Source of the DNA: Telopea speciosissima
Taxonomy: Eukaryota; Streptophyta; Magnoliopsida; Proteales; Proteaceae
DNA: 64,000 bases
Reading direction: 5' to 3'
Assembly: GCF_018873765.1 (NCBI RefSeq)
Contig: NC_057924.1
Coordinates: 6,014,001 to 6,078,000 of the forward strand
Of the stretch, positions 1 through 64,000 are shown in pieces. Both the position numbers and the translations under genes were made by a program. The notes beneath the pieces were generated by a model, which saw only the letters and a program-made list of their open reading frames with translations, had not been told where the DNA came from and searched no databases. Each line of letters begins with the position of its first letter. Within the stretch, counting starts at the first letter, position 1.

Positions 1-1141
1 CTCTCCCCTCCCCTGCATTCCTTAGATTCTATCAACTGTACCCATTCCGTTAAAAAGGGCTGTTAAGTGTTATAGAAAGACTATATTACCCTCTGACCCC
101 CTTCTTCTTCTTCCTCCTGCAACTCTGTCTGCAACTTTGCCCCCAATCGGTTGATTCAAAAATAGAAGATATAAAATCAATTTTCATTATAAATTGATCA
201 TCCCTACCCATTTAAAAGGAACACTACCGATCCATAACTCATCGTCTCTCCTCTTCCTACTTTCAGATGTCCATTGAGGATTTTATGTTATCAGTCTCTG
301 TTTCTTGTCAAATCTTTACTAATCTCAACAAATCCTATCTAATTCGAACAAACCCAGATTAGATTCTTTATAGGGTCTTTTTTTTTCTTATTTATTCCTC
401 AATTGCAGATCACTCTGTAGTCTTTATAGATGGAATTCTCTTTCATAGGGCAGCATAGAAGAATTCCAGAACGATAGGGTTAGGAATTAGAACCAGATTA
501 GAGAAAGTTGATAGTCGGAACAAATCTGGTTGGGGCTGAACCTGGTCGATACGGTCTAATTAACAGGGATAATATGAGAGTAAAATTTGATTACAATGCA
601 GTGGCTGATTTGAGACATATTGAGGTTTCCTGTTGGAGTTAGGAAACTTGAAAACCCAGATGGAAAACAGAAATTGGTAGCAGTGATTTAAGGGCTCAAA
701 ACAATGATCTAGTGATTAAACAATAATATGTGCAATTAAAGCAATGACTGAAACCAGATTCAGAAAAATCAGAATTGAAGAAGTAGCCTTGAAGTAGACT
801 AGTGGAATATCAAACAGAAACCTGAAGATTATACAGAAACGGAATCCTTAATTAAAGAGGCAATTCAATAGCTGGTTGCGAAGGAAGAGAGAGAGAGAGT
901 TATGATATTGGAGTAACATAAAGTAGGGCTTAGCTTCCAGTTGTGATTGGAGTGACTTAAACTATCTTCCTCAGTTCACCTCATCACCGTGACCCACTCC
1001 CTTTCCAAGACTCCCAAAAATGAAACCCATCTTCCTCACTTCACTTCACCTCCACTCAGACGATCTTAATCGTTTCTTCTTTCTTATCTTTTCTGGGTCT
1101 CTTCTGTTTGTCCAAATTCACCATAATTCTTCTTCGTTGGG

Positions 1142-1288
1142 AACACCCAGATCAAGAATGTGGTGGTTTATTTCTCCGGTGACCTTTCCGAGGAGATACG
1201 TCAGATTCGGGAAGCCATTGAAGGTCTGGATGTTGGCATTCTCATTAACAACGCCGACGTTTCCTAACCCTATGCAAGGTTCTTTCAT
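1142..1288 (+). pseudogene. Captured fragment of a very-long-chain 3-ketoacyl-CoA reductase (KCR) gene
   Basis: The frame starting at 1142 reads [20 protein letters not shown], then a segment containing [13 protein letters not shown] and, after one in-frame stop, PYARFFH. These match the central part of plant KCR (the short-chain dehydrogenase of microsomal fatty-acid elongation) just before and including the NNAG-type segment; the parent normally reads NNAG/NNVG-x-SYPYA. Only about 49 codons are present: the nucleotide-binding N-terminus and the Ser-Tyr-Lys catalytic part are missing. The fragment lies inside the TIR element, so it is a captured, non-functional piece. Family identity is from remembered KCR sequence. 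Confidence 0.7.
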
Positions 1289-1357
1289 GGTGGCGGCGGT
1301 GGCTACGGAAGTGAAAGTGGTGGTGGATATAGCCGTGGTGGCGGCGGCGTTTCCTAG
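1289..1357 (+). pseudogene. Glycine-rich coding fragment fused after the KCR piece
   Basis: The same frame runs directly from the KCR piece into GGGGGYGSESGGGYSRGGGG. This is a Gly/Tyr/Ser/Arg-rich tract typical of plant glycine-rich RNA-binding or cold-shock-domain proteins, and it is not part of KCR. It is short and low in complexity, so the parent gene cannot be named. It may be a second captured gene piece. Confidence 0.4.
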
Positions 1358-1766
1358 AGATGTTTTTAGGGTTTTGATATGGTTAGAGGGAATTATTGGA
1401 ATATCACAAATATATGGGCATTTTGGGGTTTTATTGAATATATTTAAGATGATGTCATCACTTAACAGTCCTTTTTAACGGAATGGGTACGGTTGATAGA
1501 ATCTTGGGAATGCAGGGGAGGGGAGAGTCATTACTCAAAACCCAGGGGAGGGGTTTGTCATTAGAGCATAATCGAGGGGAGGGGGGGAGTAATTTACTCT
1601 AACTTTATCTGTTTTGAGTGAAGACAAGTGTCAATATATCAATTAACTTTAATGATGAAAGACAAGTGGATATTTGCAGAAGAAGAATCTGAACCAAAAC
1701 CCAACTCTACCCTCTGTTCGTAATTTCCTCTGTTTTCCAAATTATCACTTGTTTCCTCTTTTGCAT

Positions 1767-1773
1767 TATTTAA
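1767..1773 (+). promoter_or_regulatory. TATA-like box of the peroxidase gene
   Basis: TATTTAA lies 66 bp upstream of the peroxidase start codon, in a short AT-rich stretch after pyrimidine-rich DNA. Spacing is plausible for a plant TATA box with a short leader, but this rests on position and motif only. Confidence 0.35.
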
Positions 1774-1838
1774 GGGCACTGGTTAGGGCAACCAAACATA
1801 GCAAGTGACACTTGATCTTGTGATTCTGGGTAGGGAAA

Positions 1839-3471
1839 ATGGGTTTCAAAGCATTCTTCCTCTTTGCTCTAATCTCTTTCTCTGCTCTGTCTCTCAGTCG
1901 TGCTTTTGCAGAGAATGAGGAAGATCCAGGCCTTGTAATGAACTTTTACAAGGATTCATGTCCTCAAGCAGAAGACATTATCAGAGAACAAGTCAAGCTT
2001 CTCTACAAGCGCCACAAGAACACTGCATTCTCATGGCTGAGGAATATTTTCCATGACTGTGCTGTTCAGGTGAAACTGGAAAACCCACATTTAATTTTTC
2101 CCCTGTTTTGTAATTTTGGGTTTCAAGTCTTTTGTTTTCACTTGATCTGACCTTTCTCTTCTTTAATTTTGTTGTTGGTAGTCTTGTGATGCTTCACTCC
2201 TACTGGATTCCACAAGGAGGACCCTTTCTGAGAAGGAAACAGACAGGAGCTTTGGGTTGAGGAACTTCAGATACCTTGACACCATTAAAGAAGCTGTGGA
2301 GAGGGAGTGCCCTGAAGTGGTTTCTTGTGCAGATATCCTTGTTTTGTCTGGAAGAGATGGCATTGTTGCGGTATTCACTCAATACCCTTATTTCCTTCAT
2401 CTTTGGGATTGTATTAGGTTACTCTTAGTTTGCTACTCTTTCCTCTCTGAAGATGGTAGAGCAGATTGTGGCTGGCACTGTTGTAGATCTAATTTCTTTT
2501 AACTTTTGTTGCTTTCTCCACACAAACCCCTTCCTTGTTGATGCTGCAGTTCTTCCTGTTCTTGATTTAAGTTGTTTATCCTCACATTTATGTAAGATGA
2601 CCCCTGATCCTGCTTTAAACTGAACTGGGTTTTTCTCAAGCCATCTGGGCTTTGTGTTCTTGCACTTTGTTGTTTCATGGAGGATTCCTCCTTGAGTCTT
2701 AACTGCTTATTGAATCTTTGCCCTGTTTCTTTTCTCTTATTTTGTTTTGAGATCTTGTTCCATATCAGGTTTTAATTATTTCATTTATAGAAACAGATCT
2801 TCCTTTGTACCTAGTTTCATTACTTCTTAGCATTCCAGTAAGGGTTTTTGCTTTGGAATTTGGATAATTCATAATTTCTTCTGTTCTTGGATCAGCTTGG
2901 TGGGCCTTATATCCCTCTCAAGACAGGGAGAAGGGATGGTAGGAAGAGCCGTGCAGATATACTAGAGCAGTACCTCCCAGACCACAATGAGAGCATTTCA
3001 GTGGTACTTGAAAGATTTGGAGCCATGGGCATCAACACCCCAGGAGTGGTGGCCTTGCTAGGAGCTCACAGTGTGGGTCGTACCCACTGTGTGAAGCTGG
3101 TTCATCGTTTATACCCAGAGGTGGATCCAGAAATTAACCCAGATCACATTGAGCACATGCTTCACAAGTGCCCAGATCCAATCCCAGATCCCAAAGCAGT
3201 GCAATATGTGAGGAATGACAGAGGAACACCAATGAAGCTGGACAACAACTACTACAGAAACATATTAGACAACAAGGGTTTGCTAATAGTGGATCATCAG
3301 TTAGCCAGTGACAAGAGAACTAAGCCCTATGTGAAGAAGATGGCCAAGAGCCAAGACTACTTCTTTAAGGAGTTTTCAAGGGCAATTACTATCCTTACTG
3401 AGAACAATCCTCTCACTGGAACAAAGGGTGAGATCAGAAAGCAGTGCACTGTTGCCAACAAGCTCCATTAG
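1839..3471 (+). CDS. PER21: Class III secretory peroxidase, peroxidase 21 type
   Basis: Three exons, 1839-2069, 2182-2370 and 2896-3471, all joined in phase 0 with GT/AG introns, give 331 residues. Residues 1-24 are a hydrophobic signal peptide (cleavage likely after SRAFA), so the protein enters the secretory pathway. Haem peroxidase landmarks: distal Arg68 and His72 (LRNIFHDC) and proximal His198 (LLGAHSVGRTHC). All eight disulfide cysteines are present (41, 74, 79, 120, 126, 205, 232, 324). The distal motif reads FHDCAVQSCDAS instead of the usual FHDCFVQGCDAS; the SWLRN, QSCDASLLL and NPLTGTKGEIRK wording matches my memory of Arabidopsis peroxidase 21 (about 327 residues). It would use H2O2 to oxidise phenolic or other donors in the wall or apoplast. 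The first intron falls just after the distal site. Confidence 0.93.
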
Positions 3472-4192
3472 AGAGTAAATACTACTCTTTAAATACTTAC
3501 TACTACTGCCTTCCATATGGCCCAAGAAAAGGCTTTTTTTAAATCTTCTTCTTCATCCTTTTCTTTTAAGGGACAGAAGGAGTGAAAAGCTTAGTGGAAT
3601 AAGAGTTTGGGTTCAGTGGGTTTTGCTTCTTTTTGCTTTTTAATGGAGAGTGGTTCAGTCATCAGTGGGATTGTAGTGGTTGGTATGATGATGGCTGCTT
3701 GTAATGTTGTTAGTGTGGCTCTGTAGGGTTTTCTCCCTTTGTTTAAAGGGTGGGTTCATGTGGTTTAGTGTTTAGGGTTGATGATGATATGTCGGGAACT
3801 TGGGAATAAGGATGGTGTATGTATGGTGAGTGGTGTTGCTGTATGGGTTGCAATGACTATGGTTCTTCATAATTCATGCATATCACACTCCTCTCTACTT
3901 TCCCCTCCTTGGATTCTCTCTCTCTTCCCCTCCTTGGATTGGACTTTGAAGAAAAGGACCCCAACCTTATCTCCTTTCAATTAAAGTATAAATTTAGAGG
4001 AGTTAAAAGTATAAATTTAGAGGGAAAAATGAATGCTACTTGGTTGCGTGGCTCCTATGCCTATGTAATAGAGGGACCTCTGTCTCTATGAAATAAAAAA
4101 AAAATCGCATTTATGTTAATACCTATTAATTTGCGGGTCTTCTTATTGGCCTCTCTCCAGTGGTGTAGGCGTTACACGATCAAACAACGATA
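3472..4192. other. Peroxidase 3' flank, no further gene seen
   Basis: T- and G-rich 3' flank of the peroxidase gene, with an A-run near 4091-4103. The short open frames here have no protein-like composition. Confidence 0.5.
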
Positions 4193-4383
4193 TTTATGCA
4201 CATCTGGGTATGTACACGATCGTGTCTTACAAATGGTTTGGGGACACATCTCTCTCATCTGACGGTTTACATGCGCGTTGTATGTACATGGTCCTGTCTT
4301 ACAACTATGAATGGGGTGTGGGAGCCTCATCCAACAGTTGAAGGCATGATTGTGATTGTGTACGTACACAGCCGTGCATAAAA
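4193..4383. mobile_element. MITE with about 28-bp terminal inverted repeats
   Basis: The left end TTTATGCACATCTGGGTATG and the inverted right end TTTATGCACGGCTGTGTACG match with few mismatches over about 28 bp, bounding 191 bp. Inside, a GTATGTACA..CCTGTCTTAC-like unit occurs twice. No convincing target duplication was found, so the superfamily is unassigned. Confidence 0.5.
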
Positions 4384-5756
4384 TTTTTTGCTTAAATCTA
4401 AAAAGGAGAAAGCAACACCGGGAATATAAAAAGAAGACCTTAAGGTTGGGTCCATATATGCACTTGCACTTATTTATAAGGGAATTGTGGGTTCTTGTAT
4501 TCTTTCCTTGTGAAAAAGCAAAATAAATTAGGGTTTTAGTTTATAATAATAGTATTTTTTTGGTAAATGTTTATAATAATACTATAATAGTATCGACATT
4601 GGTTATGCTTATATTGATACGATATCGATACATATCGGTCTGAATTGATCAAAAATTTAAAAGAAAAATCATTTTTAACCGACTCCAACGATATCAGTAT
4701 CAATTATGGCCGATTCCAAGTCAAATTATTCTTTTCGAGAATAGATAGATAGGTCTAAGATTAGATTAACCATAAGCTAGGGTTTTCAATTTGTTTCGAT
4801 TCACTAGAGTGATAAAATAATAAATAAAGACTCGACTCTATTATTATAAACCAAAATTATTGAATATTTTGAATAAATTCCAAAATCCAATCTACCAGTT
4901 GACCAAAATCTCTTGCCCAATTAATTACAAATGCTTTTTGATAAGCATTTCTGCCGCAATTGTTCTAGTGAACCAAAAATTTATTAAAAGAAATGAGCAC
5001 ATTCCAAATAATTCCCATGGAAGAGAAGCCAAGATTGAAAGCTCTATTTACAGAAATATGAATTCACACAAGGGTTTCCACTCAATGTATCATCCTTCAG
5101 TAAGAATTATGAAAATCAATAATTTAAAAAAAAATCTTGATAATTACTTAAAAATCGAAATACTAACTCATCGATGCTCAATATCTCCTGTAATCTGTAC
5201 AGGTAGGCCGGTGTGAGGTGGCTAGGATAGCTATGACGCCAATGTGTAGTTTTTCACCGATTGAGAAGATGGGAAAATCGAATCGTTCAATAGGAGGGTT
5301 TCAATGAGGAGAGAGAGTGTGAGGGTTCATGAGTGCGATGTGAGAGGGCATGACCATCTAAATTAAGATAGGTCTCAAATGTAGCAATTCATCAATCTAG
5401 AGAATAGAGAGTAAGATGCATGAACAAATTCCTCCACGGTTGGCTCACAGAATCTTTTCCATTTTTTTATAAAATTAAAAAGAAAAACAAAATTTAAATA
5501 TATTTAATAATTGCAATGTTAGTTAATTAATTGTGTTTACTATTTTGCCAAAGACAAGAAGCATATAAATTTAAAATGACCAGTTATGGGAAACCCGTGA
5601 TGCACGTGGTGGTTAATAGGCTTCACAACATTCTATGATATGTGTTGGTCGATACGATATCGATACCTAAATCCATGGAGACACATAATATTGTTCAATG
5701 AACAAAATTACCAACAGCCCAAATTTCTGCTATACGGCAGATGATCGATGTTGGTA
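4384..5756. other. AT-rich intergenic DNA
   Basis: AT-rich sequence with repeated GATACGATATCGATAC-type words (near 4617 and 5648). No credible gene; the 118-codon open frame at 4860-5216 is Asn/Ile/Lys-rich and looks like chance. Confidence 0.4.
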
Positions 5757-5765
5757 TGTTGAGTT

Positions 5766-5903
5766 GGATCCGGATTCTCTACTTCCAAGCTGCCCCGCTC
5801 GGACAAGGCGCTCGGGCAGAGGTAGGGTGGTTTTTTCACCGCCTAGCTGTGTCTGAGGCGCACACGGCAGTAGGAGCAGCTCGGCAGTAGAGGACCCTGA
5901 CGC
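5766..5903. mobile_element. Hairpin MITE, Mutator-like (9-bp target duplication)
   Basis: A 138-bp element whose ends are inverted repeats (GGATCCGGATTCTCTAC against inverted GCGTCAGGGTCCTCTAC) and whose arms fold back for about 40 bp. It is flanked by a perfect 9-bp direct repeat TGTTGAGTT at 5757-5765 and 5904-5912, the length made by Mutator-like transposases. The centre has GGTAGGGTGGT, a core shared with the other hairpin elements of this window. Confidence 0.75.
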
Positions 5904-5912
5904 TGTTGAGTT

Positions 5913-6379
5913 TCAGTCCAAATAAAGTTTGCCAACTGGAAAAATAAAGCTCTGAAAGTAGTAGAGGTAGAGGAAAAGACTGAGAAGAAGCAACAATCCT
6001 ATCAGCTAACTCAGCTAACCTCTCTCATAGCTCATATTCCAAGACTTGATTTTGAGAAATCTAACACAATTTAGTTACATCTTTTTCATTTTGGTGGGTA
6101 AATTAATATTTGTAAGAAGAAATTGTACAAAAAATACTTGGTCATTGAGAACAACATTTGAAGGTAAAGAAAAAAAATCCTCTTAACCAACTACCAAATA
6201 GTTTCCTATGAACTCATAAGGGATAACCTCTACTAGGCATGACTTCATAGGTTTGCATCGATCATTTCACAGTGGCCAAAATACAGAAATTGATTACAAA
6301 ATTTTCTGGTACAATTTCCATTTCCATGATATCTAATGTTTTACACAAGAAAGCATACATAACTAGTTATCAGTTTCCA
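5913..6379. other. Convergent 3' flank, no gene seen
   Basis: AT-rich DNA between the hairpin MITE and the end of the minus-strand gene at 6380. It probably includes that gene's 3' UTR. Nothing else recognised. Confidence 0.4.
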
Positions 6380-9300
6380 TTACTTACAATTTGTTAATGC
6401 TTTCTTCACTTTGGAACTACTTGAGCTGCTATTAGAGTCCCTAAGAGTTCCCTCCATGGTAGCGTCTTTCTTCCCAGTGTCTTCGACTACTTTGCTGCCA
6501 AAGGGGATACTGGAAGGGTGACCATAACAAGGTAATGTATGAAGGGAAATGTAATTTGTGGAAGGAGGAAAAGATCGGTAACCATATGTAGATGGGTAAG
6601 GGCAAGAAGGAACTGCATTCATATGAGGCCAATATGTAATTGGCACGAATGGGTTTGTTGGGAGGGGTGGTGGGAACATGGAATATTGAGTTGGTGTCTG
6701 ACTTGCATGGTAGGAGACATTGGGGTTGGAACTAGTAGGAGTATCTTTTAGTGTATGAGATGGAATTGATGTAAAAGCTGCCATTGCATGAGTCTGGAGG
6801 GATGAATACCCCATAAGCCCAAATGGTATAGTTGGTACAGGACTCGAAGGAACAGGTGGTAGTGTTGAGGATCTCAGCGAATTTCGGGACTTACTTGTCA
6901 AAGCTGTTTGCTTCTTGCTGCTAGATTTCATCAAAACTGGTTTCCCAACTAACTGCTGTGAATTGGGGCTAGCCTGACAAAGGAAAAAAAAAAAATTACC
7001 AACTATGAAACAAGAAAGTGTTTCAAAGAGAAATCGAAATTAGAGCATTCAACTTGCAATTGCTTCTTAGCTACATGGTTCTTTGTATCACAGCTTTGTA
7101 AGGAATTTAATGGTTTAGTCCTCGGAGATTTATTCTTGTCATGATCTGATGACTCTGTTGAGTGATTATGACGGGCAACTCATAATGGTTTTGGAGGGAT
7201 TTGATACAAACCTACAGGATAATGACAAGAAGAAATACCTGATTTACCTTTTCTTCAATTACTGAACTTACCTTGGTCATACTAATTCATTTTGTGGAGA
7301 CAATATCAAGTTTTAATCTTGACAATAAAATATAACAATTTAGAAGAATAAGAACCACAGAGTTATTGGATAAGGATTAAGGATCTATGGTCTTACAGTG
7401 TCGAAAGAAAGTGGATAAGGTTGAAACAACTCCTCCCCTTCAGCATCTTCATCTGTCCTGCAAGAAGAGGTTTTGTCCCTCAGTGAAATAGCTCTCTGAC
7501 ATGAGACAGTTCTATAATGTTAGGGGGGGAGGGGGGGGGGGGGGGCTTCAAAGAAACCTGGAGAAAACTCTCTAAAAGCTTTCCAAATCTTTTGGTGATG
7601 TTAACTTATTTCTATGAATGCATTTAATTACAGGATTTGATTAAAGTATAGATAACATCATATAGAAAAATAATGTTAATCTCTTCCGTTCACAACGCAT
7701 AAGACTGATGGACTCAAGCTACCCACTGTGTATGTGTGTGTGTGTAATGAGTATTGAGTACCTGTAATATTTCTGAAGCAGGTCCAAGTTCCTGTACTTG
7801 GTCTCCCTTTGAACTACATCATCGGGAAAACCAGCCATAAACAATAGTGTGATACCCAAGGCCTTGAAGAAGAAGCTTCCACTGCGAAGATTAACCAGCA
7901 TTGCCATCTGGCAGATTAAGGGCCCAAAAGATTTCAGCTTGTTCCTTCCCATACGCTGCCTGACATACCTGAAACAACTCAACCATAGATTTCTCTAGAT
8001 TAGACTAAAATCTGATAATCTCAAGAGTTAGTGATGATATTAGCATAAAACGAACTTCTTGGTGATACCCATAAAGATTAACTAGTTAGTGGTTGCTAAT
8101 TTAACATAGCAAAATGTTGGAATTTTCAAAATATTGGTGTGGGACTAAAAGTCCCACATCGGCTAGGAAAGAAAAGCTCATTGGGTTTATATGTGTTTGT
8201 GGTTATTATTATCACATGTTATGCTTAGAAGAGATTGTACGGTGCACTTGCAAGCGAGGACGGTGACCGTCCGAGCGCGTGCGTGTGAGTGAGGCGCAAT
8301 GTGGTGCTTTGATGGCGCATTTTGCACTTCCCACATGAGCATCGTCGCAGTATGTCGCCTTAATCTTTTCAGGATCGACGTTGAGCCCAATGATTGCAGC
8401 CCATACGTACAGCCTTGAGAGCCCATCCCAATAGTCATGACCCATCAGATTAAGGCATATGAGCCAATGGATGTAACTCATCCAAACAGTGTCATGGGCC
8501 TATATAAAGCCCATGATTTCAGTCAGTTAAAACATAACAATTCTCATAGCTTCAAGGTGATTACTGTCTCTGCAAAACAGTTAGTCAAGTCCAGCCTGAT
8601 TTATCTTGGGAGGCAGGTTTGCTGCAACCCTTTGCAGGAATAGGAGGGTGCAAATACTGTCTTAAGGACAGAACGACCTCGTTCGACTCAGGCCATCTTT
8701 CCGTCCTCTCCTTTTTTGTATCAGATTTCTAACACAAAAAACACCTTTTCTTTGAGCCACATTTTTTTCTCAGAAGAATGTTTCTACATGAGTGGGATCA
8801 TTAACATTAACCTGGCACACCATCCCCATGCATAGAAGTTCTTCAATTGCATCTCCTTCATTTTCTATCGATATGAAAAAAATTAGAACTCTTCCTAATT
8901 GATACTAATTTAGCTCAGTGAGGAAATTTCAATAAAACAGTCCTCAATTTGTAGCCATTTTCATTTTCCTTTCTGTCACTTAATGAACAAGATAATTACT
9001 TGCAAAGCAAGAAGAATTCACATTAGAATAAATACAATGCGAGTCTGAAGCACATCATGTATCTGAGGTCAAGGGAATTGATGTTCCACATAATTGTTGG
9101 TACATTGTGAACAAGTTGATTTTCTCAGGAAGAACACCAAGAGTAGCACAGAGTACTGTAGCGTGAATTCGCTTGCCCATGGATACATAAGCCTCAATCT
9201 CATTCTCTGACAACTCATTCAAATATTTCATAACTTATTATCCCCCTGAAATCCATCAGGAAAATAAAGGGTGTACCCAGTGCACGAGGCTCCCACCTCT

Positions 9301-12300
9301 GCAGGGTCTGGGGGAAGTCATAATGTATGCAGCCTTACCCCGCTTCACGGAGAGACTATTTCCCAACTCGAACCCATGACCACTAGGTCACAATGGAGCA
9401 ACCTTACCGTTGCGCCAAGGTCCGCCCTCTCCTGAAATCCATCAAGAAAATAATGAGTAAAATATCCCAGTTTACCATCAAAGAAACAAATTGCCACTTA
9501 ACTCCTCCACCGTAATACCATTGTTAATTGAACATAAAAGAGTAATCCTTCTTTTGCATTGAGGAAATTATCATTTGTGTGTCTAGGTTAATCTTAGTGC
9601 ATCAATCAACAAGGCTGAACTGGAATTGGAACCAGTACAAAGGGCTAGCAGTCTAGCCTACTCACTTGAGTGTGTGGATCAGCTCCCATGGATAAAGAAA
9701 TAGAAAGAAATTTTCTCAAAAACAAAGTCATTAGAGTAAAATTGCAGTGGCATGGCCATGTGTAAGAAGTTCAAGAGATCACTTCATGCTGAAAAAGGAC
9801 GAGGATCCATAAAAAGGGAAGTACCAAACTTACTCATTTTGTGGAAGATTACGTGTCCTCCCTCCATATTTTATGCATAAAAATAAGCATGATGGACAGC
9901 TTGGATCAGATGGGCGCATACGCTTCTCCTCTTCAAGTATTTGAACAGGACAGAGTATTGGGTTCTGCTGATTTGGATAGAAGACTTTCCTCCTCACTCC
10001 AGGATGCTCATATAAAACATGTTCCTGATAATTAATGAGATCTCTTTATAATTTGGTACAAACATATGAAGAACTAGAAAGAGAACGCCTTAAGCATAGC
10101 CAATCATACTTTAGGGATTTAATTAATAACACTCAGTAACTCAGTCAAATGTCAATTCACCTATTACAATTACAAGTTACAGCCTACAATCATCCTATTT
10201 TAATTGACAACTGGGGAAGGAAATGGAAACATAATTCACTGGATTCCATACAGATATTAATGGATGAGACAAGAAAAAACACTCCGCAATAGAGCACAAT
10301 GCCATGAAAATTATATAAATGAAGATGTGGTTTAAGCTTAATGAGTTGGGATTGGTTGCAAACAGAAGGGCTAAACATGAAGAAGAGTATTCATGACACT
10401 CAATATAAAAGGCAGCAATGTCGACAAACAAAAAAAGTTGCAGCTGCAACTTATGAATGCCCTTAATTAATCAATACCATATTCACGAGCATATATACTT
10501 CTGGCAGCTAGATCATTGTTAGATGACTGAAGTTTAAAACTAACACCTTCACAATTACTTACCCCAGGATCCTGTGGAGATACATATGGCTCTCCCTTCC
10601 TTAATATGGAAAAGTGATTGATGTCCAACTCATACATATCTTCACACCCATGCCTTATGCCAAGAGAAGCAAAGACGATGATTTTCCGTATGGTATGAGA
10701 CTGAGCATTTTTCAATAGAAGCGCTTCTGACTCTATTATTCTCTTGACTTCCTTTGGACAAAAAGCCACCTTTGGGGGCTTCTTATGCAATGAGATGCTT
10801 CCATACCTTTTTTGCATAATCTCCTGCCCAGAACCCGAAATGTGGATCTCTGATGATGCCTTATATCCTTTAATCTTTTTGTAATTGTCTCTCCTGTTGT
10901 GCCTTTTGAGTTCTGTCTTGTTAGAAGTGGTTCCTGAATCAGGTAATAACACACAACCTTTGTCTTGATCTCCATTTATTTCTTGGCTCACACTCAGACC
11001 TTTTGGTCGACTCGAATAACCAGGGAGCCTTTCTGTGCATGGTACATGTATTCCTCCATCAACACCTTCTTCATGAAAATGCCTTTTTAATGTAATTGAA
11101 ACATCTAACTTGTCATCATTTTCCCTATCCTTATCCTCAACATCGACATTGTCCTCATCATAGTACTCATCATCCTCATCACCACTATCATCTGTATCCT
11201 CACAATCTGCAGCCAGGTCACCATCTTTAAAATTTTCAACATTTGAAAGTTGTGTCTCATCCATGCTCATCCAGTTTACTAGGTGGTCTCTTTGATCAGA
11301 ATCTTCAAGGAGCACGCATGGAGGGTCACCCATCTTGGGACTCTTTGCAGTTTCTTCATCTCCAACTTCTACATTTTCTATATTTTCTCTCTTAAACTTC
11401 TTGAAACTTCTCTCTGTTCCAGTGAGGCAGTCAACCTAGGAGATAAAGAATGTTAGGAGAGAATGAAAGAATAATATCTTACAAGTCAACAAGGGAAAGA
11501 AAATCACAAGCGGAACAAATAAGAACCCTGTCTAACTCAACTGCAACAAGTATCTATGGTTTATAATTTTATTTACCTTTTGGATCACCTCAGAGAAATA
11601 TGATTTGGAACACACAGAAAACAGGCATTGGAGAGAGCCGTGAACTTTAACAGGTTTTAACTTCTGAAGTATCCAACCTTTGCAAACAAGAAATCACCAG
11701 AATGCATTTTTTTTTCTGAGGAAAGAACACTCAAAAGAGCGCTGTATTTAGATCTTCAAAGTTCATCTTACAGGAAAGTAACATTATACAGTGACTCATT
11801 GGATCTCCCGTAAAAAGTGCATTAAGGCATCTTATTGGATTAGGTGCGTTTATCTCTGATTCATAGGTTCATCAATTGATAAAGCAGGGTTGTTCCGACT
11901 TCTGAGTTAATTCTCTCTTACCCCAAATCAACTATCCCTGACTTTTCATTTCCATCATCTTTAAATAAAAATATCCATTGAACAAAGATTTGAAATAGCC
12001 ATGGACAATATCAAAGATGGTCCATTTAGATGTTTGATTGATGTGCTCATTCTAACAGTTGCCTTCCAAGTTAATGAATTACCTTATTTCATTTTCAGCC
12101 AATCAAAGCTCCATTCAGTTAAATCGTCTACTTCTTTTCCACCCTGCTGGATTATGAACAAAAAGAGCTTCACTACCAACCAGATTTCCTCTGTATATCC
12201 AAAACACAGCTGTTTTCATTCTAAACTGATGTTCACTGAACTCACCTATTTTAATATTCTTTCCACCTTAAAATTTGTGTAAAAACACCTTTGTTTGAAT

Positions 12301-13128
12301 GAAAAAGCTGGCCAGTGACTAGCAGTTAACAGGTGAAAGACATGATTTCAACTTAGATCAAATACAATTATTTTAACTTTACCAGCTTAGCAAAATGGAG
12401 CTTCATGAGCTGTGCAAAGTTACCTAGTCCAACTCTTCATGCAAACCAGTTCCTTAATTAGGAAGCCTGTTGTCCATATCTAGTCAATTAACTTGTTCTA
12501 ACCACTGCATGTAATTTGAATTCATTCAGAACAAATTCAGACAACTACAAACCTCAATTACTTAGTCATCCATGTAAATATTGATTAGTGGAGATCATCA
12601 CTAACAGGGGAGTGTTTTATATACCTACAAAATCCTGATGGTAAAGTAATTAGCCCAACAGATAACTTGAAAATCAGATACAGATTATAATCAATTATTG
12701 AAACCATCCCTTCAACATGTCTGTGTTCCAGTTTAAGGTGCTTCACATGAAAGAACGTAAAAGAAAGTTGAACAAACAGAGAAGAAGCATTGGTTGCAGT
12801 TAAAGAGAAACTATGTAACAATGACAGAAATCGGTTTATGTTGATCAAATGGCCGTACTTGAGTAGTATTAAGGAGTGAGGCTTTCTCCCTCTCTTGTAT
12901 CTGAGCTTCCAATAAGGATATTCTTTCCATAAGCTCTGCATTCTTCTGACGTTCTCTCTGCAACTGGGCTGAAATCTCTGCAACAACATTAATGTTGTCT
13001 TCTTTCACATCCCGCTCATCACAACCCAATGGAACTGGGTGAACAGAAAACTCTAAGGAACACCCTCTGTTTCTCGCACACAATGCAGAAGCATTAACCA
13101 AACTAGCACAGGAATGTAGTTCTGCCAT
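6380..13128 (-). CDS. Conserved plant protein with a degenerate tyrosine-recombinase-like domain
   Basis: Six exons: 13128-12859, 11435-10563, 10024-9834, 7968-7762, 7457-7397 and 6973-6380. All have GT/AG junctions and keep one frame of 731 residues. Residues about 50-85 form a coiled coil (Glu/Arg/Leu heptads); 168-198 is an Asp/Glu-rich acidic tract; 317-515 is a conserved globular domain; the C-terminal 200 residues are Pro/Ser/Tyr-rich and look disordered. I remember near-identical plant proteins (wording such as SHTIRKIIVFASLGIRHGCE), so this is a real, conserved gene, but I know no assigned function. The globular domain follows the order of a phage-integrase/Crypton-type catalytic domain. 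Arg351 stands in the G-L-R-x-x-E position; Phe477 and Lys480 replace the His and Arg of HxxR; Lys502-Tyr503 replace Gly-His; Tyr512 sits nine residues after Tyr503, where the nucleophile belongs. I infer a domesticated, probably inactive recombinase acting in the nucleus. Intron 3 carries a solo LTR and a SINE. Confidence 0.85.
7523..7545. repeat. G-run in intron 5 side of the recombinase-like gene
   Basis: A nearly pure run of G, broken by one A, lies about 65 bp beyond the start of exon 5 (7457). On the coding strand it is a C-run within intron 4, upstream of the exon 5 acceptor. Confidence 0.8.
8115..8734. mobile_element. Solo LTR, probably Ty1/copia
   Basis: A 620-bp unit starting TGTTGGAA and ending TTTCTAACA, flanked by the perfect 5-bp repeat CAAAA (8110-8114 and 8735-8739). 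TG...CA ends and a 5-bp duplication are the mark of an LTR retrotransposon. The inner GTGGGACTAAAAGTCCCAC palindrome is common in plant copia LTRs. A TATATAAAG box lies at 8501-8509. No internal region is attached, so it is a fossil left by LTR-LTR recombination, now inside intron 3 of the recombinase-like gene. Confidence 0.8.
9055..9231 (-). other. Protein-like open frame of 58 codons inside intron 3
   Basis: On the same strand as the host gene, an ATG at 9231 opens a frame containing NELSENEIEAYVSMGKRIHA and LGVLPEKINLFTMYQQLCG before a stop at 9055. The composition looks like real protein, and a second short stretch at about 8810-8890 reads ENEGDAIEELLCMGMVCQ before a possible GT donor. 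I do not recognise the family. It lies just downstream (in transcription order) of the SINE. It could be a nested gene fragment, an alternative exon, or chance. Confidence 0.3.
9268..9430 (-). mobile_element. Au-type SINE (tRNA-derived)
   Basis: 163 bp, read on the minus strand: a tRNA-like head with ACCTTGGCGCAACGGTAAGG (A-box region) and GGGTTCGAG (B box), then the Au-SINE body with GGGTAAGGCTGC and GGGAGCCTCGTGCACTGGG. It is flanked by a 23-bp direct repeat at 9245-9267 and 9431-9453 that differs at one base, a clean sign of target-primed insertion. Sequence and order match the plant Au SINE family as I remember it. It lies in intron 3 of the recombinase-like gene, in the same orientation. 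Confidence 0.9.
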
Positions 13129-14323
13129 TAATAATATCCAAACCCTGCTTCAAAATTTATAAGTTTCCAGCAAAACCCACATAAAAGGGACCGGTCTTCA
13201 ATGCACAGAAAGCAGAGAACCAAAAACCCACAAAGTTCGAAGCTTTTGGGGAAACCGCATTAGGGATAAAGATCAAACACCTATAATGCAAGTTCAAAAT
13301 AGGCATCCAAGATCAAAATCTATAAGAAAACAGTGAAACAAAGAGATGGGTCTTTTTCAGAATTTGAGAAGAACATTCATTTAACACATCAGATTACTTT
13401 TAAAACCCAATACAGAAAAACTAAATGAGACGAAAAGAAGACAGAACCCAGATAAGACAATGGGGGAGATGAAGCATCAGTAAAGGAAGTTGATTGAGTT
13501 ACAGAGAGAAAACAGAGAAATGGGAAAGGAAGACTTCTAGAGATTTCTTCTGTTGTTAATGGAAATACGTAGGATTTAGAGAGATGATCAGGAGAGTCTT
13601 ATGGGTTTTGATTATTGTATAAGAGGGCGGCGGGTACCGAGGGATGGGGCATGCAACACCACGTGCTTCACAAAACCTTCTCATCTCTCTCTCTCTCTCT
13701 CTTGGTCTCTGTGTTCCTTCTCTAAGTGAACTCCCAAACATTAATAATAATTTCCTCGGCTCCAAATTCTATAATCCATTCTCAGGAGACAAAGCTCTTA
13801 GCTCTTAAGTCAAGTGAAATCCTTTGTACCTCGTAACTTGAGAACTGATGGGGAGAGGAAAGGGGTCCCCCCAACCCGGGCTTTCCTCACCAATTTCAAA
13901 GATCCTATATTGTTTTTCCTTTTTTTTCTTTTCTTTTCTTTTCTTTCACCTTATGTTATTATTTAGAACAGAATCACAGATTATTAGATCCCACCCAAAA
14001 GCTTGAATTACAAGAGAAAAAACCAAAAACCAGAGCACAGCTTGGATTGATCAATTGTTCAGGTCTGTTCAAATGTTATACCAGGAGCCGGGCCCCCCCC
14101 CCCCAGCCCCAGCCATCATCCTCAATGAAAGATCAAACTTGCTGATGTCAGTAATCAGAGGTCGTTGGCAGTAGAGCATCAGCAACAGTCAATTGATATA
14201 AAATGCAGCTGGCTAGTGAGATCCATCAGTCTCACTGTACTGAAAACTAGATTGGACTATACAATTTCTCTCAGTATTTGCCGGATGATGATCCCAACAT
14301 GTCATCTTGGCTTTGATACTAAT
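13129..14323. other. 5' leader and promoter region of the recombinase-like gene
   Basis: Upstream flank of the minus-strand gene. It holds a CT microsatellite at about 13685-13701 and a C-run near 14093-14104. No protein-like frame is seen. The exact transcription start is not visible. Confidence 0.4.
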
Positions 14324-14936
14324 TGTTGATTTCAAATTAAACTATCGTTCTTTGATATATTAAAATCAATTGATAGCAATGAAAGGATAATTTCATTTCA
14401 TTATACAAGATGGGCGATTAGTCTTATAGTCACAAAGAGACGTTGATCTCCTAGACCCACCAATAGGGCCTCTATTTCATAGTAGATATTCAAGTTGGAG
14501 ATATGTGGCAGTAGCAGCTGAGGTACTACCATTGAGTGGCTATACCTATAAGGCTAAGACGGAAAGAAGAGAGATTACAACTCCTCTATTGAGAATTGGA
14601 TCTATAGTACAAGATGGTTAAAAGAGTTTCTCTCTTGTTAGAAAAACAACGTCGAGAAATGAGATTTGCATAAGAAAACGGAAAAAGAAGAGAAGATCAA
14701 ACACACAACATAAGGATTTTACGTGATTCACCTTCAAGAAGATATGCTACATCTACGGTCGGTGATAGAATATGGTTTCTCTATTTCTCTGAAAAATATT
14801 ACAAACCCTCAAATCTCACTTTACCCTCTCAACGAGATAAGAACAATTTATAAGGAAGTCCTAATCCAGAAAAATAAAGAAATACCCCAAGAACCCCAAA
14901 AAACCCACTCGATTAGGTTAAGACCAAAACTTAACA
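14324..14936 (-). mobile_element. LTR remnant with adjoining primer-binding site
   Basis: A 613-bp stretch bounded by TGTTGATTTC and ACTTAACA in the given strand. Immediately beside it (14308-14323) lies a sequence that, inverted, resembles the initiator-tRNA-Met primer site (TGGTATCAGAGC type). The inner motif TACGTGATTCACC..CTACATCTACGGTC is common in plant copia LTRs. It is a fossil with no coding region attached. No target duplication was found, so the ends are approximate. Confidence 0.45.
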
Positions 14937-16311
14937 TATGTTGAAATACATATCATTTCGAAGGTCTCGATGAGCTCTACAAAAAATAGTGCCAATATGT
15001 ATGCATTTTTTGACCTTTTTTACGCGTTTCGAAGGCAAAACGACCCTCTAAAGATTCCCCATAATACTTTCTGAATTGAGATCAGGCTTCACCAATAACA
15101 TCTGTCTCTCAAAATAAATAAGACCCATTGATATTGAAAAACCCTTAACCTTGGGGTTGGTGGGCTTGCTAGTGCTTTTACAAATTCATACATGGAGATT
15201 GTGAGAGATCCTTTCTGGGCATTGTCCTACCGAGGAAGAGAAAGAGAGAGAGAAGGAGAGAAAAAATTAATGGTTATATTGACTGGCGAGTCCATTACAC
15301 CGACCCCTTCCCTATTTGCTTTTAAAAAAATGGATGCACACGTGCAGGTTAAATGTTAGTGGGGTACAAGGTAGAAACACAACCTCACGTGCAATACTAA
15401 CTTAAATGGTTTGTCTCAAATGTAAAGCTTTGTCAGGGGGAATATATGAGACTTAACCTTGGATTCCATCATTCTAATTATAATTTATACCTTAATGGTT
15501 CCATGGAAAATGTGCTCTGATGAGTAAATGAAGAAATACTTAAACTTCTCAAGAGAAAGTAGAAAATGAGGGTATCCAGATCCACCACTGTTTAAAACAT
15601 CGGAAGCAGATTGATTGAATCGATCCGATTTTAGGGTGTTTTTTTCATCAGATCACTATGTTTTCAGATTTGAGGGGCCGATTGTAGGGTTTTTGAGACC
15701 GTTTTGATCATCGATTCCGATTTTCATAACCCTAGTTTCCATTCCCTTCTGCTTTATTCTAATTCTAATAAAAAAAAAATAAAGGAACCAAATCTTGGAA
15801 ATTCATGAATTGCAAGTGGGCTTGTGGTATAGTGTTTTGTTTGTCTTGTGGTTTGTGTTTAATAAGATTAAGTCCTTTGGTAATGATGCTTCCACTTTTT
15901 CTATTGATTAGTTCCACATGATATGTTAGGTTAAGCTTTAAAATAGGAGAAATGAAGGTGATTAAAATAATTTTTGTACTTATTTGGTAATGAAGACATA
16001 ATATATTTTAATGAAACCATGATTATACCATTTTGGTTGCAAAGTGTGGGATTCAGGAAGTAAACTGGTGCCAGGCAAGCCTTGCAATGAGGATGATTGC
16101 CAATTTCTACTTCTTCTAAAATTATAGAAAAGACAAAATATGGGCTTGCCAATTAGTTTCTTTGCAACTATGCCTAAACATTTTTCACTATTATTTTGAA
16201 GCCCTCTCAAGACCTTTACAATAAAAAATTATGCTCTTTCAAGATAAGTAATTGGAAGGAATAGTTTTATTATTAGAAATAGAACATCTTCTCTTGATCA
16301 TTAAAAAAGGA
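14937..16311. other. Intergenic DNA, no gene seen
   Basis: AT-rich sequence without recognisable genes. The first ~150 bp may belong to the adjoining LTR remnant. Confidence 0.35.
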
Positions 16312-16830
16312 TAAATTACACCTGAGATATGTAATATTTTGAGAAATTACGACTAAGGTATTTTATGTTTCTCATATTATGTTTGGGGTCCCTAAACAAG
16401 AATAATTTTCAACTTTGCCCATAAATTATTTTAACTTCAACAGTACCTAATGTTTCACATATAATGTCCTAATCCCCCACCGATGACAGTAGAGGTAATT
16501 CTGAATCCTAACATGGAAGATAGCAAACAATTGATAAATATGAATCACACCGTCGACGATTATTTGAATGTTCAGCAGGAAAGTTTCTCCGGCATTGGCT
16601 TCAGATAATCCATTAGGAGGAAGATCTCATGAAGGGTGCATGAGGATGGAAATTTTGAAATTTTCTCATGGGCAAAATAAAAAATTTGAAAAGTTTTGAT
16701 AAGTTAACTAACGGTTCCTTGTTTAAGTAATCCAAACACAATATGTGAAACATTAGATATCTTAACCGTAATTTCTCAAACATAATGATATTTGCATATA
16801 AGTATATTGCAAATATCATTATGTAGGCCC
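16312..16830. mobile_element. TIR element with about 80-90-bp inverted ends
   Basis: The left part (TTTTGAGAAATTACGACTAA, then TGTTTCTCATATTATGTTTGG) is matched in inverted form on the right (GTTTGAGAAATTACGGTTAA, TGTTTCACATATTGTGTTTGG). The pairing runs for about 80-90 bp with scattered changes. No transposase frame lies inside. A 43-bp palindrome sits at the right edge. Target duplication not resolved, so ends are approximate. Confidence 0.5.
16781..16823. repeat. 43-bp near-perfect palindrome
   Basis: CATAATGATATTTGCA pairs with TGCAAATATCATTATG across a short AT-rich loop. It could extrude a strong hairpin. It forms the right margin of the TIR element and abuts the next MITE. Confidence 0.8.
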
Positions 16831-17252
16831 CGACCAGTTGCAAGGGAAATAAAGGAAAAAGAAGTGAAATCAAACCAATACTAATGTGGAAACTTTTGTA
16901 ATCACTTCATTCCATGATTGTGTAACTAACACCAAAATATTCCCAATCTGGTTATTAAATTTACTTTATTTTGCATCTAATTCCAAAGGATCCACTTGGT
17001 CGGAAGGGAAATTAAAGAGAAGATAAGTGAAAATTTTCAAACAAAAAAAAAAAATGAAAATATCACAAACTCCAAATCATTCGATATTTGTTATTAAGTT
17101 TCACTTTTACTTTGCAAAGTATTGTTACTAGATATGGTAAGGAATTTAAGTAGATTGTACAATCATGTTAAGTAATGATTACAAAAGTTTCTTTTTTTGT
17201 TTGAAAATTGTCCATTTCCTTCCCTTTTATTTTCCTTGCAATCAAATGGAAC
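16828..17252. mobile_element. Composite MITE of the GTTGCAAGGGAAA family
   Basis: Begins with CAGTTGCAAGGGAAAT and ends with the inverted form TTTTCCTTGCAATCAAATGG. A middle segment (CTTGGTCGGAAGGGAAATT near 16997) looks like a second start, so this may be one copy inserted in another. Internal words such as CTCCAAATCATTC are shared with the copy at 36324. Confidence 0.45.
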
Positions 17253-17327
17253 ATTTGATTTGAATAAGCAAAACAAAAATTAGGGAAAATGAACGCCACC
17301 CGGTCACACATTGTGGCGTGTCCTTGC

Positions 17328-17429
17328 GCCTAGACACAGAGGTGTGCGAAACGGTCAGTGCACCCCCTAGAAAGGCGGAAATCACCAGGGGTGTGCCGGT
17401 CATTTTGCACACCCCTGTGTCGGGCCTGC
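17328..17429. mobile_element. Imperfect hairpin element
   Basis: Arms beginning CCTAGACACAGAGGTGTGCG pair with CACACCCCTGTGTCGGGCC with several mismatches. The centre contains GCCGGTCATTTTG, like the core of the other hairpin MITEs. Ends and target duplication unclear. Confidence 0.35.
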
Positions 17430-17736
17430 CCAAGATGGCAAGCATGGCATTGTTAACGAACTGACGCACTATAAAGCCCAGGATGGAGCCCAGCCAAGAG
17501 AAACATTTGTTCTTAATAGGCCCAGAGCCCGGCCTGGTCGTACTCTGAACAGACTTGGGTCTAAATGTTAGGCCCGAGCCCATCTCGGCCCATCAAATTT
17601 CCAGCCCTTACGGGTGTGGGTAGAGATGAAGAGAGCAAGATTACGTTGACCACATATGGCTCAGTCAAGTCCACAAAGCATTATCCCAAACATTTGGATT
17701 CACCTATCCACATTCTCCGCTAAATCATAAACCTTC

Positions 17737-17901
17737 GGCTCTGTTTGGTTGCAAGGGAAAGGTAAGTGAAATATATTTTACACGAACAGTCATTTTAGTG
17801 TTTGATTATAAGGGGAATTTAAATATTTCCTTGAAAAGTGAAATATATTTTACAAGAAATACAAATATTTCCCTTTGCTTTCCTTGCAACCAAATGGGAT
17901 C
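17737..17901. mobile_element. PIF/Harbinger-like MITE
   Basis: 165 bp with inverted ends GGCTCTGTTTGGTTGCAAGG and GATCCCATTTGGTTGCAAGG (inverted right end), flanked by TTC at 17734-17736 and 17902-17904. End sequence and 3-bp duplication suggest the PIF/Harbinger (Tourist-like) group. Same family as 36324-36670 and 38367-38577. Confidence 0.6.
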
Positions 17902-17904
17902 TTC

Positions 17905-19463
17905 ATCCTCATTACGTCAAGCAAAGAACTTCTTCCGCGTTGCCTGCTTGCCATTTTAACTGCAATTTAATGAAAGTGGCACAATATTTCATCAGTGTGT
18001 ATCAGATTTGAAAAGAATTTTAAGTCATAACATATGAGAAATCACACCTCAAAGACTGATTAGAATGGAAATGAGCTTGACTAATCTGTGGCTTGGCAGG
18101 TTATTAGTTGATGTAGGTGGGCTCTAAGACATGCAAGCTGACTGATTGTAAGGTTAATAATTGAAAGGAGAATTTGAACTAAATAAGAATTTATACATTT
18201 CAAAATTACTAATTAAATCTGTTTAGTTTCTAAAGTTACAACTCCTTAAAACAATAATTTCTTAGACAATTTTTTTCTTTTACCATAAATGAAAATGAGA
18301 TGCATTCAATCATCCTTGAAGAAGTTCAAAATAAACAGACCAAGTGTAGGCAGAAAAAATAGAGAACTAGAAGTAGAGAACAGGTTCTTGAGCAATTGCA
18401 TGAGCTAATCAGATTCTATTTTCAACTTTACAAACCCAAGCTTGTTTTACCAGGAGGGCATTCTCTTTATTGCATCTGCTTCAGCAATGAAAGATAAAAA
18501 ACTTGTAAAAATGGAAAGTCCAAAAAAATATGAAATATTTAGAAAGCCTAAGAACATGAAGTAGTATCTATTCCAACAAATAACAAGTGTTTTTCTAACC
18601 CAAAAAAATATTGTTTGTGTAATAGAATAAAAAAAAAATTGGTGATTAACTAGAAAGAAAGAAAAAAAGGCTTTATAATATGATAGTAATTACTTGTCTA
18701 TTAAACAAGTCAAAAGATAAAATATAATATATTTAATTTAGAAAATATTTATCTAACTGCAGTGTATGGGAGTGTAAAATGACAAATCTGACCATTGAAT
18801 ATCTAAGAAATAGTCTGAATTAGCAGTGTGTACTATTTCAGACTCATTCAATCATATGATTACCAAAGAAAATATATACTCACCCATGTATTGGAATATT
18901 CCCCTTGCATTATTTCCAAAACTCTTCAACTTTTCATTGAGTTTCCAAAGCTTCATTCTCTTAACCAATACCTTTTTTTTTGTTTTTTTTTTTTTTGTTT
19001 TTTTTTTTTTTGGGGGGGGGGCTAAAATTTGATTTGCAAGCATGGGACCTTGAGATCTCTGTCCATAAAATTTCAGTCTCATTCGACCTCACAATGCGGC
19101 CTTCAACTTCACAAGTGGAAAAGAAAAACTGCCAACAATTGGTATTCAACAAAATATAATCATCCCGAAAAGGAAATCTCCTCTTATTAAGGCATGATGA
19201 AGAAATACAAGCACAGTAAAACAAAAGAACCTAGAAATTAGATTATGCACAAAGACTACATTTTTCAACTACAAACAACGGAAATGATCCTCTGTTTCCG
19301 AAGAACATTTATGAAAGGCTCCATTGAATGTCAGCAACACAAATTAGACCTCCAATGAGACCGTTCGGCTGTTGAGTTGCTCTCATAGTTTGGTATGCAT
19401 AGTCATCAAATTAAATGTAATACACAAACTCGTTCAAACGTACATAGCCACTGATAAGTTGAA
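17905..19463. other. Intergenic DNA and CDPK 3' flank
   Basis: AT-rich DNA with no gene seen. Bases 18969-19022 are a long T-tract broken by single G residues and ending in a pure G-run. The last 250 bp probably include the CDPK 3' UTR. Confidence 0.4.
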
Positions 19464-26130
<6,667 letters not shown>

Positions 26131-27614
26131 ATCTACGTACACCTCGAATTCACACTTTCAAGAGAGATGAATGGGTCAATACTAAGATCTTTGGAGCTAA
26201 TTTTTGGAAGATTTGGGATATTCGGAAGAGCCCAGATCAGATTTTCAGAGCTGAAACTGATATTGCAGGTGAAAAATAGGAGAAAAAAAAAATCCAATTT
26301 GGATTCTAGTACTGGGATTCAGGTCTTGGACCCAATTTCAAGGAAAATCTGATTGAAGAATGATAACCAAAAAAAGTCAAGAACCCAGACCAGGAATTAG
26401 TATGCTATGAAGAGAAAGGGAGGAAGTAAGACGGAATCAACAGAACCCAAGAAAGGCAAAGCAAGCGGTTTGAATGAGCCTGTATCTTAGAAGTTAGACC
26501 TTGTCTCAGGTGTCGTTTTTCAGAGAAATGGCGAACACTCTTTCCCTTCAATTTTTCAAATATTATATGGAGAGAGAGAGAGAGATTCAAAGTCGTCGAC
26601 GCATTGGAGAAAATAAAAGAAACTGTTATGCTTCTCTACTAAGCCATCACGGATCCGTGACGTGGTACCCAGATCATGTTAAATACTTGACTTACACTCA
26701 GAAGATTTTTATCGATGGAATGCGTTAAATAAAATCCTTTAAACTATCACATATCAAAGGATTCGACTCATCTCCATGTGCAATGGGTTGTGTCGCACAT
26801 ATCCCGATGTACCCAGCTCATGTTAAGTATTTGATTGATACGTCAAAAGTTTCATAATTTAAGAAATGTGTTAAATCAAGCCTTTTAACCTATCACATAT
26901 TATGGGATCCAGGTTCTCTTGTAGGAGTGCCTAAGGGATGTGTACGACACAGCCCAGCCGTTGGATACCTCCTGGGCACTCACTGGGTGTTGGTTTCTTG
27001 GAGAGAAACTCGATGCCATACTAAGCTAGTCCAATCTAGTGCTCATACATTAGGTCAAACCCCCATTATGCACATAATATACTCAAACCCAGTTGGTCAT
27101 TGTCTGCTTCAATACCACTAGAAAACATTGAAAAAAAACAATGCACGGCTGTGATAATCTGATATGTTCACATGGGTCCCATTCTTCAACAGGACGAATG
27201 ATACTCCAACCCTGCAAATATATAAATAGTGTGACTGAGTTTTCAAAGACTACAAAAGGGAAGAAAATGAAAAGCTTCTTTTCAGAAGGTAAAAGGAAAG
27301 GTAAAAAAATTCCAAAAAATTGAAGAAATTGAAAGGAAAACGCGGTTTTGTTGGGTATATCATAACAGGAAACATGTGGTGGAGTGAAAGATTCAAAGAC
27401 CAGAGCAGATAGAGAGGAAAAACAGATCAGATCACAAAACAGATAAGACCGAAACCTATGAAAAGCCCAAAAAGCTTGTAATGGTATATTCATTCATATT
27501 ACAGCTATTCTAGTAAGTTTACATCTCTGGAAAAAGCTTCTACATGGAAAGGAAAGTTCCTTTTATTGAACAAAGCAGATTCATTCAGAATACTGATTTA
27601 ACTGGAAATTTATA
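26131..27614. other. CDPK 5' flank with a GA microsatellite and a diverged direct repeat
   Basis: Contains the CDPK leader and promoter region. A GA run lies at about 26570-26585. Two related ~105-bp segments (about 26658-26765 and 26805-26905) share TACCCAG.TCATGTTAA and TATCACATAT words in direct order. No other gene is seen. Confidence 0.4.
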
Positions 27615-27770
27615 ATCTCTGTGAGGGAGTGTGGCCCCTGTGTGTGGGGGTCAATGAGGAGCGCGTGAGTTAGCACATTGGGGGTAGGATTCTGTCTTTC
27701 ATGGGGTGAGGCAGTCATTTCGTCCCCCTCTATGTCTGAGTGTGGGTGGTACACTCTCCACACAGAGAAC
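27615..27770. mobile_element. Diverged hairpin MITE, TTCTCTGTG ends
   Basis: About 156 bp with ends TCTCTGTGAGGGAGTGTGG and inverted TCTCTGTGTGGAGAGTGT. The centre has GGGGTAGG and GGCAGTCATTTCG, resembling the core of the hairpin family. Arms are diverged and no clear target duplication is left, which suggests an old copy. Confidence 0.45.
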
Positions 27771-28519
27771 TTTTATCTTTTATAATTATTCTCTTACTTT
27801 TCTTTGTACAAATTAGTGCCTTGCCCACCTATATCATACTAGTCCTCAGATTTCAAAAACTGAGACTAGATTGGTTGGATTGGATGATTCAGATTGAATT
27901 TGATTCTAATCTATTCTAACCAATTCCAACTAATTCAGATAAGAATGGACATTGATCGATCGATTCAATCTTAGTTCTAAATATCATAATCTTGATTGGA
28001 CCTGGTTATTCTACATGCATATTAAGGAAGGAACTTCTAACCTCAACCTACAAGGTGGTACGTGAAATTAGGCTCAAATTTGATAGACATGTAGGCCTTA
28101 AAGTGTTCTACTCACATGTCTAGTTTTAATTCAAAACAAGGTTTAAAAAAATAAGAAACATGTCGGTTGAATTGACTGAGCTAAATCTCGATACCTATTG
28201 ATCCAGAAACTCAAGAAGGGGGTGTAGGGTTTTTACACCTTCTAGTTGGTTCCACCTAAATCGAACTTTGAGCACAACAAAGTTTATCAAGTGATAAAAC
28301 AAAACTTTCTTTGAAAAAAAATGAGAGATTCGATGGTTGTTGGAAGAACCAGTAGTAGGCCGGTGTGCATATACATGGGAGAGTATGGTATTAGGTGGGT
28401 CGTGGGAAGGTAAATGGTTGAATTGAGATTATAATTTGACATATGACTTATTCATATCTTTCATTAGAAATCCAAAGGTTAAAATTCTCACATCAGTCTT
28501 TTATATGGCAAAACTAATG

Positions 28520-28697
28520 GAATCGTTATCCCCTCCAATTCGTTGCCCGTTTCAATTCCTCACATAGGAGTGAAAATGGCCACCCTATCCCCTGCCTGAA
28601 CACACTGCCCAAGATGGGGTAGGGTGGTCATTTCTGCTCCTATATGAAGAATTGAAAGAAATTGGAACGGACAACGAATTGGAGGTGATAATTATTC
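28520..28697. mobile_element. Hairpin MITE, Mutator-like (9-bp target duplication)
   Basis: 178 bp. The ends GAATCGTTATCCCCTCCAAT and inverted GAATAATTATCACCTCCAAT continue into arms that pair almost to the centre, where GGGGTAGGGTGGTCATTT is found. Perfect 9-bp duplication AAACTAATG at 28511-28519 and 28698-28706. Confidence 0.8.
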
Positions 28698-28706
28698 AAA
28701 CTAATG

Positions 28707-30946
28707 TGTCCATTAAGAGAGGAGATTTCTTGTGGGATAACCTTTGCATATCAAACTACTAAAAAAAAGAGTTGGCAATTAAATCTCACTTCTCTATGCT
28801 AATCTTTTGAGTAAGCAAAGAAAAGTTACTTTAATTTTTCTTCTCTTTTTAAGCTGAGGTAATCCTTTGTCTTTTTATTTTTTTTTTCAAATAAGAAAAT
28901 AAAAATATCTGTCATGATTAAAAAAAATATATTCTTATGTGTCATATAATTTATAATTATTTTTTTTCAATTTAATTCTCTTAGTTTATCATTTGTATTA
29001 CCTTATCATCTTAGAGTCTTGTATGTACATAGTAATGAAAAACTATAAAAAAAATACCATTAGATTCTAAATAATCAAATGATAATTTTTTGCAATATTA
29101 TGGATTTTGACCATAAAGAAGGATACACATATAATAATTCAATCTACAATAGTAAGGCTACCCATGGCCATGTGTGTCATATAATACCAAGAATATTTTT
29201 ATCAAAGTACTATATAATTCTAAAGGTAGCCCTTATATACTATCATATACGGGACTATCTGAACAGGTGTATATGGAACATGTCTTTTGATCGACCCTTA
29301 TCATATACTTAGAAGTTCTTTAAATTAAGAGTAAAAAAACAGTTTTCTAAATAAATAGAAAGTGTACTTACCGTGTATATCCTTTTCAAGAGTTGTTATT
29401 ATTTCACACTCTTTTCAAGTACACATGTAAAACAACAGGATTTTACAGTCACTGGAAGGGGGAAAAAAAAAATCTTTAATGCTTTGTGAATACCCTTATA
29501 TACGATCAAGACAACGATAGCACTAAAAGTATCTTGTATGTTATCATAAAAATCAATCATACCGTATCTATCACCCGAACCAACGACACCTTTAACTACT
29601 ATTTTATAACCCTTTCACATATGTCTACTGAAAATTTATGAAATATACCACTAGTACACATACCCTTAACTAGTTAAATAATAAAAAATAATAATACTCA
29701 AAAACCTTGTATTATCGCCATGAATAACTGAAATAACCCTTTTATTTTTATCGATTCGTTTTTTTTTTCTTCTAATAATATAATAACCGGCTACATTACG
29801 TAAGTAGTATAGTAAGAATATACATACATAAGTTGTATTAGTATCTAATCAAACATTACATCTTAATCATTTACCTACCCATAATTTACTAAAATATATT
29901 CCAATCTTTGCTCCTAGGAACAAAGTTAAGACACAATATAGATGTGTTATGGCTCCACAACTTTTGATTCCTTACCCAATAAATAAGTTTGGATTGAAAT
30001 TATATACATGAATAGGAAAGATGGGGCTTCCCACTTATGCCTTCAATAGTTGAGAGCTTCTTAGATTGGATCATGGGAGAAGATATCAATAGCTTTCAAG
30101 ATCTATATCAGCTCATTGGGAGACTAACTAATAGGACCAATGGGTTTTTTATATTTTTTTTTATTGTTTTGATAGATAAATTGATACTAGCACACTTAAA
30201 CTTTTGTTGAGTGACTTCCCTAGGGGACCAACACAGTTTTAGAGTCCTTCACCAATCCCTAGTCCCTACCATCCGCCAGACAACCAAAATGGATTCCTCT
30301 GTGGCATTTTCTTCTCCATAAGGCAGCTGGAAGCAACCAATGGAGTAGGCTTTCTCTAACTCTTCATCACTCAGAAAGGAATTGAAGGCCACATAACACA
30401 ATCATATCACTCACTATCTAGTGGGAAGATGGATCACTTCCACTCTGTCACTCCAATTTGGTGTTCATTCACTTCTGAATTCTGTTGCAGCTTTAGCTAT
30501 ATTTTCAATGAGAACATCAATTCTTGGGCTACAAGACCTGTAGTGATCAGATTTCTCTCATTCTTTTAAGAGTCTTTAGAAGGAAATTTAGACTTAAAAG
30601 AAGAAAAATAAACAAAAACAGATGAGTTCAACTACTCTTTTTTAGATTGTAAGCAAAGCAACCTAAAGTCCCAGAGCTAGGACTTTCCAGTATCACATTT
30701 TACTCATGTATATAAGGTCTAAACAAATACTTGGTACATGAGCTTGAAATCAGGCTTGGGAGTTGAGCTGAGCAGCTGAGGGACTCCCACCATCATTTGT
30801 ACACATTTGTCATTTGATGAGATTAAGATCGAGGCCTTTATTATTACTATTATTTTATATAGCCTCCATGTATGTCCGTGTACCTTTTCTCCACACTAAG
30901 AATTGATTTTATCACTTGACAAAGTCTCTTTAGGTTGAAACTAGAC
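28707..30946. other. AT-rich intergenic DNA
   Basis: Very AT-rich with A- and T-runs. No gene, RNA gene or clear element recognised. Confidence 0.4.
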
Positions 30947-30958
30947 ATGTGAAAAAGA

Positions 30959-31441
30959 CAATGCTGGAATTGGCGGAGTGTGCAGATCCTCTTATTAACG
31001 CTTCATGTATATGTGGATTCTCTCAAGGAATTTAGTGGAACTTTGCTTTGGTGGTTGAAGCTATGGCGGTCCATGCTGCTCTAAGAATTGCACCTAATGT
31101 GGGTATATCTCTATTGGTGATTGAAAGTGATAATCTTCTTGTGGTGAACATTCTCAACGATCATTCTCTTGAAATCCCTTGGAGAATAGATCCTATTATT
31201 AGGGATTGTAGATCTTTGTCTTCTGGTTTCCAATGTATCCTTTTTGTGCATTCCCTTTGAGAATCTAATTCGGTAGCAGATAGTTTGGCCTCTCTAGGGG
31301 CCTCTTCCCAAGCTGATCTTTTCTGGCATGATTCTCCCCCCCTCTTGTATCCTCCTTTCCTTGTATTCTGCCTTGTCTGAAACATTGTCCCAGCGTTAAT
31401 AAATTGCGTTCATAAAAAATAAAAAATAAAAAAAATAAAAA
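30959..31441 (+). mobile_element. 5'-truncated LINE, RNase H-domain end
   Basis: The frame around 31048-31350 reads VVEAMAVHAALRIAPNVGIS, then LLVIESDNLLVVNILND and, after a stop, SNSVADSLASLG. These match the C-terminal RNase H (RVT_3-type) domain of plant LINEs and related reverse transcriptases. The piece ends in an A-rich tail (AATAAATTGCG then A/T-rich repeats) and is flanked by a perfect 12-bp duplication ATGTGAAAAAGA at 30947-30958 and 31442-31453. It is a dead-on-arrival copy: the endonuclease and reverse transcriptase parts are absent and the remaining frame has an in-frame stop near 31036 and another at 31258. Confidence 0.85.
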
Positions 31442-31453
31442 ATGTGAAAAAGA

Positions 31454-32971
31454 GACCTTCGCATTACCTATTTACAAATTTCCAACATTATCTTATATTC
31501 TTCTATGCTATCTGGCATAACTTGGATTACTAGTATTGCAAACCTTCTACACCCCTTGGGGTAGAAAAGCCACCCCCTTATAATATATGATAGTAGTTCC
31601 ATGTGATCTATTTCTTTACTCTACCTTTCACTATTACATGGAATAAAAAGCATATGATTCCATTTTAGTTTTCCATAAAAAACAAAAACAAAAAGACTCA
31701 TATCACGTCGAAATATAAAGAAATATTAAAAGGAAAATCCAGTTGTAACCTTATTTTTTTGTTCTTTTAGTATAACATATTTTTTAAATAAGGATAAATC
31801 ATGTCATTTCACATGAACAATGTTAGCTCTTGAAAATGACATAACTATAAATCACTTTCAAATTATCTTAAAAATTCTTTTTTTTTTACCTTTGTTTTAA
31901 ATAATTTTTTTGAAGTATAACAATGGATAATCAAAAGAAGGTTACAATTTCTTATTGTACCAACTTGATGACAACAAGGTGTACCCATGTTTAAAAGTGA
32001 TAGAGGTGTCATTTAGAACTTAACACCTTTTAATTGCCGATTGTCTTATCCAAAAGTTTGTTATATTGAGAGTATAAAAGTGTTTCAGAAATAATTGAAA
32101 AGTGATTTATCATTAAACATTATCATCACTTGTCTTTATCTTGTAGATTTTTGAGTAAATATGTGAAATGATAGTATTCAGCCTTATTGAAAAATAATTA
32201 TATTATACTAAAATGGAAAACAAATAAACTTACAAAAAAGAAAAAAAAAAAAAAAACCTTTATCTGGGAGTGTTGCCTATATCAGCACTCCCATGAGTCT
32301 ATCTGTCTTTCCGGTTGCCAAAAACAGCATTTTCTACCCTTTGTGGCATTTATAGATTCCCCCCTTCCCCCTCCCTCCTCCCTGAGGGGGTTTTGGGGGC
32401 CTTTGCACTAAAAAAAAAAAAATCTTTCTCCTCTCTTTATGAAAAGACACCTCTTATACACATGAGACTGTTGATGTAAGCCACTCTCCTGAACAGAAAA
32501 CTACTTTCCAATTACAAATTATTTGCCACCTTGAACGGTATTAAAAAGAAAACCCATATTTAAAAACTCAGTTTAATTGATGAAAACCTAAGATGAACCA
32601 CATTTGTATTGTTTGTCAAGAAAGAAAGTCAAAGATTCTCAACATTACAATTCATAAATTAAGTAACAAGTGAGAAATGCTTTGGGATTCTCAAGAAAAA
32701 TGATTTTGTTCTAGGTGGCTGCCAAACGCAGCCTTGATGAAGATTATATAATCTAATCCTTACATCTTTCCCTATTATTACTTTAGAGTTTGGACACTAA
32801 ACAAAAAATATTAAAATAAATAGCCCCATTAATGTCTTATGATTATGATAATAATATTATCTACTGCAGCCAATCACACCTACCCAAGTTCCGCCCCCCG
32901 CAGCGCCCCCCTTCACCCCACCCCCACCCACAAAAATTTTTTTATTAGCCTCATCTAGACTCGCGTCTATC
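31454..32971. other. AT-rich intergenic DNA with C-rich patch
   Basis: No gene recognised. Contains an A-run near 32237-32257, a C/G-rich patch at 32345-32400 and a C-rich patch at 32890-32930. Confidence 0.4.
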
Positions 32972-32979
32972 CAACACCC

Positions 32980-34091
32980 TAGGGGTGTCAATTGCAAACC
33001 CGCACCGCTAGGACCGATCTGTACCGATCGATTAAAACCCGATACCGACACGATCGAATAATAAACATATCGGGCCTTGGACCGGACCAAATATTATCCG
33101 GTCGTTCCCAGCCCTTGGTATGCGACCGACTGCACCGACCGAAATGTATTTCTATTGATAAAAAATGGACAATAGTTGGCAAAAAGTCTAAATCTCCTCC
33201 TTGTGACTATGTAATATATACATTAATATATTCTATATCATATTATTTAATAGACAAGATTCCAACCCCATCACGTCACTCCTTACTTTTTAATATCAAA
33301 ATAAAAATTTTACCCACAACCACTACATCGATCTACTTTCCTCTCTCCCTCTTTATTCTTTCTTTGCCCTTTCAAACTTCACAAAGCGCAATCTGAAACC
33401 CTCAAGACGGAATTAACTTGCAGCAGCAGCAACGGCATCGCCATAGCAAGACACCAGAATCTCCAATAGCGTCTCGGTTTACACTGTACAGCAAGAGGAC
33501 GACCTGAATCACATCGCTAGGAATGTTATTCTAGGCTAGTGATGGACCAAGAGAAATAGAATGCCAGAGTCCATGGCATCTGAGACTCTCTCTCTCTCTC
33601 TCTGTTTGATCTTAATATGAGAAAGGATTGGCAAGTCATCGGGGAGTGAGAACGGATTGTCCCTTATTTGTAGTTCACTCTGACATAGTGTTTTTGTTAT
33701 GTGATATTCCCCTCTCTGAATGGGTTTTTTTGTTTCATCATTAATGTGTTTTGATTGAGTTAAAGTTCTTCTAATTCTGTCTACTCTATGAAAGAATTGA
33801 TTTGCTTTTACTTTCGCTTGAGTTTGTGATTGGGTTGTGGTTTTAATCAATTATCGCATCGTAACTCGCTTGAAGATGGTGATGATTTATGACCCAACAT
33901 TGCTGCCAAGATTGACAAACATGTATAAAGGCTAGCCGCTTGTGGCCCTAACCGACCGACCCGAATGCTACCGTGTCCGTGCCGACTTGGGAAGGCCCGT
34001 ATGTATAATCGGGAACGGTGTGAGACTTAAAATAAGGGGTGCCCGATTAGGCCCGACCGAAACCGACCGATACCGACGGTTGACACCCCTG
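32980..34091. mobile_element. Non-autonomous hAT element, 1.1 kb
   Basis: Ends TAGGGGTGTCAA and inverted CAGGGGTGTCAA, flanked by a perfect 8-bp duplication CAACACCC (32972-32979 and 34092-34099), the hAT signature. Within about 170 bp of each end there are many copies of ACCGAC / CCGATAC / GGTCGG words in both orientations, as expected for subterminal transposase-binding repeats. The middle 700 bp has no transposase; it is pyrimidine-rich and holds a TC microsatellite near 33585-33602. Confidence 0.85.
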
Positions 34092-34099
34092 CAACACCC

Positions 34100-35613
34100 G
34101 CCGACATCGCATGTGTAGTGCCGAACACAGTGAGGCATGAAAAGACCGTCTCACCCCCTGTCCGAACGCCTGTAGAATGATTACCCAAAAAAAATATTAT
34201 TTTTTATAAACGATGTGGTCCACATGGCCGTTGATCCATAGTGCCTGGTGTCACATGCCTATTAACAAACACAACTTCAAAATTAATCAACGGCTCTTTC
34301 CTTTTAAAATTTTTAAGGTTATCTTAACCTGACTGGCAGACCTGGACCAGCGTAGCCTGAAAGCTTAGAAAGTCAAAAAATGTATAAAATCCAAAGGGGA
34401 TTAAGTTTTCTTTCACGTGACACTTGGTATATAGAATGACCACTAACCTCACTTAGTGATGTGATCTATGATTAGATGTCTGGATCTTCATTAACTTTCA
34501 CTAAATAAAGTACATAGTGTCATAGTCACAAGAGTGAAATCCAATGGTTTTAGGTACGTATATACCGTGTTGGCATCGTAGTATCTTACCGGATTCCATG
34601 AACCTTATAGGACAATTTTGCCCTCAAAGACACCAATATTTTACCCTTGTCTACCAGGATCAGCCTCATCCAATTCCAATCATGATGAGCCAATCCAAAT
34701 CTGCTTCTTAAATCCCTTTGGTGAGGGCATTCCTTCTTCACCATGGGTGAAAGGAATTTTGTATTTTATCACAAGGATAAGTAACACAAAAATTCTGACC
34801 GATCGACCTTTTGTGTCAATTTCAAAAACTAATTCAATCAAACACCCTCACATATGTTCATGTAATCCCTATATTTGTCCATGAACATTTACTATTAACT
34901 CTGACAATTAACTATGCATTCTCTTAGTCATAAATCTTCAAAACCTATATTTGACCACCAGCTCAAAAAACCCTCTCCAATAAAAATAAATGATGTCCTC
35001 CCATTCCATCTTGACCAAGTTTTCCTTCATTCATAGTAAAGAAAGAATCTCTTCAACCACGTGATATGACACTCTAATTCCATTGAAAAGGGTATTTTGG
35101 ACCTTGCAAATAAAGAACAGGAGTTAATAATGAGACTACTTATCTAAAAATTCAATCATAGCATCAAATCAATGTGGATAAAAGAAAAATCTCTCTAGTC
35201 ATCCTAGGATGATGGAAAACTTTAGCCTTTTCTTTACTCTCATGTCCAACTTATTTTTATATTACCCTGAATTACCCTTCGTCATAAATATATTATCACT
35301 TCTACCCCTTAATTATTATTCTATTTATGATGGCATGCATTTTCTACACATATTTACTAACTTATGAACCTAGCATTTTATAGCTTATTTAAGGAAAGGT
35401 TGGTTGAATTTTTCTTTTCCTATACTTGTATGGCCCACCTCAACTGGGCGAAGTGGTCCAATCCAAAAAATAAATTGGTACACATTAGGGACCAAAAAAA
35501 AAAACCTACGATTGGCATAGAAGATATGGACCCAAGCTTTGCCAGCTTGAACCCAATGTGGCAAGAAATTTTCCAAAATCCTCTCTCAGGCAATTTACCA
35601 AAAAAGTTTGTAA
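34100..35613. other. Intergenic DNA
   Basis: No gene recognised. Words related to CACCATGGGTGAA recur here and in the next 600 bp, suggesting old repeats. Confidence 0.35.
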
Positions 35614-35942
35614 TTTATGGCAAAAGTTTTACTTCAGCTCCCGAGGATCCCCTACCCACCCCAGCCCACTAGTAATGTAACCATACAGTGGGACTCTTGT
35701 TTCATCAATAAACTCCTACCATTATTGACGAATTCGAATACAAAGAATCAAGTTTTCCATCAACCATGATGAAAATAAATCCTTTCCCATGTTCGTCAAG
35801 GGGAAGGGTATTTTCCTTTCACCAATGGGTAAGGAAGAATCCCCTACCCATGGCCAAATAACCAAGGGGTAGGGAATTTCCCTTCACCAATGTGGGAGGA
35901 AAAATCCACAGCTCATTAGTGAAGTAAAACTTTTGCCATAAA
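35614..35942. mobile_element. TIR element with perfect 23-bp inverted ends
   Basis: TTTATGGCAAAAGTTTTACT followed by TCA occurs at the left end and, exactly inverted, at the right end of a 329-bp segment. The interior has several CCTTCACCAATG..-like words. No target duplication was found. Confidence 0.65.
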
Positions 35943-36323
35943 TGGACAAAATTTTCCTTCACCCATGGTGAAAGAAAAATCTCTAGTCCATGACCATCGT
36001 TACCATCAGATGAAGAAAGAGAATGATATTTTCGAATTCGTCCATAAAATGATTGAAGTTTGTTTAAGTGACAAAAGTCCAATTGTATGATCACATCACC
36101 AATGGGACGAGTTACCGATGGTTATAGACAATGAAATTTATTTTTTTTTCACCATGGTTCAAGGAAAACTCAGTTTTCTATTCTCTCTTCCTCTCCCCAA
36201 TCTTGAACCTTGGACCTATGGCTACACACATTAAATCAACCAATGAGGCTACAAAGAGGCTGGTAAGGGAAAACTCAATCTAATTTATTAAAAATTCATA
36301 AAATTGTATAACATTTTGTTGTC

Positions 36324-36670
36324 GGTTCCGTTTGGTTGCAAGGAAAAATTAAAGGGAAGGAAAATGAAATTTTCAAACATAAAAAAGAAACTTTTGTAAT
36401 CATTACCCAATGTGACTATATCACTAACTCCAAATCATTCCATATTTAGCTATTAAATTTCACTTTACTTTGCATCCAAATCCCTTAGATTTAAAAAAAA
36501 TAAAATAAAAAATTACATATACAATGTATCATTACTAAATATGATAAAAAATTTAACTAGTTATACAATCACATTGGTTAATGATTACAAAAGCTTTTAT
36601 TTTAAGTATGAAATATTTTCACTTCCCTTCCCTTCCCGTCCTTTCAATTTCCCTTACAATCAAACGTCAA
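36324..36670. mobile_element. PIF/Harbinger-like MITE
   Basis: Starts GGTTCCGTTTGGTTGCAAGG and ends with the inverted family end (TTTCCCTTACAATCAAACG). Right boundary approximate. Interior words (CTCCAAATCATTCCATATTT, TAATGATTACAAAAG) recur in the 16828-17252 copy. Confidence 0.55.
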
Positions 36671-38363
36671 GATTAAGTATCCATCAAGCATAGTGAAAAT
36701 AAATGATCATATGACTCTACAAGTGTACTTGAGATTCATCGTTCACTACCATCCCTATAGTATGAGAATGAAAATACCCGTCTCCAATCCAATCAGAGGA
36801 TCATATCCCATGGTAGAAGAGATCTGGGATCTTCCTCCTGACTCTGCTAAAAGTGACTCTAAGGAATGAACATGCATGTGCTTCTATGGGCTCTAATAAA
36901 TTGGGCAACCACATCCTCATTGTGATAGACAAACAAAATCTGCTGTTATAATTTCCTTTGTAGGATTGTCAATAACCTATTTCCTTACCATCCCTCATCC
37001 CCTGTTACAAACAGAAAGCCTCCATTATTGCAGGTTAAAGATGATCATACCTCTCTTGGTACAGCAACTAAATGATTCTGATGAATGGATATATTGCCAG
37101 CAGCTGATTTATTTCAAACATTAGTGCCCAACATTCCCAGTAAGCTGTAGTTTCAAACATGTCTCCGATCTTAAAGAGTACATTGCCTGCTTTGTAATAT
37201 TCCAACATCATGCAAATCATGTTTAGCAACCTGTAACCACATAAAAACATGCCATTTCAACAGAGAAATGTAGTAACAGTTACTAATATCACCTTTAAAT
37301 CAAGCTGATTATTCTTGAGCCAAACACACAAACATGGGTTTGGACAAACCACCTTGAACAAGGATCAAAGACACTAAGGCCCCCAACAACAATGAAAAGG
37401 GGGGTATAAGGTCTCTGCAACTTCAGCCACAAATTCAAGAGGCAACTGAGTTAGAGAGTCCAGCAGACTAATACAAAGTCCCTGCAAGTCTTTGGTATTC
37501 AACCACCCAACTACCCCTTAGGCTCTATTTGTTTCAAATAGAATTTTTTTTCCCAAGAAATTAAAATTTCATTTATAAAATTTATTTGGTTAATCTTACA
37601 TATTAAAGACTAATTTAGGCACTGTTGAATGATTAAGAGAACCCATCCATGTGATGCTAGAATCTGTGTCCTCTATTGATGACAATTGTATCAAGGACCA
37701 AGATGCCACCACTTGTTGTGGAAAACACTATCCAAAAACTTAAAAAATGAAGTAATTTTCAAAAGAAAAAATCTTATTGTAACCAAACTGGGTGAAAAAT
37801 AAGTTGTCACCTTACTCTTTTGTCCGTTTAACATAATACTTTTTTTCCAATGAGGGTAAAATCCTATAATTTCACATGTCAACTTGAGAAACGTGCATAA
37901 CAATGACAACTCTTGATAGTGACATAATGGTAAAAAATCATTTTTTACTGTTGACTTAAAGAACTATTAGAAATAAGACAAGGGGCAATCCAAAGAAGAT
38001 TAAAAACTTCTAAGTCCACGACTGTAGTGAAACAATAAGTACCCTTTTCTAAAATTTTGTATCACATTTAAGTAAAGAATTTTGTATTCTCACACATACA
38101 ATATACTAAAAATTTTAAGCAATTCCTATAAAATACTTTCCATGAAACAACGGAAACTGAATAAATTTGTACATATCCAACAAAGATCGCTTCTAGACAT
38201 TCGCACCAAGCCACCAATACACAAAGCAATGATATCTACCAGCAAAAAAAACCTACCAAGACAGTTTATATTGATTCTACAATAAGGAAATATTCCAGAT
38301 TATGAAAAACAAGGTTACTACTCAAAGGCAGGATGCTTAGGCATATTTATTTTCACTGTATCC
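36671..38363. other. Intergenic DNA
   Basis: No gene recognised. A 60-codon frame at 37068-37250 on the minus strand looks mildly protein-like but has no recognisable motif. Confidence 0.35.
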
Positions 38364-38366
38364 TAA

Positions 38367-38577
38367 GGCTTCATGTGACTGCAAGGCAAGGGAAATGAAA
38401 CTACATAAAAGAAAAAATGAAAAGTTATATAATATTTACCAGCAATAAGTTTTACTTTATTTTTCAACCAAATTCCATGGATTTCAGCAGGAAAATAAAG
38501 ATTGCACTTGAAAAGTTAGTTAAAAAGTCATAATTTCAATTCCCTTCATTTCCATTTACTTGCAACCAGATGGAGCC
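38367..38577. mobile_element. PIF/Harbinger-like MITE with TAA duplication
   Basis: 211 bp with ends GGCTTCATGTGACTGCAAGG and inverted GGCTCCATCTGGTTGCAAG, flanked by TAA at 38364-38366 and 38578-38580. The 3-bp TWA target duplication and GGC.. ends are typical of PIF/Harbinger. Confidence 0.7.
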
Positions 38578-38580
38578 TAA

Positions 38581-40281
38581 CAAAAACATCAAATTACATA
38601 CTCTAAGAAGTTGAATGATATCTGCTTACCTGTCTAATGCAACGACCTTTAGCCAACCATAGGACAAAGACAGTAATTACACTTTTTGACAAAAACCGCT
38701 GCATTAGTGAAAGCTAATTACCTTCCTAATAGTGAAAGGAATCAATGATTGAGCATCCACCCAACAGTTATAGAAACGTACAAAGTTTGATCCCAAAATG
38801 CTGAGATTCGCAATAGAATTTTAATCAAGACTATTCATCAAGAATGAAAGGTTTAATGGTTTATTAGTGGACATCTGGACACAAATAAGACATTAAGGAA
38901 GAGATACCACATGAACATTGTGTTCCTACTTACCGTTGAAACACGTCTCAAATAAGGAGAATAGATACCCTTACATGAAGGAGCAGATGGCAACATCAAT
39001 CATTCTAGTAACGAGCCAAGTAATGAAATGTGTCATGATAGTTGGTTTCAGACACCAATAGGTGAGAATGGGATATTTGTCCACAATAATTAGTTTGAAA
39101 TGCGCACCAGCATTTCCTGTTGATATTTGTAAGTCCCAGGTTTAGAAGGAGCTTGATCAAAAATAGTGTTTGGACCATCAAATTTGATGATGTTCAATTT
39201 ACTGTTAGGCTGAGGAACATTAGAACATGTCATATGGCCTGCAATACAACAATATCCAAACAATGTACTGTAGGCATACTATTTTTTTTTTTTTGGAGGG
39301 GTGGGGGAAAGAGGAAAGGCGAGGAGGAATGTTATCACGATCAGTACCAAATCTTCACAGTGCACTGATCCAGCCTAGTCAGGCAATATGGTTGGAAGCC
39401 AAGTAGCAAACATTGACAAGGAACACAAACCCAAAACAATCAGAGTAGCGTAGAAGTCCAAAATCTCCAGCTACATGAATTTTCCATAGTTTAACTACAT
39501 TACTAGCCATCGTGCTCCATTTCCTACTTATGATTGGTCATCAGTGCCTGCAGCATAAGAGACAAAACTCTACAAATATGTGGTGTTAAGTTAATAATAA
39601 GAACAAACAGAAAAGAGAGAGAGAGAGAGAGAGAGCGAGAGAGCATGTCTTCATTAATGCAATCTTAGAAATCAGGCAAGGTGGCACCAGCGCCTTACAT
39701 TAGAATGAACCACTGAAAATAGACGCTCATGTACTCCAGAATGATCAGTTGAAAATGGCAAATTGTGAAATCATGTTCTAGTCCAGAATTTCCAGGCACA
39801 AGGAACTTTAGGTACAGATTCTCAGGTACAAAATAAGGCATAGAACTTTCATTTCTAACTGCTGATGAACCCTGAAAGGATTTCATACGAATGGTTATTT
39901 TTAGTAAATGATTTGAAATGGCAAGATATACTAGTGAATCATACAATAGAGATACAAAATCTGTAGTTTAACCAAAAAAGAGTAGAGTGGTTTATGTAGT
40001 TTCCAAATAACCTCCACAGCCACGAGTGGATTAAACAAAACAGTTATAACTAAGCTGGTAAACCGATATTAGTTCCATAATATAAAGCATTAAAGAGAAG
40101 TCTTTATATTGTCATGAATCTTGTTTCAAGTCATACTTGTTATTTGTCCAAAACTTATACCATATTGTCGCAGAGACTGCAAGTATGAAACAAAATTGGG
40201 ACAGCCGAACTCAATCTCCACTAAAGTTCAAACTTCACAACTAGCTTTGAGCACTGCAACAATGACAGAACAAGCAGGGCT
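38581..40281. other. 3' flank of the RS/RRM gene
   Basis: No other gene seen. Contains a T-run followed by a G-rich run (39282-39308) and a GA microsatellite at about 39613-39643. Probably includes the 3' UTR of the minus-strand gene ending at 40282. Confidence 0.4.
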
Positions 40282-43200
40282 TCAATGGGTTGGTGTTTTT
40301 GATTTCTCTACTAGGACAATCCGGCCATTCCATTCAGTCTGGTCAAGAGCTCGAATAGCAGCATCTGCATCTTCATCTCTTTCCAAGGACAGGAAGCCAA
40401 AACCTCGAGAATCACCAGACCTAACAGACAGAAGAGGCAATGCTTCAACCGCAATAAAGTATAGCAAGCCAAAACAAACCATGAAATTAAAAATCCAACC
40501 AGTCTTCCATAAATCCCTCCAAGGCAAACATCATAAAGAAGGTTTCAACAAATTAAAAACACAAGCTCAGAATCTGTTCTAGGAATACCTTAAGGGAACC
40601 AAAATCACATAATTAAAACAAAATCTGAGATAAAATTTTAGGTACATGAGAGGTTTCTTAACTTAATTGCAGAGGGAACTGGTTTCTAGAAGTGTATACC
40701 AGAAGCTACTTTGTCCATATTTTAGCTTTAATAGTAGTAAAAATAGTTCGTTTGACATTCAGTGGTGGCAATAACAAGGTCCAGAAACCCTATTCGGAAT
40801 CACTATGGGCCCACCCAATTACTCGATAACCCAATTGCAAGAATTAATGGCAGTTCTGTAATTATAACAAAGTTTTAAATAGTGTGGCAGAACCGTCAAT
40901 ATTATGAACAGTATAGGGTCCTTGTTACATGAGAAACAGAATAAAACTTGAGTGTAATAACCATTCATGCATGGGAGTATTTCAGGGGTTATAAGGATGG
41001 TGCAATCTAGGGTTCCAAAACCTAGTTTGGATCGATTATGGGCCCACCCAAACTCAAAATATGTCAATAACATGAGATGGTGGAAATTCTGTAAATATAT
41101 CAAATCAACAAGGGATGTGGCAGTAATGCAAATAAATAGAAATTCAAAAACAAGTGAGTGGATGTTTCGTATTAGTGGAAGGTTAAACTTGGAACTAACA
41201 ATAAAATAAGGGTAGACTAGAAATAAAGGAGAAAGGAAGGGTAATTTGGAACTCAACAAATAAATAGTAAAAAAACAACGTATCGTGAGTCTTCTTCAAT
41301 TTCGACCTTACCAATGCGGAAGTAGAACTGGAACAGCTTTGGTACGGATAACTCACTCAAACATTCTCGGTTGGCAACGAAACTTCTGGGAGAGGTCTGA
41401 AATCCAATGGCCTGTTGATTCCAACTGAGTGACACCCAAAACTGAGATCCAAAATATAAAATAAAGTTGCTGCAACTCAGGTCCAGCGGTAAAAGGAGGA
41501 ACAGCCTCGAGTTTGATTTGGTTCTCACATTTGGAAGGATTAGGGGCCAAGATTCAAGGACTTGAGTCGCCTAGAGTAGAGGGACTCACGACCAAAATAT
41601 GAGGAAGAAAGGCAGAGAGGTCGGGGGGAGATCGAAGGCCAGATGTGACTGGTCGTAGATTTCGTTAGGAACAGGGCAGGATAACAGAGATATAAAAAAA
41701 AAAAGAATAAAAAAGGAAGGAGGAGATTAAGATGGATTATAACAGGGTAGAAGAATCAAAGAAAAGAAGGTCAGGGAAGGTTCATACCTGAGATGGAAGA
41801 AAAAGAACGGAGAAGAAGAAGAAGAGGGAACCGATGATCTCACACGCACAACTCCAGTAACTCAACCCAAATTTCATTCAATCTCATTCTAATCTTCCTT
41901 CGTATTACATGTTCAATATAAAGAAAAGGTAAAACAGATTAATAGAAACCAACTCAAATAAGAAACTAGCAAACCAAGCCATATCTAAGGAAAGGAAACT
42001 ACAAAGGTAATAACTAAGTAATCTATCCACCCGTATGAAATAAAATAAACTAAAGATTACATCTTATTTACTCTACCAGCCCATGCCAGACTAGAAAATC
42101 AGGTTGGGTCGGTTCCATCTCAGCTTGGGCCTCCAAAGAGGGTCATTCCAGTCCAGCCATGCTAAGGCAACTGCATCAAAGGAACTAATAGAAATAGGGG
42201 GGAAGTGGGGTATTTATGATAATATTACAAAGAGTAAAGCTATCAAAGGAGGGGGAAGGGAAAGGAAACAGTTTCTCTCCTACCTTGCGGAAGGGATGAA
42301 ACCAGCGGTGGGATGTTCGCCTTCAACAGGGATGATCTTCGACGCGAGACCACTAAGCAAGCAAGGGAACTGGGTCTTGAAGCACAGCTAAGGACTCCCT
42401 GAAACCCAGGTATGAAGAAACCCCCAAAACGACAACCCTCTATCCTGAATAAAAATCTGAGATTATTGCTGGCAGAAAGGGAAGTCCAGCGTTGTTGCAG
42501 GGCTTTGTCTCACAACCGGAGAGGATACTTAGGACTCGAAAATCTAAGGTTTGGTTGCCGTAGGAGTGTGACTCATCCCTGAAATATAGAGCAGAGAAGG
42601 GTTGAAGAAAGGGAGTTCCATTGACTTCGCTCAAACCAACAGTATCACTACAGTGAGAGGAATGGTAATGGAGTGAAGAGAAAGACAGAGGAGCAGGGAA
42701 CGCTAAGAATGGCATATCTGAGAATGGAGGTGGAGAGAGGAAACAGGGAGGGAGAGGCACGCTTACACCACACCGGTAAACAACCAACTGTTCATTCAAA
42801 TCTAATCTATCTAACGATGGGTTACATGGTATAAATAAAAAGAAAATCAAAAAGACTCATATTCCAACTCTAAAACTGAAATATAATGAAACTCTACCAC
42901 TACGTAGGCTACCCAAAGCAAAACATCATTAAAAGTAAATAAATAAATGACTACAAGTTAAACCCAAATAGATAACTAAACCAATACCAGCCTTTCTTCG
43001 ACCAAAAACTCAAGTTGGGCCAGTTTCGTCTGGGCTTGAGTTTCCAAACCCAGTCATGCTGCACGAATTCAAGGACATGAAGCTGCAAACAGAGTTTGGT
43101 GGAGCAAGGTAGGGTGCTGCAAGCAAACGTAGGCAACAAACGAGAAAACTACAGTGCGCTAGCACGCGCCAGCAAGAGAAGCTGATCATAGACTACCCCA

Positions 43201-46200
43201 TATAAAAGGTCCAACCATTCAAGTGCCACTGCATCATTCAGCTTCTCTTAAGAAGAAATTAAGAAATGTTTTAAAAATGAATCAGACATATTGCTCTGGT
43301 CCAACAGTCTGCTCCTTTAAATGAGTCAACACAGTACTTAACGGAGAACTAGAGATTAACTGTATGATGTATGGAACTCACTTTACAAAAGAATATCACA
43401 GGACAGATAGATGATCAAGGTTTTATCTCCTTAATTAGGAAGTCTGCATTAAAGTTCTTATTAAAATACATATTTAACTAAAATTGTTTGACTATCTTTT
43501 TTTTTTTTGGTAGAAAAATTGTTTGACTATCATATACAATTATAATTGTCCACCGTCCAACAGCTCAATCATGAACAATCAGTCTCAAATGATCCAAAAA
43601 AACTGATTCTTCAGACAGAATAATCCGTTTACCAGTCCACCAGTATTTGGATGTCAACATTTACAAACTAGTTCCAGGCCCAACAGTCCATGAAAACACT
43701 GAAGCTAGCTTATTCCGAAAATAGGATTGCCATGTCACACACAATTGTTCTTTTAGATATTGATCCTGAGTGCACTATTTTTAGGAATTTATCCCCCTTG
43801 TCCGCACAATTGTGTGCTCATTAAAGGTAAGAATTCCAAGTTCCTCATCATCAAATGTTTGATTGCTACACCAGTCTATCTTCATGTGTCCCTTTTCTTT
43901 GCATTTATCCCCCTAAAAAACTTATTTTTCCTCTTCCTCTCTCCCCTTCATCATTTCTATCTTGCCCACACATCCTAAGCATCAGTCTCACTTCACAGTA
44001 ATGCTCGAGCCAAGCCAAAAGGATATGTTCACAAAGATGTGGAAAAATCAGTTCTAAAGAACTTTTGATAAACTAAGAAAAACCAATTTCATTAGTGGTG
44101 ACAGCAGCGACAACAATTTGACATAGCACAAACACCTAAGTTTGTTTTTGGTACACTATGTCGCAAAACATGCTTCACGTACAGACTGGATTTGCACTTA
44201 CTGGGAGAATCTCAATTACCTATTACAAATTTGGAAAAAGCAAAAGAAAACACAACACACTGTTTCAATTAAAACAAACATGTTATTACACCAATCCCAA
44301 CCTAAATAAATGCAAACGGTTCCAGTAAGAAAAAGGCAATAACAGGCATACGTTATGAGCTGAATCTCAGAGAACAGAGAAGAGATCAAGATAACCAAAT
44401 TAATCACTCTCCCAGGCTACCAATCACAAATACAGGAAAAAAAAAATAGAAGTAATAAATATATCAGGATAAAGGACTAATGAACATTTCATAAACCTAC
44501 AAACAAATCTCGAACAACGGTGAGATCCAGTAAAGATGTGTCTACACAAAACAGCTAAGGAATCATAAATGTGAAACCAGGAAAAATAGGACATCCCGAA
44601 TTTTAAGTATCAGCTAAGGATGATGTCAGCAATTAAAATCAATTAAGCATTAGATGCAATTACCTCTTATCCCGAACTATGCGGACATCTCTAACACGGC
44701 CAAACCTTGAAAATTTCCTTTCAAGATCTCTTTCTGTAGTAACAAAGCTAAAGCCTGCAACAAATAGATTGTTTCCAGGTCTCCCTACTCCAGTGTTCCG
44801 ATTAGGAGGTGGCGACCAAGGTCTCCTCCTAGGAGAGCGGCGTTGAGAATAGTGCCTGGAAGGAGAAGATCTGCGCCTAGGGGAATACCTCCTCCTAACA
44901 ACACACAAGATCATATCAACATTACAAGCATAATCAACAGAAACGAAAAAAAATAATTATACATATTGTGTAGGTATTATGTCCTTAATGTTAAGTTGAA
45001 AGGTGTGATCACACAATCATCCTTCCCATTCCAGCCCATATTTGTTTTCAGGGAATTTCACTTTTTACTCCACAACAATAAAATATCAGGACATTATTTA
45101 TCATGTCAGATACAAGCAGAAATGACAACCAAAAAGTAAGCCCATTACTTTCATGAGTAAGAAAGTGCCAGATATAAATTCATAACACCTCTTACATGGA
45201 GGGGAGGTTGTGAAGTGGAAGTGTTGAAATGCAACATATATGAGCTTCAAATGTTCAGAAGGTGGCACACAAAAACATCATAAATTACAGTATTAGAACC
45301 CCCCCCCCCACCCCACACCCCCACCACAAAAAAAAATTACTCACCTTGGGGATCTTCGGTAATGATCTCTTGCATAAGGGGACTTTGATCGGGATCTATC
45401 ACGGTGATCCCTTTTGGATCCAAAAGAAGAATCCCTCCGCCTAACAGGTGATCTTGACATGGACCTCTCTTGTCTTCTATGACCTGGTGGCAAATAATTC
45501 CTTCTAGGTGATGTATCACCTCTACGGTGAGTATCCTGACGAGACTGCCTCTCTGGAGAAATAAAAGTTTGGCCAGATGGAGATAAATTACCCTGGGATG
45601 GAACTCTTTTACCATCCCCACCAAACTTTTCAAGGGAAGATGAGTGTCTCTTTCTAGATGATCTAGGGGAATACGATGGGTCTCGATCAATCTGTGGTGA
45701 AGATGGTTTTCCACGTGGAAATTTTTCTATATAAGGTGACCTTTCAGGAGAAAATGACATCTGCCTCCCCGATGATGCAGATCTTTTTGAGGTTATTTTC
45801 GGAGACTCTGAGTGCAGATCAGAATGAAGTCGATATATCTTTCCATTCTCAGATGGTGAGTTCATTGAATGGTAGAAGTCTTCATTTGTAGTCTTGTCAG
45901 TATTGTCTTGCATCTTTTCAGGGGACAACAGCTTTCTTGCATGGTAATCAGAAGCTCCCTCTTCTACTTCCTCATGGGTGGATTCAGTTTTCTCACGTGG
46001 TGAATCTCTAGACAAATTGCCAGAACAATCCTTTAATTTTTCATCATGCAGAGGAGAGTAACTCTGGCATGGATCAATATTGATCTTCTCCATATCTTCT
46101 TCTTCCTGATAGTTGGAGTCAACTGTCCTAGAAGATTCCCACAACTGATGAGTTTCTTCAGTTCTTTTTTCAATCCGAGACATTTCTGATTCACCTGGGT

Positions 46201-46615
46201 ATGAGGATTTACCTGAGGGACTGTCAGATAAGGCCCCAATTTCATCTTGGTAAAGTGTGTCCTTTAATGGAGAATGCAGGCTCTCTGGATCATGGTCAAA
46301 AGATTTTTCCCCAACCTCATCATGATCAAATCCAGTCCTCCCTGTTGGACTGGATTTCAAGCAAAATGAATCTGACTCCTCGCCTATAACGCCAGCAGGA
46401 GATAAAGGGGAGTCATGTTGCCTCTGCTGATTCAAATTGACAAGAACTGTATCATCCCATGCCCCTGTCTCATGACCATAAACCTCACTCCCTTCTTCTT
46501 TACTCACAGCAAGATTAAGGTCTAGTTTTCCAACAGAAAACGAACCATCCGTTTTCTGAGCATCATTGATCTCTTCCAATCTTGCATCGGGAGAACCCAA
46601 ATCCATCCCTACCAT
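40282..46615 (-). CDS. RS-rich RRM protein, splicing-factor-like (SR45a/Tra2-like)
   Basis: Three exons, 46615-45345, 44894-44664 and 40420-40282, all GT/AG and in frame, give 546 residues; the last intron is 4.24 kb. Residues 1-300 are acidic and Ser-rich with repeated SP sites; about 300-460 is an Arg/Ser-rich region (SPARD, RSRSKSP, RRYSPRRRS types); 467-543 is one RRM with RNP2 LFVAGF and RNP1 RGFGFLSL. The RRM is split by the long intron and the protein ends soon after it (VEKSKTPTH). SR45a/Tra2 proteins place an RRM between two RS regions; here only the N-terminal one remains. A nuclear role in pre-mRNA splicing, controlled by SR-kinase phosphorylation, is inferred. The start could be the ATG at 46615 or at 46606: a TAG just before the second could be a splice acceptor of a leader intron. 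Confidence 0.88.
40790..42400 (-). repeat. Interspersed repeat copy A in the RS/RRM gene intron
   Basis: The motif ACCCAATTGCAAGAATTAAT..GGCAGTTCTGTAATTAT near 40817-40865 recurs at 51957-51997 with the same spacing and neighbours. Further right both copies have a GA-rich block and then an AT-rich block ending in a GGGTCGGTTCCATCTC / GGGCCAGTTTCGTCT-type segment. I read these as old LTR-type fossils on the minus strand; boundaries are approximate. Confidence 0.4.
42440..43100 (-). repeat. Second, shorter copy of the same repeat module
   Basis: The GA-rich block, GATGGGTTACATGG-type AT-rich block and GTTGGGCCAGTTTCGTCTGG end repeat the order seen at 41800-42130 and 52700-53060. It is a fossil with approximate ends. 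Confidence 0.35.
45299..45337. repeat. C-run / A-run tract in intron 1 of the RS/RRM gene
   Basis: Read on the coding strand this is a T-run followed by a G/T tract and a G-run, starting 8 bp inside the intron after the first donor site. Confidence 0.8.
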
Positions 46616-47696
46616 AAACCACAGTCAGGAACAGATAAAAATAAACCTCTTCAGTAAAAGCGCAAGAACCGACCATCTACCCTGTATCTTCTTATTTTGA
46701 ATTCGGAAAAAAAAATGAAAAGAATTTTCTAGCAAGCGTTACCATAAATTCAACATTTACATAAATTTTATTTTATTTTTTTAAACAAAAAAAAAAAATC
46801 AGCTATCTCGCCTGCATAAATTTGCATTGTAAGTTCATCATAGATTCAACGCTAAGCAAAACCCTGAACTGTACCAGAAATTTCAATTTCATTCAACGTC
46901 AAATTTTAACTTCTCCCATGATTAGGCGAACAAGAACGATTTTTACCTAGAACACACTTTAATTTCGACATAGAGAAAAGAGAACAACAAAATCTACCGA
47001 AGAGTTAGTACAGACTCAAAAAGATGTAATAAGCTTGATGATGAGAAAATTTATTGAAGAGAAAAGCATTGAAAGGTAGAGAAAACAGAAATTTCTTCGA
47101 AAATGGAAACAAATTGCAGTAAACAACGCGAAAGCTGCTCTTTTTTGGGGACCCAACAACACAATAGCTGCAATGAAACTGAAATATCCGAATACAGGAG
47201 AAATAGAACCTGCTTTGATGATTCGCAGGAGAGGTTACAGCCAGTAGCAGCTGGCGATTTGTCTCTTGGCCTACCGAAGTCGTTAATGGCAGAGAAAAGA
47301 GAACAAGAAATACAGAATAGGTAGGACAGGAAGAAATGTGCGAAACCAGAAATAAGGAGAGCGCGAAATTATGTTCGTCGGATCGCTCAAGAGAGATGAT
47401 AGTCTACAATCTGATACTATTAAAAACATATGGGTCCCACTCGTAAAATGGAAGATCTGATTGCAATCTCGTAACCATGACCACCTGAACTACCATACTC
47501 TTGATACTTCTTGTTCCATCAAATATTTCCACTGGAAAACTTCTTTGGAGTGGACGGATGTATGTAGTCTGCGTTCTCATCGTTGGATTGGAATCTAAAT
47601 AGAATTACACATTTTTTTAACTTCTTTGAAGAAAGAGAACAAGAATTTTTATGGATGGAGAGAGAAAGTTCGGTTTCAGTCCTCAAAACCAAATGT
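46616..47696. other. 5' flank and leader of the RS/RRM gene
   Basis: AT-rich upstream region. It may contain a leader intron: a CTTCG/GTAGGCC donor-like site near 47270 on the minus strand could pair with the TAG at about 46608. No other gene seen. Confidence 0.35.
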
Positions 47697-47699
47697 TAA

Positions 47700-48243
47700 G
47701 GCCCTGTCTATCTAGACCCGTTTGTTTAACGGAATAGAAGGAATAGAAGGGATGGGAAAGTTGTAGTAAACCATTGTATGCTGATACCGTATTGTAAGTC
47801 TCATAATTTTCTCATCCTTTGGCTTTACAAAGTCCCAAGAAATATGTGGAATTTTGCAACTTTCCTATACTACAGTAATCCATCAACTCTTTATTTTTTC
47901 AAACACATGGGATCCATCCGTTAGTAATCCCACAACTCTTCTATCCCATAAACCTCTCTAAGCAAACGGGGTCTTAGAGGGGAAGGTGGGGTGGGATTAT
48001 TGGGAAGATAGGACGACATGTTAGTGAGATTTTTTTAAAGGTGGAATTTTGGATAGTTTAACGGTAGAATTTTGAAGTGTTATATTAATAGACAAAACAA
48101 TTAATGATGTTCCCTTAGTTTTTGAAAGTTCACTACTCGAGGATAACCAAACAAGATTGGAATGAAATTTTTAAGTGCCACATCAACATTTTCCCACCTC
48201 AATTCTCCCACTCTACTTAAATCCCCTCTAAACAAACGGGGCC
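47700..48243. mobile_element. PIF/Harbinger-like MITEs, two units side by side
   Basis: Outer ends GGCCCTGT and inverted GGCCCCGTTTGTTTAGAGG are flanked by TAA at 47697-47699 and 48244-48246. Near 47960-47975 an inner CAAACGGGGTCTTA end suggests two related units fused or nested, each about 270 bp. Confidence 0.55.
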
Positions 48244-48246
48244 TAA

Positions 48247-48731
48247 GGGAATTTCAAATTCAATCGTATTGATTTCGGTTCATTTTTTATCAATTTGTTG
48301 TTACTGTTCCGTCAAATTTGGTTTCAGGTTTACATATGTACACAAGGAAATTAATGGAAAATTCTAGTTTTTTAAGATTTCGGATTCTTATGGGGTTTTT
48401 ATCAATCAGGTCTCTCTGTTTTTTTTTCGAATTGACCCGCTTTTCATTTTCTATCAGTGCATTCCGGTATAATGGTTTGGTTTCATTTTTATCGGTTTCA
48501 TAAAACATTAAAACGCCAACTCAAAAACCAAACCAACGCGGATTGCACCGATCAGTTTCAACCAAATCTCTCTCAAAGCAATGCTAGGGGCTTGTCAATG
48601 GCAAGTGAGTGTGCTTTGACACTAACAATTACTAAAATTTCCTAACACATTGGGAAGATTTGTTGCTTGTTATTACAACCTAATTGAGGAAAATTTGTTG
48701 CTTGTGATTAACAAAGAAAGTTGAATTTCAG
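48247..48731. other. AT-rich DNA before the RING-type fragment
   Basis: Contains TTTCGGTT / AACCAAACC-type words in both orientations (48270-48560), possibly an old hAT-like element with unclear ends. No gene seen. Confidence 0.3.
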
Positions 48732-48914
48732 ATTACTTCCAAGGGGACAAGCTACAGAGAAATCTCAGACATTTATGATGTTGAGGGCATCAAAGGGCTA
48801 TCACCAAACTTGGTTAAGAGGCTACCTACATTCAATTTCAGCAGATGGGGAGATCAATTACTCGAGCGCGGGCACGGTTTCCCATGTGTACTTGCTCAAG
48901 ATGATGATAGCTAA
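48732..48914 (+). pseudogene. Exon fragment resembling an NIP1/ATL-type RING-H2 E3 ligase
   Basis: After a TTTCAG acceptor-like site, 60 open codons read ITSKGTSYREISDIYDVEGI, then KGLSPNLVKRLPTFNFSR and end AQDDDS before a stop. The order S-x-x-E-[IV]-S-D-[IM]-[YF] then KG[LM]S..[VI].[RK][LI]P is the segment just before the RING in plant NIP1-type RING-H2 proteins. The RING Cys/His residues themselves are missing, and no other exons are found nearby. It is probably a duplicated or captured fragment. Confidence 0.4.
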
Positions 48915-49046
48915 AGTTAATAAGAAGGTTATTGAATGATGGTAATAATACTGTCTCGGTTCAGTGAGAAGCCACACACAAATGCTAATGGACCTACAAC
49001 TATGTTCTCTTCTTTTTGAAAAGTAAAGGACATTACAGTTCCTTTA

Positions 49047-49168
49047 TTATGCTGTTGTGAGTAGGATTTCAGAAAGGGAGACGCTTCGAGGAGGCTCCCT
49101 AATTACAGGCACTTCTTCCATCTCCGGTGTATAGATGGATGGCTTGTCAGACATGGATCTTGCCCACT
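49047..49168 (-). other. Terminal-exon-like fragment, family unknown
   Basis: On the minus strand a CTACAG acceptor is followed by 39 codons ([20 protein letters not shown], then [19 protein letters not shown]) and a stop. The composition is protein-like, but no upstream exons could be found. It may be the last exon of a lost or distant gene, or another captured piece like the one at 48732. Confidence 0.3.
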
Positions 49169-49730
49169 CTGTAGACAAGAAGTTTGGCATACAAAAGAGA
49201 TGTTTACTGTATAAAATTACTATGCAAATCCAAAATAAAATGATCTCATCATGGGAGGAAACTAAGAGCACCCCAGGTGATCAGAATCAATTCAGCCCCA
49301 TTTGAGTCTCATACCAGCTGTGCTTACATCTTCAGATCAATATCAATGTAAAAGTACAACTCATGTATGATTGTTGGTCAAGATCAGGCAAGCTTACTGT
49401 ATAAGAATGTTAGTGTGGCTAGAGCTTTCAGCTTAGAAACACTAGGCCCGTGTATCAAAACCAAACTTTAAAAGCTGAATCATTCTATCTAGACTGTTTT
49501 AAGAACCATTGCCATGCACTATGCAAAAGGATAAGAGAGTGATGTCTGTGGCTCCTGTTGATTGTAAATCTCAAGAGAAGGATATTGGTGGCTTGCCCCC
49601 AGTTTCAGATACAAAGTCAATCTAACATGGTAAATTAATGCAATTCATGGGAAGTATTGATTTGACTGAGATAATTCTCACCATGATTGGCACTGATGCA
49701 AAATTTTAGAACACATACTAATTTATTTAT

Positions 49731-49866
49731 GGGCGGAAGTTCTCTGTGCAGCAGCGCAGGCTGCACCCAGACACATGGGCTGCCCATTCAGGGGGCAGGG
49801 TGGTCATTTCGCCCAACCTCATGTGTCTGGGTGCAGCCTGCGCTGCTGCACAGAGAACATTTGGCC
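49731..49866. mobile_element. Hairpin MITE, 136 bp, perfect 39-bp arms
   Basis: From 49739 to 49858 the arms GTTCTCTGTGCAGCAGCGCA... pair for 39 of 39 bases. The centre has GGGCAGGGTGGTCATTTCG. Taking ends GGGCGGAAG and inverted GGCCAAATG gives a 136-bp element flanked by TTTATTTAT and TTAATTTAT (8 of 9 match), as for Mutator-like insertion. The perfect arms suggest a recent insertion or gene-conversion-like upkeep. Confidence 0.75.
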
Positions 49867-51899
49867 TTAATTTATTTATTTATTTTAAATAACGTAGATC
49901 ATACCTGCCATACGTTTTACTACAAAGTCAACATACAAGTTTCAACCACGATAGAAGCAGTTGACAAGTGATGAGCCATTTAAGACATACATTTTATGAA
50001 ACCATCAGCAATATCTACTTAGTCTACATAAAAATTTCAACCGAGATATGAGCAACTGACAAGTGACAACACCAATAAACCATTGAAAATACTCTTTAAA
50101 AGGAAATAAGGTGGCATGGCAAAAAAAAATAATCAAAACTCCAGTTTAACTAAAACCCTACTCTGATTATTGTGTTCTGTATGCCAGGGACAACATGCAC
50201 CTCTGTTCTAAATGTCAAAATCACTGAGAGGTTAATTAGTTTAGGTGAGGGGGGTTTTTTTTTTTGAAAAAAAAAATTTATTCTGTGAGAGAAAACTAGG
50301 GATTTGGACTGGATTAAGTTATGGCATATACTGTCTAATAACTAAGAAACTGGAGTTTTCAAGGCATGCATGGTTCAGAGAACCATGAATCCAAACCCAG
50401 ATCACTCCAAAGTAAGCATCGTAGATCACAGGAGCCTACAGACTCAACTGGATCTTATTCTTCCTTTTTTGTGAAGGTGACCCTGTCTAAGACTCACTAG
50501 TCACTGGTGCTCACATTGCAGGACCATTTTTTCTGGATCGTCTGAGATTGAACCAGTCTTAGGTTTCAAAGCATGAGTCCAGTTCTTCAGAGTTATCAAG
50601 TTCTGATTCAACTTCTTCATGGATTTTAGTCTTTGAACTTATCTCTTTCTAAGCTCTCTGAAGGCAATTCACAATCTCCTTTTGAGCTCTTCAAACCTAA
50701 TTCTCAACATAGAGAATCTTTCATTCTCTGGTTCCCTCACACACCAGAGCTCTTCCAATGGAGGATAAGTTTGGGTAAGCCAACTAACAAGGACCAAATA
50801 CATTAAGTTTGCAATATGTCCAGGACTACTGAACCAATCGCAATATGTCCAGGATTACTGAACCAATCCTTCTCTAGTCTGGAACAATACACATGAATCC
50901 AACTCACCTATACTTCAAGCACTTTTGCAGTGAAGTCCTTGTGTGGATTCTGCAATATGCAAGCTCTCTGCAGTGTGCATAGAGAACCTCAATACATGGT
51001 TATATGGTAAGACAACAAAAGAGCCCTTAGAACCCCAATGGTGGTGGTGTTGAACAAACCAATGTGGGACTATAATGGGGATCTAACCACCTAAAAATTA
51101 GGGTTCAGAAAACCCAAGGACATCAAAATCAGAGATAAAAGGAATAAAACCCAGATTCAAGAAAACATTAATAACTCAATGAAAACAAGTCAGATTGACA
51201 AGTAATTTTGGTTGAATGGTCTAAACAGCCAGTAGAAGCTATCATCAATAAATATGGGAGTGATCCTATGGCTGGATCCAGGATTGTTAAGGTATCCTCC
51301 TTGCCTTGGAGTAGGACTCTAGAATTTAAACAGTAACAGAATTTGATAAGTAGAAATTCCAAAATTCAACAAAAACCTTACACAAATTCAGAATAAACTC
51401 AATAGGAAATGAAAGCAATCACAGAAACAGAACTAGCAGTGAAAGCAGGAAGCAGTTTCTGAAATTCCAAAATTGAAGAGTTTCGGCAGAATTAGAACTT
51501 TGAAAATTGATGGTGAAATCAAGCCTTAAAATCAGATTTGAAATTATGGCCAGAATCAATAGTAGCAGTAGGACAATAATCTGAAATCAGATTTTGAAAT
51601 TTCATAACCAAAACTGACATTTTTAAGAATTGCATTCAAGCAGGAAAGCTTAATCAACTAAAAAAAACGAATATTTGAATCTGACATGATTTAATAAAGA
51701 AAGAAGAAGAGAAATAGATAGAAAAATATGAGTCATGAATCCCACTTGATCTTCAGGGTTGACATCCCACCAAACCCCAGCTTGGAAACACCACCAAGCT
51801 TTCCTGGAATCACCACTAGGTTTCTACTGAATCACCAAAAGCAGAGAGAGCTCTGAAATTTGAATCTCACAGAACCAAAAGGCAAGAGCCAATGATGTA
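49867..51899. other. Repeat-derived intergenic DNA
   Basis: No intact gene. Read on the minus strand, 50500-50780 has a patchy protein-like reading of unknown family, probably part of an old transposon. Near 50255-50282 there is a G-run, T-run, A-run cluster. Confidence 0.3.
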
Positions 51900-53120
51900 G
51901 AACCCGAATCACAAAACCATATTTGGGTTTGGGTTGGGACCACCCGAGTACTAGATGACTCAATTGCAAGGAATAACGGTAGTTCCGTAATTATCTAGGA
52001 GTTCACAAAGGGGGAGTGGCAGGACCGTAAGTAACCAGAACTTAAAAGACTATTTGGTAGTAACAAGAAAGAGAACGCAAAAGGGATTTGAATTTTAGAT
52101 TGAGGATAGACTTTGAATAAACTTAAAATAAAGTGTAGGGAGTAATAAAGGAGGGAGGGGAAATTTTGAAACAAGGGCCAAAAACTAAGATATTGAATTG
52201 GTTCAAACTCTTTATCGAAACAGGGAGGCGGAAAACCTACTATGAAGGAGTTGGCTCTCGATTGGACCTGAAACTCTTGGACTAGGTTGATATCTCAATG
52301 CCCTATTGATTGCAGCCCACAATACCATGAACCAGCAGCTGGGAGATTTGTTTAGCAAATTCTGAAACAGACCCTGGCGAAATAATGGATACCAGATCTG
52401 ATTGTTGACATGATTCTTACACTCCACACGGGTACTGATCACAAGACTCCACAAGATGGGTCGCCCTTGGGGTAAGTTGCATCACACCAAATCTGAAATA
52501 GAGAGGATTAGGTATGAGGGAGGGCACTTCGGTTCTATTGGGCTGCAACTACTGCCCAGAACAGGGAATCACAGGTATGGATGGGAGAGGGAGAAGGAGA
52601 AGAATAGGAAAATAAAGGAGGGAGAGAGGGATCAACACCAACCTTTGTAGGCTGCTGTTAACACTAGGACAGAAAGAGGTAGAAGAAAGAAGAAAGAAGA
52701 AGAAGAGGTAATAGAGAGAGAAGGAAGATCGCACAGGCCACCACTCACCAGGCACTCAAACCTAAAACAATTTCATTCTATTATCAAATTTGTCTAAAAA
52801 ATGGGTTACAAACGAAATTGAACGTTTCCCAATTGTAGTCTAATGACTCTAACGTTGAATTAGAAATAAATCTAACTCTATCGCCTAATTATCTAACCCA
52901 ATCTAAAACTATAATGGAATCAAACTCAAAGACTAAAAATGGAATCCAACTGTAGCCTAAGTAAAAGATTACAAGATAAATCCAAATAAGTAAATAGATA
53001 AACTACTAATATCCTACTAGACCTAAACCCAATTAGGGCCCAGTTCTCGGTAGGAGTTCTCAAATAAATTCAACCAGGTCAAAAGGACTGCTTCTGCATC
53101 AGCCAATTTCCATTAATCAT
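51900..53120 (-). repeat. Interspersed repeat copy B
   Basis: Partner of the repeat in the RS/RRM gene intron: GACTCAATTGCAAGGAATAA and GTAGTTCCGTAATTAT at the left, a GA-rich block at about 52560-52735, and an AT-rich block ending GGGCCCAGTTCTCGG. Probably an old LTR-type fossil on the minus strand. Confidence 0.4.
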
Positions 53121-53224
53121 ATTCGAGAGCTGAAGCCCCTTACAACCTTGCATAAAAGACTCAAACTAAGCCTTACACTCCTCCAGCTAATAACTTGCCA
53201 TGAAGGTTGTCTTAACTAGAAGTG

Positions 53225-53500
53225 TCGGTGGGCCAGGCTGTGCTGGTTTTTTTTAAACCGCAGCCTAACCCTACGTCGAGCTAGGACATCTTAGCCCAAG
53301 CCTAGCCCTATCAGGGTTAGTCCAACCCAACCCAACCCAACCCAACCCAACCCAACCCAGCCCAGCCCTGATTGACCGTGATTGGGCTGGGCTGGGCCAG
53401 GGTTGCCCTGATTGACCCTTTCAACCCCTAATTTTTGCCATTTTAGGCCGGGCTGGCCTTGATTGACCTTGGCTGCCCCTGTATTTTACCATTTGTGTCC
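53225..53500. repeat. GC-rich patch with a CCAAC pentamer array
   Basis: A run of about seven CCAAC units at 53322-53359 is followed by GGGCTGGGCTGGGCC and TGATTGACC words. It looks like a degraded GC-rich MITE; ends not defined. Confidence 0.5.
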
Positions 53501-53594
53501 CTAAAAATGAAACATCACCAACACCAATCATTTTCAAAAAAAAAAAAAACTGTTAACCTGTCATAATAAATGAAGAAACATAGACCCAAAAGAG

Positions 53595-53712
53595 CATAGT
53601 TATCAAGGTGACACCTAGGCGTTCAGACTCCTTGGTCGCCTAGGCGAGCGCATTGTTGGTGTCGCCTTGATTTTGGACCCTTTACAATGCCATGGTCGCC
53701 TTGACAACTATG
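53595..53712. mobile_element. hAT-like MITE, CATAGTTGTCA family
   Basis: 118 bp with ends CATAGTTATCAAGG and inverted CATAGTTGTCAAGG. Perfect 8-bp duplication CAAAAGAG at 53587-53594 and 53713-53720. Confidence 0.8.
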
Positions 53713-53974
53713 CAAAAGAGTATGAGTGGTGTGGATGGATTAATAAATAGTGTCGATGGATTAAAAAAAACATACTGTGGATGGTGTGTGTATATAATTA
53801 TAGGGAAAATCTGTTTGTAACCAAACCAGTTACAACCAACTCTTGTAACCTCTTTTATTTGCCCTTCACCACATCAGTGACAACCTCTTTAGATGAGGTC
53901 AGGTTGGTAATTTTCATGCCCTTCTCCTCCCCTCCCCTTGCTATCCCTTTGTTTCAGAATTAGACCCTTAGCAG

Positions 53975-55081
53975 CATAGTTGTCAAGGCGGCAAGGCAAC
54001 CTAAGACGGTTGAGGGGTGCCTAAGCGCTTAGGCGCCCAAGTGTTATTTTTTATTTCCCCTATTTTCTAACACTATTAAGTATGTTACCATATATACCTT
54101 ATATCATCAAAAATCAACATTAAGCCACATCAAATCATCAAAATTCAACACTAAGCCACATCAAGTCATCAAAATTCAACACTAAGCCACATCAAGTCAT
54201 CAAAAATCAACACTAAGCCACATCAAGTCATAAAAAATTCAACATTAAGTCACATCAAGTCATCAAAAATCAATATTAAGCCACATTAAGTCTTCAAAAA
54301 TCAAATAGAACTAGAAGACAGCAAAACTAAAGAAGCAAGCTATTGGAAGATTGAAATAATCAAAACATACAGTTGGTTTATATTGTTCTTGGAATTGGTC
54401 ATTGTCATGGAATACCTAGTCTCACATTTGGTTTATACTTTATACTGTTCTTAAAAAATATGATCTTATCTATCAGTAATTAAACTATTCTCAATTTAGA
54501 AAAATGTTCTTGTTCTCTAAGAAGTTTGACCAGTCAAATGATTTTATTTTTACATGAAACTTTTTGTATTATATAGAGCACAAAACCAGTTTTCCAACAA
54601 ATCCAAGATTGCTTAAATATGATTTATATTGAAGGAGTTATATTCCGATCAAACCTTATTTGATTTGCGTGAATGCTATCAAAATCTCTCTGAATGAAAA
54701 TATTTTTTTAGTTATCAAAGCAAATGAATATTTTACCGCTCTCTTGGTTTTTAGCAATGTTTTACCATATTAAGATTTATAAAAATTTTAGATTTGAGAA
54801 AAACCCCAACACTAGAAAGTTGAAAATTTACCGCTCTAGTTTTTGTTCTTGAACTGGGGGGTTGACTTTTTATCCTTTTAAAATTTTATTTTTTAAATAT
54901 TTTCATTGGATTCAAATAGGGGGTATTTGAATATTTATGAATACTATCTTAAGTAAATGAAATAACAAATATAAAAACATTAAGAATAAATAAGAGCCAA
55001 GGAATTCGATACCACTAAGGCAATAACAGCCTAGACCCCAAAAATTTGCCTAGACACCTAGGCAACACCTTGACAACTATG
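53975..55081. mobile_element. Longer hAT-like element of the CATAGTTGTCA family
   Basis: Same ends as the 118-bp MITE (CATAGTTGTCAAGGCGGC and inverted CATAGTTGTCAAGGTGTT) but 1107 bp apart. Flanks CTTAGCAG and CTTTGTAA match at 5 of 8 bases, so the duplication is weak. The interior has a 31-bp tandem array and AT-rich filler, no transposase. It may be the longer parent form of the MITE or two partial copies facing each other. Confidence 0.5.
54105..54307. repeat. 31-bp tandem repeat, about 6.5 units
   Basis: Units built on CATCAAAAATCAACACTAAG plus CCACATCAAGT start at 54105, 54136, 54167, 54198, 54229, 54261 and 54292, so the period is 31 bp with one 32-bp step. Units differ by few bases. 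It lies inside the longer hAT-like element. Confidence 0.9.
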
Positions 55082-55192
55082 CTTTGTAACCTATCTTCCT
55101 CTGCTGTCTCCCCCTTTCTGCCTTCCTCTTGCAGCCACTCTTACAACCCCCCCCCTCTGGCATCTCCCCAAGCTCCCGCGTTCCACCTACCT

Positions 55193-56540
55193 GATGCAGA
55201 TTCATCACCGAAATAGGTTTGTTTTATTAGGAATAAGTCTAGGGTTGGGTTCTATACATGTTGGGCCATTGATCCCATGGGTTTTTTTATGTAATAGGCC
55301 ACTTTTATGGTCCTAAAATATGGGTAATTAAGTTGCATACGGGATTCCTATTTGGGACCAAACCTAGACAATGCATGTCGCGGACCCCATTTAGCTGAGA
55401 TTATCCTGACGTATTAGGTTGTGCCTTTTACTTCCTACTACCTTTCATCTTTCTATTTATTCGTCATTTTCCATTTGTCTTCTTTACTATATCTTTGTTT
55501 TCTCTATTTTGTTTTGTTTGGATCCATGTAGCCTACCCCATTAAGTTGGGATAAGGCTTAGTTTGTTGTTGTTTTAGGTTGCATACGGGATTCCTATACT
55601 TAGTTTTATTTTATGTAATTAGTGGTTATGTGACAACCTTGTTTTATTTTATGTAATTAGTGGTCACGTGACAACCTAAGTGGTCATGTGATTATTTAAC
55701 TTGGGCTGGATTAGGATTCTATAAGTCCAGACATATTTTGAGTCTATTTCCTTTGTTATTACACTTCCTGTTTAGGTTACCTAATATGTTAAGGATCGAG
55801 TTAGGCCTTTCCTTTTTAGTATAGGAGTCTATTTTTGAGTCTTTTATATAAGGTTGTAAGGTGGGCAAGCATGGAACACGAATTTTGGTTAATGAAAAGT
55901 TTTTTTGCTACTCTTCTCTTCTTTTCCATTGAATATTTTTGTTTTGTGTTTGATCAAGGCTGGTGGGATTGGTGCTTGATTTGATCAACACCTTGCGGTG
56001 GGAAGCCCAGATGGTTCATTTTGGTTACTTTGTTTTCTCCATTATTATTCTACAGTCGAGCAGTTTGATATCAAGGTCTTTGGTGTTTAATTTTCCATGG
56101 TCATCATCTCCAAAGTAAGTTTGAAGCTCCAAACCATAACCTTTCTTCTTCTAATCTTCTAAACCACCCAAAACCTAAACATCCCATCCCATCTTTTGAT
56201 ATCATCCCATCTCCCAAATTCTACACAGACCAATCCAACCTTGGTCAACCATCAGAAACACAACATACCTTAATCGAATCACTCTCACACCCTAAGGAGA
56301 GTTCGATCCAAACCCTAGCCCAAGCTGACCATCCTAAACCTAGATTCCCCCATATTCCACTTCTCAAAAACCCAGAAAATCTAACCCTAACCCGCTGCCA
56401 CTTTGAGTTTACACGCTTCCATCCATCAAAACATCTCAGGACCTTCACTAATAGACTCCCCTACACCAACTTGACATAACCCACAAATCAAACCTGAACC
56501 CTAGTTTGACCAAAAACACTCTTGACCTAGCCGATTCACC
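55193..56540 (+). mobile_element. LTR with leader, copy 1 (non-autonomous LTR-type fossil)
   Basis: Starts TGATGCAGATTCATCACC and runs to about 56062 (ends GTCGAGCA), next to TTTGATATCAAGGTC, which resembles a primer site. A Pro/Ser-poor leader-like stretch follows to about 56540. The same order recurs at 57499 in the same direction and, inverted, at 58345-59107. No coding region was recognised. It carries a nested retroposon at 55352-55577. Confidence 0.55.
55352..55577 (+). mobile_element. Short retroposon (SINE- or LINE-end-like) nested in the LTR
   Basis: A 226-bp insert flanked by a perfect 20-bp direct repeat GTTGCATACGGGATTCCTAT (55332-55351 and 55578-55597). The insert ends GGGATAAGGCTTAGTTTGTT then GTTG-rich, a 3' end common among plant LINEs and SINEs. 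The related LTR at 57499 has a single uninterrupted copy of this site (near 57642). Confidence 0.8.
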
Positions 56541-56553
56541 TGCTCATAATAGA

Positions 56554-57118
56554 TCCTAGTTGATTGGCTCCTAGTTTAACTTTTCAAACTTAGAACTACA
56601 TTACTTCCTCCGCCCCAGCCTCTGCCCCTGCCCTGCCTACGCCCACCCCCCGCCTCTGTATCTCCTCTCCCTACCTCTTCAATCCCACCCACATTTCCCT
56701 CCCCCTCCCCCGCCTGCATTTACCTCTCCTTCCTCGCCCGTGTCTCCCTTCATCCCCTCATCCCTCCTCTCTCCTCCTATTGAAATTCTTCCTTTTTCTC
56801 CTCTTCTCGATAGTAGTTTTACTACAAGTACGGCTCCTAGTTGATTGGCTCCTAGTTTGACTTTTCAAACCTATAACTACATTACTTCCTCCGCCCCAGC
56901 CTCTACCCCTGCCCTGCCTATGCCCACCCCCCGCCTCTGTATCTCCCCTCCCTACCTCTTCAATCCCACCCACATTTCCCTCCCCCTCCCCCGCCTACAT
57001 CTACCTCTCCTTCCTCGCCCGCGTCTCCCTTCCTCCCCACGTCCCTCCTCTCTCCTCCTATTGAAATTCTTCCTTTTTTTTCTCCTCTTCTCGATAATAG
57101 TTTTACTACAAGTACGCC
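56554..57118. repeat. Tandem duplication, two units of about 281 bp
   Basis: The segment starting TCCTAGTTGATTGGCTCCTA at 56554 restarts at 56835, with over 90 percent visible identity and a C/T-rich middle. Both end with TTTTACTACAAGTACG. It lies between the two LTR copies. Confidence 0.9.
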
Positions 57119-57498
57119 TCATGGAATAATGGCTCAGAAGTCAAAAGGAGAACTAAATATCGAAGAAAATAAGATTATAAGAAATGTGGCAACAGCTGAT
57201 GAAGATAGAGGGATGGGGGAAGAAAAAACATGGAACAATTGCAAAGCAAATTGGGATGGAAAGCGTTGAAGTCATTGACATTCCTGGGCGAATAATGGCC
57301 AGACTCAGAATGGAGTATTTTTTTAAACTTACCAAGCCATTACATGGGGCAGTGTGGTTCTACTCTTCTACTTCAAATGTTCAATGGTACATTATACATA
57401 AGGGCCAGGTGGACTCAGCCCACAATCTCCCCGGCCTCAGGCCTGAAAATCCCAGACCAGGCCCACCCTACAGGATGAAAAGCTCACCCAGGCCTGTC

Positions 57499-58330
57499 TG
57501 CTGCAGATACATCACCAATATAGGCTTATTTTAATAGGTATGAAAGTCTAGGATTGGCTTATATAGATGTTGGGCCTTTGATCCCATGGGTTTTCTATGT
57601 AATAGGCCAATTTTATGGGTCTAAAATATGGATAATTAGGTTACATACGGGATTCATTACTTAGTTTTATTTTTATGTAATTAGTGGTCATGTGATCTAT
57701 TTAAGTTGGGCTGGATTAGGACTCTATAAGTCCAGCCATGTTTTGAGCCTATTTCCTTCAGTATTTCAATTTCCTAGTCAGTTTAGATTCCCTAATAGAT
57801 TAAGGATTGGGTTAGGCCTTTCCTTTTTAGGTTAAGGAGTCTATTTTTGAGTTTTTTATGTAAAGTTGTAAGTGGGGCAGGTATTGAACATTTGAACACG
57901 AATTTTGACATTAATGAAAAGTTTTTTGTTGCTCTTCTTTTCCAATGAAGATTTTTGTCTTGTGTTTGATCAAGGCTGGTGGGATTGGTGTTTGATCCAA
58001 TTGACACCTTGCAGTGTGAAGCCCGGGTGGTTCTAGTGAGGCTCTACTTTCAATTCTAATTCAAAGTCTGATTTTTTATTCAAGTTTTCACCTTCAAACA
58101 ATCTGCTGCCAAGGATTTTCTCAACAGTGAGAGTTAGAAGCATTCCGCATCCCCATAATTCTTCTTCTAACTTTTCCATACACCCAAACCCTAAGTTTCC
58201 CCCTTTTGTTTTCAATTTTTCCAAGGCCCAAATTCTGCCCAGACCTAACCAGCCAGCCAAATCACACCAAACTTTGATTGAATTCTCCTCTCATACTAAG
58301 GAAAACTTTATCCAAGTGAAACCCTAACCT
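57499..58330 (+). mobile_element. LTR with leader, copy 2
   Basis: Matches copy 1 in order from TGCTGCAGATACATCACC through TTGATCCCATGGGTTTT and TAGGCCTTTCCTTTTTAGG to GAAGCCCGGGTGGTTC, then a leader with similar ATTGAATTCTCCTCTCAT wording. It has no nested insert. A fossil without coding sequence. Confidence 0.5.
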
Positions 58331-58344
58331 GCACCTTCTTGTCG

Positions 58345-59107
58345 ATTCATTCCAGTACACTTTAATGTAAGACTAGAACCAAAATAGGGCTAATCCTAGG
58401 CAAGATCAAATAGAAAACCTTCCCATAAACAAGAAATCATATGAGGAAACCAAGAGAACAATGGGAACTCAAAAAATAAATAAATAAATTCCTAAGAACA
58501 AGAGAGCAATGGGATTCTCAAAATTGGTTGGAGAAGAATATATAAAGAGAAATAAAAGACTCCTAAAATAAAGACTAATTCTTTAACTAGGAAACTTATT
58601 CAAACAAGGAAACTAAGAACAATTGGGAAACCAAATATCCTACATAGCTAACTTCTAAAATAAACAGAATAAAATAAACTAAAAGAAATTATTTCCCCAA
58701 ATAACATAAATTCCTAAAATCCTACTAAATCCAAAAACTCAAAATTGACCCGGTTCATCTCCGTCAGGATGCTCAAACGCGTTAGGATCAGTCCAAGGTA
58801 GTGCACCTACATCAAGAACTCCACATAATTAAAGGAAAGAAGCTTAAAGCAAGGTTGGACTCATGGAGACCTATTCCAGCATAACTAAAACAGTTTAATA
58901 ACAACTAAATTTTTAAAAAAATATATAGTCTAACTAGATTAACTAATAAAGTAAATACCGTATTCTTACCTCCTACCCATATATTAGGACCATTAAAAGT
59001 GGCTTATTACAAAGAAACCCATTGGACCAAAGGCCCAATAATACGTAATCAACTCAAAGTTTATTCTCACTAAAATAAACCCATTTTCTCTGGTTTATCT
59101 GCATCAG
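58345..59107 (-). mobile_element. LTR-related copy 3, inverted
   Basis: Read on the minus strand it starts TGATGCAGATAAACCAGAG and continues with GGGCCTTTGGTCCAATGGGT and a TAATAAGCCACTTTTAATGG stretch that parallels copies 1 and 2. The later part is more diverged. Right and left limits approximate. Confidence 0.45.
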
Positions 59108-60130
59108 ACTATAAGTGAAACGAATTTAAGACTGCTTGGTTTAAGTAAGGAATGTATAAAATAGAATCAATTAATCAAACCCAACTAACTAAGGTAACAC
59201 ATGCAATGAGCATTTCCTTAAAAATGAATTTCAAATTAAACAAGTACTTCAACAAAAGTATTAACCCATATATTTGAAACAAGGTAGTAGGTGCTTCCCA
59301 CAATTCGGAAATGGGTGACCTCACATAGCCTACACATGTTTTAGTGTACATCCATCAACCAATAAGTGTCTTTGTACCCATGCATTAATTCATTAAGAGC
59401 TCATTTGTTGCCTGTGCAATAAGGTGTCATCACTAAATTATAAGAGAGGTGATGTTTTTTAAGTTCTTGATACAACCACTAGTTTTGCTCAAAAACTACA
59501 TCTGTTGTAGGGAAAAAGAAGAAGGATAACCACTACAGGTTGGAATATTGGGTAAATATGTCGATTGCGAATCGGTCTCATTTCATCACTCATATCCTTC
59601 TCACTTGCTTCTTACTAGTAAAACTCCCCCCCCCCCCCCAATTCACTCTAACCACAAATATAGGGTAACTCTTTGTAGACCGATGCTCATTTATTTCTTA
59701 GGGGTCAAAAGCAGAGCATTTATAAAGAGCGTCATCTACACAGTTCTGCTTTTAGGCTATAATACATTCCAAGCCAAAGCACCAATCATACTCTAAGATG
59801 GATAGGCATTATGTCTCAATATAGTATTAGTAACCAGACAAGAGAATTTGGTAAAGATCATACATTGTCTGAACAAGTTCTAATCAAGTTTGTCTAACCA
59901 TTAAAGCTACACCATGTAGTAGTACATCAGATAAGCAAGTTCAGACAAAATTACCTTGTTCCACAGCCATTGTTTCCTAATCCTATACTTTAATGGGACT
60001 CACCATTCTGAAGATGATCCCATTACACATAGCTCCCACCTTAGACATGTTCTTCATTCTTTGGATGTATTAACACTCTGTACATACATCAGTTATTCAC
60101 CTCTAAGAAGCCCCTGAAGTTGGAGAATCC
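59108..60130. other. Nucleoredoxin 3' flank and intergenic DNA
   Basis: No gene recognised. A C-run lies at about 59626-59639. The part near 60130 probably includes the nucleoredoxin 3' UTR. Confidence 0.4.
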
Positions 60131-62993
60131 TTAGAATCCATTGCTACAAGGACGGGAATGATCAATAGTCCTTACATGTTCCTTCTCTAGGTTGTCTTTG
60201 CAAGTCTCCCGAACACACTTGAGGTGGACCTCAAACCCACACTCAATGCACTGGTATGCACACCCAAAGCCCTGCTCATCACACTCACAGCAAATGAAAG
60301 GGCCTCCTCCAGAGCTTGAATAGACCGCATTCAACATATGGTGGTGACCCGCGTGAAAGAAAGATCTTGGGTAGCTTTTAGATTCCTCGTCCAATCTTTC
60401 TTGGAGTAATGATAGGTGCATCACAGTAAATGGGTATGCCATCTCCTTGTGCAAATTAATCAGGTACCTTCCTTCTCTTGTGACTGTCTTCCCATCAGGA
60501 CCAATGATGATCAGGGAGGGAATTCCTTTTACATTAAAGTACTTCAATAACACTTTGGCAGTCTCATCTCCATAAGGCAAAGCATGCCATGGCATGGATT
60601 GATAGAATCCTGAGTACCCTGATTCATCTTGATCAGTAGAGATGAACACTATCTCAAACGCCTCTTTCTTTTCTTTAAGATTTTCATACACAGAGACTAA
60701 TTTTGATGTGAATTTTTCACAGGGAAGACATGCTAAAGCCGAGAAGTACAACCCAACTGTTTTCCCTACCAAAGTAGAAACAGGTACCTGCAATTTTTGT
60801 TTAAAATTAGTATTCTTACACATAACAAAGAAAACTATGTTATCTACTCAATTGTGCTACCAACCTGTTCTTTTTGTTTAATCACATGGCCTCTAGTCTG
60901 GGTTGAAAGCAGCTTCTCCAGAGTTTGAGATGCACGATCTGCTTCCTCTTCAGCTTCCAACTCTGCAATCCTCTCTTGAGTAAAAGGAAAAGCCTGGACC
61001 CCATATCGGTAGATGAGCTCAACTCCTTCAGTCTGGATTGGTTTGCCACAGATGTCAATTATGATCAGGCAGGGGATACCCTCAACCTGAAACTTTTGAG
61101 TCAGGTTCTTTTTAGAATTTAGATCAGAAAACGGTATGGCAAGCCAAGGCATGGTTCCATGGAACTTGTTGAAGGCGCACTGATCTTCATCAGATGACAC
61201 AAACACAATCTCAAACCTGGCTCCCTGCTCCTTCAGCTGGTTGTAGATATTGGCCAAAACTGGGGTGAAACTCTGACACTGAGAGTACCAGTTTGCAGAG
61301 AAATACAACCCAATAGTTTTTCCATCCAATTCATCAACTTTGACCTGCATGGTAGTTCAAAGTTTCCAACAGCATATAGTTAAAATGGATATCTGAAAGG
61401 GTTACTGGCCTAGGTTTTCACTAATATAGCATGAACTGACAGAAATGAGTGTATGATACTAAAGAAAATACGGGACATGCTGAAAATGCATGTATGCAAG
61501 ACTTTCCTGTGTATGAGCCTTTTAGGTGTGAAAAAAGATTTTGCAATGACGGCATACCAAATGTTTCACTGATTTGGATTGTTAAAGCAATATGCATTTA
61601 TGGGATATAGCCAAGTACCACCATACATTCATTCATTCCTAACTTTCTATTTAATGAATCCTAATTGATCATCATTGACATCCCTCGACTGTTGAACCTT
61701 CTACTATTCTACTTTTTCCACCATTCACATTTCTTCCATTGTTAATAGAACCAGGCTAGAATGGACGAACATTTACACCATAAACTATTTATAGTCTAAT
61801 GTTCTGGTCCTGATCCATAACCCACTTTCAGGTCCATAAACGAAGTCCATAGACCCTCAATTTCTGATGGTCAACCTATTAGAACCATCTACTTTAGAGT
61901 TCAGACAGACCGTTTAGAAATTATAACAGACAAATCACTGTTATACTGCTTCTACTGTTTTATTATATTACACTTTGAACCTTTTGGATGAAGCTTTTTA
62001 GACCTTCAGCCCTTTGCGATTGAGCAGAATAATACAGGATTTCCAGCCTTCTGTCCATTTTTTAGGAACATTGGTTTTTTGTTCTTGAAAGTGTAGTTGA
62101 TTACCTGTTCTCATGATTCATCAAGGACTTGAAATGCTTGTCTCAATCATGGAGACCAAAATAAAAATAAGAGGTATTAGTATTAGCTCTCTTCAAACCA
62201 CCTTTGCTATTCCATAAAACTGGGATAACAACAAAGAAAAGAGGAAAAGCACAGTGGGGGCACTGGGGGGGTAATAACCTATTAAACTGGACCGAAAAGG
62301 CAACTTGTGTAGAATTCAGTTGTCAACAAGGGAGTAGAAAAGGCGTTTCTGATGGTTCTTCCATTGGAGAAAGATATAAAAGCAATTTGTCCCAAAAATT
62401 AAAGAAAATCTTAAGTAAGTCAAAAGCAGGGGTCCCTTTTTCCCGTATGATACTCGATCTAAAACATGTCTTTCTGTATAATGACACAAAACTGTAGCAC
62501 TTCAATTAATACACTACAGATCACTTAAAATAAAATTAATACCCGAATAAATAAGTTCAGAAATGACACGAATGGAAGACAATACGAAGGAATCAGCTAG
62601 CTAATTAGTATTTTTTTTAACTCTCGGATTCTTTAAAAAGGAAAACAGATTACTTTTCGATAATAAACAAATCAGCACTTTCCATTAAAAGTCATACCCC
62701 ATGAGAGTGAGATGAAGAAAAACTCTAAAGAAGTCTGGAAAGTCCCAATAAATAATTTGTCTTTGAGATTGACGATTCAAAAGCTAAAAAGGCATTAACA
62801 GTAAGTACAAAAGCGACAAGATATAAATAAACCAAAGAAGGGAACCATGAGAAACCAAAAGAAAGACAGAGTTGAGTGTTGGACAAAAAACCTGGTCTCC
62901 GGAGGGAGAAACGAGAAAATCTCTGGTTTCGGAGGTCAATAATTGATGGAAGAGGCTCTTATCAGTATCAATCTCATCTGAAGAAGCATCCAT
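60131..62993 (-). CDS. Nucleoredoxin with two thioredoxin-like domains and a Cys/His-rich tail
   Basis: Three exons, 62993-62892, 61344-60865 and 60787-60131, all phase 0 and GT/AG, give 412 residues. Residues about 35-175 and 195-325 are two thioredoxin-like domains, each with GKT.GLYFSA, a [VI]FIS/VFVS-x-D strand and a cis-Pro loop (GIPCLIII, GIPSLIII). Residues 359-390 are a DC1-like zinc-binding tail (C361, C363, C370, C374, C377, H382, C385). Family members reduce disulfides in the cytosol and nucleus through a WCPPC site. Here site 1 reads WYSQC (first Cys lost) and site 2 reads ACLPC (CxxC kept, Trp lost). So only domain 2 can do normal dithiol chemistry; domain 1 could at most form a mixed disulfide. 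Closest to plant nucleoredoxin 2/3 types. Confidence 0.92.
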
Positions 62994-63223
62994 GACAGAA
63001 ACTCCTGCTGCTCGTATTTCCCTCTAAACTCTCACTTTTTCTTGTATCACTTCCTTTTTCTCCTCTACTGCGGAATTGATTCCAATATCGTAATGCGATG
63101 GTGATTACTTATCAGAGATAATAAGGCGTTAACACATCTTCAGTACTGTTACTACTGTATGTAGCTCTTCATATGCATCACTATGGGTAGATGTGTCAAA
63201 AAGTAGCAGTACTACCCCGCGTT

Positions 63224-63348
63224 GGGTTCCTCTGTAGCGCGACTTAATGTGTAGCGTACCATCCGACGACAGTGTGTTGGGCTGCATGCCCGAGCACACA
63301 GGGCCGTCGGATGGTGCACTACACACTGTGTCGCGCTACAAAGGACCC
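63224..63348. mobile_element. Hairpin MITE, diverged relative
   Basis: About 125 bp. The arms GGGTTCCTCTGTAGCGCGAC and inverted GGGTCCTTTGTAGCGCGAC continue to a second conserved block, CCATCCGACG, before a short loop. Ends resemble the TTCTCTGTG family. No target duplication was seen. Confidence 0.55.
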
Positions 63349-63708
63349 GAATCCCCCCCCCTCAAAAAAAAGAAGCCCAAATCGGTCAAGTGACCTAGAC
63401 AAAAACTGGACCGGATCGGACCTAACCGAACAAATCCTCATCGCACTGTTTGGGACTAGGGTATGACAGAAACGTCTGAAAACTGGACAACATCAAAGCT
63501 TCCATTGATCTTCTTTTTCAATGTACAAAATTAGTTGGGCAGTTAAATGAATGATATGATAATAAGGTTCATTTTGTGATATCAATATTAGTTATCTTCT
63601 CACCGATTAGTTATTTATTGATTCCAATATTAATTATCTTCCCCTTATAATGATAAAGAATGTTTAATTTGTGACACTATTTATACATTAATTTCAATAT
63701 TAGTTATT

Positions 63709-63844
63709 GGGACAATGTTCTCTGTGCCGCAGCGCAGCCTGCACCCAGACACATGGGCAGCTTGTGCAGGGGGTAGGGTGATCATTGTGCCCACCCCCAT
63801 GTGCCTGGGTGCAGGCTGCGCTGCGGCACAGAGGACAACGCCCC
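63709..63844. mobile_element. Hairpin MITE, 136 bp, Mutator-like
   Basis: Ends GGGACAATGTTCTCTGTG and inverted GGGGCGTTGTCCTCTGTG; arms from 63717 to 63836 pair with 2 mismatches in 41. The centre has GGGGGTAGGGTGATCATTG. Flanks TTAGTTATT (63700-63708) and TTGGTTATT (63845-63853) match at 8 of 9. It has the same length and arm words as the copy at 49731. Confidence 0.75.
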
Positions 63845-64000
63845 TTGGTTATTTATCTTTTCCTTACAATTTATTCATCTTTGTTCCAATTATAAGATGA
63901 ACATACCAACTCAATTTCCTTATTCCTAACTAATTGTTTACTTATTTGACTTGGGGGATATGATTTAAAGCATTTTTAGAGAATCTTTCCACACTATAGA

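What the first reader, a model, noticed from the sequence alone, without database searches (positions are those of the whole stretch)
6380..13128. A conserved plant gene that looks like a domesticated tyrosine recombinase
Residues 317-515 of the 731-residue product follow the order of a phage-integrase or Crypton-type catalytic domain. There is a helix with KEVKRII then GIRHGCEDMYELDINHF (like TGLRxxELxxLxWxDF), a CPVQIL..K strand-turn as in Crypton/DUF3504 proteins, MGRNKL, then LLFMAGFPDDVVQRETKYRN (like T.LF.AG....Q..TGH.S), and a Tyr nine residues after the GH position. Arg351 and Tyr512 fit catalytic places; Phe477, Lys480 and Tyr503 replace His, Arg and His. Such loss is known in host-adopted recombinase domains of animals (for example the DUF3504 part of ZMYM and QRICH1 proteins). 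I do not recall a plant example being described. The domain sits between a coiled coil, an acidic tract and a disordered tail, which suggests a DNA- or chromatin-binding role.
Basis: partly seen in the sequence, partly recalled or inferred. Interest (0 to 1): 0.85.

Follow-up and report, generated by a model that had tools for sequence, protein, structure and literature searches.

The report
Possible dead recombinase in plant protein
A duplicated plant gene holds a selectively preserved domain that weakly, but in the right places, resembles the core of a DNA-cutting recombinase with most of its active site gone; this would be a rare plant case of taming such an enzyme, but it is not yet proven.

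Summary
The gene is real. The own genome has one other copy, in a collinear block, with the same exons. Residues 310-514 are 90% identical between copies, dN/dS 0.19, against 0.46 and 0.50 in the linker and tail: a selected host domain.

The tyrosine-recombinase reading is partly supported. Profile libraries, PDB sequences, hhalign and single-exon fold models did not recognise the domain. But a box II profile has its best window at residue 476 and the paralog's equivalent in every version tried. With 83 recombinases 0 of 49,017 E. coli ORF windows score as high; without seven motif-picked integrases, 2 and 1 do, and shuffles reach it in 95 and 24 of 5000. Box I alone is at chance.

Best reading: a catalytically dead Crypton/DUF3504-like core reused for DNA or chromatin binding (0.57). 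A structure of the spliced protein with plant homologues would decide. Plants already have one tamed recombinase part, ALOG (PMC3537659).

The parts
12859..13128 (-). exon 1 (residues 1-90): start codon, coiled-coil region
   Evidence: ATG at 13128, GT donor; 72 of 90 residues identical in paralog; sub-threshold Rootletin row
10563..11435 (-). exon 2 (residues 91-381): basic stretches, acidic tract, and the first part of the conserved domain from residue 310, with box I-like GIRHGCEDMYELDINHF and Arg351
   Evidence: GT/AG sites, open frame, paralog
9834..10024 (-). exon 3 (residues 382-444 and part of 445): putative strands and CPVQIL turn-helix
   Evidence: 57 of 63 residues identical in paralog, dN/dS 0.188
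7762..7968 (-). exon 4 (residues 445-514, shared codons at both ends): MGRNKL helix and box II-like 476-512 with Tyr512
   Evidence: 64 of 70 identical in paralog, dN/dS 0.159; box II profile tests
7397..7457 (-). exon 5 (residues 515-534): acidic linker
   Evidence: GT/AG sites, paralog
6380..6973 (-). exon 6 (residues 535-731 and stop TAA at 6382-6380): Pro/Ser-rich tail
   Evidence: AG acceptor, stop shared with paralog
8115..8758 (.). repeat insertion inside intron 3, absent from the paralog's intron (probably a solo LTR)
   Evidence: gap in the collinear alignment; 40 matches scored out of 414 candidates in the genome

Best explanation
A host gene encodes a probable nuclear protein: coiled coil, acidic tract, a conserved domain of about 205 residues, disordered tail. 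The domain is most likely a decayed tyrosine-recombinase catalytic core of the Crypton/DUF3504 style. It keeps the first Arg (351) and the Tyr (512), but the His, second Arg and second His are Phe477, Lys480 and Tyr503, so it should not recombine DNA. It most likely works as a DNA- or chromatin-binding or protein-docking module in a dimer made by the coiled coil. Shown: gene structure, paralog, selection on the domain, box II resemblance modestly above chance. Inferred: fold, origin from a mobile element, nuclear location, dimerisation, binding role.
For: Box II profile: best window at 476 (paralog 469) in each version tried; with 83 recombinases 0 of 49,017 E. coli ORF windows as high, shuffles 19/5000 and 3/5000, paired 7/20000. 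In leave-one-out lambda Int scores 1.2, the paralog 1.3. Joint box I + II: best placement 344/476 and 337/469, spacing 132 (recombinases 92-166), shuffles 5/3000 and 8/3000, 0 of 128 E. coli ORFs higher. Best hhalign segment of the two-copy alignment has the same register with Tyr512 on the catalytic Tyr, though at chance score. Domain dN/dS 0.19 against 0.46 and 0.50. Animal precedent and suggested DNA/protein binding: PMC3212892, passages and section 16.
Against: No recombinase family in Pfam, PHROGs or NCBIfam, only chance rows in PDB sequences. HMMER with filters off places the recombinase profile elsewhere at E 0.86. hhalign 13.0 against a mean of 13.2 in 100 shuffles; the window sequence alone aligns in another place. 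Box I alone: whole-protein shuffles match or beat it in 2596/5000 and 2002/5000. The joint score (-6.7, -7.9) is near the best decoy (-8.5) and far below the profile's own members (lowest 40.9, scored with themselves included). Box II weakens without seven integrases that I had picked through a recalled motif: 2 and 1 decoy windows, 95 and 24 of 5000 shuffles. Permuted profiles beat all decoys in both copies in 6 of 400.
Confidence: 0.57

Rival explanations
1. The domain is a plant domain unrelated to recombinases; a run of helices with T.L....AG.....VQ.......L...Y resembles box II by coincidence or convergence. The protein would still be a coiled-coil protein with a selected domain of unknown fold.
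For: Standard homology searches fail; box I at chance; permuted profiles do as well in about 1-2% of trials; shuffles 95/5000 and 24/5000 with the 76-sequence profile; decoys come close in the joint test.
Against: The same register is best in both copies in each profile version, with the catalytic-Tyr position filled and spacings kept.
Confidence: 0.36
2. An active tyrosine recombinase, or a gene of a live Crypton/DIRS element.
For: Arg351 and Tyr512 are kept in both copies.
Against: His, second Arg and second His positions are replaced; two copies at E 0.001 in the genome, sharing introns, in a collinear block; no Phage_integrase match in the genome.
Confidence: 0.02
3. A decaying pseudogene or transposon relic.
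For: None found beyond the intronic repeat insertion at 8115-8758.
Against: Full open frames and GT/AG sites in both copies; dN/dS 0.357 overall and 0.187 in the domain at dS about 0.3.
Confidence: 0.02

Closest known systems
DUF3504 (PF12012) genes of animals: WOC/ZMYM2-4, QRICH1, KCTD1b, KIAA1958 (PMC3212892)
   Same: Proposed: recombinase-like core with most catalytic residues lost, inside a longer conserved host protein.
   Different: No match to the Pfam model. The paper says all six vertebrate genes lost the catalytic Tyr and second Arg; here a Tyr stands at that place. Pfam found no MYM finger or BTB domain in this protein.
ALOG domain of land plants (PF04852; PMC3537659)
   Same: Plant domestication of a tyrosine-recombinase part.
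   Different: [quoted passage not shown] this protein has no ALOG row, while the model has 11 matches in the same genome.
XerC/D-type and phage tyrosine recombinases (PF00589)
   Same: Order and spacing of boxes I and II; Arg and Tyr places.
   Different: Three catalytic places replaced; no significant profile match.
Gcr1/Cbf2 (Ndc10) group of fungi, described as recombinase- or Crypton-derived (PMC3212892, PMC3537659)
   Same: Host proteins reusing recombinase parts as DNA-binding or centromere proteins, as those papers state.

Membership tests
Tyrosine recombinase, Phage_integrase PF00589 | significant profile match | tested here: not met
   PHROGs (window copy) and NCBIfam (paralog) also without a row
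Tyrosine recombinase, Phage_integrase PF00589 | catalytic R-H-R-(H/W)-Y set | tested here: not met
   R351 and Y512 present; F477, K480, Y503 at the others
Tyrosine recombinase, Phage_integrase PF00589 | box II sequence pattern and box I-II spacing | tested here: inconclusive
   box II modestly above chance, box I at chance, joint 5/3000 and 8/3000 shuffles
Tyrosine recombinase, Phage_integrase PF00589 | catalytic-domain fold | tested here: inconclusive
   only single-exon models possible: pLDDT 34.9 and 58.2; Foldseek best E 7.8
DUF3504 PF12012 | score over Pfam's cut-off | tested here: not met
   no row for either copy or 10 pieces; none over cut-off in the genome
DUF3504 PF12012 | grouping with Cryptons in a tree | not testable with these tools
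   no Crypton sequence obtained; four viral contigs patterns gave 0 matches
Crypton element | multicopy mobile element | tested here: not met
   two intron-sharing copies, 12 of 15 aligned rows collinear
ALOG domain PF04852 | profile match in the protein | tested here: not met
   absent from the scan of the 765-letter first model at E up to 10; the model works in this genome

The most novel reading that the evidence does not exclude
A land-plant lineage tamed the catalytic core of a Crypton- or DIRS-type tyrosine recombinase, independently of animals and fungi, into a dead DNA- or chromatin-binding domain that still carries the Arg and Tyr, giving plants a second recombinase-derived regulator family beside ALOG.
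Probability: 0.48. Interest if true: 0.72.

Novelty: new variant of a known kind. Interest (0 to 1): 0.5.

Why it matters
In the passages I read, host genes derived from tyrosine recombinases come from animals and fungi, plus the ALOG domain of plants and an unanalysed green-algal mitochondrial candidate (PMC3212892, PMC3537659). A land-plant catalytic core would point to a further ancient capture, in a lineage where DIRS elements have been reported only from green algae (PMC9033089, passage). It would also give a testable binding role to a plant protein that no family model names.

Tried and rejected
Tried without result: Pfam (both copies and pieces), PHROGs (window copy), NCBIfam (paralog), PDB sequences (one chance row each, E 1.8 and 0.76). 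One of 10 pieces gave a sub-threshold Pox_D2 row (E 0.05, 14.2 bits, cut-off 25), judged chance. tblastn in plasmids and phages (two records each, best E 0.4 and 4, judged chance). Relatives in viral and prokaryote contigs (41, 42 and 157 pattern matches, none confirmed). PF12012 and PF00589 in the own genome (the single PF12012 row, 15.3 bits, E 8.63 with stops, judged chance). Controls Topoisom_I and ALOG do ring there. AlphaFold on exon 2 alone used one of two jobs; exon 4 of both copies gave three helices at pLDDT 58 and two Foldseek rows at E 7.8 and 8.4.

The profile was changed after the first runs: searches used 76 recombinases unweighted (450 and 94 of 20000 whole-protein shuffles; in the unmasked window the exon itself ranked first of 15,544 windows, -10.0, next -10.7; leave-one-out lowest true recombinase -26.1). 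Searches added seven phage integrases picked through a recalled motif, and sequence weights. One search takes these apart. In one search and in its domain shuffle a slice cut the box short. In one search leave-one-out L094 scored -30.7 and lambda Int 1.2, the other 81 at least 26.5. The odds were lowered from 0.60 to 0.57.

Rejected: an extra coding piece at 11677-11577; pseudogene or mobile copy.

Full report
What is there. My first model carried a further 101-nt piece; in the paralog that stretch has indels and no donor, so it was dropped. still used that longer model.

The second copy. Exon 4 finds two places in the genome at E 0.001, itself and one on contig C10 at 91% identity. The first part of the domain finds the same two and a chance-level third (E 3.4, three stops). 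The C10 copy has the same six exons and stop. Of 15 alignment rows with the 50.7 kb of C10 compared, 12 are collinear, covering 5969-15954 and 19297-20132 of the window; three are not (window 8111-8302, 49721-49861, 58828-59106). This looks like a segmental or whole-genome duplicate. Between copies, dN/dS is 0.212 in exon 1, 0.457 in the acidic linker, 0.187 in residues 310-514 and 0.504 in the tail; 185 of 205 domain residues are identical, 573 of 723 aligned overall. The domain is what selection keeps.

Is it a recombinase core? Standard tools name nothing: no Pfam row for the domain of either copy, and among 10 pieces one sub-threshold Pox_D2 row; none in PHROGs for the window copy or NCBIfam for the paralog; only chance rows in PDB sequences. 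HMMER's filters hide matches weaker than roughly E 0.1, so weak DUF3504 similarity could be missed. I therefore built a yardstick: 73 dereplicated recombinases from the best 80 of 105 viral-contig relatives of XerD (78 gave a usable domain), plus XerD, FimB and lambda Int, 76 in all; later 7 phage integrases, picked from a listing made with a recalled motif, 83 in all. Full-length HMMER with filters off and hhalign do not rise above chance.

An ungapped profile of box II (HxLR through the catalytic Tyr, 37 columns) does better. With 83 sequences its best window in the protein is 476-512, and in the paralog the equivalent from 469, with the next window more than 10 bits lower in each. None of 49,017 windows from 176 E. 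coli stop-to-stop ORFs of at least 150 residues, and none of 14,270 six-frame windows of this 64-kb window with the gene masked, reaches either score. Shuffled proteins reach it in 19 and 3 of 5000, paired-column domain shuffles in 7 of 20000. Without the seven motif-picked integrases the register stays the same, but 2 and 1 of 49,017 decoy windows and 95 and 24 of 5000 shuffles reach the score. In column-permuted profiles the window protein reaches the real z-score in 4 of 400, and both copies beat all decoys in 6 of 400. In leave-one-out, L094 (-30.7) and lambda Int (1.2) score no better than the paralog (1.3), the other 81 at least 26.5. The contributions come from T485, L487, G491, V497, Q498, Q510 and Y512 among others, while four of the former catalytic or GH places score negatively (76-sequence profile). 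Box I alone is not significant.

Structure was limited to single exons, and both models are poor.

How it would work. With His, second Arg and second His replaced by Phe477, Lys480 and Tyr503 in both copies, strand exchange is very unlikely. Kojima and Jurka (PMC3212892; passages and section 16 read) argue that DUF3504 domains bind DNA or proteins; several of those genes are transcription or chromatin factors. By analogy, with a coiled coil, basic stretches and an acidic tract in front, I propose a DNA/chromatin-binding or docking subunit. This step is inference.

Known or new? Among the papers listed by my searches (20 of 204; 12 of 12; 0; 25 of 9,157; 15 of 131; 15 of 21; 15 of 16; titles and abstract starts seen) I saw no land-plant protein derived from a recombinase catalytic core. 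Of the 12 DUF3504 papers I opened two, PMC3212892 and PMC8371274; the latter calls DUF3504 specific to eukarya (passages), the former names a green-algal mitochondrial candidate. Passages of PMC9033089 and PMC11630846 gave no such gene. If the reading is right, this is a new variant of a known kind.

Noticed in passing
window 8115-8758: A stretch beginning TGTTGGAATTTTC at 8115, with TTCTAACA near 8734, lies inside intron 3, is missing from the paralog's intron, and belongs to a repeat family (40 matches scored of 414 candidates); it looks like a solo LTR. A piece of the same repeat lies beside the paralog gene (C10 41471226-41471409).
   Followed up: partly
window 5969-15954 and 19297-20132: The neighbourhood is collinear with C10 41461750-41488447, with dS about 0.3 between the two gene copies, suggesting a genome or segment duplication.
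   Followed up: partly
window 7523-7545: A run of almost pure G (one A) in intron 4.
   Followed up: no
own genome, contig C9 3157776-3164939: Four exon-like Topoisom_I (type IB) matches, a distant relative of tyrosine recombinases; served as positive control.
   Followed up: no
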